From contig NC_012881.1 in assembly GCF_000023445.1 (NCBI RefSeq), forward strand, positions 191,501 to 255,500: DNA of 64,000 bases, written 5' to 3'. The stretch's first letter is position 1. Each line of letters begins with the position of its first letter. The stretch is from Maridesulfovibrio salexigens DSM 2638. GTDB taxonomy: Bacteria > Desulfobacterota > Desulfovibrionia > Desulfovibrionales > Desulfovibrionaceae. The notes under the pieces are model-generated. The model was given only the letters and a program-made list of their open reading frames with translations. It ran no database searches and had not been told where the DNA came from. Both the position numbers and the translations under genes were made by a program. This document shows positions 1-64,000 of the stretch, piece after piece.

Positions 1-69
1 GGTTTACACTGATGGGAACAGCAGTATGCCTGATCCTGAATCATCAGCCCACAAGGAATAAAAGAATTA

Positions 70-534
70 ATGTCCAAGAAGAAACTTACCATTTATACAG
101 ACGGCTCCTGCCTCGGTAATCCCGGCAAAGGCGGCTACGGTGCCGTTCTCCTGTTCAATGAGCACCGTAAGGAGCTTTCACAGGGATACAAAAAGACCAC
201 CAATAACCGCATGGAAATGCGGGCGGTAATCGCAGCTCTGACTGAACTCAAAGAACCCTGCGAAGTCACTCTCTATACAGATTCACAGTACGTTAAGAAC
301 GCCTTTACCAAGAAGTGGATCGACAACTGGCAGAAGAATGGCTGGAAGACCGCCGCTAAGAAGCCGGTCAAAAACAAGGATCTCTGGTTGCAGTTCATTC
401 CCTTGCTGGAGAAGCACGATGTGACTTTTCGTTGGGTTAAAGGGCATGCCGGTGATCCCGAAAACGAACGCTGCGATGATCTGGCCCGTACTGCCGCATC
501 ATCCGGCGATCTGATCGTAGACGAAGGTGCTTAA
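70..534 (+). CDS. rnhA: Ribonuclease HI
   Basis: Cytoplasmic endonuclease that cuts the RNA strand of RNA-DNA hybrids, removing R-loops and primers. The 154-residue length is normal for the family. The acidic catalytic set is visible: Asp in TDGS near residue 11, Glu in the MEMRAV segment near residue 49, Asp in YTDSQYV near residue 71, and the [14 protein letters not shown] stretch near the C-terminus. The ATG is preceded by AAGGA at a slightly long distance. It is a single gene closed by a strong bidirectional terminator. A second RNase H, type II (rnhB), is at 23469. Identification is firm. Confidence 0.96.
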
Positions 535-591
535 GTCTCCAGTCCTTTAGAGATCGTAGTTTTAGTTTCCCATATAGCTTTAAAAATGATC

Positions 592-639
592 CGACTAAAA
601 AGCCCGCAATATCTTTAGGTATTGCGGGCTTTTTAGTCG
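592..639. terminator. Bidirectional terminator between rnhA and the HD-HAD gene
   Basis: A 20-bp perfect stem with an 8-nt loop, with runs of A on the left arm and T on the right arm. It therefore ends in a U-tract on both strands and serves the convergent rnhA and HD-HAD genes. Confidence 0.9.
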
Positions 640-687
640 TTAAGTTCAATTGAGCGCTAGGTGCTGCTACCGGATCGCTAAATAGTG

Positions 688-2133
688 CTAATTGTAGTTT
701 GCTATCCAGTTATGGGGGATAGACCAGCAACCGTTCTGTGCTGAATCAACTAGGGCATCCAGCAGGCGTGCAACTCCGTAGTCGTCACAAGCGGGAATAT
801 GCAGGTCTGCTGCGGGCAGTGCTTCGGGTGCTGCGTTGGCTACAACGGCACTTAAACCTACGTGACCGAACATGGTCAGGTCGTTCTCGCTATCACCGAT
901 AGCAATGGAGTTGAGGTCGGACCAGCCAGCTTCTTTCATGATCTGCATCATTGCGGAATGTTTACCGTGTCCTGCCGGGCCGATTTCAAGGAAATCTTCA
1001 GCAGTGCGGACGCAGCTCATGCCGTATTTCTCCGCAAGGTTGCGGACCATATTGCATTGTTCGGTCTGGTCGCGGTGAGAAAAGGTAAGGATCTTGATGG
1101 CGCTCTTGTCTCCCGGAGTAGGTCCGGTCTGGGGCAGGGTTTCACCTACCATGACAAAGTCATTGAGCTCTTTGGGAGTCAGTTCAGCGCGGGTCCAGAT
1201 GCCGTCACTTACATAAGTGGCGTAGTTGACGTTTGCTTCAAGCAGCGCGTCTTCGATGGCTTTGAACGGGGTAACTGTTTCGCCGAAAACCTCAAGCTTA
1301 CCATTGCGCACGATGACTGAACCGTTAACCCCCGCATGTGGAGTCTGCTCGCCTACACTGCTGATCAGGTGCGGTACGCTTATCATATGTTTTCCGGTTA
1401 TGAGCGAGAAGCGTCCACCAGCTGTGGTGTAGCGGTTGATCGCATTGAGTGTCCTGCGGTCAATTGTTTCACCCGGTTTGATCAGGGTGTTGTCGATGTC
1501 GCAGAAAATCCATGGAAGAGTCTTACCCTGTGCGCAGGCAATAGTTCTGGTAAAGTCCTGCTGGTTCTGGCGGGAGTAAGGCAGAGTCTTGCGTGCGATG
1601 GACGGCGGTATGGAATCAAGGCCGAATCTGCTTTCAAGTTCAACAATGCGTTGACCAAACGAATATGATTCTCCCAAAGGCGAGGTTCTGAAATCGCAGT
1701 ACGCAACAGCCTTGTAAATGGGGCAATCATAGTTCGGACCGGGAAATTGAGAATATATTTCCTTTATTTCAGGCATGCTCTCAATTTCAATTGGAGTGCT
1801 GGAGTGCCATAGCACAGCCATAATCAGGTCTTCCGGTGCATTGCAGTGAGCAAGGTAGGCCGCTCCGTCAAGGGGATGAAATCCGGTCTTCTTTAGCTTT
1901 TCGGAATAGCCGACATCATGGAAAAGGGCAGCGGTTACGACTTTTTCCGCAGTCTCGGCATCGTAATCCATCTGGGCAGCCAGTCTATGGGCAGTTTTGC
2001 AGGCCTGACGCATATGGGCCAGTCTGGTTGAGTCAGCCGGAAAAAAAGAAGCCGCCAGCTCGTCAGTGAGGTTCTCAGATACTGGACCAAGCGGTTCAGG
2101 AAAAATATTTTTAAGAATGGAAGATATGTTCAC
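688..2133 (-). CDS. HD-domain / HAD-phosphatase fusion protein
   Basis: About 481 residues with two phosphohydrolase modules. The N-terminal half has an HD-type metal site (FHDVGYSE, preceded by a His-containing helix). The C-terminal half is a Cof-like HAD phosphatase with the nucleophile motif DIDNTL, a conserved Thr in SLITGK and the acidic motif GDSENDLTMFG. The substrate is unknown; fusion suggests sequential or alternative phosphate removal from small metabolites (inference). I place the start at the GTG at 2133, which has GGAG six bases upstream. The longer reading from 2199 would translate an intergenic repeat (its first residues read LRPPAGTPEAE), so it is rejected. Domain calls are firm, function is not. 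Confidence 0.82.
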   Translation of the reverse strand: MNISSILKNIFPEPLGPVSENLTDELAASFFPADSTRLAHMRQACKTAHRLAAQMDYDAETAEKVVTAALFHDVGYSEKLKKTGFHPLDGAAYLAHCNAPEDLIMAVLWHSSTPIEIESMPEIKEIYSQFPGPNYDCPIYKAVAYCDFRTSPLGESYSFGQRIVELESRFGLDSIPPSIARKTLPYSRQNQQDFTRTIACAQGKTLPWIFCDIDNTLIKPGETIDRRTLNAINRYTTAGGRFSLITGKHMISVPHLISSVGEQTPHAGVNGSVIVRNGKLEVFGETVTPFKAIEDALLEANVNYATYVSDGIWTRAELTPKELNDFVMVGETLPQTGPTPGDKSAIKILTFSHRDQTEQCNMVRNLAEKYGMSCVRTAEDFLEIGPAGHGKHSAMMQIMKEAGWSDLNSIAIGDSENDLTMFGHVGLSAVVANAAPEALPAADLHIPACDDYGVARLLDALVDSAQNGCWSIPHNWIANYN

Positions 2134-2151
2134 GGAAAGCTCCGTTTGGGT

Positions 2152-2222
2152 ATATTCTGCCTCCGGCGTCCCTGCCGGGGGCCTTAAAACCTTTTGCAAA
2201 AGGGTTTAAGAATCCCAAAAAA
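2152..2222. repeat. Intergenic repeat, copy 1 (partial type)
   Basis: Begins with GCCTCCGGCGTCCCTGCCGG and continues into an imperfect hairpin of CCTTTTGCAAAAGGG followed by an AT-rich tail. It shares its GC-rich head with the elements near 2345, 4295 and 30000, which suggests a dispersed intergenic family. It lies directly upstream of the HD-HAD start. Confidence 0.6.
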
Positions 2223-2267
2223 TTTTAGTTATTTAAAATTATATAGTTGCAGTATAGTTTTGCGTTA

Positions 2268-2362
2268 AAAAAACGGCGAAGCCCTAATGAATATTTTTGA
2301 AGAGTCCAGAGAAACTTTTTTAAAAGTTTCTTTGGCCCCCGGAGGGCCGCCGGAGGCATATG
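2268..2362 (-). repeat. Intergenic repeat, copy 2 (full unit)
   Basis: About 95 bases nearly identical, in reverse complement, to 29995-30092. The unit has a GC-rich head (GCCTCCGGCGGCCCTCCGGG), an inverted repeat around AGAAACTTTT / AAAAGTTTCT, the segment CTGGACTCTTC and a GGGCTTCGCC tail. It does not encode a protein. It sits between the HD-HAD promoter region and the cmk terminator. Confidence 0.8.
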
Positions 2363-2416
2363 AATTCGTAATTATTGCGACTGTAAAGTCAAGCGACATT
2401 TGGGTCGCTAAAAGAT

Positions 2417-2447
2417 GAAGGCCGCTGGGAAAAACTTCCAAGCGGCC
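2417..2447 (-). terminator. Terminator of the hisC-cmk operon
   Basis: Hairpin with GGCCGCT / AGCGGCC stem plus an internal GGAA-TTCC extension, followed on the minus strand by TTCATCTTTT. Located just downstream of the cmk stop codon. Confidence 0.75.
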
Positions 2448-2475
2448 TAAAATATTCGTATTTGCGTTTTCGTTT

Positions 2476-3147
2476 TTAATTAACTTTTTTTTCGGTTTCG
2501 AAAACAAGCTTATCGAAAACACCGTTGATATCAAGATGAGTGGTGTCCACGATGATAGAATCTTCGGCGGGCTTGAGCGGAGCTACCTTGCGGTTACGGT
2601 CCTGATCGTCGCGAGCGGCGATTTGCTCAATCAGCTCTGCCATATCTGCGGGCTTGCCCATGTCCTTGAGCTGTTCGAACCTTCGGTGGGCGCGTTCTTC
2701 AAGATCGGCATCAAGGAAGAATTTGCAGGGGGCCTGAGGGAAAATAACCGTACCCATGTCTCTTCCTTCGGCAATGAGTGAAGTTGTCTCGCCGATGGCA
2801 CGCTGGGCGATTTTCTGATATTCGCGCACTGCCGGTATTTTAGCCATATTGGAAGCCCACATGCCTACTGTTTCGGTGCGGATTTCATCGGTCAGATGAG
2901 TTCCGTTCAGGCTCAGAGTGGAATTGGAACCGCTGCCGGAGAGGGTGAATTCAAGTCCCTTAAGTGCTTGATCAAGCTTGTCTGCATCCCAGTCCCAAGC
3001 TCCTTCACCCAGCTTCCATGCTGTTCCGCGGAACATTGCTCCGGTATCGAGATATGCTATCTCAAAGCGGTCGGCCAGACGCTTGGCGAGGGTGGATTTA
3101 CCCACACCGGCGGGGCCGTCCAAAGTTATAATAAAAGGTGTGTCCAT
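2476..3147 (-). CDS. cmk: Cytidylate kinase
   Basis: Phosphorylates CMP and dCMP with ATP in pyrimidine nucleotide synthesis, in the cytoplasm. At 223 residues it matches the bacterial short form. A P-loop (GPAGVGKSTLAKRLA) lies at residues 11-25, followed by YLDTGAMFR, typical of the nucleotide-binding region, and a GRDMGTVIFP segment (the family GRDIGTVVFP motif) near residue 128. The ATG overlaps the hisC stop codon (TAATG), so the two are translationally coupled. The same hisC-cmk adjacency is common in Desulfovibrio. Confidence 0.95.
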   Translation of the reverse strand: MDTPFIITLDGPAGVGKSTLAKRLADRFEIAYLDTGAMFRGTAWKLGEGAWDWDADKLDQALKGLEFTLSGSGSNSTLSLNGTHLTDEIRTETVGMWASNMAKIPAVREYQKIAQRAIGETTSLIAEGRDMGTVIFPQAPCKFFLDADLEERAHRRFEQLKDMGKPADMAELIEQIAARDDQDRNRKVAPLKPAEDSIIVDTTHLDINGVFDKLVFETEKKVN

Positions 3148-4241
3148 TAAAGGACCTCCTTAAGTGTTTCTAAGAATACTTTGTTTTCGTGGTCAGTTCC
3201 CATATTAACCCGGATGTACTCGCCAAGACCGAAGCTCTTCAGCGGGCGGACAATTATGCCTCGTTTGAGGAGTTCCTCAAACACTTCCATGGCATCGCGT
3301 GTGGGTTTGAACATAATGAAGTTGGCTTGGGAATCAAGCACTTCGCAGCCCATTTTGCGGATTTCTGTGGTGAAAAGTTCACGTCCGCGCAGGACTACGT
3401 CCATGGTGGTATTGAAAAATGCTTCGTCTTCCAGCACAGCAATTGCTGCTTCTTCAGCCAGCAGGTTCACGGTAAAGGGCGCACGGGCGCTCTTGATGTA
3501 CTCTGCCAGCTGCTTGCTCATGATGCCGTATCCGATGCGGAGGCCTGCCAGACCGTATGCTTTGGAGAAAGTACGGGTCAGCACAATGTTGGGGTATTCT
3601 TCCAGCAGGGGGCGCATGTCGTATTTATCAGCTGGGCGGGCAAATTCAATGTATGCTTCATCGATGACCAGCAGGGTCTGTTCTGGGATGGAAGCTGCCA
3701 TTTCACGCACTTCATCAACTGTAACAGCCAGCCCGGTAGGGTTGTCAGGGGAAGTCAGAAAGACAAGAGCTGTTTTATCGCTGACAGCGGCGGTCAGAGC
3801 CTTGAGAGGCTGCTTGTGGCCTTCCTCGCGGGGAATCTGGCGGAAATTTACTGCACAAAGATGGGACATGAGTCGATACATGCTGAAGCATGATTCGTAG
3901 GTAATGACTTCGTCCTGTCCGGGATTGGCCTTGATGCGTACCAGGAGGTCGAGGACTTCATCGGAACCGTTGCCGCTGATGATCTGTTCTTCGGAAACAC
4001 CGGTGCGTTTGGCAATGGCAGCATTCAAGCGCGGGTTGCCGTTATGAGGGTAGCGGAAAACAGAGGGCGCATGACGGTTAATGGCTTTCTGGGCCATGGG
4101 AGATGCACCCAACGGGTTTTCGTTGCTTGCGAGTTTGATGACGGTGTCGAGACCGTATTTCTCTTTGATTTCCTCGATGGTCAGGCCCGGTGCGTAGGGC
4201 TTTGAATCCATCATATCAGAACGGACTTTGATGGCGGACAT
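3147..4241 (-). CDS. hisC: Histidinol-phosphate aminotransferase
   Basis: PLP-dependent transamination of imidazole-acetol phosphate with glutamate in histidine synthesis; the enzyme can also act on aromatic amino-acid precursors. The 364 residues include the substrate-binding LASNENPLG at about 38-46, SPDNPTG near 165, IDEAYIEF near 195 and the Schiff-base lysine in TFSKAYGLAGLRIGYG near 225. It is the first gene of a two-gene operon with cmk. No other histidine genes are nearby, so a broad aminotransferase role cannot be excluded. Confidence 0.93.
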   Translation of the reverse strand: MSAIKVRSDMMDSKPYAPGLTIEEIKEKYGLDTVIKLASNENPLGASPMAQKAINRHAPSVFRYPHNGNPRLNAAIAKRTGVSEEQIISGNGSDEVLDLLVRIKANPGQDEVITYESCFSMYRLMSHLCAVNFRQIPREEGHKQPLKALTAAVSDKTALVFLTSPDNPTGLAVTVDEVREMAASIPEQTLLVIDEAYIEFARPADKYDMRPLLEEYPNIVLTRTFSKAYGLAGLRIGYGIMSKQLAEYIKSARAPFTVNLLAEEAAIAVLEDEAFFNTTMDVVLRGRELFTTEIRKMGCEVLDSQANFIMFKPTRDAMEVFEELLKRGIIVRPLKSFGLGEYIRVNMGTDHENKVFLETLKEVL

Positions 4242-4287
4242 GCTGGAATCCTCGATAGATGTGATTGATTATGATGCGCTGCGCGCT

Positions 4288-4352
4288 TTTAGAATAAAAT
4301 GATGCCTTCGGTGTCCCTGCCGTGAGTTCTCTGAAAGCCAAGGGAACAAGAT
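4288..4352. repeat. Degenerate copy of the intergenic repeat head
   Basis: GCCTTCGGTGTCCCTGCCGTG followed by AAGATTTTTTGGAATCCCG resembles the copy at 2152 with about three quarters identity over the head. It lies upstream of hisC. Low confidence because similarity is judged by eye. Confidence 0.4.
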
Positions 4353-4532
4353 TTTTTGGAATCCCGATCAGACTTCGCTCTCAGCCCAATTAAAACAGGG
4401 GACAATTTAAAAGGAAAGTCCGGTTTTATTAGTTTGGAACGGAGAATTTGTCAAAAAATACTGTTATTGACAGACTATCATCATGCAAGTACTGATTTTG
4501 CTTGTTTATGCATGTTTTTTTAAGGAGATTTT

Positions 4533-4583
4533 ATGTTTATGAGATCATTAGAGAATGCACTGCAAGTTACCGACAAAAGGTAG
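4533..4583 (+). CDS. Possible 16-residue leader peptide upstream of rsgA
   Basis: A short reading frame, MFMRSLENALQVTDKR then TAG, preceded by an excellent ribosome site (TAAGGAG, 4521-4527). Its last five codons are the left arm of a long-range RNA stem whose right arm is at 4720-4732, so translation would melt that stem. This arrangement resembles translated leaders that control downstream structure. No regulatory codon run is evident. It is unsupported by homology and could be chance. Confidence 0.4.
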   Translation: MFMRSLENALQVTDKR

Positions 4584-4732
4584 CAAGCTGGTAGCAGAAT
4601 GATCTGGTTCTGCCTTGGCAGAACATTCCTATTCTATCCAAGGGACATTTCTGTTTCCTTTCCGGCTTACGCCGTACCGGAACTCTGATTTGAGTTCCGC
4701 CTCTATTGCTGTACCCAATTTTTGTCGGTGAC
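4566..4732 (+). promoter_or_regulatory. Structured RNA or palindromic element upstream of rsgA
   Basis: Terminal arms GTTACCGACAAAA (4566-4578) and TTTTGTCGGTGAC (4720-4732) pair with one mismatch, and the stem can extend inward through GGTAGCA with TGCTGTACC. Inside are a perfect hairpin GTTCTGCC-TT-GGCAGAAC (4608-4624), a competing hairpin using GCAGAA at 4594 with the same TTCTGC, a CCGG-CCGG hairpin (4662-4680) and GGAACTC-TGATTT-GAGTTCC (4679-4698). I do not recognise it as any known riboswitch. It is either a leader RNA of rsgA or a small mobile palindromic element. A further imperfect stem is at 4777-4814. Confidence 0.5.
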
Positions 4733-4904
4733 ATACCATAATCTGTGATTCATGACCCATATGTATCATTCAGGTTGTTGGACAAGTGCGTTTTATTGAA
4801 TTTGTCCGCCCAACAGATACATTCAAGTGAACATTTCTGAGTCGTGGCGGTTTAGCAAATGCAGAATCGTTATGTTTCAGTTTATTAATAAATGGTAACA
4901 CCAA

Positions 4905-6017
4905 ATGATGAATATTTTAAAATTGGCAGAAAGCTTATCAAATCAAACAAAACTCAAAGCAATGGGCTGGTCCGACTTCTTTCAGGAAAAAGTCTCTGGC
5001 GCTGATATCCCGGCAAGGGTCGTAAGCGTGAACAAAGATATCTTTCTGGTGAGTCAGGGAGTTGATGATGCACAGGTCAGACTTTCAGGAAAAGTACGCC
5101 ATAAATCAGGCACGGATTCTGAAAATTTGTTTCCTGTTATCGGCGATTGGGTGCTTTTACGGGATGCTGTAATCGATAAGGTTCTACCCAGACGCAATGC
5201 TCTCTCGCGCGGAGCTGCTGGGGGACGCGGTAAAAGTCATGGCGCTGCTATGAAAGAGCAGGTTATGGCTGCCAATCTGGATACGGTGTTCATTGTTTGC
5301 GGTTTGGACCGCGATTACAATGTCCGGCGTATCGAGCGTTATCTGACTTTGGTTTATAATTGCAATTTATCACCGGTAGTCGTCCTGACAAAGGCTGATT
5401 TACATGAAGACCCCCTTGAGTGTGTGGACGAGGTAGAATCTGTTGCTTTCGGCGTTCCTGTGCATCTCGTTTCTGCTGATGACGAAAGCGGGGTTTTGGA
5501 GCTGGAGCAATACTTGTCCTCGGGCAAGACCGCTACCATGATAGGTTCCTCCGGAGCTGGTAAATCTACACTCTTGAACCGCTTGTACGGCAACTCAGTG
5601 CAGCAGACAGGAGCTGTCAGCCAGAGTGTGGGCAAAGGCAGGCATACCACAACAGGACGTGATATGATTGCCATGCCGCAAGGAGGTTCTTTGATTGATA
5701 ATCCGGGTATTCGTGAAATTGCGTTCTACTCTGAAGACGGAGGAGTCGAAAGCTCCTTTGCTGATATAGAGGATTATGCCCGCTATTGCAGGTTTTCAGA
5801 TTGCGATCACTTGAACGATCCCGGCTGCAACGTGCTGCAAGCCGTAGAGAACGGTGATCTTTCTACGGAAAGACTGGAAAGCTATCGCAAAATGAAGCGA
5901 GAGCTAGATTATATCTCACAGCGACAGCACAAAACTGCCGACCGCATCGAAAAAGAGCGCTGGCGCGATGTCGCTATGAAGATCAAAGTCGTTAATAAAA
6001 ATTGGAAAAGGAGATAG
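4905..6017 (+). CDS. rsgA: Ribosome small-subunit-dependent GTPase A
   Basis: Circularly permuted GTPase that helps the last steps of 30S subunit maturation. Of 370 residues, the N-terminal OB-fold region covers about 30-100. The G motifs occur in permuted order: G4 TKAD near 163, G1 GSSGAGKSTLLN near 213 and G3 DNPGIRE near 265. The zinc site at the C-terminus is visible as CRFSDCDH followed by DPGC. Two ATG codons stand in tandem at 4905 and 4908 and neither has a good ribosome site. It is a stand-alone gene with a long, structured upstream region and its own terminator. Confidence 0.94.
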   Translation: MMNILKLAESLSNQTKLKAMGWSDFFQEKVSGADIPARVVSVNKDIFLVSQGVDDAQVRLSGKVRHKSGTDSENLFPVIGDWVLLRDAVIDKVLPRRNALSRGAAGGRGKSHGAAMKEQVMAANLDTVFIVCGLDRDYNVRRIERYLTLVYNCNLSPVVVLTKADLHEDPLECVDEVESVAFGVPVHLVSADDESGVLELEQYLSSGKTATMIGSSGAGKSTLLNRLYGNSVQQTGAVSQSVGKGRHTTTGRDMIAMPQGGSLIDNPGIREIAFYSEDGGVESSFADIEDYARYCRFSDCDHLNDPGCNVLQAVENGDLSTERLESYRKMKRELDYISQRQHKTADRIEKERWRDVAMKIKVVNKNWKRR

Positions 6018-6024
6018 ACAAACC

Positions 6025-6059
6025 AAGCCCCCCGTTCATGGCTAAACGGGGGGCTTTTT
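6025..6059 (+). terminator. rsgA terminator
   Basis: An 11-bp GC-rich stem (AGCCCCCCGTT / AACGGGGGGCT) with a 7-nt loop and T5. The rsgA and universal stress genes converge on it. Confidence 0.9.
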
Positions 6060-6122
6060 GAGGTTAGTGAGGTCGACCTTTAGATCGGGGTGATGACCTT
6101 AAGGTCCGTTATAAGGTTATTC

Positions 6123-6563
6123 CTAGGAGGGTCTGACAGTCAAAACAGGGCTCTTGGCGGACTTAACCACCTTTTCAGCTACAGAACCGAACAGGATGCG
6201 GTCGATTCCGGCTCGTCCATGGGTACCCATGACGATCATGTCTGCATTTTCGCTTTCAGCAATAGCGAGGATTTCTTCAGCTGCATAACCGGTAACAACC
6301 TTACCGTTTGCAGTTACATCCTTGAAATTCTCAGTGATGAAAGTTTCCATTGTGGAGTCAGCACCAGTTACGATTTCACCTACGAAATTTTCAATGGAGC
6401 TGGGGGGTACATGGAAACCCACGTATTGATCCAGTGACGGAGCCACGTAAAGGCAGATGATATCTGCTCCCAGAGTCTTAGCCAGGGTGCTAGCGTATTC
6501 TGCTACAACGGGGCTGTGATCCGAAAAGTCCACTGCACAGAGTATCTTCTTGATTTCAGCCAT
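6123..6563 (-). CDS. Universal stress protein, UspA family
   Basis: 146 residues, a single UspA domain. The N-terminal ILCAVDFSDHS strand and the ATP-binding signature GTHGRAGIDRILFGS (G-x2-G-x9-G-S) near residues 115-130 place it in the ATP-binding subgroup. Members of this family support survival under starvation and other stress, but the specific signal is unknown. Monocistronic, with an AGGTAG ribosome site before the ATG. The 260 bases upstream are AT-rich without an obvious operator. Confidence 0.9.
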   Translation of the reverse strand: MAEIKKILCAVDFSDHSPVVAEYASTLAKTLGADIICLYVAPSLDQYVGFHVPPSSIENFVGEIVTGADSTMETFITENFKDVTANGKVVTGYAAEEILAIAESENADMIVMGTHGRAGIDRILFGSVAEKVVKSAKSPVLTVRPS

Positions 6564-6786
6564 ATGCTACCTCCATAATTCAAGGTTTGTGCATGGAAAG
6601 AAAGTGCATTTCTAAAATTTCTTACTTCAAATAATATCTGATTATTACCGACATGGACAAGCTTTTTCTTATACTTTATCCTGCAGGAGGAAAAAAAGTC
6701 TTGCTGCGATTGAAAATGAGTAGAAAGGGGCAGTTTTTTCCGAGTCTATAAGAAATGTAAAGTAAGTAAAATCAGCCTATTGTCCT

Positions 6787-6815
6787 AAAGTCTAGACTTT
6801 GGCAAGGTCATTGCA
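6787..6815 (+). promoter_or_regulatory. Sigma-54-type promoter with an overlapping palindrome
   Basis: TGGCAAGGTCATTGCA at 6800-6815 fits the -24/-12 consensus (TGGCACG-N4-TTGCW) with invariant GG and GC ten bases apart. A perfect 14-base palindrome AAAGTCTAGACTTT ends at its first base. The start codon of the next gene is 37 bases downstream, as expected for a short leader. Confidence 0.72.
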
Positions 6816-6851
6816 TACCCAAGGGTGAAACCAAAGGCTGAGGAGTATAAT

Positions 6852-7340
6852 ATGAAGATAAGTCCTGAACAGATTGAAGCCTTAAAGCTGCAACAGCAGC
6901 AGGAAAACAAGGCAAAGAAGGTTGACGGGGCAGCGTTCGGCGAATTCCTTAATCAGGAAGTTCAGCAGGGTGCAGCGCAGAAAAACAGCGCAGCATCAGC
7001 ACCGCCGGTGCCGGGTCTTCAGGTCAATCCCCTGCTGCAGGTGCAGCAGGCCGCTCAAGTTCAGCAGACCGCTCAGGTCAGCGAAAGTGAGTTTGTCGGC
7101 AAGGTGGAAGACCTTTTCGGAAAGCTTGAAAGTTATGCCCAGCAACTCGGTTCCTCTGGTGAGGGCGGGTTGAAGCAGGCCTATTCGACTCTTGAAGGTA
7201 TTCAAGGTGGAGTTGAGTCCCTCAAGAAGGATTGGCCCGGTGTGCAAAGCGAGAACCCGGAACTCGGTTCCATAGTATCCGAACTGGAAACCGTAGCCGT
7301 GACCGAACAGATCAAATTTAACCGGGGAGATTACGTATAG
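6852..7340 (+). CDS. Hypothetical Gln/Ala-rich protein under a sigma-54-type promoter
   Basis: I do not recognise the family. The 162-residue product starts at the ATG with AGGAG seven bases upstream; a GTG 27 bases earlier lacks such a site and lies too near the promoter. Residues 5-40 are a charged helix rich in Gln, 45-80 form a low-complexity Ala/Gln/Val linker with repeated QVQQ-AQV units, and 85-160 look helical. There is no signal peptide or membrane segment. Flagellar genes in this group are often sigma-54 dependent, so a flagellar or surface role is possible but unproven. Confidence 0.65.
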   Translation: MKISPEQIEALKLQQQQENKAKKVDGAAFGEFLNQEVQQGAAQKNSAASAPPVPGLQVNPLLQVQQAAQVQQTAQVSESEFVGKVEDLFGKLESYAQQLGSSGEGGLKQAYSTLEGIQGGVESLKKDWPGVQSENPELGSIVSELETVAVTEQIKFNRGDYV

Positions 7341-7384
7341 TCGCTCATACGTAATCCCCCTGCGTAAGTTCTTTCTTACGCAAG

Positions 7385-7418
7385 AAAGCCGCTCATCTTT
7401 ATGGATGTGCGGCTTTTT
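7385..7418 (+). terminator. Terminator of the hypothetical gene
   Basis: AAAGCCGC / GCGGCTTT stem with an inner CATC-GATG pairing and T5. A smaller hairpin (GCGTAAG-TTCTTT-CTTACGC) lies just before it. Confidence 0.85.
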
Positions 7419-7540
7419 AATGTGTCAAAATCGATAACTGCCCAGCTCGCTGTTCGATAGATGACGGCAGCATTTGAAACGCCTTTACAGATTGATAGTA
7501 TTTATCGGTTCAAGACTAACTGGATTTTCGAAGCCAATAA

Positions 7541-7575
7541 AGAAGCCCCCTGCCTCGTAAGAAGCGGGGGGCTTT
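7541..7575 (-). terminator. Terminator of the dsrMKJOP operon
   Basis: GC-rich hairpin (AAGCCCCC / GGGGGCTT) just after the dsrP stop, followed on the minus strand by CTTTATT. Confidence 0.8.
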
Positions 7576-7598
7576 CAAGTTCGGTAATCCGTCAGTGA

Positions 7599-8771
7599 CT
7601 AGTCTTCAGTAGTCAGCTGGCCGGTTTCGCGCTTAACGTCTGTGGCAATCTTGTAAAGGAATGTCAGAGTCAGCGCGCCGAGTGCGTAAACCATGAATGA
7701 AATCATGAGCTCTTTACCGGTGGGCCAGTAAACAGTGACTTCATTGAAGGGGTTCGGTGTGAAACCACCGATCAGCAGGCCGAGACCCTTATCAATCCAG
7801 GTTGCGATAACGAGGATAGCGAGGGACCAGGGCAGCAGCTTCTGGTTGTAACGCAGTTTGGGCGGAATGAGCAGCGCGAGGCTAAGAATAGCAAAGGTTG
7901 CTGCAGTCCACATCCAGGGCACGAGCTCGGTATGGCCGTGTTCACCTGCGAACAGGTAGACCAGAGAGTGCATGTGTCCGGGCATATTGGAGTAGAATGC
8001 GGTGAATACTTCAAGCAGGAAGAAGAAGACGTTCACGCACATTGCGTAAGTGATAATAGTTGTGAGAGTTCCGATTGCGCCTTTGCCGGGCTCGTACTTG
8101 GTGATCTTGCGCACGAGGAAAACCACGAGCAGCAGGATAGCAGGACCGGAGCAGAACGCAGATGCCAGGAAGCGGGCAGCCAGGATGGCGGTGAGCCAGT
8201 AGTGGCGGCCGGGCAGACCGGCATACAGGAACGCGGTAACGGTGTGGATGGAGAATGCCCATACGATGGAGGTGTATACCAGAGGCTTAACCCATTTAGG
8301 ATGGGATACGCGCTGGCGGTCACACTCAAGGCAGGTCCAGCCGATTACAACGTTCAGGATCAGATATCCGTTCAGAACGATCATATCCCAGAAGAGGATA
8401 GAGTTCGGAGTCGGATGGAAGATGATGTTCAGCATACGCTGGGGCTGTCCAATGTCGACGATGATGAAACCGAGACACATGACAACGGCAGCGATAGCCA
8501 TGAATTCACCCATAATTACCATGCCTTTGAACTTCTTGTAATGATGGAAGTAGTAAGGCAGTACGATCATAACACCGGATGCAGCGAGACCGACAAGGTA
8601 GGTGAACTGTGCAATATAGAAACCCCAGGAAACATCACGGTTAAGACCGGTGATGGTCATCCCTTCCTGAAGCTGAGTCAGATATGTGCAGAAACCGGCA
8701 CCGATAATGAGCAGCAGGAAACCAATCCAAGCCCAGTATTTCGGTCCGCCTTTAAAAGCTTTTTCGAGCAT
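7599..8771 (-). CDS. dsrP: DsrP, NrfD-like quinone-interacting membrane subunit
   Basis: Integral membrane subunit of the DsrMKJOP complex, which exchanges electrons between menaquinone, the periplasm and the cytoplasmic sulfite-reduction cycle. The 390 residues contain about ten hydrophobic helices, beginning WAWIGFLLLIIGAGF and ending in FMVYALGALTLTFLY, as in the NrfD/PsrC family, with no cofactor motifs. It is the last gene of the operon and lies 14 bases after dsrO. The identification rests on family plus gene order. Confidence 0.93.
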   Translation of the reverse strand: MLEKAFKGGPKYWAWIGFLLLIIGAGFCTYLTQLQEGMTITGLNRDVSWGFYIAQFTYLVGLAASGVMIVLPYYFHHYKKFKGMVIMGEFMAIAAVVMCLGFIIVDIGQPQRMLNIIFHPTPNSILFWDMIVLNGYLILNVVIGWTCLECDRQRVSHPKWVKPLVYTSIVWAFSIHTVTAFLYAGLPGRHYWLTAILAARFLASAFCSGPAILLLVVFLVRKITKYEPGKGAIGTLTTIITYAMCVNVFFFLLEVFTAFYSNMPGHMHSLVYLFAGEHGHTELVPWMWTAATFAILSLALLIPPKLRYNQKLLPWSLAILVIATWIDKGLGLLIGGFTPNPFNEVTVYWPTGKELMISFMVYALGALTLTFLYKIATDVKRETGQLTTED

Positions 8772-8785
8772 ATCAGGCTTCCCCC

Positions 8786-9565
8786 CTAAATGATGTAGTA
8801 AACGCCGGGCTCAGTGCCTGCGGTCGGTTTTCTACGGATGGTGAAGTTCTCACGCAGGGCCTTTCTCACGTTGGAGTTGGGATCCTGCAGATCGCCGAAG
8901 ATGATCGCGCCAGCGGATTTTTCCACACATGCAGGCATTTCTCCTACAGCGAGACGCTCAACACAGAAGTTGCATTTTTCAACTACGCCGCGCATGCGAG
9001 TGGGGAACTTCTCATTGATCTTGTCCATATCCATGTGGAGTCTGGGATCACTGAAGTTAAAGCTACGTGCGCCGTAGGGGCAACCAGTCATACAATAACG
9101 GCAGCCGATGCAGCGGTGGTAGTCCATGGCAACGATGCCGTCAGGGCGCTTGAAAGTCGCCTTGGTGGGGCAAACGCGTACACATGAAGGAGACTCGCAA
9201 TGGTTGCAGAGTAAGGGGAATCTGTGTGTTTCTTGAGCTTCAGAAGGAAAGTTATTCACCTGTTCAGGGAATACTTCACCGTAAGTACCGGACCACAACC
9301 ACTTGATTTCCTCATCGGAGTCGATTTTGGGAACGTTGTGGAAGTGGTGGCATGCTTCAGCCAGAGATTCAATTGCTTCTTCAGTATTAATTTTGCGGGT
9401 GTCAATTACCATCGCCCAGCGCTTAGCATGGATGGCATTGTCGTTCACTGCTGCGTGAGCTCCACCGCTGGGTCCACCGGATGCCATAACGGCGGTGGGT
9501 GCGATGCAGAGTCCGGCAGCGGAAAGGCCTGCAAACTTAAGGAAGTTTCTTCTACTCTGTTTCAT
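8786..9565 (-). CDS. dsrO: DsrO, periplasmic ferredoxin-like subunit
   Basis: Four-cluster type Fe-S protein that would carry electrons between the DsrJ cytochrome and DsrP. The 259 residues start with a twin-arginine signal (SRRNFLKFAG) followed by a hydrophobic run ending near AVMASG, so it is exported folded. Cysteine groups include CNHCESPSCVRVC, CIGCRYCMTGC and CNFCVERL with a later Cys. The ATG overlaps the dsrJ stop region on the minus strand, indicating coupling. Confidence 0.94.
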   Translation of the reverse strand: MKQSRRNFLKFAGLSAAGLCIAPTAVMASGGPSGGAHAAVNDNAIHAKRWAMVIDTRKINTEEAIESLAEACHHFHNVPKIDSDEEIKWLWSGTYGEVFPEQVNNFPSEAQETHRFPLLCNHCESPSCVRVCPTKATFKRPDGIVAMDYHRCIGCRYCMTGCPYGARSFNFSDPRLHMDMDKINEKFPTRMRGVVEKCNFCVERLAVGEMPACVEKSAGAIIFGDLQDPNSNVRKALRENFTIRRKPTAGTEPGVYYII

Positions 9566-9942
9566 TATTTAGCCTCCTTGGGAGGTACGTGGCAATCCCA
9601 GCAGTAGGGAGTTACACTCGCATCAACGTGGCACTTGTCGCAGAACTGTTCCTTGCTGGTGTGGCACTGCATACAGGTGTTCTGAAGGCTGATGGTGTAT
9701 TTATCGCCTTTAGCACTGATGTAGGTTCTTTTGCCTTCGCGAAGAGCCATATCTCTCCACTCGTCAAGAAGCTTCATGTGGTTCTCACGCATGTTCTGGG
9801 TGGGAGCAACACAGATTTTAGCATTCTTGGGCAGTTCTACCTTGGGCTCTTCATAGCTTCCGCCGATGTTGAACCAGAAAGGCATGGACACCAGGCCGAG
9901 GAAGATAACCAGTCCGGTTATAATTTTTCCACCGTAGTGCAT
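9565..9942 (-). CDS. dsrJ: DsrJ, triheme cytochrome c
   Basis: Small periplasmic cytochrome of the Dsr membrane complex. The 125 residues have an N-terminal hydrophobic segment (ITGLVIFLGLVSMPFWF) that probably anchors it, and three heme sites CMQCH, CDKCH and CWDCH in the C-terminal half. A lone Cys in AKICVAPT is a candidate for the unusual His/Cys heme ligation known for this family. It sits between dsrK and dsrO with only three bases after dsrK. Strong call by heme count and position. Confidence 0.94.
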   Translation of the reverse strand: MHYGGKIITGLVIFLGLVSMPFWFNIGGSYEEPKVELPKNAKICVAPTQNMRENHMKLLDEWRDMALREGKRTYISAKGDKYTISLQNTCMQCHTSKEQFCDKCHVDASVTPYCWDCHVPPKEAK

Positions 9943-9945
9943 GAT

Positions 9946-11553
9946 TTAACCCTCCTTCCCGGGCAGAGGATTGAAACGAAGGTCTGTTTCCCTTTCTTTT
10001 TCGCCGTCAAGGATGAGAGCGTTACCAACCAGTTCGTGAACACCGCAGACGTCTACGCCGGGTGCCCAGTAGTTGGCCAGGGGAAGCAGGGTTGCACGGT
10101 CGATAGCGCAGATGCAGGAAAGCATGTTTACATCGTGCTCTTCCTGAACGGCTTTCAGTGCGTTACCGCGAGGCAGACCGCCGCGCATACGGATTTCCAT
10201 GATTTCGTCAGTGTTAAGGCCGGAACCGCCAGCGCAGCAGAATGTTTGCTCACGGATGGTCTGTTCGGGCATTTCAAAGAAGTTTTTAACAACGTTCTTA
10301 ATGACGTAACGAGGCTCATCCATGAGGCCCATGGCGCGAGCAGGGTTACAGGAATCGTGGAAGGTTGCACGGATATGGTCGTTTCTGCTGGGATCAAGCT
10401 TCAGTTTGTTGTGCTTGAGCAGGTCAGCAGTAAACTCAGTGATGTGAACCATCTTGGTCTGGCGTGCGTTTTCGAACACGGTACCGGTGATGGGGTTCAC
10501 GGGAACTTCAAGGTTGTTCGCCGGACCGTTCATGGTATCCATGTACTGGTTGATAACACGCCACATGTGCCCGCACTCACCGCCGAGAATCCATTTTGCT
10601 CCGAGGCGATCCGCTTCGGCGTACATCTTAGCGTTCAGTTTCTTCATCATATCAGCAGAGGTGAAGAGACCGAAGTTACCGCCTTCAGATGCGTAGGTGG
10701 ACAGGGTGTAGTCAAGACCGATGTGATCGAACAGCATCAGGTAACCCATGAAGGTATAGATGCCGGGATCAGCGAAAACGTCACCGGAAGGAGTGATGAA
10801 GATAACTTCATGACCCTTTTCGTTGATGGGTACGTTCAGGCGTTTACCGGTTATTTCTTCGATATCGTCAACCATGAAGTCAACGATGTCTTTGAATGCG
10901 TGGGGCTGGATACCGAGGTGGTTACCTGTACGGTTACAGTTGGAAACCGGCTCGAGAATCCAGTTGATGTTCACACCGCAGAGGTGCAGCAGTTCACGTG
11001 CCATCATGGTGATTTCCGCTGTGTCGATACCGTAAGGGCAGAACAGGGAACAACGACGGCACTCTGTGCACTGGTAGAAGTAAATGAACCATTCTTTGAG
11101 AACATCTTCGGTCATAACCCTGGACCCGGTGAGGGTGCTGAGGATTTTACCGGCCATGGTGAAGTCCTTGCGGTAGATGGAACGCATAAGTTCCGCACGC
11201 AGGACGGGCATGTTCTTGGGATCACCGGAACCGATGAAGAAGTGGCATTTGTCTGCACAAGCACCACAGCGAACACAGATGTCCATGAATACTTTCAGTG
11301 AACGATACTTATCGAGTCTTTCCTTGAAACCTTCGTGAACGATGTCCTGCCAGTTTTCAGGAAGTTTCCAGTCAACGTCCTCGGGAGACCACTCGCGGGG
11401 GTTGGGGAAACCAAGATACTCGAGTTTTTCCGCTTTTGCGGGATAACACCAGTTGCCCGGAGAAGTATCTACCGGGGTGTCCATCCACCCAGTGGACGGC
11501 GGTGTATAATTAATGCTTTTAAAAAGCTCATCAGCTTTTGGGAGGTCAGCCAT
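9946..11553 (-). CDS. dsrK: DsrK, HdrD-like catalytic Fe-S subunit
   Basis: Cytoplasmic catalytic subunit related to heterodisulfide reductase HdrD, thought to act on the DsrC trisulfide during sulfite reduction. The 535 residues hold two [4Fe-4S] ferredoxin sites, CVRCGACADKC near 90 and CTECRRCSLFC near 160, and CCG-type cysteines in the C-terminal half (a Cys in HDSCNPARAMG and the pair in TFCCAGGSG) for the special catalytic cluster. Gene order after dsrM is canonical. Confidence 0.95.
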   Translation of the reverse strand: MADLPKADELFKSINYTPPSTGWMDTPVDTSPGNWCYPAKAEKLEYLGFPNPREWSPEDVDWKLPENWQDIVHEGFKERLDKYRSLKVFMDICVRCGACADKCHFFIGSGDPKNMPVLRAELMRSIYRKDFTMAGKILSTLTGSRVMTEDVLKEWFIYFYQCTECRRCSLFCPYGIDTAEITMMARELLHLCGVNINWILEPVSNCNRTGNHLGIQPHAFKDIVDFMVDDIEEITGKRLNVPINEKGHEVIFITPSGDVFADPGIYTFMGYLMLFDHIGLDYTLSTYASEGGNFGLFTSADMMKKLNAKMYAEADRLGAKWILGGECGHMWRVINQYMDTMNGPANNLEVPVNPITGTVFENARQTKMVHITEFTADLLKHNKLKLDPSRNDHIRATFHDSCNPARAMGLMDEPRYVIKNVVKNFFEMPEQTIREQTFCCAGGSGLNTDEIMEIRMRGGLPRGNALKAVQEEHDVNMLSCICAIDRATLLPLANYWAPGVDVCGVHELVGNALILDGEKERETDLRFNPLPGKEG

Positions 11554-11611
11554 GTCAACTCCTCATCAAAAGATATTTAAGGTCTGTCCGGCATAGGTCT
11601 TATAAGACGCT

Positions 11612-12607
11612 CTATGCCTTTTTTTCCACCGGGAGACCCGCTTCAATCATTGCTTCCCTGAACTCATCTTCATAAGCCTCATAGCTGTGGGGCTTGATGT
11701 TAGGATCGTTCCAGGGGTTCTCGTGATGGTTGATACGGGTATCGTTGGGCATGTTCCTTGTGGGAGACAGGAATACGCCGCCCGCATGCATCAGCTTACT
11801 AAAGGGGAAGTAAACCAGCAGCACACACACGAGGAAGAGGTGGATGTAGAACACCACGCTCACACCTGCGGGAATAACGGGGCTGAAGGTTACAAGACCC
11901 ATAGTCAGCTTCTTGATGGCCATAATGTCTACGTGCTCAAAGTAGCGCATGTAGATGCCGGAAAGGGCGATGCCGATGATGAGAAGCAGCGGGAAGTAGT
12001 CGGTTACCAGAGAGATGTAACGCAGTTTGGGATCCTGAAGTCTGCGGCTGAGCAGGAAGCCGAGGCCGGCAAGAATCAGGAGGTCTGACATGTACAGTCT
12101 GGGTACGCCGAGCTGCATGATACCGTCGATCATTTCCACGAAGCCGATGCAAGCAGGCACGGGTTCGAAGAAGAGTCTCATGTGCCTGATCACGATGAGC
12201 AGGAATGAGTAGTGGAAGAGCAGGGAAAACAGCCACAAAAATTTAGATGAGGCGTAAGTTACTCTTCCGTCCCTGAGTTCTACTTTGGTGTTCCTGAAGA
12301 GGGAACGAAAGCAACAGATCTCAAGAACCATACGGATAAAAGTTTGACCCGGGGTCACGGGGTTGTCAAAGCGGTCATGCTGGATAAAATCCAGAGACTT
12401 CTGCTGTCCGCCCGTGGTCGGGATACGGAAAGGAACCGGGCTTTTTGCCCAGCCGATAATCCGGTTGGCAAAGCCTACCAGAAATACGGCAACTGCTACA
12501 TACGGTAACAGAGTGCCGAACAGTCCTGCCATGTGTGCTGTACCTACTCCGAAGAGTGCGATGAGCACCAGGGCAAAAACTAAAACGAGTGAGTACAAAG
12601 CGTTCAT
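11612..12607 (-). CDS. dsrM: DsrM, cytochrome b subunit
   Basis: NarI/HdrE-like membrane diheme cytochrome b that would oxidise menaquinol and pass electrons to DsrK. The 331 residues include about six hydrophobic helices, with histidines in LLFHYSFLLIVIRHMR and in YIHLFLVCVLLVYF plus FSKLMH as likely heme ligands, and a soluble C-terminal tail. The start has GAGGTGAAGG just upstream. It opens the core of the operon and follows the RsbRD-like gene by 47 bases. Confidence 0.94.
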   Translation of the reverse strand: MNALYSLVLVFALVLIALFGVGTAHMAGLFGTLLPYVAVAVFLVGFANRIIGWAKSPVPFRIPTTGGQQKSLDFIQHDRFDNPVTPGQTFIRMVLEICCFRSLFRNTKVELRDGRVTYASSKFLWLFSLLFHYSFLLIVIRHMRLFFEPVPACIGFVEMIDGIMQLGVPRLYMSDLLILAGLGFLLSRRLQDPKLRYISLVTDYFPLLLIIGIALSGIYMRYFEHVDIMAIKKLTMGLVTFSPVIPAGVSVVFYIHLFLVCVLLVYFPFSKLMHAGGVFLSPTRNMPNDTRINHHENPWNDPNIKPHSYEAYEDEFREAMIEAGLPVEKKA

Positions 12608-12654
12608 CTACCTTCACCTCGCTTATACGTTTGGCTTCCTTGGGAAGCCGGCCA

Positions 12655-13185
12655 CTACACCTGTCCGGCCCCTTTGGCCGAAGCGTCCTCGATTTTGTTG
12701 ACCCGCCGAAGGAGCATATGATGAGATCTTTTGACCTCTTCAATTCTCATTTGCGCAATCAAATCCCTATTCTTGGTATAGATGTCGAACGCGATAAGTC
12801 CCAGATTGTCTATCCGGGCCTCAAACGCGAGCAACTCATCAAGTTTGCCTTCTTTTTTCAGTTCCTCCATGAACTCGTCTCTCAGGAGTTTCTTGAAAAG
12901 GAAGACAAAGCTTAAAGCTTTGGATGGTGCAAAATCCTGAACCGTTCTGATTTTGATCAGTTCCTCAAGGGACTTTGCAAGATCGTCGGCACTTTTCCAT
13001 TCAAGGATGAGGTCAAAAAGTTCGCCGGTGACCTTCTTGATGGTGACCCCGACAGGATTGGTAAACTGGTCTTTGTTCGATCTCCAAACTTCCTGTGTTT
13101 CCTTAGGATAGGAAGAAAGAACCAGATCATACCACTTAGCTGTAAGGTCTTCTTTTCTTTCCGACAATTTTTGTACAAGACTCAT
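12655..13185 (-). CDS. RsbRD-N-like protein leading the dsr operon
   Basis: 176 residues, predicted all-helical and soluble. The pattern LSERKEDLTAKWYDLVLSSYP plus later conserved FAPSKALSFVF resembles the RsbRD N-terminal domain found in stressosome sensors and some histidine kinases; no kinase or STAS domain follows. The same kind of gene precedes dsrMKJOP in other Desulfovibrio, so a role in assembly, sensing or regulation of the complex is plausible but unproven. I start it at the ATG at 13185, preceded by CAGGTAA; the reading to 13209 has no support. Confidence 0.72.
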   Translation of the reverse strand: MSLVQKLSERKEDLTAKWYDLVLSSYPKETQEVWRSNKDQFTNPVGVTIKKVTGELFDLILEWKSADDLAKSLEELIKIRTVQDFAPSKALSFVFLFKKLLRDEFMEELKKEGKLDELLAFEARIDNLGLIAFDIYTKNRDLIAQMRIEEVKRSHHMLLRRVNKIEDASAKGAGQV

Positions 13186-13285
13186 GTTTATTACCTGTAT
13201 TGTAAACAATAATAAATATCAGGCCGATGCACTTTTTTTATGCATGGTCCGAAAATAGAGTTTGGCTAGGAAAATAAGCCAAAAA

Positions 13286-13308
13286 TGTGAATTCTGTCAC
13301 ACTGTGAC
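13286..13308. promoter_or_regulatory. CRP/FNR-type operator upstream of the dsr operon
   Basis: TGTGAATTCTGTCACA (13286-13301) is an exact TGTGA-N6-TCACA palindrome, and an overlapping palindrome GTCACACTGTGAC covers 13296-13308. It lies about 100 bases before the RsbRD-like/dsr start and about 260 before sfsA. Family-level match only; the regulator is unknown. An additional hairpin TTTGGCT-AGCCAAA is at 13260-13282. Confidence 0.65.
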
Positions 13309-13561
13309 TAACAGGACGATATTCCAGATACCCAGTGATTCGTCAAGGGGTTTTAGGTCTTAGTCGGGCTATCAGATGGTATGAAAATCATTGTCAAACT
13401 AGGCATTTCAGCTTCATATTGTGGGGCTTTGCCGTGGATTGTGATTACTCAACCTTCCTCTATACGGGAAGCAACCCTCTTTGATACTTAGCTTTGTTGA
13501 TGCTAGTGAAAAAGTCCACCGTTGCGGTGTAGATCTCATCAGGTGCTCAAAGGAATGTAAA

Positions 13562-14281
13562 ATGTCAGAACCGTTAATTTTTTATCCGCAAGGTTGCTGT
13601 CGGGCAATTTTTATACGCCGTTACAAACGCTTCACAGTAGAAGCGATGCTTGATGGTGAGGTTGTCGGCGTCCATACGAACAATACCGGGTCCATGCTTG
13701 GGCTGTTGCGTGAAGGTCAGGAAATTTATATCTCCCCGGCCCAGAATCCTAATCGAAAGCTTAAGTGGACTCTCGAGGCGGTCATGCCGTTCGGGGAAAT
13801 GATCGGTGTTAATACCTCGGTGCCAAACAAAATGTTGCAACTGGCTTTTGAAGCAGGGCAGTTACCTGAAGCTGGCGGGTATACAGCTATCAAACGCGAG
13901 GCCAAAGTGGGCAACAGCCGTCTTGACGGACTGTTCACAGATGATTCCGGCAAACTTCCCAAGCTTTGGGTGGAATGCAAGAACGTTACGCTTGTTGAGG
14001 ATGACATTGCCTGCTTTCCGGATGCTCAGACTGAGCGCGGTCGCAAGCATCTGGTCGAGCTTATGGATCTTGCTGCAAAAGGAGATCGTGTCGCCTTATT
14101 CTTTTTTGTGCAACGCACTGACGGTAGTTGTTTCGGTCCCGCAGATTTTATTGATCCTGAGTACGCGGAGTTGTTTTACAAAGCCCTCGATGCTGGAGTT
14201 AAGTGCTGGGCATACGAAGCTGTTTTAAGTGAGCGGGGTATAGGAATCGGGCGGAAATTGCCGCTTGCCGCTTGTCGATAG
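13562..14281 (+). CDS. sfsA: SfsA family protein
   Basis: 239 residues matching the sugar fermentation stimulation protein family, which has an OB-fold N-terminal part and a nuclease-like C-terminal domain and binds DNA; its physiological role is poorly defined. Seen here are the N-terminal RRYKRFTVEAMLDGE, HTNNTGSMLGLL near 40, and the PD-(D/E)XK-like region SRLDGLF ... LWVECKNVTLVE near 130-145. The ATG at 13562 has AAAGGA upstream and matches the family start; the frame open from 13481 adds 27 unlikely residues. Monocistronic. Confidence 0.92.
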   Translation: MSEPLIFYPQGCCRAIFIRRYKRFTVEAMLDGEVVGVHTNNTGSMLGLLREGQEIYISPAQNPNRKLKWTLEAVMPFGEMIGVNTSVPNKMLQLAFEAGQLPEAGGYTAIKREAKVGNSRLDGLFTDDSGKLPKLWVECKNVTLVEDDIACFPDAQTERGRKHLVELMDLAAKGDRVALFFFVQRTDGSCFGPADFIDPEYAELFYKALDAGVKCWAYEAVLSERGIGIGRKLPLAACR

Positions 14282-14307
14282 GTTTTTAACCGTAGAGATA
14301 AAAACGT

Positions 14308-14349
14308 GGAAAGCCCCTGCATGCGAACGTTCGCATGCAGGGGCTTTCC
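14308..14349. repeat. 42-base perfect palindrome after sfsA
   Basis: Both 21-base halves (left half begins GGAAAGCCCCTGCATGCG) pair without mismatch and with no spacer, centred at AAC-GTT. The only T-run is inside the stem arm, so it is either an unusual bidirectional terminator or a cruciform-forming site. Confidence 0.85.
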
Positions 14350-14369
14350 GGCCTTGATGGTGTTGAAAT

Positions 14370-14417
14370 AGGGCGAGGCGTCCGGCACGGACCGGGTTAA
14401 TCCGGACCGGACGCCCT
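14370..14417. other. Strong GC-rich hairpin
   Basis: Arms AGGGCG-N3-CGTCCGG and CCGGACGCCCT pair around an inner CCGG-GTTAAT-CCGG hairpin. No T-run follows on the plus strand. Second of three hairpins between sfsA and the thioesterase gene. Confidence 0.7.
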
Positions 14418-14441
14418 AGGAGCAGGATGCCGAAATTTTTA

Positions 14442-14464
14442 GCCGGGAGGGTGGAGCTCCCGGC
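14442..14464 (-). terminator. Hairpin, possible terminator of the thioesterase gene
   Basis: GCCGGGAG / CTCCCGGC stem with a 7-nt loop. On the minus strand it is followed by TAAAAATTTCGG, so it could end transcription of the gene at 14572-15075, although the U-tract is imperfect. Confidence 0.5.
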
Positions 14465-14571
14465 CAGAAACCAGACTCGGAGTAGCTTGCAATCTGATGG
14501 TAGATGCAATCAGCACGGATTCGGCTGACTTCGGACGTAATCCGCACTATTCGAGCTGTGAATGATGAGAT

Positions 14572-15075
14572 TTATTCCTTGCTCCCGTTCTGTGCTGCTG
14601 ATGCGGTTTCCCGTATCCTTTCTTCTTTGCGCACAGCCCGTCGTTCCATGGCCTCTCTGTTGCGCCTGTGGTCCACACCGGTTTCTAAAAGCAGTGGTGG
14701 AACCGGGGAAGGTTTGCCGTTTTCCCCCATGGCAACAAATGTAAGATAGGCAGAGTTGGTATGCCTTATCTCACCGGTTAAAAGATTTTCAGCTTCAACC
14801 CGGACCCCGATTTCCATAGAGGTCCTACCCACCATATTCACATTTGCATGAAGGTTGATGAGTTCCCCTACATAAGCAGGACGGAGAAAATTCATGCGGT
14901 CGATGGATGCAGTTACCACCGGCTTGCGCGCGTGGCGCATGGCACAGGTAGCGGCTACCAGGTCCAGTTGTTTAAGCAGAACTCCGCCATGCAGATTCCC
15001 CGCCGGGTTGGTGTCCTGCGGCAGAACTCTGTAGGTCATTAAGGTTCTGCTTTCGCTGATTCTTTTAGGTTTCAT
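14572..15075 (-). CDS. Hotdog-fold acyl-CoA thioesterase
   Basis: 167 residues of the YciA/BACH acyl-CoA hydrolase type, which release CoA from fatty acyl-CoA in the cytoplasm. The core shows VLPQDTNPAGNLHGGVLLKQLD near 18-38, with the Asn/Asp and HGG catalytic region, then ASIDRMNFLRPAYVGELINLHA and GRTSMEIGVRV, all typical. The last 40 residues are charged and probably disordered. Single gene; substrate range unknown. Confidence 0.88.
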   Translation of the reverse strand: MKPKRISESRTLMTYRVLPQDTNPAGNLHGGVLLKQLDLVAATCAMRHARKPVVTASIDRMNFLRPAYVGELINLHANVNMVGRTSMEIGVRVEAENLLTGEIRHTNSAYLTFVAMGENGKPSPVPPLLLETGVDHRRNREAMERRAVRKEERIRETASAAQNGSKE

Positions 15076-15117
15076 AATGGCAACCCTGATCTATTCTGTT
15101 GTTTGCTGATGTCATTG

Positions 15118-15149
15118 TGTAATACAATTGTATAGCTTTTAGTATTACA
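15118..15149. promoter_or_regulatory. TGTAATAC boxes downstream of the 78-residue gene
   Basis: Contains TGTAATAC (15118-15125), its inverse GTATTACA (15142-15149) and the perfect palindrome ATACAATTGTAT (15122-15133). It lies between the convergent ends/starts of the thioesterase gene and the small gene, within the thioesterase promoter region. Confidence 0.5.
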
Positions 15150-15159
15150 GAGATAAAAT

Positions 15160-15396
15160 CTATTTGATTTTACCATACTCGACTCTGGCTTCCCATATCA
15201 TTTTGGCAATTCTCTTTCCTAAATCCAACTGCCTTGTCTTGATCAGGGCTTCCGCTGCTTCGCGGTTGCCTTCTTGCTTCAGCAAAGTGGCAGACTCCAA
15301 GTCTCTGAGATAGTTCTCAAATTCCCGGATCAGCTTGGAAAGATTAAGAGTTTCCAGCTCTAAGGGAACTCGTACTGATTTAACTTTTCTGCTCAT
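15160..15396 (-). CDS. Small hypothetical protein, possible ribbon-helix-helix regulator
   Basis: 78 residues, basic N-terminus MSRKVKSVRVPLELE followed by two predicted helices. The start resembles CopG/ribbon-helix-helix proteins, where a short strand precedes two helices, but the match is by eye only. The coding sequence is AT-richer than its neighbours and the flanks carry several TGTAATAC and TTGTA/TACAA palindromes, which would suit a self-regulating DNA-binding protein or an orphan antitoxin (inference). No toxin-like partner gene is adjacent. Confidence 0.55.
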   Translation of the reverse strand: MSRKVKSVRVPLELETLNLSKLIREFENYLRDLESATLLKQEGNREAAEALIKTRQLDLGKRIAKMIWEARVEYGKIK

Positions 15397-15460
15397 TTTG
15401 CCTGTTTTTACCTGTTGTGTTTGAGTCGGATATTACCGGTAAAAAGACAAATGTCAATAC

Positions 15461-15561
15461 ATTTGTAATACAAATAGAAACTAATTAAAACTTGTAGTGA
15501 ATAGATTTTAGAAATTTCCTTGAACGTAAATTGATTATTATTTGTTGTACAAATGTAATAC
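15461..15561. promoter_or_regulatory. TGTAATAC palindromes upstream of the 78-residue gene
   Basis: ATTTGTAATACAAAT (15461-15475) is a palindrome with a single central base; TTGTACAA (15545-15552) and another TGTAATAC (15554-15561) follow. The stretch 15397-15652 is strongly AT-rich and holds no gene; it probably contains the promoter of the small gene. Confidence 0.5.
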
Positions 15562-15652
15562 GAAAGTAATCAAAAAAATATCTTAATGGTAATAGAGCTG
15601 AAAAACAGCAGGTTGAATGTTGCTTGGAGGTCTTTTTTGAGATGGTTAAAAG

Positions 15653-16816
15653 CTATTCAAACTTAAATGACTGGACTTCCGGTGTGGTGGCAGTGATGAA
15701 AGCAGGGAAAAGAATCAGGGCGCATGCAGGGTGATAGAGTAGGGGGGAAAAGAAGCCGCAGACAATTACGGTGGTGATAAGTCCACCCAGCATTGTGGAT
15801 GGAAAGCGTCTGTATACTACGGTTCCAGATGCTGCGATGAGGCAGGAACCTGCCAGGCCCCAGGAGCTGAGCAGGTGCAGCCAGAAGGGCGGAATGTGGA
15901 AAAGGTAAATTCCTGATCCGGTCCAGACTTGTTGTTGTCCATGCCAGATTGTCCACAGAGAAGCCGGAACATTGAGAGGTAAGGGGACTGTCAGGGGAAA
16001 TCCGGTCAGCAACAGCTCCGGATTGTTGGCAACAAGTTCTAAGATGGAGAACCATAGCCAGTAAGAGGGAAGGTCTTGTCTGTTCATGAAAGTCATTTCC
16101 TGTACTTGTAGGGAAAGGTAGTTGAATAGAAGCATACAAAGTACAAGCAGAAACTTTTTTGACCAGCCCTTAGGCCCGAAAATAAGCATTATCAGGATTG
16201 CGGCGAAAATTATGTCGCGGCCAAGAGTGCAGAAAATACCGGCAAGAATGAGCAGTCGTGAGAATGTGTTTTTTTCAGCGTTATGAAGAGTTGCGCAGAG
16301 ACCTACAAGAAGGATTGGTCCGCTGATGCTTGATATTCCGAAGAGTGTAGGCATAGCTGGATCGTGCAATATAAAAAAACGGAGAATGAACTCTGCACAG
16401 ATGAGCAGGGCCAGACAGCTTGACCAGAAAGAAATCTGTTTGGTGCTTGGTGGAGGAAACAGGCTGAGCCAAAGTATAGAGATTAGAAGGAATAAAAGCG
16501 GCTTTGACTCCATAAGCCAAGGTAAATAGTCAAGCAACGGCTGAGTAAACCCCGAAAAATGCTTATAGGAAATCCACGTAATGAGTATTGCCGGAATTCC
16601 GGCTCTAAACCAGAGTGGAGCGACAGTTTCTCTGTCTCCACGGAGCATTTCCAGAGTAAGACCTAATACAGCCAGACCGGTAGCGAGTATCTCTGCCAGA
16701 TTAGAGGGTGCAGCATATCCGCTCAGGCTGAATGCTGCCATGGTTATAGGCAGTCCCAAACTGAATAGGGCTAAGGGAGTCTCGGATGCTGTAAGGGCTT
16801 TATTGTCTGAACTCAT
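15653..16816 (-). CDS. Hypothetical polytopic membrane protein, O-antigen-ligase-like
   Basis: 387 residues with roughly ten hydrophobic segments and a periplasm-sized loop in the C-terminal third (around LTGFPLTVPLPLNVPASLW ... GSGIYLFHIPP). This topology, including a final pair of helices after HLLSSWGLAGS, resembles the WzyE/WaaL O-antigen ligase or polymerase group, in which a large late loop holds the active site. No cell-surface sugar genes are adjacent, so the call stays tentative. It lies alone on the minus strand, upstream of nothing obvious. Confidence 0.6.
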   Translation of the reverse strand: MSSDNKALTASETPLALFSLGLPITMAAFSLSGYAAPSNLAEILATGLAVLGLTLEMLRGDRETVAPLWFRAGIPAILITWISYKHFSGFTQPLLDYLPWLMESKPLLFLLISILWLSLFPPPSTKQISFWSSCLALLICAEFILRFFILHDPAMPTLFGISSISGPILLVGLCATLHNAEKNTFSRLLILAGIFCTLGRDIIFAAILIMLIFGPKGWSKKFLLVLCMLLFNYLSLQVQEMTFMNRQDLPSYWLWFSILELVANNPELLLTGFPLTVPLPLNVPASLWTIWHGQQQVWTGSGIYLFHIPPFWLHLLSSWGLAGSCLIAASGTVVYRRFPSTMLGGLITTVIVCGFFSPLLYHPACALILFPAFITATTPEVQSFKFE

Positions 16817-16881
16817 TGGTAATTGTGTTACATTGATCTGTTCAGGATTAGAAGGCCCAATATTGAAAAATGATCAAATTA

Positions 16882-17970
16882 TTAATGTTTGCTGAATTTA
16901 AAGATCAGCCGGTTAATGTAGTTAAAGGGGAACGCGACAGGTTTGGGTATTCTTTTACGTTTTACCAGCAGGATATCGAGTACGTGTGCCGTGGGATATT
17001 TGCAGCCGAGAAAATTAACGCAGCCTGCGCAGTATGTGACCATGGGGACTCCGGTCCTTTGCGCTTCAGTAATGCGCTTGCGTGACCAGTATTCAGCATA
17101 ATCTTTTTTGTAGAAATGAGTTGCCCCGCCTTCTCCGCAGCAAAGTGTGTTTGTGCGGCTGTGGCGCATCTCAACCACCCTGATCCCCATTGCTTTGAGC
17201 AATGCCCGCACGTTCTTGTGCATTTCTGTCTCGTTGCGGGTTACACATGGGTCGTGGATGGTAACTTCCTGTATCGTGGGCCGGACAGGGATAAATTTTG
17301 AGACTTTCAGTCTTTTATATATAGAGACAATTTTCAGATTAGAGTTAAATTCTTGAAAAGTTTTGTGGCAGTTCGGGCAGGCGGTAATAATCTTTTTGAC
17401 CCCCTTGCGCTCAAGTCTGTGAATCAATTCGGAAAGCGCTTCCTCATGCCTGCTTTTCAGTCCCAGCATTTTTGAGGGCTTAGAGCAGCAGTTCAGGACC
17501 AGCCCCATGGTCGGCTCTTCCCGTTTGATTATTTTGTACGCGACTCGCGTAGCATCGAGATGCATTGCCGGGAGGGTGCAGCCCGGAAAGAAAATTGTTT
17601 TGCAGTTCTCGGGGATGAATTCGCCTTTGAAAGGGAAGCGTTGTCCCAGTCGTTCGTAATTCAGGAGCGGGTCGTATTTATCAAGACGGAAAATTGCATT
17701 GGCCTGAGCATGGTTGCGCAATTCCTTGAACATGCGGTCGGGCTCAACTGCTACGGGGCAGACTGCGGAGCAGAGTCCGCAGACAGAGCAGGCATAGGAA
17801 CGTATTGCAACCTTGTCGGCATCTTCGTCGGAAGAAAGGGCTCGCAAGGCGATTGATACAGGGGAGCCGCTTTCAGCCAGAAAGCGGCACTTGGTCATAC
17901 ATTTTCCGCAATCAATGCATTCGTCAGCAATGACTTGCAGTTCTTTTTTTAATTGTTCTGATACAGGCAT
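16882..17970 (-). CDS. Fe-S/CCG-domain oxidoreductase subunit (HdrD/GlpC-like)
   Basis: 362 residues with two ferredoxin motifs at the N-terminus, CIDCGKCMTKCRFL near 17-30 and CSVCGLCSAVCP near 60-71, and CCG-domain cysteines later (FFPGCTLPAMH near 130, LNCCSKPSKML near 160, HDPCVTRNE near 240, LCCGEGG near 277). Such proteins transfer electrons between a dehydrogenase and a quinone or disulfide partner. No dehydrogenase gene adjoins it; the only neighbour is an OB-fold protein 24 bases upstream in the same direction, probably cotranscribed. Partner and substrate are unknown. Confidence 0.82.
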   Translation of the reverse strand: MPVSEQLKKELQVIADECIDCGKCMTKCRFLAESGSPVSIALRALSSDEDADKVAIRSYACSVCGLCSAVCPVAVEPDRMFKELRNHAQANAIFRLDKYDPLLNYERLGQRFPFKGEFIPENCKTIFFPGCTLPAMHLDATRVAYKIIKREEPTMGLVLNCCSKPSKMLGLKSRHEEALSELIHRLERKGVKKIITACPNCHKTFQEFNSNLKIVSIYKRLKVSKFIPVRPTIQEVTIHDPCVTRNETEMHKNVRALLKAMGIRVVEMRHSRTNTLCCGEGGATHFYKKDYAEYWSRKRITEAQRTGVPMVTYCAGCVNFLGCKYPTAHVLDILLVKRKRIPKPVAFPFNYINRLIFKFSKH

Positions 17971-17994
17971 AGGCGCACTTATGAAGACTCCGGC

Positions 17995-18564
17995 CTACAG
18001 CAACTGGCACCCCCATATTTTCACCCTCTTGTTGACGTACTCAGTGCATTTCCCTTTGATACGCACCTTTACGCCCGGCTTGAGGTTGCTGACAACCGGA
18101 ATCTGGTCTTCGGTAAAATGACAGATAACTTCGGCGGTAAAATTTGAAATTCCTTTGAGTCCTACATGCAGATCGCCGAATCCTTTTGTTGAAACATCTA
18201 CTATTTCGCCGGAAACTTCAATGACTTCGTTCTGATATTTACCGCTGGCCATAGTGTTGTTTTCAACAAAATCAATATAGAGCTTGTACGATCCTACATG
18301 GAGCTTTGATTGAGTCAGTTTAACCTCATTGGCGATGCGTGCATGCCATGCCCCTAGGGTTTCTTTTTTGTGCGGTGCCACATTTTGGTGTGCTGTCGGG
18401 CCTGATTGTATTTTTTTTTGCAGGTCTACCCGGTTGTTGAGTTGGCCTGTTGAGTCGTAGACGTCGGCAATCACTTTGCCTTCATTTGAAATATATATTT
18501 TAGATCTCAATCTTCCCATGGGGTCAACAAGATGAAATTCTTCCGCCTTGACGATGTTAGGCAT
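17995..18564 (-). CDS. OB-fold (tRNA_anti-like) protein of unknown function
   Basis: 189 residues, soluble. The N-terminal 45 residues (EEFHLVDPMGRLRSKIYISNEGKV) look like a short beta-meander found in hypothetical proteins of this lineage; residues 85-189 resemble the tRNA_anti-like OB fold, with SGEIVDVSTKGFGD, VICHFTEDQ and LKPGVKVRIKGKC strands. That fold binds nucleic acid or small ligands in other proteins but this family is uncharacterised. It leads a likely two-gene unit with the Fe-S/CCG gene. Confidence 0.65.
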   Translation of the reverse strand: MPNIVKAEEFHLVDPMGRLRSKIYISNEGKVIADVYDSTGQLNNRVDLQKKIQSGPTAHQNVAPHKKETLGAWHARIANEVKLTQSKLHVGSYKLYIDFVENNTMASGKYQNEVIEVSGEIVDVSTKGFGDLHVGLKGISNFTAEVICHFTEDQIPVVSNLKPGVKVRIKGKCTEYVNKRVKIWGCQLL

Positions 18565-18841
18565 CGTTTGTCTCCTTGAGTTGCATGGATACGGTTATGT
18601 AATATTATGCAATTAAACGGTTCATTGCTTGAAAAAGCAAGAAATATTGTAAGCAAATTTTTGCGGGTGTACGATAAGTGTTTGTCATTTTCGAAAAAGT
18701 TGATATGAGTCTTCACTTGACTTGGGTAGATAAAAGCTTTAACAGACAACCCCTTTCTTTACGCAATCAGCATCAATCGAGAAAAGGTGGAGCTTTTGAG
18801 GTTTTTGCGCGTAAAAATGCTTAGCCGGCGGAGTAAGAGAA

Positions 18842-20359
18842 TTGTTTGACAGCCTATCAGATAGACTTTCCGAAGCCTTTAAAAATTTCAAAGGGCAGGG
18901 ACGCTTGGATGAAAAGAACATCCAGGCCGGATTGCGCGAAGTGCGCCTTGCCCTTCTCGAAGCGGACGTAAACTACAAGGTCGTTAAAGATTTTGTGGAA
19001 AAGGTAAAGGAGCGTGCTCTCGGGCAGGAGGTCCAGAAATCCCTTTCTCCCGGACAGCAGGTAATTAAAGTCGTTAACGACGAACTTACCGAGCTGCTTG
19101 GTGGCGAGCAGGAAGGGCTGCAGCTCACCAAGGGCAAGCTTTCCAAAATCATGATGGTCGGCCTTCAGGGTTCCGGTAAAACCACTTCTTCTGCCAAGAT
19201 CGCCTTGTATCTGAGGCGTAAGAAGTTCAAGCCCTACCTTGTCCCTGCCGACGTCTACCGTCCCGCTGCGATTGACCAGCTTCATGTGCTGGCCAAACAG
19301 CTGGATATGCCGGCCTACCCGTCCACTACGGAAATGAACCCCGTGGACATCTGCCGTGACGCTATGGTCAAGGCTGAAGAGGCCGGTTGTGATGTTCTGC
19401 TTTTCGATACAGCCGGACGACTGCATATTGATGAACCTCTGATGGAAGAGCTTTCCTCCATCAAGGAACATTGTTCTCCGGATGAAATCCTTTTCGTGGC
19501 GGACGCAATGACAGGGCAGGACGCTGTCAATGTTGCCTCCACATTTGATGACAAACTTGATGTTACCGGTGTCGTCCTTACCAAAATGGATGGTGATGCC
19601 CGAGGCGGTGCGGCGCTCTCCATCAAATCCGTTACCGGTAAGTCCGTTAAGTTTGTCGGTGTGGGTGAAAAGCTTTCCGAGCTTGAACTCTTCTACCCGG
19701 ACAGGGCCGCTTCAAGAATTCTCGGCATGGGGGATGTACTTTCCCTGATCGAGAAAGCCCAGTCTGTGATGGATGAGGGAGAGGCTGAAAAGCTGACCGA
19801 GAAATTCCGCAAGGCCGAATTCGACCTTGAGGACTTCCGCACCCAGATGCGCAGAATGAAGAAGATCGGTTCCATGGGTTCGATCATGAAAATGATCCCC
19901 GGCCTCGGCGGGCTGACCAAACAGCTCGGCGATATGGAGATTCCGGATAAGGAACTGAACAGGATAGAAGCCATCATCTCGTCCATGACCATGCAGGAAC
20001 GCAGGCAGCCTAAACTTATCAACCCCAGCCGCAGGCAGAGGATTGCTAAGGGTTCCGGCGTGAAGCTTGAAGAGGTCAATCAGATGCTCAAGAACTTTGA
20101 GCAGATGAGCAAGATGATGAAGAAAATGATGGGCGGCAAAGGCGGAAAGGGCAAAATGCCCAAGATGCCGAATCTGCCCGGAATGCCCGGACTTGGCGGC
20201 GGCGCAGGAATGCCGGGAATGCCCGGTATGGAAGGGTTGGAAGGCATGGAAGGAATGGGCGGAATGCCTCAGCCATCCAAGGCCAAGAGTAAGAAAACCC
20301 TTCAGGCCCGCAAAAAGAAAAAGCTTAAAAAGCAAACCCGCAAGAAAAAGAAGAAATAG
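18842..20359 (+). CDS. ffh: Signal recognition particle GTPase Ffh
   Basis: Binds signal sequences of nascent membrane proteins together with SRP RNA. The 505 residues show the N domain (1-90), the G domain with GLQGSGKTTSSAK near 106, DTAGRLHIDEPL near 187 and TKMDGDARGGAALS near 246, and the methionine-rich M domain. The start is TTG with GGAG 9 bases upstream, and the sequence MFDSLSDRLSEAFK is the family N-terminus. The C-terminus is extended by a Gly/Met/Pro-rich repeat and a strongly lysine-rich tail. It heads the ffh-rpsP-khpA-rimM-trmD-rplS cluster. Confidence 0.96.
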   Translation: MFDSLSDRLSEAFKNFKGQGRLDEKNIQAGLREVRLALLEADVNYKVVKDFVEKVKERALGQEVQKSLSPGQQVIKVVNDELTELLGGEQEGLQLTKGKLSKIMMVGLQGSGKTTSSAKIALYLRRKKFKPYLVPADVYRPAAIDQLHVLAKQLDMPAYPSTTEMNPVDICRDAMVKAEEAGCDVLLFDTAGRLHIDEPLMEELSSIKEHCSPDEILFVADAMTGQDAVNVASTFDDKLDVTGVVLTKMDGDARGGAALSIKSVTGKSVKFVGVGEKLSELELFYPDRAASRILGMGDVLSLIEKAQSVMDEGEAEKLTEKFRKAEFDLEDFRTQMRRMKKIGSMGSIMKMIPGLGGLTKQLGDMEIPDKELNRIEAIISSMTMQERRQPKLINPSRRQRIAKGSGVKLEEVNQMLKNFEQMSKMMKKMMGGKGGKGKMPKMPNLPGMPGLGGGAGMPGMPGMEGLEGMEGMGGMPQPSKAKSKKTLQARKKKKLKKQTRKKKKK

Positions 20360-20431
20360 TTTTTTGTGGGCATTTGCTTGCAATTTATTAACGAACCACT
20401 TAATTTAAGATTATATGGGGGAAAGTAGACA

Positions 20432-20668
20432 ATGGCTATTAAACTTAGACTGACCCGTATGGGCTCCAAAAAACGCCCTTTTTACAGAATCGTAGCAATC
20501 AACAGCGAAACCAGACGTGACGGTCGTCCTTTGGACTTCTGCGGTTACTACAACCCTATGGTTGAGCCTGTTGAAGTTAAAATCGACAAGGAAAAAGTAG
20601 AGAAGTGGCTTGAGAGAGGCGCTGAGCCTAGCGATACCGTTAAATCTCTCCTCAAAGCAAATTCTTAG
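20432..20668 (+). CDS. rpsP: Ribosomal protein bS16
   Basis: 78-residue 30S subunit protein needed for assembly. The N-terminal [21 protein letters not shown] and [12 protein letters not shown] are hallmark sequences. GGGGGAAAG precedes the ATG. Second gene of the ffh cluster, with khpA 78 bases downstream. Confidence 0.98.
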
Positions 20669-20746
20669 GGTTCGTATCTCACCAGGTTCGAATTCTTCTT
20701 CACTACTCACGGTACACACTCGAAATCAGAAGCGGAGGTTGTTGGC

Positions 20747-20980
20747 ATGTTGAAGGATTTAGTAGAATACATCGCGAAATCGCTTGTTGACAATCCGGAT
20801 GAAGTAGTTGTCACCGAAATCGAAGGGGAGCAGACTTCCGTAATCGAACTCAAGGTCGCTAAAGAAGACCTCGGTAAGGTTATCGGTAAGCAGGGCCGCA
20901 CCGCGCGTGCCATGAGAACCCTGCTCGGTGCTGCATCAACCAAGGTGAGAAAACGCTCTGTTCTGGAAATTCTGGAATAA
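20747..20980 (+). CDS. khpA: KH-domain RNA-binding protein KhpA
   Basis: 77 residues comprising one KH domain with the GxxG loop in [18 protein letters not shown] near residues 45-62. Members bind RNA and, in some bacteria, pair with KhpB to influence cell elongation and small-RNA biology. Its position between rpsP and rimM is conserved widely. AGCGGAGG precedes the ATG. Confidence 0.93.
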
Positions 20981-21014
20981 GAGTCCTCGAACCTGACCAT
21001 AACGGCAGGCTGCT

Positions 21015-21572
21015 ATGGAAATGCTTGTAGTTGCCGAGGTGGTCAAACCACATGGTCTCAGGGGGGAAGTTTGCATCGAATCTCATGCGGACTCCCCTTT
21101 TCTCTTCGACGAGGTCCCCTGTCTGTATCTGGCTAAGAAAGGACAGAAGCCCCGTCGTTTTGTCGTGCGCTCTTCACGTAAACATAAAGGGCGCGTGCTC
21201 CTGACCTTCAAGGGTGTTGAAGACCGTGATCAGGCGGAAAACCTGCGCGGTATGGAGATCCTTGTGCGTGAGGCTGATCTTCCCGAATCCGGGGATGATG
21301 AAGTTTACATGTACGAGCTTGAAGGCATGAGCGTCGAACTTGAAGACGGGACAGTGGTTGGAACCATTTCGAACTTCATTCTTGCCCCCGGGCAGGAAAC
21401 ATGGGTGATCTCTTCTGCAGAGGGTAAGGAAATCCTTTTTCCCGCTGTGGAAGAATTTGTCTTGTCTGTAGATCTGGACGCGGAAAAGGTTGTTGTTGAA
21501 CCGCCTGAAGGGCTGCTTGATATCTACCTGACCGAGGCCGGTAAGAAAGATAACGGGAAGAAAAAGAAATAG
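21015..21572 (+). CDS. rimM: 16S rRNA processing protein RimM
   Basis: Chaperone for maturation of the 30S head, partnering S19 and S13. The 185 residues have the N-terminal RimM domain (VVAEVVKPHGLRGEVCIESHADSP) and a PRC-barrel C-terminal half starting near YMYELEGMSVELEDG. The last dozen residues are lysine-rich. Lies 34 bases after khpA. Confidence 0.95.
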   Translation: MEMLVVAEVVKPHGLRGEVCIESHADSPFLFDEVPCLYLAKKGQKPRRFVVRSSRKHKGRVLLTFKGVEDRDQAENLRGMEILVREADLPESGDDEVYMYELEGMSVELEDGTVVGTISNFILAPGQETWVISSAEGKEILFPAVEEFVLSVDLDAEKVVVEPPEGLLDIYLTEAGKKDNGKKKK

Positions 21573-21613
21573 GTCAGAGTGCCGCTTTTTTAAATTCCAA
21601 GGCTGGAACATTA

Positions 21614-22924
21614 GTGAAATTTAATCTGGTTACACTCTTTCCGGAATTTTTTGATTCCCCGCTGTCGCATGGACTCATGGGTAAAGGCGTTGAAAAGGGC
21701 ATAGTCTCTTTTAACAAAGTCGATCCCCGCGAGTTTACTACAGACCGCCATAAATCTGTTGACGACCGCCCCTACGGAGGCGGGCCCGGCATGGTCATGT
21801 TTATTGATCCTATTGCCAAGGCCCTCGATAGCGTAGGTATAAAGCCTTCCGTGGAAGGTGGCTGCCCCAAGGGTAAAAGGCTGATTATGCTTTCGCCTAA
21901 AGGCAAGCCGCTGACCCAGAAGATGGCGGTGGAGCTTTCCAAGGAAGAGGAGCTGACCCTCGTCTGCGGAAGATATGAGGGCATTGATGCCCGCTTTGAA
22001 GATATTTTTCCCGTTGAAACAGTCTCTGTAGGGGATTTCGTGCTCAACGGGGGCGAAGCCGGGGCCATGTGCCTTATTGAAGCTGTCGCCCGCCTACTGC
22101 CGGATTTTATGGGGCATTCCGAGTCCGGTACGGAGGAGAGTTTCTCTTCCGGTCTTCTGGAGTATCCGCACTACACCCGTCCCCCGGAATTTGACGGGCA
22201 TGCTGTGCCGGATGTTCTCTCTTCAGGCAACCACGCCCTGATCGAAGAATGGAGGAGAAAAAAGTCTCTGGATGAGACCTTGGATGCCCGACCGGAGCTT
22301 TTGGCCGAAGCAGAAGGGTTAAAAAAAGATGATGTGCGTTATTTGCGCACAATACCCCGAAAACGTTTGGGAAAAAATCTTTATATGGCTCTTGTGCACT
22401 ATCCGGTGCTAAATAAATTTGGAGAAAAGGCCGCTGTTTCTTTGACAAACCTCGATATTCACGATATGTCCCGCGTTTCCCGCTCTTACTCAATTAGCGG
22501 ATTTTTTGCGGTGACTCCAATCGAGGATCAGAAGAAATTGGCCGAGAGGATTATTTCTCACTGGACCTCGGGACCGGGAAGCAAGTTCAACCCGGACCGC
22601 GCTGCAGCTTTTTCCAAAGTAGGAGTTAAAGATTCCCTGCAAGATGTGGTGGAGCATATTGAGTCGGGAACGGGTAAGAAACCGATACTGGTGACCACCA
22701 GCGCACGGGGCGCAGGCAGCACTACCATGAACAAGGTTCGTGAGATGTTGCAGGATAATCCCGTCCTGCTGGTTTTCGGTACCGGACACGGGTTGGCCCC
22801 CGAAATTCTGGACATGGCAGAAGGCAGCTTACGGCCTATCAGGTTCATGGACGGATACAACCATCTATCAGTAAGAAGTGCGGTGGCGATCACGGTCGAC
22901 AGGCTGCTTAAAGACGCCTGGTAG
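21614..22924 (+). CDS. trmD: TrmD tRNA m1G37 methyltransferase fused to a second SPOUT-type methyltransferase
   Basis: 436 residues against about 240-260 for ordinary TrmD. Residues 1-240 are Trm[31 protein letters not shown], the knot-forming [12 protein letters not shown] and [12 protein letters not shown]. Residues 250-436 form a separate domain ([22 protein letters not shown] at its start, [13 protein letters not shown] near 390, [11 protein letters not shown] near its end) of the Methyltrn_RNA_4 type, a SPOUT-like RNA methyltransferase with unknown target. The start is GTG. The fusion appears in other Desulfovibrionales (knowledge of the family). Confidence 0.93.
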
Positions 22925-22970
22925 ATCCGCCTTCGGGTGCCGCAAAAGAATTTATATAAGGAGTAGCGAC

Positions 22971-23321
22971 ATGAGCAACGTAATTGCAAAAATCGAACGC
23001 GAACAGATGCGTATTGATATGCCCGCTTTCAAAGCTGGCGACACTGTAAAGGTACACCTGCGTATTATCGAAGGTGAAAAGGAACGTATCCAGGTTTTCC
23101 AGGGTGCTGTTCTGCGTTACCGTAAAGGTACCACCAACTCCACCTTCACCGTCCGCAAAATTTCTGACGGTATCGGCGTTGAGCGTGTTTTCCCCGTACA
23201 CTCCCCCTACATCGAGCGTGTAGAGGTAGTTGCTGAAGGTAAAGTACGCCGCAGCCGTATCTACTACCTGCGTGGCCTTAAAGGTAAGGCTGCACGTATC
23301 AAGTCCAAACAGGCTTGGTAG
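22971..23321 (+). CDS. rplS: Ribosomal protein bL19
   Basis: 116-residue 50S protein at the subunit interface. The sequence [22 protein letters not shown] and [21 protein letters not shown] is diagnostic. The ATG at 22971 has AAGGAG upstream; the frame open from 22878 overlaps trmD and is not the real start. Last ribosomal gene of the cluster. Confidence 0.97.
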
Positions 23322-23326
23322 GCCAC

Positions 23327-23378
23327 GAAGCATTATGCTTCGCGGTTATGCCCGTAAGGACTTACAGTCCGCTACGGG
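23327..23378 (+). other. Two consecutive hairpins after rplS
   Basis: CGAAGCAT-ATGCTTCG (about 23327-23343) and CCCGTA-GGACT-TAC-AGTCC-TACGGG (23351-23378). Neither has a T-run; the true terminator follows. They could protect the rplS mRNA 3' end. Confidence 0.6.
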
Positions 23379-23395
23379 TGCGCAAAATTGTGTTG

Positions 23396-23442
23396 AAAAC
23401 CGTCATTCCCGGACTGGATCAGTTCGGGTATGGCGGTTTTTT
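23396..23442 (+). terminator. Terminator after rplS
   Basis: AAAACCG-CAT-CCCGGA paired with TTCGGG-ATG-CGGTTTT, then TTTACTTTTT. It separates the ribosomal cluster from rnhB and overlaps the upstream part of the open rnhB frame. Confidence 0.85.
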
Positions 23443-23468
23443 ACTTTTTAAAGGCTTGGAGTCTGTTT

Positions 23469-24125
23469 GTGTCTGATAATTTGCTCCCCGGAATGGGTAC
23501 TGAAAATCTTATCACTGCCGGTATCGACGAAGCAGGGCGTGGGTGCCTCGCAGGACCTGTAGTTGCCGGGGCAGTTATATTGCCTGAAGAGTATGATCTG
23601 CCGGGACTTACTGATTCCAAGAAGCTGGATGAAGCCGCGCGGGATCGTTTGGCGGTTGAGATTAAGAAGCAGGCCGTCTGCTGGGCACTGGGTGTGAGCC
23701 GTGCGCAGGTTGTTGACCAGATCAATATTTTGCAGGCCACATTTCGGGCTATGGGGCGTTCAGTGCTTCATCTGAAGGTCAAACCCCAGATGCTTATGGT
23801 AGACGGTAATAAGACTATTCCTGCGCCGCATTTGAATGGTGTGGCTGGCTTTCGACAGGAAGCTGTAGTTAAGGGCGATTTGAAGATCCCGGCGATTTCA
23901 GCGGCATCTATTTTAGCCAAGACTTTTCGCGATAAGTTGATGGTGCAGCTGGCCAAGCGCTATGCTGCTTATGGATTTGAAATCCATAAGGGCTACGGGA
24001 CCAAGGTGCACTTGGATGCTCTTAAGGAACATGGCCCTTGTGCCGTGCACCGTATGACCTTCAAGGGTGTCCTGCCTGAGAAAAAGAAAGCCAAGCAGGA
24101 GCGCATGTGTCTCCCCGGCATTTAG
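23469..24125 (+). CDS. rnhB: Ribonuclease HII
   Basis: Removes ribonucleotides misincorporated into DNA and RNA primers. At 218 residues from the GTG at 23469, which has TTGGAG upstream; a start at 23430 would sit inside the preceding terminator, so it is rejected, and an ATG at 23493 is a further alternative. Motifs: [17 protein letters not shown] with catalytic Asp-Glu, LTDSKKL, a VDGN segment and [12 protein letters not shown]. The C-terminus overlaps yraN by 19 bases. Confidence 0.94.
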
Positions 24126-24511
24126 ATTTCGGACAGGCGGGCGAGGATTACGCGGCCTGTTTTCTGGAAAATCGCGGATATTTTTTGCGCCAGCGCAATT
24201 GGCGTTGGAAGCAGTGGGAACTGGATATTATCTGCGAAAAAGACGATGAATTAATTTTTGTGGAAGTAAAGACCAGAGCCGGACGCAGTGCGCAATCCGG
24301 CATAGAGGCAGTGACTCCGGCCAAGCGCAAGAAGCTGGTCAAGGCCGCGACCCGCTACCTTTCGGCATTTGATCTCTGGGAGAGACCATGCCGATTCGAT
24401 CTGGTTATTGTGAATGATGACGGAACCGGCTTTAGAGCGGAACATATAGAAAATGCATTCGACCTCACCGACTTTATGGGTAGTGGCAACACCGCTTGGC
24501 AACCTTGGTGA
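24107..24511 (+). CDS. yraN: YraN family (UPF0102) putative endonuclease
   Basis: 134 residues of the YraN family, a PD-(D/E)XK nuclease-like fold of uncertain role. The N-terminal [26 protein letters not shown] and the active-site-like [20 protein letters not shown] (residues 38-57) are characteristic. GTG start with CAGGAG upstream. It overlaps rnhB at its start and rsmI by 59 bases at its end, a compact rnhB-yraN-rsmI unit seen in related genomes. Confidence 0.9.
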
Positions 24512-25295
24512 TATCACCGAGCGAGCCAGAAAGGTATTGGCCTCTGCTGACTTGATTTTTGCGGAAGATACCCGCCGCACCGGCAAGCTGCTCCAGTCGT
24601 TGGACATTAACGGCAAGAGTTTCGTCAGCCTGCATGAGCACAACGAAGAGAAGCGGATCAAAAAAGTTCTTGCTCACTTTGATGAGGGTAATGATGCGGC
24701 GCTTGTTTCCGATGCAGGAACCCCGCTCATGAGCGATCCCGGTTATCGGGTTGTCCGGGCTTGTAGAGAGCATGGCGTTCGCGTTGTTCCTGTTCCCGGT
24801 CCTAGCGCTCCGGTGACAGCTCTTTCAGGCTGTGGTCTGCCTCCGTATCCTTTTTCCTTTCTAGGCTTTCTGCCGCGCAAGGAAGGGCAGATGCGTAAGC
24901 TTTTTGAAGTTTACGGTCAGACCGGGGCTACAATTGTATTTTTCGAGCGTAAATCCCGTTTGCGCGAAACCATGCATCTGGCTTATGAGAGTCTAGGTAA
25001 CCGTGAATTTGCTATTTGCCGGGAACTTACCAAGGATTACGAGGAATTCATCAACGGTAATCTGGAAGATTGGGAAGATGTTTCCGAAGAGCTGCGCGGT
25101 GAGATCACTGTGGTTATCGGGCCGCCGGTGAATGAAGGTCCGGCATCCGAAGAAGATATTTTTAGAATGATCGAAGCGGAGATGGAGTCAGGCGACAAAC
25201 CTAAAGTTATCGCAAGACGCATTGCTGAAAAGGTCGAAGGCTGGACAGCTAAAGCGGTCTATGAAAAGGTAACTGAAAGGAAAAAAGGCGCTTAG
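24453..25295 (+). CDS. rsmI: 16S rRNA 2'-O-ribose C1402 methyltransferase
   Basis: Methylates the decoding-centre nucleotide C1402 with S-adenosylmethionine. The 280 residues show [49 protein letters not shown] and VVPVPGPSAP, all hallmarks of RsmI. The start ATG lies within yraN. An alternative GTG at 24482 would remove the conserved first strand, so the long form is preferred. Confidence 0.94.
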   Translation: MHSTSPTLWVVATPLGNLGDITERARKVLASADLIFAEDTRRTGKLLQSLDINGKSFVSLHEHNEEKRIKKVLAHFDEGNDAALVSDAGTPLMSDPGYRVVRACREHGVRVVPVPGPSAPVTALSGCGLPPYPFSFLGFLPRKEGQMRKLFEVYGQTGATIVFFERKSRLRETMHLAYESLGNREFAICRELTKDYEEFINGNLEDWEDVSEELRGEITVVIGPPVNEGPASEEDIFRMIEAEMESGDKPKVIARRIAEKVEGWTAKAVYEKVTERKKGA

Positions 25296-25313
25296 CTGCG
25301 CATCAGAATAATT

Positions 25314-26060
25314 ATGGATAAAGGAAAAAAGAAATTAGGTCCGGCTTTTGCCAGATGTTTTCTGCGCTCTTATTTTGCGGGAGCGGGATTCAATACCCGC
25401 GGCTTGCAGAATATAGGCTTTTCCTACGCCATGCAGCCCGGCCTTGAGGCCATCTATGATGACCATGCGGAGCTTGTTAAGGCGCGCAAGCGCTACGTGA
25501 AGCATTACAATTCGCATCCTTTCTGGGCTCCGCTTTTGGTAGCGATTTTTCTGTCTGTCGAGGTACAGATCAGAGATGGACGGTTTCCGGTTTAATTGCT
25601 GGATAAATTAAAAAATACGACCAGCTATACTCTTTCAGCCATCGGTGATTCGGTTTTTTCCGGTAGCGGGCTCATTTTCTGGGCCTTGGCGACTGTGAAT
25701 ATGTTACTGGCTGGTCTTCATTTGCAGGCTATGCTACTCGGAGTACTGATGTTTGTCGGTCTGCAAACGTTCAAGGTATTCACTTTCTGGTCCGGGATAA
25801 ATAAAGGGCTGGGATTTTTGGATGAATTGAAAAGATGGGACTTGATCAACTGGGGAGAGCGGCTTAAATACGCCAACGGTTTTCTCGTTTTGTTGATCTG
25901 GTTTCAACTATGGCCCCGACCGTTGTTTGCATACGACTGGTTCGGGGGCACCGCAGTGCTCGGAGTACTGGGCTGGCTGGTGGCAACCGGTAAAATTGCC
26001 CGCGAAGTAGTGGCAGTGCTGGTGGTTGTTATCGGACTTATGACATTACATATGCTGTGA
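25314..26060 (+). pseudogene. PTS mannose-family EIID component, interrupted by an in-frame TAA
   Basis: Two same-frame open stretches, 25314-25595 and 25596-26060, together read as one EIID membrane component of a mannose/fructose/sorbose phosphotransferase system (about 248 residues). The first part has FLRSYFAGAGFNTRGLQNIGFSYAMQPGL, the second SAIGDSVFSGSGLIFW and three or four membrane helices. They are separated only by TAA at 25593-25595, where the reading would continue FPV-stop-LLDKLK; CAA to TAA would explain it. A TTG follows directly, but no clear ribosome site supports reinitiation. IIA, IIB and IIC are not in view. Gene decay, split subunit or sequencing error remain possible. 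Confidence 0.8.
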
Positions 26061-26101
26061 TTTTTTCTTTTGAAGAAATAAGATATAAGGATTAATAACA
26101 A

Positions 26102-26419
26102 ATGACTGAAGAGAGTGCGCTTCGCGAAGAGACCCCGGCTGGAGGGGAGGCGATTGTCCGGACTGTGGTTGTTAGCAACCAGTTGGGACTGCATGCCCGT
26201 CCGGCGGCAAAACTTGCGCAGGAAGCCCAGAATTATGAAGCGGACATAATGGTTGTCTGCGAATCTCAGGAAGTCGATGCCAAGAGTATTCTTGATGTAC
26301 TCACTTTGGCAGCAGTTCAGGGTAGTGTCCTTGAATTGCGGGCTGACGGTTCCGATGCCGAAGCCGCCCTCGATTGCCTTGAGAGCCTTTTTAAAAACAG
26401 ATTCGGCGAGGAAAAGTAA
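26102..26419 (+). CDS. ptsH: Phosphocarrier protein HPr
   Basis: Carries phosphate from enzyme I to PTS EIIA proteins. 105 residues, longer than the usual 85-90 because of about 18 extra N-terminal residues. The phosphorylated His lies in NQLGLHARPAAKLAQ near residue 31, and the regulatory Ser is in AKSILDVLTLAAVQGS near 61. It abuts ptsI with no gap and follows the interrupted EIID gene. HPr itself appears intact. Confidence 0.93.
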   Translation: MTEESALREETPAGGEAIVRTVVVSNQLGLHARPAAKLAQEAQNYEADIMVVCESQEVDAKSILDVLTLAAVQGSVLELRADGSDAEAALDCLESLFKNRFGEEK

Positions 26420-28205
26420 GTGGCCAGAGCGGTCGTCAACGGAATTTCCGTATCAACAGGTATAGCCATCGGTAAGGCTTTCTTCCTTAACCGCAGTATC
26501 TCATCCAGACTGCCCAGGCAGACTGTGCCTATGCATATGGTGGAGGGTGAGACCGCGCGGATGAAGAAAGGGTTTAGTGATGCAGTGGAAGAGCTCGCAG
26601 CTGTGCGGGAAAAGGTCCCTGAAGAGCTGAAAGAACACCAGTTGATCATCGATTCCCACCTGATGATGCTCAAGGACCCCAAACTGCAATCCTCCGCCCT
26701 TAAATATATCGACGAACTCAAGATCAATGCTGAATGGGCTTTGGACAAGGCTGTAAATGACCTTGAAAAAGCCTTTGGTGCGCTTGAGGATGTCTACATC
26801 CGTGAACGCATGCAGGATGTGCGTCAGGTGGCTTTGCGGGTACAGGCCAAGCTTATTGGCGGTGAGGCTAATCTGCGTCCGGTTGAAGGGCGCGTGGTGC
26901 TCATGGCCCATGACTTGACCCCGGCAGATACCATCGAGCTTGAAGTGAATAAGCTCATGGCATTCGTAACCACACTTGGCGGTAAAACTTCCCATACCGG
27001 GATTCTGGCCCGGACCCTGAACATCCCGGCTCTTGTCGGTGCGGCGGAGTTGGAAAATTCCGTTGTTGACGGTGATCTGGTCATTATTGACGGTCTGGCT
27101 GGAAAGGTGCTGGTTGATCCCTCTGACGAGGAACTGGAGCATTACTATACTCTGGAAACCCAGTTTGATGATTACCAGCGGACGATCATTCGCGGTTGTC
27201 AGCTTCCTGCTGAAACAGAGGACGGCTATAGAGTCCATGTAAATGCGAACATAGAACTTTTCGAAGAAGTTGCGGCAGTAATAGATAACGGCGGTGAGGG
27301 GATCGGCCTTTTCAGGACTGAGTATGCCTACCTCAACCGAACCGACCTGCCCACTGAGGACGAACTGGCAGAGAAGTATTCCGAGCTTGCGGCTATTATG
27401 TCTCCGCGTCCGGTAACCCTGCGAACCCTTGACCTTGGTTCAGATAAATTCATGGCCCATTTCGGGTCACTGGATGAGGCTAACCCGGCTCTTGGACTGC
27501 GGGCTATGCGCTTTTGCCTCAAGCATCAGGAACTTTTCAGGATTCAGCTGCGGGCTATGCTTAGAGCCAGTGTGCATGGCAATGTCATCAATGATGTTTC
27601 CCATGATTTGCGGGCTGAAGGAAGTTTTGCAGGCAAAGTCTGCCCTTGCGCGTGCGCAGCAGGAATTGCTTGAAGAAGGCATTCCCTTCAACAAAGATAT
27701 GCCCATCGGGGTTATGATTGAGCTTCCGGCAGCAGTTATGATTGCCGAGATTCTGGCTCAGGAAGTGGACTTCTTCAGTATCGGTACCAACGACCTGATC
27801 CAGTACAGTCTGGGGATTGACCGCACCAACCCGCATGTATCCTATCTTTATCAGCCGTTGCATCCGGCTGTGGTGCGTTCCATTAAATACGTGGTCGATG
27901 CCGGACACCGGGCCGGTATTGGAGTAAGTCTCTGCGGTGAGGTTGCTTCCGATCCTTACTGCGTCCCGATTCTTATGGGTATGCAGATCGACAGCTTGAG
28001 CCTTACCCCGCAGGCCATTCCCGGCATCAAACGTATTCTCCGTCAGCTGAATATGCAGGAATGCAAGCAGCTGCTTAAAGATGTGCTTGGTTGCCGTACT
28101 GTTAGCAGAATCAACCGTCTTGTTACGGAAAATATTTATAAAAAGTATCCGGAAGAACTGACCTTTTTTGCGTCCCTTCTGGATAATGAAGAGATCACAG
28201 GTTAA
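26420..28205 (+). pseudogene. ptsI: PTS enzyme I with a +1 frameshift
   Basis: Together the two frames make a full 595-residue enzyme I, which takes phosphate from PEP and passes it to HPr. Frame 1 (26420 to about 27586) includes the active-site His in GGKTSHTGILARTLNIPALVG and GLFRTEYAYL. Frame 2 (about 27591 to 28205) supplies FPMICGLKEVLQAKSALA, SIGTNDLIQYSLGIDRTN and the Cys of CGEVASDP. Between GTC (27584) and ATGATG (27591) there are four bases where three are expected, so one base is inserted at 27587-27590. Frame 1 then stops at 27673. No slippery sequence for programmed shifting is visible. Confidence 0.88.
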
Positions 28206-28214
28206 TCAGAAATC

Positions 28215-28682
28215 ATGGCTAAGAAGAAAAAGAAGAGCCCATCTTCAATTGCGCTCAATAAACAGGCCCGCCGTAATTACGAATTCGTGGAAACCCTTGA
28301 GGCCGGACTGGTTCTGAAGGGAACTGAAGTTAAGTCCCTGCGTCAGGGTTTAGTCAGTTTTATGGATGGCTATATTAATTTCAAGGAAGGCGAGGCATGG
28401 CTGGTGGGTATTCATATCGCGCCTTACGATCATGCCGGATACACCCAGCATGAGCCGGACCGTCCGCGTAAGCTGCTGTTGCATGCGCGCGAAATAGAGA
28501 AGTTACAGAGCAGGGTTGAGCAGAAAGGCTTGACCGTTGTTCCGGTCAGATTGTACTTCTCAAGAGGTAAGATCAAGCTTGAGATTGCCCTTGCCAAGGG
28601 CCGTAATGTCCATAACCGCAAGGAAGAACTCAAGCGCAGGGATATAGCAAGAGATACGGCCCGTCAGCTGGCTAATTACTAG
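28215..28682 (+). CDS. smpB: SsrA-binding protein SmpB
   Basis: Partner of tmRNA in rescuing stalled ribosomes. 155 residues with [31 protein letters not shown] and [24 protein letters not shown], both diagnostic, and a lysine-rich start and basic C-terminal tail. Begins 9 bases after the ptsI reading frame, so it is probably in the same transcript. The tmRNA gene is not in the window. Confidence 0.97.
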
Positions 28683-28761
28683 CCGGCCAACGAGCCGTAA
28701 AAAGTTCTCATCCACCCCTTGCCGGTGGGTGGAGAAAGCATGATAAGGGTATAGTAACCTT

Positions 28762-28789
28762 AGTCCGTCAAGGAGCGGACTTATTTTTT
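28762..28789 (+). terminator. Terminator after smpB
   Basis: AGTCCG-8 nt-CGGACT followed by TATTTTTTA. A second hairpin (TTCT-CCACCC / GGGTGGAGAA, 28705-28736) precedes it without a T-run. The T-run overlaps the stop codon of the small gene on the minus strand. Confidence 0.75.
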
Positions 28790-28946
28790 ACTGGAGACCG
28801 GAAACGAGAATGGTAAAAGCCATTGCTGCGCCGACCCAGAAAATTGTTTTAACCATTCCGGTTACGGGGTCGAGTTTCTTTTCGCGGCCATATTCGCTGT
28901 CTTCTGGGGTGAAAACTTCAGTAACAAATGCGCTGATGGTGCTCAT
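28788..28946 (-). CDS. 52-residue single-pass membrane protein
   Basis: A short gene of unknown family. MSTISAFVTEVFTPEDSEYG opens a charged N-terminal half with a conserved-looking GREKKLDPVTG segment, and residues 31-50 form one hydrophobic helix (TIFWVGAAMAFTILVSG). It has a good ribosome site (AGGAGA, 8 bases before the ATG) and is convergent with smpB. The composition is that of a small bitopic protein such as a respiratory-complex accessory subunit (inference). Confidence 0.65.
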   Translation of the reverse strand: MSTISAFVTEVFTPEDSEYGREKKLDPVTGMVKTIFWVGAAMAFTILVSGLQ

Positions 28947-29110
28947 GGTCGTTCTCCTGTAAGCGTGATCAAGATTATAAAATCACGTAGTCAATGAATC
29001 CTTATTGCCCGTTTTCATGTTTTCAATCCAATGGGAATACTCGAACCCTGCCTTTAATATTTCTGATACCATTTTCGACTTTTAAAATGGCATAGCTAAG
29101 TAATTAAAAT

Positions 29111-29992
29111 ATGGAACTATACCAGATAAAAACATTTGTTGTGGTGGCCGAGGAAGGCAATATGACCCGTGCTGCCAAGCGGTTGCATGCCAGCCAGTCC
29201 ACCATCAGCCTGCATATCAAGTCACTTGAAGAAGAATTCGACGTGCGCCTGTTTCTGCGCACTCCCAAAGGTATGCAGCCTACTCCGGAAGGAAAACAGC
29301 TTCTGGAAAAAGCCCGTGATATCCTTGATTCAGTGGAAAAGTTTGAATCGGAAGCCCAGACCTTTAAAGGTGAACTTTCCGGGGTTGCACGTTTAGGCTT
29401 GCAGACCTCGCCGGTATATCTAAGGACTCCGCAGCTGATTAAATTGATTAAGCAGGAGTTTCCGGGGCTGTCCGTGCGTCTGGTGCAGATGCCTACTTGG
29501 ACAATCCGCAGTGACATTGCCGCCCGCAAGCTTGATGGCGGCTTTTTTTATTCCAATTGCCCGCCTGATGAAGTGGATGGTATCCTGCTTGAGAATACCC
29601 TGTTGCATGTGGTCGGGCCGGCCTCGTGGAAAGATCAGATGGAAGATGCCAGTTGGGAAGATCTTTCGAAATTGGATTGGATCTGGACCCCTGAGGAATG
29701 TTCTTTCAACGTAAAGCTCGAAGAAACTTTTTCTTCACGTGATCTTGAAGTTTCCAAATCCATGATTGCCGACAGCGAGGATACTCATAACGCCTTAGTT
29801 AAGTCCGGTAACGGCATTACCGTTATGCGTGCTGACGAAGCGGCTGAAGGCGTGGAAAAGGGCGAATTCTACATCTGGCCCGGAGGACATATCGAGGTAG
29901 GTCTCTATTTCGGATTCCCGCGTAAAAGGGAAAACGATCCCGTGGTTAGGGCACTTTTGGACTGTGTTGAAAAGGTCTGGGAAAAGGCGTAG
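29111..29992 (+). CDS. LysR family transcriptional regulator
   Basis: 293 residues. The N-terminal winged helix-turn-helix is clear (FVVVAEEGNMTRAAKRLHASQSTISLHIKSLE, residues 9-40) and is followed by a periplasmic-binding-protein-like effector domain starting near SGVARLGLQTSP. The inducer is unknown. It precedes, in the same direction, a FAD/Fe-S dehydrogenase pair but with a repeat element in between; regulation of that pair is a guess from proximity. No ribosome site stands out; the start gives the canonical family N-terminus. Confidence 0.92.
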   Translation: MELYQIKTFVVVAEEGNMTRAAKRLHASQSTISLHIKSLEEEFDVRLFLRTPKGMQPTPEGKQLLEKARDILDSVEKFESEAQTFKGELSGVARLGLQTSPVYLRTPQLIKLIKQEFPGLSVRLVQMPTWTIRSDIAARKLDGGFFYSNCPPDEVDGILLENTLLHVVGPASWKDQMEDASWEDLSKLDWIWTPEECSFNVKLEETFSSRDLEVSKSMIADSEDTHNALVKSGNGITVMRADEAAEGVEKGEFYIWPGGHIEVGLYFGFPRKRENDPVVRALLDCVEKVWEKA

Positions 29993-29994
29993 TT

Positions 29995-30092
29995 TTTTGC
30001 CTCCGGCGGCTCTCCGAGGGCCAAAGAAACTTTTTGAAAAAAGTTTCTCTGGACTCTTCAAAAACTTTTATTCGGGCTTCGCCTCTTCAACG
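29995..30092 (+). repeat. Intergenic repeat, copy 3 (full unit)
   Basis: Reverse-complement match to 2268-2362: GCCTCCGGCGGCTCTCCGAGG, then AAAGAAACTTTTT-GAAAAAAGTTTCT hairpin, CTGGACTCTTC and GGGCTTCGCC. It fills the space between the LysR gene and the dehydrogenase start and could act as a terminator hairpin. Confidence 0.8.
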
Positions 30093-30102
30093 CTAAAATT
30101 GT

Positions 30103-31488
30103 ATGAAACAATATCCTGATCAATTATCACGAGCTCATAAGAAATTTTTGCGGAACCTTTTCCCCGACAGGGAATCGAGTTTTGACGACGGTACTTTGCT
30201 GGCCTGCGGCGTTGATGCCAGCCAGCGACACGCAAAACCGCTGGCTTTGGTGCGTCCGCAGGAAACCGCACAGGTTGCGGAGTTGTTAAAGTGGGCTCAG
30301 GCAGAGCGGGTGCCTATCTACCCCCGCGCTCGGGCGACTAATAAAGTCGGGAACTGTGTTCCGGTTCGCCACGGAGTTGTGGTCTCCCTGCTTGATATGA
30401 ATGATATTCTGGATATTGACGGGCGCGATTTTGTGGCAGTCACTCAGCCGGGAGTTATTACAGCTGATCTGCAAAAGGCCGTGGAAGCGCAAGGGCTTTT
30501 CTATCCGCCCGATCCGGCCAGCATGAAAATTTCTACTATCGGTGGAAATATTTCCACCTGTGCCGGGGGTATGCGGGCCGTGAAATACGGAGTTACCCGT
30601 GATTATGTGCTGGGACTTGAAGTGGTCCTGCCCGGAGGTGAAGTGATCCGCACCGGAGGCCGAACCCAGAAAAATGTAGTCGGGCTGAATTTGACCCGGC
30701 TTATGGTCGGTTCTGCCGGAACATTGGGTTTGGTTACTGAAGCTATTGTAAAGCTGTTGCCCTTGCCGGAAACATCCGCATCAGTCTTGGTGGGTTTCAA
30801 AGATTTAGGCGGATGTCTGAATGGAGCGGAGGCTGTATTCGGTTGTGGAATCCTGCCTACAGCTATGGAACTCATGGATCATAATACGATTAGGGCTTTG
30901 GAAATGCATTCTGCTGTACCCTGGCCTGAAGGGACAGGGGGCTTGCTTCTGCTCAAGATCGATGGCTCAGCTGAGTCGGTTAAGACTGACCTTGGGCGTA
31001 TTGAAGAAGCTTTGCGGGCTGTTGCGGTTACCTTTATGGAGCAGGGCAGCGGTGCTGATCAGGAAAGGCTTTGGGAACTGCGCCGGGTGATAAGCCCTGC
31101 GGCGTTCAATCTTGCTCCGGATAAGCAGGGTGAAGATGTTGCTGTGCCGCGAGGCAAAGTTGCCGAGGCTATAAAGGGATATCATGCAATTGGTGAGCAG
31201 CTTGGGCTTACTGTGCTCTGCTTCGGGCATTTGGGTGACGGAAATATCCATGTCAGCACCATGTACGATAAATCTGCCGGAGAGCAAGAGAAGGCTCTTA
31301 AAGCCAAACAAAAAATATTTCAATTGACCCTTGAGCTGGGCGGAACGCTTTCCGGGGAACACGGCATTGGATTGACCAAGGCCAAATATATCAACATGCA
31401 AATGGATAAAACCCAGCAGCGGTTAATGGCAGGTATTAAGAAGACTTTTGATCCTCTGAATATCATGAATCCCGGGAAGGTGGTCTGA
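30103..31488 (+). CDS. FAD-linked 2-hydroxy-acid dehydrogenase (D-lactate/glycolate type)
   Basis: 461 residues of the GlcD/D-lactate dehydrogenase family, which oxidises lactate or glycolate with bound FAD. The FAD-binding half shows ALVRPQETAQVAELLKWA, IYPRARATNKVGN near 80, PPDPASMKISTIGGNISTCAGGMRAVKYG near 135-165 and GTLGLVTEAIVKLLP; the C-terminal part has FGHLGDGNIHV near 375 and GGTLSGEHGIG near 420. Its TGA overlaps the ATG of the Fe-S partner. In this organism type, lactate oxidation feeding the membrane pool is the likely role; substrate is not proven. Confidence 0.9.
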   Translation: MKQYPDQLSRAHKKFLRNLFPDRESSFDDGTLLACGVDASQRHAKPLALVRPQETAQVAELLKWAQAERVPIYPRARATNKVGNCVPVRHGVVVSLLDMNDILDIDGRDFVAVTQPGVITADLQKAVEAQGLFYPPDPASMKISTIGGNISTCAGGMRAVKYGVTRDYVLGLEVVLPGGEVIRTGGRTQKNVVGLNLTRLMVGSAGTLGLVTEAIVKLLPLPETSASVLVGFKDLGGCLNGAEAVFGCGILPTAMELMDHNTIRALEMHSAVPWPEGTGGLLLLKIDGSAESVKTDLGRIEEALRAVAVTFMEQGSGADQERLWELRRVISPAAFNLAPDKQGEDVAVPRGKVAEAIKGYHAIGEQLGLTVLCFGHLGDGNIHVSTMYDKSAGEQEKALKAKQKIFQLTLELGGTLSGEHGIGLTKAKYINMQMDKTQQRLMAGIKKTFDPLNIMNPGKVV

Positions 31489-32636
31489 TGGCGGCTCCTA
31501 AAAGTTGCGTACAATGCGGCAAATGTCTTGAAGTTTGCCCGCTGTTCAAGGCTACCGGAAGGGAAGAGCTGACCCCGCGGGCCAAGTTTTTTCTTGAATC
31601 CGTCTGTTCCGGTAAGGATGCGGGCGAGGAGCTGAGTGAAAAGGATTTCAAATCATTGGCCTCACTCTGTCTTGCTTGTGGACGTTGTGAAAAGAATTGT
31701 CCGCAGCATATGTCCGGCCCTGCTTTGGTTTCTGATCTACGTGCTAAATCAAAGGGCTTTACGCAGTCTTGTTGGGATTTGTGGCTACGCAGTCCCGGTT
31801 TGCTTTGGCCTATGGCTGCGGCTTTATCTAAATTTTCCCCTGAAGTCTTGCCGGAACCGTTTGGTTCAGCCCGTAAGCGGATGCAGGCACTTTTTGCCAA
31901 AAGCCCGGAGCCATGGGCAGAACTTGTGCCTCAGGCTAAATTCGAAGAGCGTAAGGTTGTGCTTTTCAGAGGTTGTGTGGGCCGTTATGCCCGCAAGGAT
32001 TGGGCAGCAAAGGCTGAGCGGTTGATGGACAGTATGGGCTTGATCCGGGCTGAATCCGGGGATTTTAGTTGTTGTGGTTCTTCTTATGGCAGTGCCGGAT
32101 TGCTGGATCGGCAATCCGGGGCAAGGGCGAAAAACATCAAGGTTTGGAAAGATGCGGGCAGTCCTTTACTGATTACTTTTTGCGCTACCTGCCTGAAAGG
32201 GTTGAAAGAGTATACTCTTGATGATTTTTCAGGTGATGAAGAAATGTACGCCAGATGGCAGGAATGCTTGACGCCCTTATCCTCTTTGTTGCTGGATGCT
32301 GAAGTTATTTTGCTCGATAACGCACCGGAGCAGGTAGCCTATCACAAGCCCTGCCATGCCCCGGAAGATGATACGGATCGGACATTGGTTGAAATTATTG
32401 CCGGGAAGCGTCTGCGTCCGGTCCAGGACGGTCTTTGCTGCGGTTTCGGTGGAATTATGCAACTGGGGGCACCTGAACTTTCCAAAGAAGTGGGCGAATA
32501 CTCTTTAGGCCAGTTAACAAAGGGCATGAAATCGGGCGGGCAGATTCTGAGCGGATGTTCCGCTTGTGTGATTCAACTTGTCACTCTTGCAAAAGATGAT
32601 TATTTTGCCTCCCATTGGCTTGATATTTTGAAATAA
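31488..32636 (+). CDS. Fe-S/CCG-domain electron-transfer subunit (GlcF-like)
   Basis: 382 residues; partner of the preceding flavoprotein. Two ferredoxin motifs, CVQCGKCLEVCPLF near 7-20 and CLACGRCEKNCPQH near 62-75, precede the two CCG-type regions (FRGCVGRYARKDW near 165 with SCCGSSYGS near 203, and HKPCHAPEDDTD with LCCGFGGIMQL near 315). It passes electrons from FAD to the quinone side. Translationally coupled by a 1-4 base overlap. The end of the pair is 78 bases before secA. Confidence 0.9.
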   Translation: MAAPKSCVQCGKCLEVCPLFKATGREELTPRAKFFLESVCSGKDAGEELSEKDFKSLASLCLACGRCEKNCPQHMSGPALVSDLRAKSKGFTQSCWDLWLRSPGLLWPMAAALSKFSPEVLPEPFGSARKRMQALFAKSPEPWAELVPQAKFEERKVVLFRGCVGRYARKDWAAKAERLMDSMGLIRAESGDFSCCGSSYGSAGLLDRQSGARAKNIKVWKDAGSPLLITFCATCLKGLKEYTLDDFSGDEEMYARWQECLTPLSSLLLDAEVILLDNAPEQVAYHKPCHAPEDDTDRTLVEIIAGKRLRPVQDGLCCGFGGIMQLGAPELSKEVGEYSLGQLTKGMKSGGQILSGCSACVIQLVTLAKDDYFASHWLDILK

Positions 32637-32714
32637 GTACTTATTAAATAACATCCGTTTATTTTTATTGACGATAATTAGCGGGCCATTCCGCGCTAGG
32701 AAAAAGGAATTTAG

Positions 32715-35228
<2,514 letters not shown>

Positions 35229-35251
35229 CTGCGGTTCTTAATCCAAATATG

Positions 35252-35291
35252 AAAGCCCCTCGGCACTATGTGTCGAGGGGCTTGTTTTTTT
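35252..35291 (+). terminator. secA terminator
   Basis: AAGCCCCTCG / CGAGGGGCTT stem with a 12-nt loop and a GTTTTTTT tail. Confidence 0.92.
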
Positions 35292-35305
35292 GGGATTAGT
35301 TCTGT

Positions 35306-37327
35306 TTAGAATTTTTCGAACTCATCTTCAGAGTAATCGCTGCCCATATCCAGTGCCAGTCCGGAAGATGCTGCATTCTCCGATTGTGAAGCCGACTTTT
35401 CTTTCGGGGCAGCAGGAAGCGCATGGGGAGTGTTGTGGTTCTGGTTGTTAACTCTGAAGAACCCCATCGTCTGCTGCAGTTCTTCAGCCTGACTGGACAG
35501 CTCTTCGGAAGTAGAGGCCATTTCTTCGGAAGCCGAAGCATTCTGCTGGGTAACCTGATCAAGCTGCTGGACAGCCTTGTTGATTTGTTCTGCTCCGCTA
35601 AGCTGCTCGCTGCTTCCGGCTGTGATCTCCTGCACCAGATCAGCGGTACGTTTGATGTCCGGGACCAGTTGAGTCAACATTTCCCCTGCTTTTTCAGCTA
35701 CATCTACAGTGCCGGATGAAAGGTCGCCGATTTCACGGGCGGCTTCACCGCTTCGTTCTGCAAGTTTCCTTACTTCTGCGGCAACGACAGCAAACCCTTT
35801 GCCGTGCTCTCCTGCACGTGCAGCTTCAATTGCTGCGTTCAGGGCCAGCAGGTTTGTCTGGCGGGCTATTTCCTCGATGATGGATATCTTTTCAGCAATA
35901 TTTTTCATGGCATCAACGGCTTGAGTAACTGCTCTACCGCTTTCCTCTGCCTGTTGCGCTGATTGCACGGCAATGCTTTCGGTCTGCTGGGCATTCTCAG
36001 CATTTTGCCTGATGTTGGCGGTCATCTCTTCCATGGAAGAGGAGACCTCTTCAACGTTGGCAGCCTGTTCTGTGGAGGCTTGAGAAAGTGATTCCGCAGT
36101 TGCAGAAAGTTCTTCACTGCCTGAAGCTACATTCTCACTGGCGCTACCCACTTCGCCAACAACTATGGATAGGCGGTTGACCATATTGTTCAAGGCGGCT
36201 GCAAGAACACCTACTTCATCTTTTTGATTGATGTCTAAAGTGCGGGTGAAATCCCCTTGAGCCATGCGCTGTGCAAAACGTACACCCATCTGGATGGGTC
36301 CGGTAATGGCTTTGGTGAGGACAAAAGCGATCAGCATGCCGATGAAAAGGGCGATCAGTGCGCCGCTGATAAGGATGGTGGTTGATGTCTCTATCTGGGC
36401 CAGCATCTTGGATTTCTGGTCTGCCCTGGCTGCGCGGCACTCAGCGTCAGCTTCTCTTGCAGCTTCAACCATAGCTTTTTCAGCTTCAACCTGTTTTTCC
36501 ATCAGTTCGGTATAGCTTTGAAAGTTACTGTAGTAACTTGAAATGGATTTAATAACTGCTGCAACCTGAGCAATGTTACCAGGATTATTGAATCTTTGTT
36601 TCAGGTTATCGGTCAGGTTTTCAATATTGATGATGTCAGTTTTGACCAATTCCAGATATTTTGGGTCGGATGAAATTATATATTCTTTTTCATTTTTGCG
36701 GGCATTAATGAACCATTTGATGGCTCGGTTAGCATCGTCAGCTTTGGACAGTTTATCGGTAATATCCTGCTGTCCCGCATTGTAGACTGAGCCGATGGTC
36801 TGGAATTGCGACCGGATTATTCCACTTTCTATTTTTCGTTTTGTCTCTGCAAGTATGGATTCCAGTTGTTCCTTTTGCTCTGAGCGTACTTTTTCAAGTT
36901 CAGAGAGGGCCGTGCGTGCATATGCGCGCATTGTTTCCATTGTTTCCGCTCTACTGTTCACCAATTCCACATAGCGTGCAAAGGCAGATTCATATTTATT
37001 AACAGCCTGCCCTAATTCAGTCATTTGATCGTGGTTAACTTTTTGTGAGAACTTTTGATTTGTGATTTCTATCTGTTCCCGAAGAGCGCTTATGAATTTC
37101 CTGTGTTTTTGCAGGTAGGTATCGTCTGAACGCAATATGTAGTTTTTTTCACTCATGCGGGTTTCAAGGATAGTGCGGACCATACGGTTAACGTCGTCTG
37201 CCTTGTCGACCCTGTCTTCAATTCCCTGCATGCCGTTATGACCTACATAGGCCATAGCAATTGTTAAGATGATCATGAGTCCAAAACTCAGGCCTAATTT
37301 CATAGCCAGTTTCATGTTTTTCAACAT
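35306..37327 (-). CDS. Methyl-accepting chemotaxis protein with helical bimodular sensor
   Basis: 673-residue inner-membrane chemoreceptor. One membrane helix at 8-28 and another near 315-337 enclose about 280 periplasmic residues with two repeated four-helix modules (each with an MSEKNYI / RKNEKEYI-type segment), the layout of HBM sensor domains that bind organic acids. Then a HAMP domain and a cytoplasmic signalling domain with the tip [32 protein letters not shown]. No C-terminal CheR-binding pentapeptide. AAGGAGG precedes the ATG. The ligand is unknown. Confidence 0.94.
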
Positions 37328-37579
37328 AGGAACCTCCTTATGAGGAAATAGCGCTATTATGTATGATATACGTGTCTCGGTTTTAGTTTATAACACACCT
37401 CAAAAGTGGAAAGAAAGGAAAATGTTAAGAAACGATTATATAGCGGATTAAGATACGTTCAGAGCTACGGAATTTTTTTTGGTAAAAATGTATTGATTGA
37501 ATAATCAATGAGGTGTAGAGAGCTGCATCAATTTCGAACATATGGGTGTAAATCCGCTTCTAAAACAATATAAATTACA

Positions 37580-38194
37580 GTGAGTGCAAAAAAAATGCTC
37601 GCATTATTCTTTCAAACCTACTTAAAACTGTTTTTTGTTCTGACCCCGTTTTTCGCTATTTCTGCTTTCTTATCCCTGACTCAGGAGATGTCTCCGGCAG
37701 AGCGGAAAAAAACGGCAGTAAAAGTCACAGTGGCAGTTATTGTCAGCTCAGTGATCCTTTACCTCTATGGCAGATATATCTTTGATGTGTTCGGTATCAC
37801 CCTTGATGCCTTCCGCATCGGCGCAGGCGCTGTTCTTTTCCTTTCTGCACTGAATATGGTCAACGGAGGGGGCAAGAAATTCGATGCCGGTAAAGACGAT
37901 GACGACATTGCGGTAGTGCCTCTGGCTATCCCTATCGTGGTCGGTCCCGGAACAATCGGCGCTTTGCTGGTCATGGGTTCGGGTGTGCAGGGCTATAAAG
38001 ATATGTTCTTGGCCTGCTGTGCTCTTGTTGCTGCTGTATTAACGGTAGGAATTCTGTTATTTATCTCCTCAAGCCTCAAACGTCTCCTCGGAAAGAGAGG
38101 TCTGAACATCATGAGTCGTTTGACCGGGCTGGTTGTCGCATCCATCGCTGCCCAGATATTTTTTACCGGGCTACGCAATTTCATGCTGAACTAA
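37580..38194 (+). CDS. MarC family integral membrane protein
   Basis: 204 residues, about six hydrophobic helices, with the family segments LKLFFVLTPFFAISAFLSLT and IAVVPLAIPIVVGPGTIGALL. The MarC family was once linked to antibiotic resistance but has no settled function. GTG at 37580 gives five extra residues before an internal ATG at 37595; neither has a clear ribosome site, so the exact start is open. Followed at 24 bases by a small gene, probably cotranscribed. Confidence 0.88.
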   Translation: MSAKKMLALFFQTYLKLFFVLTPFFAISAFLSLTQEMSPAERKKTAVKVTVAVIVSSVILYLYGRYIFDVFGITLDAFRIGAGAVLFLSALNMVNGGGKKFDAGKDDDDIAVVPLAIPIVVGPGTIGALLVMGSGVQGYKDMFLACCALVAAVLTVGILLFISSSLKRLLGKRGLNIMSRLTGLVVASIAAQIFFTGLRNFMLN

Positions 38195-38218
38195 CTGTTA
38201 CGGAAAGGAGGATTCGCA

Positions 38219-38440
38219 ATGGCAGGAGTAAAAAAATTAACCGATAGGTTTTTGATCGCACTTTTCAGACGAGGCAAGGCTGATTATTTGCCGCCGTCTT
38301 ATTTAGAGACAGAAGGTGGAAAGGTGCTTGCTCCGGGCGAAACCGACAAGCTTCAGGGATTGCTTGCCGAGATGACCGGCAAAGGGATTCTTGAGGAGAA
38401 GGGAGGCGAGTATAAGCTTCTTTCCGATCCGTATGCTTAG
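38219..38440 (+). CDS. 73-residue hypothetical protein
   Basis: Unrecognised. AAAGGAGG precedes the ATG, so it is surely translated. The sequence is soluble and basic at the N-terminus (KKLTDRFLIALFRRGK); LQGLLAEMTGKGILEEKGGEYKL at 45-68 looks like the end of a winged-helix-type fold. It is the second gene behind marC and is closed by a strong terminator. Confidence 0.7.
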   Translation: MAGVKKLTDRFLIALFRRGKADYLPPSYLETEGGKVLAPGETDKLQGLLAEMTGKGILEEKGGEYKLLSDPYA

Positions 38441-38463
38441 TTAACCATTCTTTTAAATAAGAA

Positions 38464-38500
38464 GGCCGCAATATCCAGCTGGATGTTGCGGCCTTTTTTT
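38464..38500 (+). terminator. Terminator after the marC unit
   Basis: GGCCGCAA / TTGCGGCC outer stem with an inner ATCCAGC-GGAT pairing and T7. It abuts the convergent phosphodiesterase gene. Confidence 0.92.
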
Positions 38501-38990
38501 AATCTACAGGAACGAATGAGCATTCCATGTTCTGCTCTTCGTCTACTTCCACAATCGCCACACAGGGCGGACGTTCATCTCGTGGCGAGGTCAGGCTGCC
38601 GGGATTAAGCATCTGTACTCCGCTGACGATGGACCAGTCCTGTATATGGGTGTGTCCGTAACAGACCAGATCAAAATCAGGTCCGAAAGACTGGGCTACG
38701 TTGAGTGAAACCTGCGAACGTGAGCCCCAGCCGTGAGCAATACCTATGCGCAGTCCGTGGAAATTTACTGACTCAAGCGGTTGCAGGTAGTCAGAGAGGG
38801 TCCATTCATCACAATTGCCCAGCGCCGCGTGGAAATTAGGGTGCTGGCAGAAAAACTGCCACATGGAAAAAGTCGTCAAATCACCGCAATGCAGGAGCAA
38901 GTCCGCATTTGCAAGGTACTTATTAAAAACCTCCGTGAGCCTTTTATCGGGCTCACGGAGGTGAGTGTCAGATATTACTGCGATTTTCAC
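38499..38990 (-). CDS. YfcE/MJ0936-type metallophosphodiesterase
   Basis: 163 residues of the calcineurin-like phosphoesterase superfamily. Metal ligands are visible in ISDTHLREPD (Asp-x-His) at 6-15, LLHCGD near 33-38, GNCDEW near 58-63, GIAHGWGS near 84-91 and GHTHIQDW near 116-123. Enzymes of this size hydrolyse phosphodiesters or cyclic nucleotides in the cytoplasm. It is the last gene of the mla operon direction, 5 bases after mlaA; no functional tie to lipid transport is known. Confidence 0.88.
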   Translation of the reverse strand: MKIAVISDTHLREPDKRLTEVFNKYLANADLLLHCGDLTTFSMWQFFCQHPNFHAALGNCDEWTLSDYLQPLESVNFHGLRIGIAHGWGSRSQVSLNVAQSFGPDFDLVCYGHTHIQDWSIVSGVQMLNPGSLTSPRDERPPCVAIVEVDEEQNMECSFVPVD

Positions 38991-38995
38991 GGTGC

Positions 38996-39901
38996 CTACT
39001 TTTCTGGTGCCGCATCCGGGTTGGTGGTCATCTTCGGTTTAGGCTTGTTTGGGTCTATCTTGGCGTCTCTGACCTGTTTGCCTCGGTAACTAAGGTAAGC
39101 GTCCCTAAGAGCGAGGTAGGGGTCAATAGAGCCTTCCTTGAGGGATTCGTATTCACCGATGTGGAATGAAAGTTTGTTGATCTGGTTGTAAGCTCCGGCA
39201 GATGCGGAGTAATACCAGGGAATGCCGAACCACCAGAAGGGGTTGAGCACGAAGGTGTCAATTCCAAGTCCGACTGAATCACGAATTGTGGAAGGGCCGA
39301 AGAAGGGCAGTACGAAGTACGGACCGTTGGGGATGCCCCAGACACCGAAGGTCTGTCCCATATCTTCGTTGCCGAGGTAGAGAGGCATTGTTGATTGTGC
39401 TTCGCCTACAACATTACCAAGTCCTCCAAGTCCGAAGACCGAGTTAGCTACAAACTTGGATGTCTCAGCACCGGCAGTATAAAATTTACCCTGCAGCAGA
39501 CAGCTTATCAGGCGTACGGGGTAAAGCATGTTCTGGAAAAAGTTGTTGGTCCAGGTTCTGGGCTTGAGCGGAACCAGCCACATGTAGCCTTGAGTAACGG
39601 GTTTCATGATGTTGAAGTACAGATAATCGTTGAACTTGAACATCGCACGGTTGTATCCCTGCCATGGGTCGGAAGCATATGCTTCTTCGTGCTGCTCGGA
39701 ATCCCCCCACATATCCTCGCTGAAATCATCTTCAGCGTATTCCTCAGGATTGTTTTTAACGGCACCGATCACGCCGGAGCCGACTTGAGCCACCACTATG
39801 GAATCTTGCGTATCCGCAGACCTTACCTGTGAAGGAAAGGTTAAAAGGATCATAGTCAGAACCACAAAGGCGAGGATGGTTGTGGAATAGTTCCTGGTCA
39901 T
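38996..39901 (-). CDS. mlaA: MlaA/VacJ outer-membrane lipid asymmetry protein
   Basis: 301 residues. Removes phospholipids from the outer leaflet of the outer membrane and hands them to MlaC. The core WQGYNRAMFKFNDYLYF, FVANSVFGLGGLGNV and YFVLPFFGPSTIRDSVG is the MlaA family signature. A signal peptide (residues 1-28, hydrophobic LAFVVLTMILLTF) ends in VRSADT; no lipobox cysteine is present, so it is not a classical lipoprotein here. The tail is Pro/Lys-rich. Confidence 0.9.
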   Translation of the reverse strand: MTRNYSTTILAFVVLTMILLTFPSQVRSADTQDSIVVAQVGSGVIGAVKNNPEEYAEDDFSEDMWGDSEQHEEAYASDPWQGYNRAMFKFNDYLYFNIMKPVTQGYMWLVPLKPRTWTNNFFQNMLYPVRLISCLLQGKFYTAGAETSKFVANSVFGLGGLGNVVGEAQSTMPLYLGNEDMGQTFGVWGIPNGPYFVLPFFGPSTIRDSVGLGIDTFVLNPFWWFGIPWYYSASAGAYNQINKLSFHIGEYESLKEGSIDPYLALRDAYLSYRGKQVRDAKIDPNKPKPKMTTNPDAAPEK

Positions 39902-39913
39902 GGTTATTTCCCG

Positions 39914-40579
39914 TTATTTAATGCCGTTTTCAGCTGTGGCTTTAGGGTTCGCTTTAAGCTCAGCACATTTATCTTCGAGTCGCTTGAAAAGTTCTTTCTT
40001 GCTGGCCTCGAAGGTCTTATCATTTGTAGTGTCAAGAATTCCGGTAAACTGTGTGCGATAGTTCTTGACCAGACTTACGCCTTCGATTTTTACGTCATAA
40101 ACATCCCACTCGCCATCGGTGAGCTTCATGCGGTAAAAAACAGGGATATCCTGTTTGCCGGTAAGCAAACGGGTGTCTACTTGTGCGTATTTTCCCTTAA
40201 TAATAGTCTCTTTGTCAAATGCGACTTTCTCACCGGAATATTCTCCGACACGACCAAGGTAGGTCTGTTCGAGTACGTCAGTGAAAAGATCAACGAATCT
40301 TTCTCTCTCTTCAGGGGTAAACTTAAGCCAGGGCCGCCCTATGGAACGTTTGGAAAGTTCTTCGAAATTAAAAAAATCCTTTATGGTTTCGCGGATTTTG
40401 AGAGTCATCTCTTCCTGTTTGTCAGGGTTCCCTTTGAGATCAGGGTCGTTGAGAATTGCTATGACTCCCTGAATCCCGGAACGCAACCGGACCATGGGTG
40501 AGTTTTCTGCCGCAAAGGCCGCTCCCGCAGAAAGACTGAGGAGCAAGACGATAATGAATATGGATAATGTTCTTTTCAT
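39914..40579 (-). CDS. mlaC: MlaC periplasmic phospholipid carrier
   Basis: 221 residues from the ATG at 40579. Signal peptide MKRTLSIFIIVLLLSLSAGAAFA is complete with this start; a longer frame from 40633 would overlap mlaD and spoil it. The mature protein has FFNFEELSKRSIGRPW, TFLEQTYLGRVGEYSGE-like segments and VYDVKIEGVSLVKNYR, typical of MlaC (Ttg2D). It shuttles phospholipid between MlaA and the inner-membrane MlaFEDB complex. Confidence 0.9.
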   Translation of the reverse strand: MKRTLSIFIIVLLLSLSAGAAFAAENSPMVRLRSGIQGVIAILNDPDLKGNPDKQEEMTLKIRETIKDFFNFEELSKRSIGRPWLKFTPEERERFVDLFTDVLEQTYLGRVGEYSGEKVAFDKETIIKGKYAQVDTRLLTGKQDIPVFYRMKLTDGEWDVYDVKIEGVSLVKNYRTQFTGILDTTNDKTFEASKKELFKRLEDKCAELKANPKATAENGIK

Positions 40580-40613
40580 TTTAGAGAACCGATTATTTAT
40601 TAAATTGTTTTTT

Positions 40614-41060
40614 TTAGACTTTGCCAAAAACATAATTACTGATCAAGTCTTCAATATCAATTGCTGACTCTGTTTCAATGATAACTCCGCCCGGTTCAAT
40701 GGGGTCTCCAACACCGCCGGGAGTTATTTTGATATATTTATCCCCGATTAAACCACTGGTTTTAACTGAGGCAATAGCATCGTCAGTCAGTTCGATGCGC
40801 TTTTCAAGGCTTAAAGTCAGCACAGCCTTCTGTTTTTCAATGTCGAGATTAATTTTGCTTACGTAGCCGATAGGAACGCCCATCATTTCAACGGGAGAGT
40901 TAACCCGAAGCCCGGTCACATCGTTAAAGCTGGCGGTAACATGGTAATGGTCGTCTGAGAACATATGCACATCACCGAGCTTAATACTCATGTAGACAAT
41001 ACAGAGCAGACCGATAAAGACGAATATGCCGACTGCTGTTTCTTTAGGATATTTTTTCAT
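40614..41060 (-). CDS. mlaD: MlaD, MCE-domain lipid-binding subunit
   Basis: 148 residues. One N-terminal membrane helix (AVGIFVFIGLLCIVYMSI) then a single MCE domain: FNDVTGLRVNSPVEMMGVPIGYVSKI, VKTSGLIGDKYIKITPG. It forms a periplasmic hexamer on the MlaFE transporter that shuttles phospholipids across the periplasm. Directly after the mlaF gene, spacing 18 bases. Confidence 0.92.
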   Translation of the reverse strand: MKKYPKETAVGIFVFIGLLCIVYMSIKLGDVHMFSDDHYHVTASFNDVTGLRVNSPVEMMGVPIGYVSKINLDIEKQKAVLTLSLEKRIELTDDAIASVKTSGLIGDKYIKITPGGVGDPIEPGGVIIETESAIDIEDLISNYVFGKV

Positions 41061-41078
41061 GCCGGAGTCCGTTCCAAA

Positions 41079-41917
41079 TTAATTGCTGTTCAAATCGCCA
41101 ATGTATTTGGCGCAATCCATTTTCATAACAGAAGGATCAAGAGGAGCCATGGTCAGGCGCGGAGCTTCACGTTCCTCACTTTCACGATCCAGGAATTGAC
41201 GCAGGTAAGGTTCTTCCGTTGCCAGAAGTTCATTCTTCTGACCTTTGAAAAGAGTTTTACCTTCACCGAGAACTACAACGTAATCGGCAATTGTCTGCAT
41301 GCTGGCCAGATCATGGCTGACCACCACGATAGTCATATCGAACCTTTCTTTGAGTTCAATGAGTAAATCGTCAAGCTCGGCCGAGTTGATAGGGTCGAGT
41401 CCTGACGTGGGTTCGTCACAGAACAGGATGTCTGGATCCATGACCATTGCGCGGGCCAGACCTGCCCTTTTGCGCATTCCCCCGGAAAGTTCATTCGGGT
41501 AGTAGTCCATGAAATTTTCAAGACCCACGAGACTCAGTTTCGACCTGACCACGTCATGGATCTCGTCTTGCTTGAGTCTGGTGTGCTCGCGCAGCGGTAA
41601 AGCTACGTTATCGAAAAGGTTCAGTGCACCGAGCAGAGCCCCATCCTGAAAAAGAACGCCGATACGTTGTTTCAGGCAGCGGAAGGCTTTGCGCTTGAGT
41701 TTGTAAATATCATGCCTGCCGAGATATACGGCACCACTGATGGGAGTGTTGAGTTTGAGGATATTTTTAAGCAGGGTTGATTTACCACAGCCTGAGCGTC
41801 CGAGAATAACAGAAATTCCACCGCCGGGAAGAGTAGCATTGATATCGGAAACTACGGGATTTCCGCCGTAGCCGATTGTCAGGTCTCGATTCTAATATCC
41901 GGTGCCTTGGTGCTCAT
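41079..41917 (-). pseudogene. mlaF: MlaF ABC ATPase with an N-terminal frameshift
   Basis: A complete MlaF homologue, the ATPase of the Mla transporter, can be read from two frames. From ATG at 41917 (with GAGGG upstream) the product runs MSTKAPDIRIET then meets TGA at 41879-41881; the missing next residue would be Leu. The other frame resumes TIGYGGNPVVSDINATLPGG, Walker A GRSGCGKSTLLK near residue 42, LFQDGALLGALNLF, signature LSGGMRKRAG and Walker B PDILFCDEPTSGLD. One base deleted near 41880 explains it. No ATG, GTG or TTG precedes Walker A in the second frame, so no intact start remains. Confidence 0.85.
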
Positions 41918-41926
41918 CAGATCCCT

Positions 41927-42745
41927 CTAGAGAAGCAAGGAAGTTATGATGTAGTCGGCTACAAGAACCAGAACACAGGACATAACTACTGCGGTTGTTG
42001 TTGCTTGGCTCACGCCTTCGGGACCTTTGCCGTCTTTTCGGTGGTGGGTAAAATACCCCTGAAAGCAGCAAACCGTGCAGACCAGAACTGCGAATACGAG
42101 AGATTTGTTGAATCCGGCCGAAATATCATCCCAACCCAAGGCGGTATGAACACGGTGCCAGTACACGCCTGCGTTGCCGCCCATCAGCATTACTCCGCTC
42201 AAATAGCCGCCAACAATCCCGATAAGATCGAAGAAGGCTGTCAGGATCGGGAAGGAGATAAGTGAAGCCACCAGTTTGGGGCTAACCAGATAATTTATAG
42301 GGTTGATGTCCATGAGTTCGAGGGCATCGATCTGTTCAGAGATGCGCATTACCCCGATTTCAGCCGTCATGGACGATCCAGCCCTGCCGGTCAGCATTAT
42401 GGCGGTCAGTACTGGGCCTAGTTCACGCACCAGCGAAAGAGCTACAGCCGCTCCGAGAAAACCTTCAGAACCGAATTTGGATAAGGCGTACTGAGTTTGT
42501 AGGCCGACAACCATACCGGTGAAAAGCCCGATCAACGATATAACAGTAATGGACTTGACTCCTATGAAGTAAAGTTCCTTTACTGATTTTTTGAAAATTC
42601 CAAGTGAACTGAAAATATGAAGCAGGCCGTGCATGAGGAAAATGAACATTGCTCCTGCCTCATTGAGGAGGTTAATGCTCAATTTACCAACCATATTTAT
42701 CGGCAGGAGTAATTTGTTTTCAGTTTCTACTTGGGACATGGGCAA
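41927..42745 (-). CDS. mlaE: MlaE permease of the phospholipid transporter
   Basis: 272 residues with about five or six membrane helices. Family segments: FIGVKSITVISLIGLFTGMVVGLQTQYALSKFG and LGPVLTAIMLTGRAGSSMTAEIGVMRISEQIDALE, DPV-type INPINYLVSPKLVAS. First gene of the mlaEFDCA operon; MlaB (STAS) is absent here. The mlaF start follows the stop by ten bases on the minus strand. Confidence 0.92.
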   Translation of the reverse strand: MPMSQVETENKLLLPINMVGKLSINLLNEAGAMFIFLMHGLLHIFSSLGIFKKSVKELYFIGVKSITVISLIGLFTGMVVGLQTQYALSKFGSEGFLGAAVALSLVRELGPVLTAIMLTGRAGSSMTAEIGVMRISEQIDALELMDINPINYLVSPKLVASLISFPILTAFFDLIGIVGGYLSGVMLMGGNAGVYWHRVHTALGWDDISAGFNKSLVFAVLVCTVCCFQGYFTHHRKDGKGPEGVSQATTTAVVMSCVLVLVADYIITSLLL

Positions 42746-42922
42746 TTACTTACCATAAATAGTTTTAAAACGTTAATTAAATTTCAGTAATGTTAGTGCT
42801 AACGGTCAATTTTGGACAAAGCTAAACCGACCCCTTAGCACAATGATCTCGAAAATAAAAGGACGAAAAAGGTATAGGAGCAGTATTAACTCCTGTCCGG
42901 TCCAAACTAGTTGTTCTTCAGA

Positions 42923-43540
42923 TCAATCTTCGTCATCAAGACCGTTTTTATTTTCCCACCAGCTTGGAGGCGGACCGAGATACCACCAGTCTTTATGGTC
43001 AGTCTCAGCTATCTTATCGGCTAATTGCTGACCTTCTTCAGTTCGCAATCTTTTCAGTGCCGATTCCATCCATTTGCCGGCGTAGGGATTACCCATATCC
43101 AGTTCTTCTTTGAGGTTGAGGATGAAATCAATTTGGTCAGCATCCTGAGCCAGTTTTGATTCAATGGTTTCACATTCCTCAAGCTCTTCCCAGTGAGGGA
43201 ATATTTTATCTTCGAGTCCTGTCCCGGCAAGCGTGTGCCGCAAAGCCTTATCCCGGTAGCTACGGTTGTAAATACGGTTTACGTAGTTGAAGTCCCCGGT
43301 GCGGGCTTCATGCAGGTCATGGAAAAGACACATGAAGACTGTGCGAGCCATGTCTGCCCCAGCCATGTCAGCCAGAACGTATCCGAGAACAGCCACCCGG
43401 TAGGAGTGGTCGGCAACGGACTCAGATCCTGTGCCCAGAAACTGGTATCCTGTTCTCGGGGTTTTGCGCAGCATGCCGACTTCGAATAGGAAATCGGCAA
43501 GCCTGGTCATTTTGTCGCGGTTTTTAAGGTTTTTCATCAT
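42923..43540 (-). CDS. HD-domain hydrolase, YfbR-like
   Basis: 205 residues with the HD signature: a His in ADHSYRVAVLGYVLAD near 46, HDLHEARTGDF near 75-85 and a third-site Asp in AQDADQIDFIL near 139-144. YfbR-type members are metal-dependent 5'-deoxynucleotidases acting on dNMPs. The C-terminal 35 residues are rich in Trp and acid residues (WWYLGPPPSWWENKNG). A single gene; substrate not established. Confidence 0.85.
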   Translation of the reverse strand: MMKNLKNRDKMTRLADFLFEVGMLRKTPRTGYQFLGTGSESVADHSYRVAVLGYVLADMAGADMARTVFMCLFHDLHEARTGDFNYVNRIYNRSYRDKALRHTLAGTGLEDKIFPHWEELEECETIESKLAQDADQIDFILNLKEELDMGNPYAGKWMESALKRLRTEEGQQLADKIAETDHKDWWYLGPPPSWWENKNGLDDED

Positions 43541-43576
43541 AGGAAAGTCTGATTATATATGTGTAATGTGAAATTT

Positions 43577-44761
43577 TTAAGATCTGTAATCGGCATTAAT
43601 GCTGATGTATTCCTTGGTCAGGTCAGAAGCCTGCATCATGGAGGTTCCTTCGCCATCACCAAGAGTGATGTTTACCTCAACATCCTGCTTACGCATGATC
43701 GGTTCAAGCAGAGCGTCCATGTCACCTTCAACCGGCTTGCCTTTTTCAAATACAATTATTTTACCGAAGCTTAAGGTCAGCTGCTCAGGATCAAACTCTG
43801 CTCCGCTCCTGCCTGCGGCAGCTACGATGCGGCCCCAGTTGGGGTCTTCACCGAAAAGAGCGGTTTTTACCAGTGGGGAGTTACCGACAGCACGAACCAT
43901 AAGTTCAGCGTCTTCATCCGATGCAGCGCCGCTTACTTTAATATGCATGACCTTGGTGCCGCCTTCAGCATCCTGCACTATCATATAAGATAGCTGCTGG
44001 CAGATATCGAGGAGCAGGGCTTCAATTGCATCTTTTGTCTCTGCGCTATCAGCTTTGACTCCGGATGCTCCATTGGCAAAGGCCATAACAGTGTCGTTTG
44101 TACTGGTGTCGCCATCAACGGTGATGCAGTTGAAGCTTTTATCAATGCATCTGCGCAGAGTTTCCTGCCACCATTTGGGGTCAACTTCTGCATCACAGGT
44201 TACGTAGCCGAGCATGGTAGCCATATTCGGAGAGATCATACCCGCGCCTTTGCACATGCCGAGCATACGTACGGGCTTGCCGTTACATTCTATCTCGCCC
44301 CATGCAATTTTGGGAAATTTGTCGGTAGTCATGATGGCTTTCGCAGCCTTGACCGGATCGCTGTCGGAAAGTGCCGGCTTGAGTTTGGGTGCGACCTCAC
44401 GCCACTTTTCCATATTGAAGCGCGGTCCGATAACCCCGGTAGAGGAGGGAAGTAGATCGCGTGAATTCAGTCCAAGATATTTTGCAGCCAAGATAAGGCT
44501 TTCCCGGCAATCTTCAATCCCTTCAGCTCCGGTACAGGCGTTGGCGAGTCCGGCATTGACGATGGCTCCGCGGACTATCTGTGATTCAGCAAGAATTTCC
44601 TTGCCCACAGTAACCGGTGCAGCCTGAAATTTGTTTTTGGTGAATACTGCCGCTGCAACAGCAGGAACTTCGCTGAGAATCAGGGCCAGATCATTACGGC
44701 CGCTGTATTTGAATCCAGCCTCAAGGGCTGCGAATTTGTATCCTTCGGGAATTTGAAGCAT
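43577..44761 (-). CDS. argJ: Glutamate N-acetyltransferase / amino-acid N-acetyltransferase ArgJ
   Basis: Self-cleaving enzyme of the arginine pathway that transfers acetyl from N-acetylornithine to glutamate. 394 residues. The autoproteolysis site is seen at GMISPNMATMLGYVTCD near residues 185-200 (cleavage before Thr), with CTGAEGIEDC-like and SFNCITVDGDTSTNDT segments. Single gene flanked by intergenic gaps; the argininosuccinate genes are elsewhere. Confidence 0.95.
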   Translation of the reverse strand: MLQIPEGYKFAALEAGFKYSGRNDLALILSEVPAVAAAVFTKNKFQAAPVTVGKEILAESQIVRGAIVNAGLANACTGAEGIEDCRESLILAAKYLGLNSRDLLPSSTGVIGPRFNMEKWREVAPKLKPALSDSDPVKAAKAIMTTDKFPKIAWGEIECNGKPVRMLGMCKGAGMISPNMATMLGYVTCDAEVDPKWWQETLRRCIDKSFNCITVDGDTSTNDTVMAFANGASGVKADSAETKDAIEALLLDICQQLSYMIVQDAEGGTKVMHIKVSGAASDEDAELMVRAVGNSPLVKTALFGEDPNWGRIVAAAGRSGAEFDPEQLTLSFGKIIVFEKGKPVEGDMDALLEPIMRKQDVEVNITLGDGEGTSMMQASDLTKEYISINADYRS

Positions 44762-44886
44762 GGTCTTTTATCCTCTGAAATATCCTGCCAGCAAAGGTGT
44801 TGACAGTAGTTTTTTGTTGTTACTCTCTCAGAAAAAACTGTGCAAGATAAAATAGCTGATTAAAACAAAAGTTATTGCGATTCATA

Positions 44887-44923
44887 CAAAAAAACGGGTC
44901 TGTCCAAGCAAGAACAGACCCGT
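44887..44923 (-). terminator. ppiD terminator
   Basis: ACGGGTCTGT / ACAGACCCGT stem with 10-nt loop, T7 on the minus strand. Confidence 0.88.
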
Positions 44924-44947
44924 TGATATAAGCTGATTGAGTTCAGA

Positions 44948-46849
44948 CTAATTCAGGAGGTCCTTGCGGACATATTCAACTTTAGCCTTGGATCGCAATT
45001 CGTTCAGGAAAGCGCCAAACACTTCGTTGGCGCGCTGCTGGAATATAGCATCCATGACCATATCTTTCTGGGCTGCCCATGCTTCCTCTTTGGGAGGAAT
45101 GCGTTCATCAACACGGGCAACAATGAAACCGCCGGGAAGTTCGAAAACTTCAGACATCCACTGGTCTTTCTTAGCAGCTAAAGCAGCCTGAGCCAGTTTG
45201 GGGTTCATGCCCAGGCCGGGAACAAAACCGTCGCGACCGAAGGGTTCAGAGGTTTTCAGATCCTTTTTAATGACCTTGAGGGCTGCAGCTTCAGTCTTTT
45301 CATTAGACAACTGGCCCATGAGAGCAAGAGCTTTGGCTTTAGCCAGATTCATTGCTTGCTGCTGGGAAAGGAAGCTTTCAATATCCTGCTTCTGGTCCTT
45401 AAGCGGGCTCAGGGACGGAGGAACATCTGCTTCTTTTTCTACCAGAATGTAACCGCCGTCGATAGCAACAGGCATATCAGTCGCGTTGCCTTTAGGCAGG
45501 GCGATGATAGTCTGGGCAGCACTCTCGGTCATACCGAAGGCACGGGAGAGGTTTTCAACAGTTGCCTGTTCGCTTTTCTTGAAAGCAATACCCAGTTCTT
45601 CGGAAACTTTGTCCAGCTTCATGCCGGAAGCAAGCAGATCAATAGCGTGGTCCAGTTTGTCAGTAATGGAGTCTGCTGCTTTTTCCTGAGCTATCAGGGA
45701 GTTGATTTCGTCCTTGACCTGATCAATATCTTTCTGGCCGGCTTCGCGGACGTCATCAATTTTGATCAGGTGCCAACCGAAACGGGTACGTACAGGCTCG
45801 CTGATTTCACCTTTCTTGAGAGCGAAAGCTGCTTCTTCAAAAGGTTTAACCATGGCACCGCGGCCAAACCAGCCGAGTTCTCCACCTTTGGAGCTGCTGG
45901 GACCTTCAGAGTACTTTTTAGCCAGTTTACCGAAATCCTGACCGGACTTGGCTTTGGCGAGTACTTTCTTAATTTTCTTTTCTGCCGCAGCTACATCTTT
46001 GTCAGAAGCATTCTCATCAACAGTGATCAGGATATGACGTGCATTGACCTGAGCCTCCTGCTGGAAAGTTTCTTTGTTCGCTTCGTAGTATGCTTTGATT
46101 TCTTCGGGGGTAACGGTCTCATTGATAGACAGTTCTTCCGGAGTGAAAGCAATGTATTTAACAACAGAGCGTGCCGGGATAGTGAATTTGTCCGGGTTGG
46201 CTTTGTAGAAATCTTCAATCTGTTTGTCGCTGATCTTGATATTTTTAACAAAGTCAGCACCGGATACATAGTAATAATCGATCTGAACTTTTTCAGCAGC
46301 AGAGTCGAAAAGTGCGCGGGCATCAGCTTCAGTGGGCTTGACCGGCATGGTTACGTATTCCTGCAGCTTGCTGATCAGAGCGCTGTTGCGCATGTCATTT
46401 TCAAAGGTAGCAGCGGACATGGCTCTGCTCTGCAGGAAAGCCTGATAGAGATTCATGTCGAATTTGCCGTCTTTGTCTGCAAAAGCAGGAATCTTGCTGA
46501 TGCTGTATGAAAGTTCACTGTTAGATACAGAGAGTCCGAGTTTTTCTGCTTCTGCTTCCAGAAGTTTCTGGCTGACCAGCTGTTCAAGAACAGCTTTCTT
46601 GAATTCAGGGGACTGCAGTTGATCGGAGTCTAAATTGGGATTCTGAGCCCTTAATGCTTCAGCGGTTTCGCGGTAGACCTGCATGAATTCCTGAGTAGGA
46701 ACAGGCTGGTCGTTAACGTAAGCGATTACCGGATCGGTGTTGCCGTTGAATCCGCCGGCGCCGAAGGCAAAAATAAAAACTGCGATAATGATACCGAATG
46801 CGATTTTGATACCCCAGCTCTGGGCATTTTGGCGCAGAATGTCCATCAT
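44948..46849 (-). CDS. ppiD: PpiD-like membrane-anchored peptidyl-prolyl isomerase
   Basis: 633 residues. A single N-terminal membrane anchor (IKIAFGIIIAVFIFAFGAGGF) leaves the rest in the periplasm. A SurA-N-type chaperone region follows, then a parvulin domain (ARHILITVDENASDK ... LGWFGRGAMVKPFEEAAF ... GWHLIKIDDV, about 270-370), and a second substrate-binding half. PpiD works near the Sec exit to fold exported proteins. It lies alone with its own terminator. Confidence 0.9.
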   Translation of the reverse strand: MMDILRQNAQSWGIKIAFGIIIAVFIFAFGAGGFNGNTDPVIAYVNDQPVPTQEFMQVYRETAEALRAQNPNLDSDQLQSPEFKKAVLEQLVSQKLLEAEAEKLGLSVSNSELSYSISKIPAFADKDGKFDMNLYQAFLQSRAMSAATFENDMRNSALISKLQEYVTMPVKPTEADARALFDSAAEKVQIDYYYVSGADFVKNIKISDKQIEDFYKANPDKFTIPARSVVKYIAFTPEELSINETVTPEEIKAYYEANKETFQQEAQVNARHILITVDENASDKDVAAAEKKIKKVLAKAKSGQDFGKLAKKYSEGPSSSKGGELGWFGRGAMVKPFEEAAFALKKGEISEPVRTRFGWHLIKIDDVREAGQKDIDQVKDEINSLIAQEKAADSITDKLDHAIDLLASGMKLDKVSEELGIAFKKSEQATVENLSRAFGMTESAAQTIIALPKGNATDMPVAIDGGYILVEKEADVPPSLSPLKDQKQDIESFLSQQQAMNLAKAKALALMGQLSNEKTEAAALKVIKKDLKTSEPFGRDGFVPGLGMNPKLAQAALAAKKDQWMSEVFELPGGFIVARVDERIPPKEEAWAAQKDMVMDAIFQQRANEVFGAFLNELRSKAKVEYVRKDLLN

Positions 46850-46909
46850 GGCTTCTTCAGTCTCCGTTTGCAGCAGGTGCTGCTTTCAAGTGTTTATTCT
46901 ATTTTAACA

Positions 46910-46941
46910 GGCAGGGCATCCACCAGTGCGGATACCCTGCC
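46910..46941 (-). terminator. Aconitase terminator
   Basis: GGCAGGGTATCC / GGATGCCCTGCC hairpin just after the aconitase stop; the following T-run is weak (TGTTAAAATAG). Confidence 0.6.
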
Positions 46942-46949
46942 ATACTCAT

Positions 46950-48866
46950 TTACAGTTGTTTACCGACGTAGTTCAGCAGGCCGCCGGCTTTAATAATTTC
47001 TAGTTCTTTTGTGGAAAGGTCGTTTTTGACTTTAATTTCAGCACCATCAGCCATGACAACAGTTTCGCCGCCAGGTGTGATTGTGGTGGTATCGATGGTC
47101 AATTTACTACCTTCCGACAGTTTGTCGTAATCGCTCTTTTCAGAGAGTACAAGGGGTAGAATGCCAAAATTGACAAGATTTGCACGATGAATGCGTGCAA
47201 GAGACTTGGTAATTACGGCAACAACGCCCAAATGACGGGGGCCGAGAGCAGCATGTTCGCGGCTGGAACCCTGTCCATAGTTTTCTCCGCCGAGAATGAT
47301 TCCGTTATCAGCAGCTTTCATGCGGCCGACGAATCCTTCATCAACTCGGCTGAAGATATATTCACTGATTGCGGGAATATTGGAACGCAGTGCAGTGATC
47401 TGCGCGCCCGCGGGAAGAATGTGGTCAGTCGTGATGTCATCTTCGACCTTGAGGCGGATTTCAGAGGAAATCTGATCCGGCAGGGCGGAGAATGTCTCAA
47501 GAGGAACAATGTTGGGACCGCGCACGATTTCAACTTCAGCTCTGTTTTCAGGAGGGAAAATAAAAAGATGGCGGATTGAAGGAACTTCTTCAGGGAAGTC
47601 GATCTTGGCCGGAGGAGTACCCCAGGTTGCGGGATCGGTGAATTCCCCTGCAAGGGCCAGCTTCGCGGCAGTCTGCGGGCTTGCAAGATAAACCTGCGCA
47701 TCCTGAGTTCCGCTGCGTCCTTCAAAGTTACGGTTGAAGGTACGTACGCTCACCCCGGCAGAAGTGGGGGAGCCGCCCATACCGATACAGGGACCGCAGG
47801 TACATTCGAGCAGTCTTGCACCGGAATCAATGAAGTTGGCGATAAGTCCATCGGAAGCAAGCATTTTGAGAACCTGCTTGGAACCGGGGGAGATCATCAG
47901 GTCTACACCTTCAGGCAACTGCTGGTCCTGCAGGATCAGGGCGGTTGTCTTCAGGTCGGAGTAAGAAGAGTTGGTACAGGAGCCGATGGCTGACTGGTTG
48001 ACTTTGAGTCCGGCGAGAGACTTAACAGTTACAACACGGTCAGGCATATGCGGCTGGGCTACCAGCGGTTCAAGCTCAGAAAGGTTGATTTCTACAACTT
48101 CAGCGTAAGTTGCGTCTGCATCAGCGATAAGCTCGGACCAGTCTTCTTCGCGGCCCATGGCCTTGAGGAAAGCTTTAGTATTTTCATCACTGGGGAAGAT
48201 AGAAGTGGTAGCACCCAGTTCCGCGCCCATGTTGGTGATGACTGCACGTTCGGGAACGGAAAGAGTCTTTACGCCTTCACCTGCAAATTCAAATACCTTG
48301 CCTACACCGCCTTTAACGGTCTTGAGCTCAAGCAGCTTGAGGATAATGTCTTTGGCAGAAGCCCATCCGGTCAGTTTGCCGGAGAGTTCAACCTTGACTA
48401 CCTTGGGCATGGGAATGGAGTAGGGCTGTCCGGCCATTGCCAGAGCAACGGAAAGTCCGCCAGCACCCATAGCCAGCATACCCAGTCCACCTGCTGTAGG
48501 GGTGTGGCTGTCTGAACCGATCAGGGTTTTGCCGGGTTTGGCAAAGTTTTCCAGATGCAGCTGGTGACAGATACCTGTTCCGGCAGGAGAAAAGACAACG
48601 CCATGCTTGGCAGCAACGGTGCGCAGGTACTGATGATCATCAGGGTTACGGAAACCCATCTGCAGGGTGTTGTGGTCCACGTAACTTACGGAAAGTTCGG
48701 TCTGGACTTTGTCAATCCCCATCGCTTCAAATTGCAGATAAGCCATGGTGCCGGTGGCATCCTGAGTAAGAGTCTGATCAATTCGTAGTCCGACCTCTGT
48801 TCCCGGCTCCATTTCGCCATTCAAAAGATGTGCAGATATGATCTTTTCAGTAATATTTAAACCCAT
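46950..48866 (-). CDS. Aconitate hydratase
   Basis: 638 residues, shorter than the 750-900 of the AcnA/AcnB enzymes and typical of the aconitase form in Desulfovibrio, with a fused C-terminal swivel domain. It interconverts citrate and isocitrate through a [4Fe-4S] cluster. Cluster cysteines are in AIGSCTNSSYSDL near 295 and ECTCGPCIGMGGSPTS near 353; the active-site motif GSDSHTPTAGGLGMLAMGAGG is near 118. The Arg-Ser catalytic region GENYGQGSSREHAALGPR is near 530. TCA-cycle flux in sulfate reducers is largely for biosynthesis. Confidence 0.93.
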   Translation of the reverse strand: MGLNITEKIISAHLLNGEMEPGTEVGLRIDQTLTQDATGTMAYLQFEAMGIDKVQTELSVSYVDHNTLQMGFRNPDDHQYLRTVAAKHGVVFSPAGTGICHQLHLENFAKPGKTLIGSDSHTPTAGGLGMLAMGAGGLSVALAMAGQPYSIPMPKVVKVELSGKLTGWASAKDIILKLLELKTVKGGVGKVFEFAGEGVKTLSVPERAVITNMGAELGATTSIFPSDENTKAFLKAMGREEDWSELIADADATYAEVVEINLSELEPLVAQPHMPDRVVTVKSLAGLKVNQSAIGSCTNSSYSDLKTTALILQDQQLPEGVDLMISPGSKQVLKMLASDGLIANFIDSGARLLECTCGPCIGMGGSPTSAGVSVRTFNRNFEGRSGTQDAQVYLASPQTAAKLALAGEFTDPATWGTPPAKIDFPEEVPSIRHLFIFPPENRAEVEIVRGPNIVPLETFSALPDQISSEIRLKVEDDITTDHILPAGAQITALRSNIPAISEYIFSRVDEGFVGRMKAADNGIILGGENYGQGSSREHAALGPRHLGVVAVITKSLARIHRANLVNFGILPLVLSEKSDYDKLSEGSKLTIDTTTITPGGETVVMADGAEIKVKNDLSTKELEIIKAGGLLNYVGKQL

Positions 48867-48989
48867 GATACCTCCGGTATGATTGTGCTTTTCTTAAGCA
48901 GATTTGAAACTAAGTGTCCTGTTGTACGTCGCATGCCCGCGTACTTCATAAAGTGCCCGCTAAAGCTGTTATGAGAAGGCGGGGATCTG

Positions 48990-49244
48990 TTATCCTTCCA
49001 TTCCGAGGCGCATTCGGTTTATTTTTCGTTGACGGATGTCAATCTCTGCTTCCAGACGAAGTTTGTCTTGCTGGGATTCGAAGATTTCCTTGGCAAAATA
49101 GATCCCTTCAGAAGGATTCTCACTTGCCAGCAGTGTTTTAATTCGCTGCTGGCAAAGTGTAAGTTCCTTCTTAAAGTTCTCGATTTCTACTTCGATCTCA
49201 GGGATGCTAATCGATTTTGATTCTTCTTCGGGTTGTTGATTCAT
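48990..49244 (-). CDS. 84-residue coiled-coil hypothetical protein
   Basis: Unrecognised family. MNQQPEEESKSISIPEIEVE leads into a continuous charged helix (ENFKKELTLCQQRIKTLL and QDKLRLEAEIDIRQRKINRM) with heptad-like spacing, so it is probably an elongated coiled coil. It starts inside the last codons of the preceding fusion gene (38-base overlap), suggesting coupled translation. A much longer frame to 49520 is read through the other gene and is rejected. Confidence 0.65.
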   Translation of the reverse strand: MNQQPEEESKSISIPEIEVEIENFKKELTLCQQRIKTLLASENPSEGIYFAKEIFESQQDKLRLEAEIDIRQRKINRMRLGMEG

Positions 49245-50847
49245 CTTTTTTCTTAACCTCAGGGTCCTTGAGACCGTTGATTTCCGGCAGGCTGTTGTAG
49301 AGGGTCCAGTAACGAGGCCAGAGGTCAGAGATGTCGCCGGGGTTTTCAAGAGAGATTCCGGGGCGCATCCAGGCCATGAGACCGAGAGCAATACCGAAGA
49401 AAGGAGTAGGAGCGGACCATGCTTCATCCCATTTGAGTCTGCCGGGAAGAACGGTAAGTTCTTCTTCGCCACGTTCATATTTGATTCCGAGGCGTTCAAG
49501 CAGTTCAATACCCTGCTCAAACATCACTGCGTCAGCAATATTGCTGACTTTGCATTCTGAGCGGGAGTTTACTGCGAGGGCAAGACCTACGGGGAAGAGG
49601 TCATTTGCATTTCCGAAGTTAAAGGAGGCTTCTGCTGCGGCTTCACCCTTAGTTGCAGTGATGCTTCCTTTAGAAATTTCAATATTAAGACCACCGGCCT
49701 TCAGAATCCGAAGAGCGTCTTCAGCGGTTTCTGTTTTGGGCCAGTAACCATTGATAGTTACCTGTCCATTGCTGAAAGCAGGCATTGCCAGCAGTGCGGC
49801 ACAAAGTTCTGGTTCCAGCGCAATGGAAAGCTGTTCAGGAACAGATATTTCCTTTGTTGCGGGAATAGAACATTCAGTTTCATTTAACTTGGCTTTGATG
49901 CCGGATTTTTTGAGTACTGCGACAACTTCTTTAAGCAGCCCAGCACCATGCCAACCTTCTGCAAATTTCATGGTCAGTCCCTGAGGATAGGTCCATGCAG
50001 CCAAAGCAAGAGCAGCGACAAATTCAGCAGGAATGTCTTCAGAAATTTCAATGGAGGATGCCATGCGTCCACCGCACTCAAGGCGCGCGGGTAAACCATG
50101 ACTCTGGAGGTCAAGAGTGTTGAGTCTTGCACCCAGAGGAGAAAGAACTTCAGCCAGCGGTCTGGAATCATACTGTTTGAGAATAGGCCCACCGGCAATT
50201 TTGAACTTGCCGACAGTTTTGAGGCCGAATGCAATTGTCAGGAACATGGTCATTGCATTGTCCCCGGCAAAGATCAGCTTTTCTTCAAATTCGATTCCTT
50301 CACCGGAACGGGATTCGATGGTTTCGCCATCCCATGAAAGATGTGCTCCAGCCTGATTAAGCGCTTTGATCAGTTCGGTGATCTCATCGTTAACGCACAA
50401 GGGGCCCATTTTAGCTTCAGCGCCGGCTGCTGCACAGAGAGCAATCCAGAGCTTGGACTGAAAAAGGGAACCGGGACCGTCAAAAGTTACGTCCACAGGT
50501 TTTTGGGGCGGAGACAAAACATATGTAGAAAGCTTGCGGTTTTCGGGTTTGGCAACACCTGCATAAGCAAGGTTGTTGAGCTGTTCGAAAACACGGCGTG
50601 CTGTTTTGAGGTCGAACTTTTTATGACCGGCTTCTGCAGACCATGTTTCAAAGATACGTCTTTCCATATCCGGATCGCCGAGGGGCAGACCTTTCTGTTT
50701 GCGTTTGCTTGCAGCTTTACCCATAAGGTAGTTTCTGCGGGATACGAGGGAAAGAAGTCTTGCGTCCAGCTCTTTAATTTCGTCGAGCAGGGACTGTCTA
50801 CGCGGTGCAGCACCGCCGGAACGTTCAAATTTTTTATATTCGGGCAT
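49207..50847 (-). CDS. Chorismate-mutase-like / EPSP-synthase-like fusion
   Basis: 546 residues. Residues 15-95 resemble an AroQ helical domain (LLDEIKELDARLLSLVSRRNYLMGK, then LGDPDMERRIFETW). Residues 105-530 follow the EPSP synthase fold: SLFQSKLWIALCAAA near 130, GDNAMTMFLTIAFGL (in place of LGNAGTAxRPL), ILKQYDSRPLAEVLSPLGARL, and NIADAVMFEQGIELLERLGI where KESDRI is usual. Several EPSP-synthase ligands for phosphoenolpyruvate and shikimate-3-phosphate thus appear altered, so activity is uncertain. It could be the unusual aroA-type enzyme of this lineage. The GTG/ATG start at 50847 has AGGAAA upstream. Confidence 0.75.
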   Translation of the reverse strand: MPEYKKFERSGGAAPRRQSLLDEIKELDARLLSLVSRRNYLMGKAASKRKQKGLPLGDPDMERRIFETWSAEAGHKKFDLKTARRVFEQLNNLAYAGVAKPENRKLSTYVLSPPQKPVDVTFDGPGSLFQSKLWIALCAAAGAEAKMGPLCVNDEITELIKALNQAGAHLSWDGETIESRSGEGIEFEEKLIFAGDNAMTMFLTIAFGLKTVGKFKIAGGPILKQYDSRPLAEVLSPLGARLNTLDLQSHGLPARLECGGRMASSIEISEDIPAEFVAALALAAWTYPQGLTMKFAEGWHGAGLLKEVVAVLKKSGIKAKLNETECSIPATKEISVPEQLSIALEPELCAALLAMPAFSNGQVTINGYWPKTETAEDALRILKAGGLNIEISKGSITATKGEAAAEASFNFGNANDLFPVGLALAVNSRSECKVSNIADAVMFEQGIELLERLGIKYERGEEELTVLPGRLKWDEAWSAPTPFFGIALGLMAWMRPGISLENPGDISDLWPRYWTLYNSLPEINGLKDPEVKKKDESTTRRRIKID

Positions 50848-50962
50848 TATTTTGGTTTCCTGAAATGTGATATAGAGAAGTCCACCTTAATAGCGCGATT
50901 TCTCCCGATGGGCAACCCCTCTGATTTGCGGTGTAAAAAAGAAGCCCTATTCGCCCGTAATG

Positions 50963-50998
50963 AAAAGAAAAGGGGAGAGGCGAAAAACGCCTCCCCCC
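50963..50998 (-). terminator. sat terminator
   Basis: GGGGGGAGGCGTTTTTCGCC-type hairpin (stem GGGGAGAGGCG / CGCCTCCCCCC with mismatch) followed on the minus strand by TTTTCTTTT. Confidence 0.85.
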
Positions 50999-51027
50999 TG
51001 AATAAGCAAGTAGTAATACTACTTAAA

Positions 51028-52308
51028 TTACATTGCGTCGCCGGAAGCTGCGCCCTGCATTTTGACTTCAACCTTTTCGGTGAGGCCTTCGTAGTATTCG
51101 CGGAGCTGTACGAGAACTTCGTCACGACCGAAGTGATCTACGATTTCAGCGCCTTCGGAGAGAGCTTTACGCAGTTTGGTACCGGAAAGGATTACGCGCT
51201 CTTCTTTGTTGTGGGGGCAGGTTCTCAGGGAAGCCATGCCGTCGCACTTGTAGCAGTAGAAAGTCCAGTCAATTTTCATGGGCTCACAAAGGAGAGCTTT
51301 ACCGGGCTCGGGGCAAGCTTCAGTTGCGTAAGGAATCTTGTCGAAGATTTCCTGAGCTTCGAACAGACCGTAGAAGTCACCAACACCAGCGTGGTCACGA
51401 CCGATCAGCATGCGGTTAACACCGTAGTTCTGACGGAAGGTAGCGTGGAGGAGACCTTCACGGGGACCTGCGTAACGCATATCGAGGGGGTAACCAGCCT
51501 GGATAACGTTTTCTTTAACAAAGTAGTGCTCAACGAGAGTGTCGATTGCTTTAACACGAACTTCAGCAGGAATGTCACCGGGCTTGAGGTTACCGATCAG
51601 GGAGTGGATCAGACAACCGTCACAAACTTCGATGGAGATTTTTGCCAGGAACTCGTGAGAGCGGTGCATGGGGTTACGGAGCTGGAGAGCAGAAACAGTG
51701 GACCAGCCTTTTTCGTCGAACATTGCACGGGTTTCTGCGGGACGCAGGTAAACGCCTTTGTACTGTTCGGGGTACTCACCTTCGGAGAGAACTTTAACGG
51801 GACCAGCGAGGTTGTACTTCTTCTGAGCCATAACCATCTGAACACCGGGGTGATCTTCGAGAGCGGTTTTCCAGAAGATATCGTCTGCGGATTCTTCGCC
51901 TTCACCTTTGAAGACCTGGTAGCATTCCCATTTCTTGTCTTCTTCGGTCATTTCGTATTTTTCGGTGATCTGCATGGTAGCATATACTTCACCGTTGTTT
52001 ACGAGAGCGATTTCGTCACCGACTTTAACATCTTCGTCGTCGGAGTCGAGGGTAACCGGTACGGGCCAGAAGGTGCCGTCGGTCATCAGAAATTTTTCAC
52101 AAACGCCTTTCCAGTCTTCTTTACCCATGAAGCCGTTCAGGGGAGAGAAACCACCACATCCCATCATGATGAGGTCACCCTTTGCGCGGGCGGAAATTTC
52201 GATCTGTTTCAGACCTTCTGCTTTTTTCTGTTCAGCAGCGAGTTCTGCACCTTCGAGCAGGCAGCATACAAGACCTTTACCACCGTGAGGGGCTACGAGC
52301 TTAGACAT
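51028..52308 (-). CDS. sat: Sulfate adenylyltransferase
   Basis: Activates sulfate with ATP to APS and pyrophosphate, the first step of dissimilatory sulfate reduction, in the cytoplasm. 426 residues of the homo-oligomeric type. Nucleotide/sulfate-binding segments visible: [13 protein letters not shown] near 200 (QxRNP and HxxH), [12 protein letters not shown] near 295 and the catalytic-loop area. A zinc-type pair FYCYKCDGM near 345 and [19 protein letters not shown] are family features. ATG preceded by AAGGAGACG. Single gene, divergent from aprBA. Confidence 0.97.
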
Positions 52309-52488
52309 GTTTACGTCTCCTTGTAGTAATTATTTTTTCAACACCTTGGCCCTTCCGCAAGACCTCCTGATATGAAATCTTCGGCCTCCGAGTATCTAGG
52401 TGGAGGCGGCGCTTCGTTTTGAAGCGGGTCTGCGGAACGAAAATTCGTAAAAACCATTATCATGGAGCGTGTTTTCAGGGTAGTCCTA

Positions 52489-52500
52489 AAACGCGTTTTC
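52489..52500. promoter_or_regulatory. AAAACGCGTTTT palindrome upstream of sat
   Basis: Perfect 12-base palindrome about 180 bases before the sat start, in an otherwise gene-free region; an operator is possible. The gap 52309-53204 also holds a CGCTTC-GAAGCG hairpin near 52413 and no open frame worth calling. Confidence 0.35.
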
Positions 52501-52566
52501 TCCATAAAGCTTAAGAGGGGTTATGAATGGTTTGTGAAAGAAATGTCAAGGGCAAAATTGAAATAG

Positions 52567-52582
52567 AGTGAAATTTTTCACT
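52567..52582. promoter_or_regulatory. Rex- or CRP-like operator between sat and aprBA
   Basis: AGTGAAATTTTTCACT contains GTGAA-N4-TTCAC, the core of the Rex consensus, and also reads as AGTGA-N6-TCACT. Rex is known to control sat in Desulfovibrio vulgaris. It is about 260 bases upstream of the sat start. Confidence 0.55.
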
Positions 52583-53082
52583 TAGTCAAATGTTAGGTTT
52601 GAGTAGTATAAGATGATATATTGGCATAAAACCAGTTATTGTAAGTGGTTACGAAGATGTGTGGTTTTGATGATGAGTAAACATGGCTGTTGGCTTAATG
52701 TAAAACTGTGAGTTACTTTTTGTAGAAGGCTGTGGGTGAGTACTTATGGTCTGTGTATGGTGTTTAAACTAAGAACTTTGCTGCCATATCATATGTAGGT
52801 ATTATTTCGATTCTGTCTAGAGAAAATCAGGCAAAAGTCTATGTTGTTGACATGTAAAATCGGTTTGTTACAGCAGTTGTGAAGAAAATCCCATAATCTG
52901 AAAAAAAGGCTTGCAATTAAAGGCTAGATTGAACTAAATACCAATCCATGATGGAACACATTATTGTTTTGTCGCAAAAGACCAGAGCCATTTTTTGATA
53001 GTTTTGGAGCCTTGGCGACAGTGTTTCTAAGCCGTTTATATAGCGGATTTGAAATTAGCTTGTTCTAAATTTCACTTTCGCC

Positions 53083-53111
53083 TTGACACCGAGTGAGGGG
53101 CTTGATAGTTA
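53083..53111 (+). promoter_or_regulatory. Candidate aprBA promoter
   Basis: TTGACA (53083-53088), a 17-base spacer and TAGTTA (53106-53111). The -35 is perfect, the -10 weak. It would leave a leader of about 87 bases before aprB, whose ATG has AGGAGG upstream. Confidence 0.5.
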
Positions 53112-53204
53112 CTAATTTCACGAGCCTTGAACTTTAGGCAAGATTATAAATGGTTATAGGATGTCGGTGATTGATAACATTAAACCCTTTTAGGAGGACT
53201 AGGT

Positions 53205-53690
53205 ATGCCGACCTTTGTCAATCCGGAAAAGTGTGATGGCTGTAAAGGTGGAGAAAAAACCGCCTGCATGTACATCTGCCCTAACGATCTTATGATCCTG
53301 GATCCCGAAGAAATGCGGGCTTACAACCAGGAACCCGAAGGATGCTGGGAGTGTTACTCCTGCGTTAAAATTTGTCCCCAGGGCGCTATTGAAGCACGTC
53401 CCTACGGTGACTTCGCACCCATGGGTGGTACTTCCATCCCCATGCGTTCCGCTGAAGACATCATGTGGACCGTTAAATTCCGTAACGGTAACGTAAAGCG
53501 CTTCAAGTTCCCCATCCGCACTACCCCTGAAGGTTCTATCAAACCTTATGAAGGTAAACCCGAGCCGACTGACCTCGACAACGAACTGCTCTTCACCGAA
53601 ACTGAACTGGCTACCCCCAAAGAAGTTCTCGGACAGAAGTTTGACGTTGCTGAAGCAGACAAAACTACTGCTTGGAAGGATCTGGATTAA
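53205..53690 (+). CDS. aprB: Adenylylsulfate reductase beta subunit
   Basis: 161-residue Fe-S subunit of APS reductase. Two [4Fe-4S] clusters are bound by the ferredoxin-like part: CDGCKGGEKTACMYICP near 10-26 and CWECYSCVKICPQGA near 47-61. The C-terminal tail wraps the alpha subunit. It passes electrons to the FAD of AprA and probably takes them from Qmo. First gene of the aprBA-qmoABCD run; aprA follows after 68 bases. Confidence 0.97.
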   Translation: MPTFVNPEKCDGCKGGEKTACMYICPNDLMILDPEEMRAYNQEPEGCWECYSCVKICPQGAIEARPYGDFAPMGGTSIPMRSAEDIMWTVKFRNGNVKRFKFPIRTTPEGSIKPYEGKPEPTDLDNELLFTETELATPKEVLGQKFDVAEADKTTAWKDLD

Positions 53691-53758
53691 TCACTGCTAA
53701 GCTTTTGTCTTAGGTGTATTAATTCACGCAATCTTAAAAACCTAATTAAGGAGGAAAC

Positions 53759-55750
53759 ATGCCTCTTCTCCCTAGTAAAGAAGCTTCCAAAGGTGTTGCT
53801 CTCGCAGAACCTGAGCTTATAGAAAAAGACGTGGACCTGCTCCTCGTCGGTGGTGGTATGGGTAACTGCGGTGTTGCTTATGAAGCAATGCGCTGGATCG
53901 AAAAAGTTGGTGGCGACATCTCCATCATGCTCCTCGATAAAGCTGCTATGGAACGTTCCGGTGCTGTTGCACAGGGTCTTTCCGCTATCAACACCTACCT
54001 TGGCGAAAACGACGCTGATGACTACGTACGCATGGTTCGTACTGACCTCATGGGCCTCGTTCGCGAAGACCTTATTTTTGACCTCGGCCGTCACGTTGAT
54101 GACTCCGTTCACCTTTTTGAAGAGTGGGGCCTTCCCTGCTGGATCAAAAAAGACGGTAAGAACCTCGACGGTGCAGCTGCTAAAGCAGCTGGTCTCTCCC
54201 TGCGTAACGGCGACGCTTGCGTTCGTTCCGGTCGCTGGCAGATGATGATTAACGGTGAATCCTACAAGTGCATCGTTGCTGAAGCAGCTAAAATGGCTCT
54301 CGGCGAAGAAAACTACATGGAACGTATCTTCATCGTTAAAATGCTCCTCGACGCTAATGAGCCTAACCGCATCGCTGGTGCAGTTGGTTTCTCCACACGC
54401 GAAAACAAAGTATACGTTTTCAAATGTAACGCAGCTGTTGTAGCTTGCGGTGGTGCTGTAAACGTTTACCGTCCTCGCTCCACTGGTGAAGGTATGGGTC
54501 GTGCATGGTACCCCGTATGGAACGCAGGTTCCACCTACACCATGTGTGCTCAGGTTGGCGCTGAAATGACCATGATGGAAAACCGCTTCGTACCCGCTCG
54601 TTTTAAAGACGGTTACGGTCCGGTTGGTGCATGGTTCCTGCTCTTCAAAGCTAAAGCAACCAACTACAAAGGCGAAGACTACTGCGAAACTAACCGCGCA
54701 ATGCTCAAGCCTTACGAAGATCGCGGCTACGCTAAAGGTCACGTTATCCCGACCTGTCTGCGTAACCACATGATGCTCCGTGAAATGCGTGAAGGCCGCG
54801 GCCCCATCTACATGGATACCGCTACCGCACTGCAGAACACTTTCAAAGAACTCTCCCCCGCAGAGCAGAAGCACCTCGAGTCTGAAGCTTGGGAAGACTT
54901 TCTTGATATGTGTGTTGGTCAGGCTAACCTCTGGGCTTGTCAGAACATCGAACCTGAAAACTCCGGTTCCGAAATCATGCCCACCGAGCCTTACCTCCTC
55001 GGCTCCCACTCCGGTTGCTGTGGTATCTGGACTTCCGGTCCGGACGAAGACTGGGTTCCCGAAGATTACAAAGTTAAAGCTGACAACGGTAAAGTCTACA
55101 ACCGTATGACCACCGTTAACGGCCTCTGGACCTGTGCTGACGGTGTTGGCGCATCCGGTCACAAGTTCTCTTCCGGTTCTCACGCTGAAGGCCGTATCGT
55201 TGGTAAGCAGATGGTACGCTGGGTTGTTGATCACAAAGACTTCAAACCCACCATCAAAGAAAATGCTGCTGACCTCGCTAAAGAGATCTACCAGCCTTGG
55301 TACACCTACGAAGAAGGTAAAGGCATCTCTACCGACCCCGTAGTTAACCCCAACTACATCACTCCCAAGAACTTCATGATGCGCCTTGTTAAGGCAACTG
55401 ATGAATACGGTGGTGGTGTTGGTACCATGTACGTTACCTCCAAGTCCCTGCTGCACACCGGTTTCCATCTTCTCGAAATGCTCGAAGAAGACTCCAGAAA
55501 ACTGGCTGCTCGCGACCTCCACGAACTCATGCGCTGCTGGGAGCAGTTCCACAGACTGTGGACTGTACGCCTGCACATGCAGCACATTGAATTCCGTGAA
55601 GAGTCCCGTTACCCCGGTTTCTACTACCGCGGTGACTTCATGGGTCTCGATGATTCCAAGTGGAAATGCTTCGTCAACTCCAAGTATGACGTAGAAAAAG
55701 GCGAAACTACCGTCTTCAAGAAAGCATACCACCAGATCATCCCCACCTAA
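53759..55750 (+). CDS. aprA: Adenylylsulfate reductase alpha subunit
   Basis: 663-residue catalytic flavoprotein that reduces APS to sulfite and AMP. FAD-binding LLLVGGGMGNCGVAYEAMRW near residue 29-48, the NRFVPARFKDGYGPVGAW active-site segment near 275, MDTATALQ near 358 and a C-terminal SHSGCCGIW region with functional residues near 415. AAGGAGG precedes the ATG. Strong codon bias suggests heavy expression. A terminator hairpin follows. Confidence 0.98.
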   Translation: MPLLPSKEASKGVALAEPELIEKDVDLLLVGGGMGNCGVAYEAMRWIEKVGGDISIMLLDKAAMERSGAVAQGLSAINTYLGENDADDYVRMVRTDLMGLVREDLIFDLGRHVDDSVHLFEEWGLPCWIKKDGKNLDGAAAKAAGLSLRNGDACVRSGRWQMMINGESYKCIVAEAAKMALGEENYMERIFIVKMLLDANEPNRIAGAVGFSTRENKVYVFKCNAAVVACGGAVNVYRPRSTGEGMGRAWYPVWNAGSTYTMCAQVGAEMTMMENRFVPARFKDGYGPVGAWFLLFKAKATNYKGEDYCETNRAMLKPYEDRGYAKGHVIPTCLRNHMMLREMREGRGPIYMDTATALQNTFKELSPAEQKHLESEAWEDFLDMCVGQANLWACQNIEPENSGSEIMPTEPYLLGSHSGCCGIWTSGPDEDWVPEDYKVKADNGKVYNRMTTVNGLWTCADGVGASGHKFSSGSHAEGRIVGKQMVRWVVDHKDFKPTIKENAADLAKEIYQPWYTYEEGKGISTDPVVNPNYITPKNFMMRLVKATDEYGGGVGTMYVTSKSLLHTGFHLLEMLEEDSRKLAARDLHELMRCWEQFHRLWTVRLHMQHIEFREESRYPGFYYRGDFMGLDDSKWKCFVNSKYDVEKGETTVFKKAYHQIIPT

Positions 55751-55768
55751 GCCGGGAATGATATATGC

Positions 55769-55801
55769 GGCTGCGGGCTTAGGCCCGCAGCCGTTCTTTT
55801 A
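55769..55801 (+). terminator. Terminator after aprA
   Basis: GGCTGCGGGC / GCCCGCAGCC stem and GTTCTTTTA. May be partly read through into qmoA. Confidence 0.85.
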
Positions 55802-55907
55802 CGGCTTGCACTGAAATGGTCTGAATCCGTATTGCGACCCTTCGGTCGGTGTCCGGGTTTGGGCCATTTTAAGGCTCAGGGCTTCTAAGAGTTCAGGAGG
55901 ATAGAGA

Positions 55908-57146
55908 ATGTCAAATAGCATACTTGTCGTAGGCGGCGGGTTCAGTGGTATCACTGCTGCACTCGAAGCCGCTGAAGTAGGCCATGAAGTCTTCATCGTG
56001 GAGAAGGCGCCGTATCTGGGTGGCCGGGTGATGCAGCTGAATAAATATTTTCCGAAGCTGTGTCCTCCTTCCTGCGGACTGGAGATTCAGTTTCAGAGAA
56101 TTAAAAACAATAAGAACGTGAAGTTCTTTACCTTGGCTGAAGTGGAATCCATCAGCGGTTCCAAAGGCAACTACGAAGTCAAGGTTCGCATCAAGCCCAG
56201 ATATGTGGGTCCGGGTAGTGTTGAACTCACTGACGTCATCGCGAAACTGTCCAATGACATTACCGATGAATTTGAGTTTAAACTCTGCGACCGCAAAGCT
56301 CTTTACATGGATGTACCTTTTGCTTTCCCCGCAAGGTATGTTCTTGAAAAAGAAAATTGCACTGATGAAGACCTCAAACTTCTCGAAGGTGTCGATGTTA
56401 TCGACCTGAAAGAAGAGGAAAAGGTCATCACACTTAATGTAGGTTCCATCGTCTACGCTACCGGCTGGAAGCCTTACGATGTTACCAAACTTTCCAACCT
56501 CGGCGCAGGTACCGTACAGAACTGCATTTCCAACATGGCGATGGAAAGACTTGCAGCTCCCAGCGGACCTACCGACGGTAAGATTGTGCGCCCCTCTGAC
56601 GGTGCACAGCCTAAAAACATCGCATTCGTACAGTGTGCGGGTTCTCGCGATGAAAACCACCTCAACTTTTGTTCCTACATCTGTTGCATGGCTTCCCTGA
56701 AGCAGGCTGCATATGTTCGTGAACAGTACCCTGATGCAAAGGTCACCATTTACTACATCGACCTGCGTACTCCGGGACGTTATGACAAGTTCGCGAAACG
56801 CATTCTTTCCGATGACAAGATCAATGCCGTTAAAGGTAAGGTCGCTGAAGTTATCGAAGAATCCGGTTCCGGCAATGTTCTCGTTACAGTTGAGGATGCT
56901 GAATCCGGTATCAAGTCCCAGAACGAGCATGATCTCTTAGTTCTGGCAACCGGTATGCAGCCCAGTCTTGCTGGTACCCCGGTTCCTTCCGGCGTACAGG
57001 TTGACGATCAGGGCTTTATTGTCGGCGGTGAGGAACAAGGCATTTTCGCTGCCGGGTGTGCAAAGCAGCCTCTGGATGTCATGAAGACAGCCCAGTCCGG
57101 TACTGCTGCCGCTCTCAAAGCGATCCAAACGGTGATAGGGAGGTAA
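55908..57146 (+). CDS. qmoA: QmoA, quinone-interacting oxidoreductase subunit A
   Basis: 412-residue soluble flavoprotein related to HdrA. FAD site VVGGGFSGITAALEAAEVGHE at the N-terminus and CPPSCGLEIQFQRIK near 52-66. CAGSRDENHLNFCSYICCMASLKQA (245-269) holds the conserved HdrA-type cysteines. The Qmo complex carries electrons from menaquinol to APS reductase. The ATG has AGGAGG upstream and follows a gap after the aprA terminator. Confidence 0.96.
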   Translation: MSNSILVVGGGFSGITAALEAAEVGHEVFIVEKAPYLGGRVMQLNKYFPKLCPPSCGLEIQFQRIKNNKNVKFFTLAEVESISGSKGNYEVKVRIKPRYVGPGSVELTDVIAKLSNDITDEFEFKLCDRKALYMDVPFAFPARYVLEKENCTDEDLKLLEGVDVIDLKEEEKVITLNVGSIVYATGWKPYDVTKLSNLGAGTVQNCISNMAMERLAAPSGPTDGKIVRPSDGAQPKNIAFVQCAGSRDENHLNFCSYICCMASLKQAAYVREQYPDAKVTIYYIDLRTPGRYDKFAKRILSDDKINAVKGKVAEVIEESGSGNVLVTVEDAESGIKSQNEHDLLVLATGMQPSLAGTPVPSGVQVDDQGFIVGGEEQGIFAAGCAKQPLDVMKTAQSGTAAALKAIQTVIGR

Positions 57147-57152
57147 GTCGAC

Positions 57153-59426
57153 ATGCCCGAAAAAATCGGTGTTTATTTCGACCAAGCGAGCGTATCTCCT
57201 TACCTGAACGCTGAAGAAATGGCTGAACTGGTCGGTCGCGTTTACGCGAACGAGTGTCCGGTCGTAAAGGTGCACCCGCGTCTTAACAGCGAGGAAGGAA
57301 GAAAGCTCATTCAGGAAGATATCGACGCTGGCAACGTTGACGCAGTATGTATCTGCGGCACTAGCCCTCGCGTTGACTGGGATATTTTCGACTTTGACAA
57401 TGTCGCTGTCGAACGAGTCAACCTGCGTGAACAGTGCATCAAGGTTTTCAGGAATCCCGACGGCACCATGCCCGATCCTAACGGCGAAGTTCCTGAGCTC
57501 CTCAAAATTATGGCAAACGAATACGTCAAAATGGGTGTTACCAAACTGCTCAAAACTAACGAGCAGGAATCCCAGGCCTTTGATGCCACCAAGGTGGTCA
57601 TGGTCATGGGTGGTGGTTTCACCGGTCTTACTGCGGCTCTTTACGCTGCTAAGACCAACCACGACGTAATTTTGGTAGAAAAGGAAGCCACCCTTGGTGG
57701 TAAGGCTGCCGGAATGTACAAAACATTCCCTCTTTCCTACCCTTATACTGAAGCACATGAAACCGGTATTGAAGCTCTGATCTCTGAAGTTCAGTCCAAT
57801 TCCAGAATCAAAGTGCTGACCTCCGCACAGCTTACTGCTCTCGAAGGCGCTCCCGGCAAATACACTGCTAAAGTGAAAGTCGGTGGCAACGTTGAAGAGA
57901 TGGCTGTCGGTGCATGTGTTCTGGCAACCGGTTGGGTTCCTCAGGATACTAAATACGTAGAACCTATGGGTTACGGTTCTTCCAAGGTTGTGACTGCTGC
58001 TGAATTTGAAGCTATGGTCAAGGAAGGCAAGATGACTGCTAAGTCTGTTGCTTTCGTTCTTGATACTCGCCTCAGTGAAGCTGAGTTTGCTGCTAAGGAA
58101 GCCGCTGCTGCTGATTCTACCGAAGAAGCAGAGGAAGCACCTGCGGCTGAAGAAGGTGAAGAGGAAGAAACCTTTGTCTACGAAGACATGGAATCTTACA
58201 AACACCTGCCTTACACTTCTGAGCTTAGCAGTCTCGTTGCCCTCAAGCAGGCCAACTACGTACGCGAAAAGAATGACGACGCTGTAGCCTACATCATCTA
58301 CGATCACATGATGGTGCCCGGCGTGAACGAGCGTTACTACCGTGCTGCACAGGATAACCCCGGTGTTATGCTGACTAAAGGTACCGTAACTTCCATCAAG
58401 GAAGAGGGTGCCGGAATGGTTGTTTGCGCAAGCAACACCCTGCTCGGTGAAAATATTGAAATCGAAGCTGAACTGGTCGTAGTTCCCACCGGTATGGTTC
58501 CCACCACCGCGCACGATCCGACCATCAACCTCGTATACAGACAGGGTCCTGCATTCCCCGATCTCCAGCAGTTCGACGGTTACGCAGACTCCAACTACAT
58601 CTGCTTCCCCTACGAAACACGCCGTACCGGTATTTATGCCGCAGGTTGTGTCCGTCAGCCCATGTCCATGGGACTGGCTCGTGAGGATGCAGCAGGTGCT
58701 GTCCTGAAAGCGATTCAGTGTATCAACTCCTCCAACCACGGCGTAGCTGTACACCCCCGCTCCGGTGACACCACCTATCCTGTTTTCAACTTCATGCGCT
58801 GCACACAGTGTAAGCGTTGTACCGAGGAATGTCCCTTCGGCGCACTGGATGATGATGAAAAAGGAACACCAATGCCGAATCCGTCCCGTTGCCGCCGTTG
58901 CGGTACCTGTATGGGTGCCTGCCCTGAGCGCGTAATCGGATTCGACAACTACAACATTGACATGATCGGTTCCATGATCAAGCAGGTTAACGTACCTGAT
59001 GATATGGAAGCTGACGGTCCCCGTTTTATCGTTCTGGCTTGCGAAAACGATGCCTACCCGGCACTCGATATGGCAGCTATGCGCGGTAAAGGCTGGTCTC
59101 CTTACGTTCGTGTTGTTCCCGTCCGCTGCCTCGGCTCTGTAAACACCATCTGGATTGCTGATGCAATGTCCAAGGGTATTGATGGAGTTCTTCTGCTCGG
59201 TTGTAAATACGGTGAAGATTACCAGTGCCACTTTATGAAAGGTTCTGAGCTTTGTAACCGCCGTATGGAAAACGTCGCTGATTCTCTGAACAGACTTGGC
59301 GTTGAACCCGAACGTGTTGTACAGGCTGAACTTGCCATCGACGAATACGACAAAGTGCCCGATATGATCGATAACTTTGTTAATGAGATGATCAAGATCG
59401 GTCCTAACCCGTTCAAGGGCTACTAG
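57153..59426 (+). CDS. qmoB: QmoB, HdrA/MvhD-like subunit
   Basis: 757 residues. N-terminal HdrA-like FAD domain (VVMVMGGGFTGLTAALYAAKTNHD near 148), two ferredoxin motifs CTQCKRCTEECPFGA near 550 and CRRCGTCMGACPERV near 580, and a C-terminal MvhD-like domain (GVLLLGCKYGEDYQCHFMKGSE). A hydrophilic Glu/Ala-rich linker of about 30 residues lies near 310-340. ATG six bases after qmoA, so coupled. Confidence 0.96.
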   Translation: MPEKIGVYFDQASVSPYLNAEEMAELVGRVYANECPVVKVHPRLNSEEGRKLIQEDIDAGNVDAVCICGTSPRVDWDIFDFDNVAVERVNLREQCIKVFRNPDGTMPDPNGEVPELLKIMANEYVKMGVTKLLKTNEQESQAFDATKVVMVMGGGFTGLTAALYAAKTNHDVILVEKEATLGGKAAGMYKTFPLSYPYTEAHETGIEALISEVQSNSRIKVLTSAQLTALEGAPGKYTAKVKVGGNVEEMAVGACVLATGWVPQDTKYVEPMGYGSSKVVTAAEFEAMVKEGKMTAKSVAFVLDTRLSEAEFAAKEAAAADSTEEAEEAPAAEEGEEEETFVYEDMESYKHLPYTSELSSLVALKQANYVREKNDDAVAYIIYDHMMVPGVNERYYRAAQDNPGVMLTKGTVTSIKEEGAGMVVCASNTLLGENIEIEAELVVVPTGMVPTTAHDPTINLVYRQGPAFPDLQQFDGYADSNYICFPYETRRTGIYAAGCVRQPMSMGLAREDAAGAVLKAIQCINSSNHGVAVHPRSGDTTYPVFNFMRCTQCKRCTEECPFGALDDDEKGTPMPNPSRCRRCGTCMGACPERVIGFDNYNIDMIGSMIKQVNVPDDMEADGPRFIVLACENDAYPALDMAAMRGKGWSPYVRVVPVRCLGSVNTIWIADAMSKGIDGVLLLGCKYGEDYQCHFMKGSELCNRRMENVADSLNRLGVEPERVVQAELAIDEYDKVPDMIDNFVNEMIKIGPNPFKGY

Positions 59427-59440
59427 GAGGTAGACGCGAC

Positions 59441-60661
59441 ATGGAAAAAGATATTCGCATTAAACCGGATCTGCAGTTCATCAAAGAACTGCAGGAAGTC
59501 GGTGGCGAAAGCCTCAAGAAGTGCTATCAGTGCGCAACTTGCTCTGTAGCCTGTCCCCTCTCGCCTGCCGACAACCCTTACCCGCGTAAGGAAATGGTCT
59601 GGGCTCAGTGGGGCCTTAAAGATAAACTCGTAAATGACATTGATATATGGCTGTGCCACAACTGCGGTACCTGTTCCGACCTGTGCCCCCGCGGTGCTCG
59701 TCCGGCAGACCTTCTCGCAGGACTTCGTAACATGGCCTATCAGAAGATGGTAACCCCTTCCATTATCGGTAAATGGATGGCTTCCCCCAAGCATCTGCCC
59801 AAGCTTATTGCTATTCCGGCAGCTATCTACCTGGTGATTTGGTTCATCATGGCGGGAGTTCGCGGTTCCTTCTTCCCTCTTAAAGATGGTGAAATCGTCT
59901 ACGGACACCTGTTCCCCGGCGACTTTACTATTGACCCGATCTTCATGATTGCCTTCGGTTTCATGGTTTGGACTTTCTACAAGGGAGTTAAGAACCTGAT
60001 CGAATCATTCAAAGATCAACCTAAGGTCTTTGCTGTAGGTGACAAATCTGAAAAGCCCAGCATGCTGGAGTGCTTCATCGACGTTTGCAAGAACGAACTG
60101 CTGACTCACTCCAAGTGGAAAGAATGCGGCGAAACCGACGAAGCTGACGAACAGAAGTTCAACGGCCACCGTTTCATCATGGTCGCATTTATCTGCCTGA
60201 TGGTAGTAACCGGTGTGGTTGCAGTAACCCACTGGGGTGGAAAGATTATTCCTTTCCTCGGCCCTATCGGCCATACCCCCATGCCGCTGTGGCATCCGAT
60301 CAAGATTCTGGCCAACGTCGGCGCAGTGCTGCTGGTTTACTCCCTCGTGCTGCTCACCAAGCGTCGCCTGAATCAGGACCAGGGCGTACACGGTTCCAGC
60401 TACTATGACTGGTACCTGCTCGGCCTGATCTGGACTATCGCCGTAACCGGTATCATGTGCGAAATCCTGCGTCTCCTCGGCGTCGCAATTCTCGCATACC
60501 CCATGTACTACGTGCACTTGATCGCCGTATTCATGATGTTTGTCTATCTGCCGTGGTCCAAGCTTGGACACCTCGTCTACAGGACTGCAGCTTTAACTTA
60601 TGCAAGATACATTGGCCGTCTGCCCATGCCGGTCCGTGAAGAAAAGACTTTTACTCTGTAA
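59441..60661 (+). CDS. qmoC: QmoC, membrane cytochrome b / Fe-S subunit
   Basis: 406 residues. N-terminal HdrC-like part with two [4Fe-4S] motifs (CYQCATCSVACP near 28 and CHNCGTCSDLCPRGA near 72), then six hydrophobic helices with histidine ligands (e.g. FICLMVVTGVVAVTHWG, HPIKILANVGAVLLVY, YYVHLIAVFMMFVYL) of the NarI type. It takes electrons from menaquinol. Fourteen bases after qmoB. Confidence 0.96.
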   Translation: MEKDIRIKPDLQFIKELQEVGGESLKKCYQCATCSVACPLSPADNPYPRKEMVWAQWGLKDKLVNDIDIWLCHNCGTCSDLCPRGARPADLLAGLRNMAYQKMVTPSIIGKWMASPKHLPKLIAIPAAIYLVIWFIMAGVRGSFFPLKDGEIVYGHLFPGDFTIDPIFMIAFGFMVWTFYKGVKNLIESFKDQPKVFAVGDKSEKPSMLECFIDVCKNELLTHSKWKECGETDEADEQKFNGHRFIMVAFICLMVVTGVVAVTHWGGKIIPFLGPIGHTPMPLWHPIKILANVGAVLLVYSLVLLTKRRLNQDQGVHGSSYYDWYLLGLIWTIAVTGIMCEILRLLGVAILAYPMYYVHLIAVFMMFVYLPWSKLGHLVYRTAALTYARYIGRLPMPVREEKTFTL

Positions 60662-60682
60662 TAGAGCAAGGAGGAACTAACC

Positions 60683-61369
60683 ATGTCTGAAGCACGCAAA
60701 ACTTTCCCCATGAGCACTTTTGTGTCCTACATCAAGGGTGGCGAAAGCAATAACTCCGTACAGGAACTTCTGGGCTACATGACTCAGAAAGACATTGATG
60801 CTGAATTCGAACCTTTTGCAGCAGCTCTTGCAAAAGCATGGATCTACGAACAGCATCCTGAACTGGCTAAAATGAAAACCGGTCAGGTTACCGGCCTTGG
60901 CGACAACGTATCTGTTGGCGCACTTCCCGGCGACGTTATGACTCAGGTTGACGCTATCTTCGGAAAGCTCGCTGAATACCGTTCCACCATCACTGAACAG
61001 GCTGCTAAAGTTCAGGATCTGGAAACCAAACTTGCTGCTGCTGAAGGCAAACTCGGTGAAACCGAAAAAGCCATGGCTGAATACAAAGGCAAGTGTGAAG
61101 CTTTCGAAGCTGCTGGTAAAGACGAAGGCGACAAAGTCATCGTTACTTCCCAGGAAAAAGTTGAAGAGTACATCGGCAAGGTTGATGAACTCCTCAAGAT
61201 GATCGAAGACGTTAAAAAGCACGGTGTTGTAACCGTAGCTGCTGGTGCTGTTGCTGAAGGCGCAGCTCCTGCTGCTGGTGGCGATTCCGCTGGCGCTCCC
61301 GAAACCGGTGGCGCACCTGCTGAAGACTTCGGCTTCGGTTCCGATCCCTTCGGTGATGACAGCTGGTAG
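60683..61369 (+). CDS. qmoD: QmoD-like protein
   Basis: 228 residues, soluble, without cofactor motifs. The position right after qmoC and the sequence style (SEARKTFPMSTFVSYIKGGESNN start) match the qmoD gene of Desulfovibrio, needed for normal growth on sulfate but of unknown biochemical role. A long helix (KVQDLETKLAAAEGKLGETEKAM, 105-165) is followed by an Ala/Gly/Pro-rich tail ending FGFGSDPFGDDSW. Codon use is strongly biased as in the rest of the operon. AAGGAGG precedes the ATG. Confidence 0.85.
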   Translation: MSEARKTFPMSTFVSYIKGGESNNSVQELLGYMTQKDIDAEFEPFAAALAKAWIYEQHPELAKMKTGQVTGLGDNVSVGALPGDVMTQVDAIFGKLAEYRSTITEQAAKVQDLETKLAAAEGKLGETEKAMAEYKGKCEAFEAAGKDEGDKVIVTSQEKVEEYIGKVDELLKMIEDVKKHGVVTVAAGAVAEGAAPAAGGDSAGAPETGGAPAEDFGFGSDPFGDDSW

Positions 61370-61410
61370 GCCGATAAAAGCCTCTTAGCTTCATTCAATT
61401 GAAGTACGTA

Positions 61411-61445
61411 AGGCCCTGTCCGCAACGCGGACAGGGCCTTTTTTG
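61411..61445 (+). terminator. qmo operon terminator
   Basis: AGGCCCTGTCCGC / GCGGACAGGGCCT stem and T6. Closes the aprBA-qmo region. Confidence 0.95.
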
Positions 61446-61950
61446 TTTGTTTAGCCTCAACAGAATAAAATTTTTTTTGAAAAATTTTACATAAGTGAGA
61501 ACTCAATTACAGGTGTCGAAATGCTATTGCAAAGCAAAATATTTAAATGATCGAACTAAATTCATGAAAAGAGTATTTTTAGAGACTAAATGTCAGCTAA
61601 AGTTAAGGCGACAATGATTTGCATGGAAATTAGCCAAATATGGAAAATAGTGCTAAATATATGGACAATTTTGTAAGCAAAAAAAGACTTTTATTAAGCA
61701 TTATAATCTGTATGATTAAATGTGAATCAGTAAATGTAGATACTATTATTAGATAAAAGCACTAGAATGCAGAATATAGTTAAACTTGCATTCTGATGTT
61801 TCTTGATCAAGTAATCAACTATGTTGTTGTGTATTTTGTATCAATGCTGATTCTACAATCAGTAGAATTGTTTATTCTTGGTAAAGCATTGTTGTTGCGA
61901 ATATTAATTCTTTAGATCGAGCTAGTAAGGAATAAAAAACGTCTTCTACC
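61446..61950. other. Gene-free AT-rich interval
   Basis: About 500 bases with no credible reading frame on either strand. It holds AGAATGCA-15 nt-TGCATTCT (61764-61794) and ATTCTAC-AATCA-GTAGAAT (61850-61868), which may belong to the promoter or leader of the ABC genes downstream. Confidence 0.6.
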
Positions 61951-61980
61951 TTGATCTTAAGAAGAATAATGTGTATAGGT

Positions 61981-62745
61981 ATGTCCAATATGGCAGAACT
62001 TCATTTACACGACGTGAGCGTCCGCTTCGGTGGGCTGCAGGCTTTGGCAGAGGTTAACTTCTCTCTCATGCCGGGGGAGATTGTGGGGCTGATCGGTCCC
62101 AACGGCGCTGGCAAAACCACAGTCTTTAACGTGATCACCGGAGTTTATTCAGCTTCCGGGGGGCACGTGGAGTACAATGGTGAAAACCTGACAGGGCTTA
62201 AGCCGTATCAGGTACTTCATAAAGGCATTGCCAGAACCTTCCAGAATATCCGTCTTTTCCAGAACATGACCGCCCTTGAGAACGTAATGGTTGCTCAGCA
62301 CTCCCGCTCTTCGTGCGGAGTCTTTGGTGCCATTTTTCGCACTCCTGCCCAGAAAAAGGAGGAGGCGTGTATCAAGGAGAAGGCTATGGAGGAGCTTCGT
62401 TTTGCGGAGTTGGACGAATATGCTGACGAAGTAGCGTCCAGTCTTCCATACGGCCATCAGCGCAGGCTTGAGATTGCAAGGGCACTGGCTTCTGAGCCTA
62501 GTTCCATTTTGCTTGATGAACCTGCGGCAGGGCTGAACCCGGCGGAGAGTGCGGAGTTGATGGAAACAATCCGTAAAATCTCTGAAAGAGGTATCAATGT
62601 GCTGATGGTGGAACATGACATGAAAGTAGTCATGGGAATTTGTCAGCGTCTTGTAGTTCTTGATCACGGAGTAATGATTGCAAAGGGGAACCCTGAAGAA
62701 ATTCAGAAGAATCCTGCTGTAATTGAGGCATATCTGGGTAACTAA
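61981..62745 (+). CDS. livG: Branched-chain amino-acid-type ABC transporter ATPase (LivG)
   Basis: About 254 residues. [16 protein letters not shown], Walker [17 protein letters not shown] near 40, [16 protein letters not shown], signature [15 protein letters not shown] near 155 (in place of LSGGQQ), Walker [12 protein letters not shown] and [22 protein letters not shown] are all LivG-like. The ATG at 61981 or 61990 is the best start; the frame from 61951 is open but has no good ribosome site. The partner LivF, LivH and LivM lie outside this window. Confidence 0.9.
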
Positions 62746-62773
62746 TCTTATTTACTTTAGGGAGGCTCATTTT

Positions 62774-63907
62774 ATGAAACGTTCTATGATGACAGCATTG
62801 CTCGTGGCAGCAATTCTGATGCTGAGCGCAGGTATGGTGTTCGCTAAGACACTTAAAGTCGGAACCATGGGACCGCTGACCGGACCATATGCTGCTGACG
62901 GTAATGACATTAAAAATGGTGTACTTACCGCGGTTGAAGTTGTGAAAGCAAATGGTGGTATTCCCGGTTTTGATGAAATCGTGGTCCTGCCGCAGGATAC
63001 TGCATGCGAACCCCGTCAGGCTGTTGCAACTGCCAACAAGCTGATCAACGAAGAAGCAAACGGTGTTGTCGGTGCATACTGCTCAAGTGCAACTCTGCCT
63101 GCTTCTGAAGTTCTTGATGAAGAATCAATCGTTATGATCACCCCGGCCTCCACTAATGAAAAGGTTACCTCCCGCGGTCTGCCCTACATGTTCCGCATGT
63201 GCGGACGTGATGACGACCAGGGTGCTATTGCTCTCAAGTTCATGCAGGAAAAACTCGGTGCTAAGTCTGTTTACATCGTAGATGATAAGACTGCTTATTC
63301 TCAGGGTCTTGCTGACGGCGTAGAGAAGATGTGTAACGCCGCTGGAATTAAAGTTCTTGGTCACGAGCACGTTAACCAGGGCGATAAAGATTTCTCCGCT
63401 ATTCTTACTAAAGTTAAGAATACCAATCCTGATGTGTTCTACATGTCCATGCAGAACTCAGCTACCGGTGCTCTGATGCTTATTCAGGCTAAGCGCATGG
63501 GTATCAAGGCTGCCCGCCTTGCTCAGGATGCTGTTTACCATCCGCAGCTTATTGAGATTGCAAAAGATGCAGCTGAAGATGTTTACCTGACTTTCGGTTA
63601 CATCGATAGTGAAGCTCCTGCTTACAAAGAATTCTATGCTAAGTACCAGCCCAAGCACGGTGAGCCCGGTGCATACTCCGGTTATGCTTATGACTCCGCT
63701 ATGGCTTACTTCAAGGCTGTCACTGCTGCAGGTTCTACCGATCCTGATAAAGTTAAAGCTGAGCTTATGAAGCTTGATTACGATGGCGCAACCAAGCACA
63801 TCAAATTTAAGCCTAATGGAGACTCCGGCTCCAACTATATTATCCGTAAGGTTGATGGCGGCAAGTTCATTAACTACTGGAACCCCGCAACCGGCAAGCT
63901 CTACTAG
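62774..63907 (+). CDS. livJ: Branched-chain amino-acid-type ABC substrate-binding protein (LivJ/K)
   Basis: 377 residues. Signal peptide MKRSMMTALLVAAILML to MVFAKT, then type I binding protein: LKVGTMGPLTGPYAADGNDIKNG, GVVGAYCSSATLPASEVLDEE, a central VNQGDKDFSAILTKVKNTNPDVFYMS and SGYAYDSAMAYFKAV. The ligand is not certain; members bind leucine-type or other amino acids. The ATG at 62774 has GGAGG upstream. It follows livG directly and is closed by a terminator. The frame from 62723 is an extension into livG and is rejected. Confidence 0.92.
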   Translation: MKRSMMTALLVAAILMLSAGMVFAKTLKVGTMGPLTGPYAADGNDIKNGVLTAVEVVKANGGIPGFDEIVVLPQDTACEPRQAVATANKLINEEANGVVGAYCSSATLPASEVLDEESIVMITPASTNEKVTSRGLPYMFRMCGRDDDQGAIALKFMQEKLGAKSVYIVDDKTAYSQGLADGVEKMCNAAGIKVLGHEHVNQGDKDFSAILTKVKNTNPDVFYMSMQNSATGALMLIQAKRMGIKAARLAQDAVYHPQLIEIAKDAAEDVYLTFGYIDSEAPAYKEFYAKYQPKHGEPGAYSGYAYDSAMAYFKAVTAAGSTDPDKVKAELMKLDYDGATKHIKFKPNGDSGSNYIIRKVDGGKFINYWNPATGKLY

Positions 63908-63922
63908 AAGTACTTAAATCAT

Positions 63923-63953
63923 GGTCCCCGTCTTTAAAGACGGGGACCTTTAC
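63923..63953 (+). terminator. Terminator after livJ
   Basis: GGTCCCCGTCTTT / AAAGACGGGGACC 13-bp stem with essentially no loop, then TTTACG. Weak T-run, so it may be partial. Confidence 0.75.
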
Positions 63954-64000
63954 GCACAGCCCCCGGAACTCCATGGAATATTTTTTTCAGCAACTCATCA

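Follow-up and report, generated by a model that had tools for sequence, protein, structure and literature searches.

A uORF-containing leader upstream of rsgA2 in Desulfobacterota: a candidate ribosome-sensing translational attenuator

In Maridesulfovibrio salexigens, a second rsgA gene (rsgA2) lies behind a strongly folded leader of 372 nt, in which a short upstream open reading frame (uORF) extends into the left arm of a long-range helix. The preferred reading, held at a probability of roughly 0.6, is that this leader belongs with translational attenuators such as toiL and ermC and that RsgA would be switched on by a ribosome pausing near codon 7 of the uORF. A translated-leader attenuator or a new cis-regulatory RNA of rsgA had been suggested by a sequence-only reading of the locus, and the suggestion is supported by a uORF and arms that are conserved and co-vary upstream of rsgA2; conservation and covariation upstream of orthologous rsgA genes had been set beforehand as the check, and both were found. 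Many dispersed copies, the other outcome that would have counted against the suggestion, were not seen, the genome giving a single BLAST copy. No earlier account of such an rsgA leader came up in the open-access literature searched, and a report elsewhere is possible.

The leader and the gene behind it

The features of the locus are listed in Table 1. The arms, described earlier as enclosing about 140 bases, are complementary at 12 of 13 positions and spaced 141 nt apart, and the 16-codon reading frame with its strong ribosome site does reach into the left arm, as had been read from the sequence. Positions 4563-4736 are predicted to fold at -64.7 kcal/mol versus -40.3 (sd 4.1) for shuffled sequences (z -5.9, 0/200 equal), and the longer segment 4490-4910 also exceeds its shuffles (z -4.9, 0/100 equal). 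The minus strand of 4563-4736 is likewise stable (z -5.6), so that the strand is fixed by the uORF and the gene and not by the fold. An imperfect stem noticed at 4777-4814 appears in the predicted fold. A TTCTGC segment had been thought to pair with either of two GCAGAA copies, giving two exclusive folds; this either/or pairing exists here, one base off from where it had been placed (TTCTGC at 4608-4613, second GCAGAA at 4618-4623), but it is not a conserved switch, the hairpin being absent in two relatives (L008, L149) and altered in others.

Table 1. Features of the rsgA2 leader in M. salexigens; positions are those of the window, the whole 64,000-nucleotide stretch of DNA that was analysed
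Feature	Positions	Strand	Basis or remark
Putative sigma-70-like promoter, TTGACA-N17-TACTGA	4467..4495	+	5' of uORF; box pattern recurs in relatives
Shine-Dalgarno sequence of uORF, AAGGAG	4522..4527	+	Sequence; alignment of leaders
uORF, 16 codons, ATG at 4533, TAG at 4581-4583	4533..4583	+	Leader peptide MFMRSLENALQVTDKR
P0 5' strand, GATCATT, codons 4-6	4543..4549	+	Pairs with 4598-4604
uORF codons 7-9, GAG AAT GCA, conserved motif	4551..4559	+	Acidic codon 7, T-ending codon 8, V/A codon 9
P1 5' strand, GTTACCGACAAAA, uORF codons 12-16	4566..4578	+	Left arm; pairing and covariation
P0 3' strand, AATGATC	4598..4604	+	Partner of 4543-4549
P1 3' strand, TTTTGTCGGTGAC	4720..4732	+	Right arm; pairing and covariation
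P2 5' strand, TACCAT, predicted anti-Shine-Dalgarno	4734..4739	+	Directly 3' of P1; position co-varies with rsgA2 Shine-Dalgarno region
P2 3' strand, ATGGTA	4892..4897	+	Overlaps rsgA2 Shine-Dalgarno; covariation
rsgA2, circularly permuted GTPase RsgA, 370 aa, predicted regulated gene	4905..6017	+	PF03193; TIGR00157

RsgA2 and the canonical RsgA of the same genome, which is 39% identical, are both assigned as RsgA by Pfam (RsgA_GTPase) and by NCBIfam (above the TIGR00157 cut-off). Intact RsgA2 is encoded in 8/17 genomes of the genus, and one further genome carries a decayed copy. Among 30 RsgA2 genomes checked, RsgA2 is the sole match above the TIGR00157 cut-off in 18, and one more holds two RsgA2-type copies; since RsgA2 is frequently the sole RsgA, it is probably a working RsgA. 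In a tree whose root is not fixed, RsgA2 and a separate lineage, RsgA3, form two distinct, fully supported groups, RsgA3 adjoining a Bacteroidota sequence and the RsgA2 group taking in two rows without the leader. A third RsgA class of the genus (L026, L028, L031, L033; L232) occupies its own long branch; in L232, the third-class rsgA stands behind a short ORF with a Shine-Dalgarno (SD) sequence but without the motif, and behind a small gene with a CENCG start.

Several loci of rsgA2 type are incomplete. The decayed copy of the genus (L032, L034; G153:C6) contains stops and stands behind the end of a LacI-type regulator gene, which by eye resembles the upstream neighbour of an intact rsgA2 in another genome (G093). 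In L214 (G231:C1:1993000-1995100), the leader directly precedes the last ~88 codons of rsgA2, and this locus, judged from its sequence, is an internally deleted rsgA2 with the leader retained. L036 (JAFLJT010000358.1) retains the 3' half of the leader, with the end of an unrelated gene in place of the uORF half; the arrangement, to go by these letters, is a deletion or an assembly join.

Conservation of the uORF and covariation of the helices

All eight intact rsgA2 genes of the genus are preceded by a uORF with an SD sequence that begins 255-375 nt upstream (peptides e.g. MLMRSLEIVPHVADNG). A wider scan, covering named genomes (best 80 loci) together with family, order and phylum, yielded at least 75 leaders, of which 69 were left after near-identical ones had been dropped; they include members of the Desulfobacteraceae, Desulfobulbaceae, Desulfocapsaceae, Desulfarculaceae, Desulfolunaceae and Desulfatibacillaceae. 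The distance from uORF start to gene start is 253-469 nt in these 69, and the uORF starts are ATG (53), TTG (11) and GTG (5). A putative promoter (TTGACN-N16-18-TANNN[AT]) is found no more than 130 nt from the uORF in 43/82 leaders, where 1.04 would be expected after shuffling, with the -35 box beginning at a median of -64 relative to the uORF.

Comparison of these leaders shows the uORF to be conserved. Under a strict rule (SD, 13-26 codons, D/E at codon 7, V/A at codon 9, at most 560 nt from the gene), a uORF was present at 69 of 85 RsgA2-clade loci, some of them near-duplicates, versus 3/1700 shuffles, and at 0/38 deeper RsgA relatives and 0/20 canonical or third-class rsgA loci of the genus. 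Among the 16 loci missed by the rule, eight have a leader by eye, one of these (L133) without a start codon, and the other eight have no recognisable complete leader, that is, none or half of one. An acidic codon 7 occurs in 69/69 leaders (GAT 45, GAG 20, GAA 4), a figure that is partly by construction, since the first 44 leaders were picked from a list of SD-ORFs with an eye on the motif and six were set by hand; the strict-rule count and the matches at other genes are the fairer measures of motif conservation. Codon 8 ends in T in all 69 (CTT 42, ATT 18, others 9) and codon 9 encodes V (56) or A (13), the source leader having a divergent N-A form where L/I-V is usual. The residue at codon 8 varies (L, I, D, N, S or A) despite the constant third base, which by comparison of the leaders points to a nucleotide constraint at that site. 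No run of codons for one amino acid is conserved in the columns of the uORF peptides.

In P1, a strongly covarying helix, the 3' half of the uORF is joined to a site that lies ~150-190 nt further on and has its 3' end at a median of 183 nt from the uORF start. In a swap test, the pairing of arms from the same leader was compared with that of arms exchanged between unrelated leaders. Cognate P1 arms (codons 11-20) paired better in 65/69 leaders and in 40/42 sequence clusters, at -26.1 versus -19.2 kcal/mol (Wilcoxon p 1e-11), and cognate and swapped arms were alike in two control pairings, codons 1-11 with the P1 3' site (p 0.26) and codons 11-20 with the ribosome-binding site (RBS). Each paired position of P1 is occupied by 3-6 pair types. 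With a wider search window, the pairing frequency rises at codon 12.1, from 42 to 76 of 83 leaders; a sharper onset at that codon (13 versus 77 of 83) was discarded as partly a window-edge effect of the search. In eight Maridesulfovibrio-type sequences, P0 is paired in 98.2% of cells, with two of seven pairs changed on both sides, and P0, P1 and two hairpins taken together show six pairs changed on both sides (0/500 shuffles as many; 0-3 when slid), in a set in which one row (L007) ends before its P1 3' strand. The comparison thus shows P1 to be a conserved helix.

A second helix, P2, joins the segment directly 3' of P1 to the Shine-Dalgarno of rsgA2. The cognate segment was the better one in 46/69 leaders (14.09 cognate versus 12.44 swapped, p 2e-5), a result that applies to P2 as redefined to the segment adjoining P1 after a first, looser window had failed (p 0.18); for a control segment 28 nt further on, the cognate was better in 30/69 (p 0.89). 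By this comparison, the RBS region of rsgA2 is held in a conserved pairing. For a candidate third helix, P3, between uORF nt 0-33 and the start region from -8 to +18, the best of 15 window choices gave a swap p of 0.007, which loses significance after correction, and a shuffle p of 0.0002; two of the 15 choices passed the swap test. RNAalifold found almost no common fold in the type-B alignment (-6.0 kcal/mol), the probable cause being poor alignment of the middle hairpins. A four-segment hairpin switch, glimpsed by eye, is not put forward. A hairpin followed by T5, as in a terminator, was seen in 4/83 leaders, and control through transcription termination was rejected on this count.

Other genes behind the leader

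With a model built from the sequence of the uORF alone (R1, 48 sequences), 247 genomes of the order and 345 of the phylum were scanned. In the order, R1 gave 55 matches at E<=1e-3: 37 precede rsgA2, as assigned by coordinates and with many of these leaders having served to build R1, one precedes the decayed rsgA2 of G231, 14 precede rsgA3 and/or a GNAT N-acetyltransferase gene, two lie inside a long ORF (G205, G202) and one is partial (G101). The phylum gave 10 matches at the same threshold, five at rsgA2 (the source leader included), one at a GNAT gene (G069) and four partial ones (G417, G471, G445, G410), of which G417 is without a leader. The source genome holds one additional weak, partial match (E 0.022). 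Matches at third-class rsgA genes (G154, G140, G155, G117) cover the SD-start part alone and were not counted.

Among the 14, GNAT is the first gene behind the leader in eight (L215, L217, L218, L221, L223, L224, L226, L227) and is a fragment in L229; a GNAT start is seen by eye ahead of rsgA3 in L219 and L220, and rsgA3 follows the leader in L216, L222 and L225. The GNAT product belongs to the Pfam GNAT family, with 4zbg and 4rs2 as its best solved relatives and no equivalog above the cut-off, and is presumably YhbS-like. The uORFs of these leaders have 18-19 codons (e.g. LRTTSLDLVVLVAGESRGR). In the comparison of helices and folding, a set of 14 was used that includes L233 (E 0.005) and leaves out L229; a GGTTG-type P1 is found at +176 to +184 in 9/14, e.g. 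TGGTTGCCGG/CCGGCAACCA, and a P2-like pairing with the SD in some, e.g. CACTCCTT/AAGGAGTG in L219, both being recognised by pairing alone. In L220 (G144:C27), L219 and L233, a GNAT start and then rsgA3 stand behind a single leader, an arrangement suggestive of an operon and of a functional tie between this GNAT and RsgA.

We hold more tentatively, at somewhat less than even confidence, that the leader is a widespread Desulfobacterota module, present on at least two non-sister RsgA lineages and on GNAT genes, which would sense the state of the ribosome through a pause at the acidic codon 7 and control ribosome maturation.

Ribosome position and the regulatory reading

Folding was predicted with a ribosome on the uORF by deleting all RNA as far as 16 nt beyond the first nucleotide of the codon in the P site. 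Over the 69 leaders, the RBS (-15 to +5) was unpaired with a mean probability of 0.368 when no ribosome was present and 0.484 when codon 6 occupied the P site, dropping back to 0.39 with the ribosome at codons 12-18, RNA predictions over 300-500 nt being noisy. When the uORF was shuffled, access stayed near 0.40 (gain -0.014), and shuffling of the leader middle left a gain of 0.052, under half. The start codon of rsgA2 behaved likewise (0.377, 0.599 and ~0.45; up in 34/42 clusters, p 9e-6), with a peak when the RNA was covered to nt 28-31 that was robust at the cluster level and at 25 C; the rsgA2 Shine-Dalgarno was still mostly paired when the start was predicted to be open, changing from 0.316 to 0.345 (p 0.1). 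Without a ribosome, the RBS is predicted to pair mainly with the 5' half of the uORF and the region from nt 170 on, and once P1 is broken with nt 60 onward. The predicted effect is small in the source leader, from 0.46 to 0.55 at codon 7 and 0.37 at codons 10-11. In the 14 GNAT/rsgA3 leaders, access went from 0.353 to 0.42, a rise short of significance (9/14 up, p 0.14), and then to 0.37 (p 0.03), a course of the same shape, and was flat when shuffled. These predictions agree with the earlier idea that the position of the ribosome may choose the fold.

Since the predicted optimum at codon 6-7 adjoins the acidic codon 7 and comes ahead of most of P1, we infer a ribosome pause near codon 7, and the leader could then act as follows. 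The transcript would begin shortly 5' of a uORF of 14-25 codons, and the leader would be closed without a ribosome or when ribosomes read the uORF through. In the closed state, P1 would hold the 3' half of the uORF, from codon 12 on, against the site ~150-190 nt downstream, P2 would tie up the rsgA Shine-Dalgarno with the segment directly 3' of P1, and P3 would engage the 5' half of the uORF with the start region of rsgA. A ribosome that pauses while codon 6-7 occupies the P site would cover this 5' half and remove P3, and in the Maridesulfovibrio form also P0, leaving most of P1, so that the rsgA start opens; a ribosome further along would break P1, and the freed strands would re-close the start. 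P3, the position of the pause and its direction as an on-signal are predicted from the folding. The pause would depend on the conserved acidic residue 7; an aspartate lies near the stall site in some drug leaders (ErmBL, cat-86, cmlA). The signal would be impaired translation, through drug-bound or defective ribosomes, and ribosomes in trouble would then yield more RsgA and, in some species, more of the GNAT acetyltransferase.

Alternatively, steady translation of the uORF without any pause could open the leader by coupling or reinitiation, so that rsgA tracks the overall capacity for initiation. Such coupling would suit the SD and ATG/TTG/GTG start found in all 69 leaders, which is partly due to how the leaders were found, and the location of P1 within the ORF, where every passing ribosome would melt it. 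It appears unlikely, however, given that 189-402 nt (median 237) separate the uORF stop from the start of rsgA, that predicted access is highest with the ribosome near codon 6-7 and lower further on, and that conservation is strongest at codons 7-9 and not by the stop. A feedback by RsgA itself, in which 30S subunits that are immature or lack RsgA pause in the first part of the uORF, whereupon the leader increases RsgA until maturation, would make sense of a leader on two separate RsgA lineages and of RsgA2 as the only RsgA in most genomes checked (18/30 single, one more with two RsgA2-type copies); it seems a little less probable again, as it leaves the GNAT genes with the same leader unexplained and the source genome also has a canonical RsgA.

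That the leader is an RNA-only element, a riboswitch or a protein-binding leader with an incidental ORF, is considered improbable. The strong structure, the covariation and the invariant third base of codon 8 with its varying residue are what such an element would show, but the frame and the start-to-motif distance are kept in 66/69 leaders, and in the 66 anchored ones the third codon positions are the most variable in codons 2-7 and 9-11 (0.62 versus 0.40 for the first and 0.45 for the second). Nor did Rfam release 15 return a match at gathering score in the window, the best sub-threshold match in 4440-4960 having 12.7 bits (E 1.1). A small palindromic mobile element, the alternative first raised for these long inverted arms enclosing internal hairpins, is rejected, being contradicted by the single BLAST copy of the leader (1 match at E<=0.001) in its own 4,289,847-bp genome and by the 52/55 R1 matches in the order (E<=1e-3) that precede an rsgA or GNAT gene.

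The attenuator reading has parallels in four systems: (i) in the topAI-yjhQP transcript of Escherichia coli, the toiL uORF pairs with the topAI RBS, which drug-stalled ribosomes unmask, and control is translational (PMC12121999); a short uORF, predicted pairing with the downstream RBS and translational control are thus common to toiL and the rsgA2 leader, whereas peptide, genes and phylum all differ, and a stall anywhere is thought effective in toiL, while in the rsgA2 leader one position is predicted best, with a covarying P1 beyond it; (ii) in ermC-type attenuators, a leader peptide has its own SD and pairings hide the RBS of the gene until a ribosome stalls in the leader (PMC6310831, PMC10219788), features shared with the rsgA2 leader, where the RBS-hiding pairings are predicted, although ermC encodes an rRNA methyltransferase and rsgA2 a 30S maturation GTPase, and the rsgA2 leader is long (253-469 nt between the two start codons in the 69 leaders) and without a known inducer; (iii) in Listeria monocytogenes, the HflXr gene, which likewise encodes a ribosome-associated GTPase homolog, lies under a 14-aa uORF in the switching leader rli80, which differs in acting by transcription termination with an RLR peptide (PMC6310831), terminators occurring in 4/83 rsgA2 leaders and RLR not being conserved among their uORF peptides; (iv) in Streptomyces coelicolor, the WblC/WhiB7 regulon brings one of two RsgA paralogs (SCO6149/SCO5211) and 16 GNAT genes into the response to translation inhibitors, parallel to the gene set of the leader, but under a transcription factor and with a uORF that precedes wblC, not rsgA (PMC7157823). 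By analogy with these four systems, translation stress is most likely the signal for the rsgA2 leader.

If this reading is true, translating ribosomes would set the RsgA level, their function feeding back directly on 30S maturation, and wherever a genome has RsgA2 as its sole RsgA (18 or 19 of the 30 checked) the leader would control a core factor. The leader module would then lie at the heart of a small regulon for ribosome stress, in which RsgA serves as a 30S factor induced by drugs or damage, and the occurrence of the leader on GNAT genes as well points to a shared response in an environmentally important phylum.
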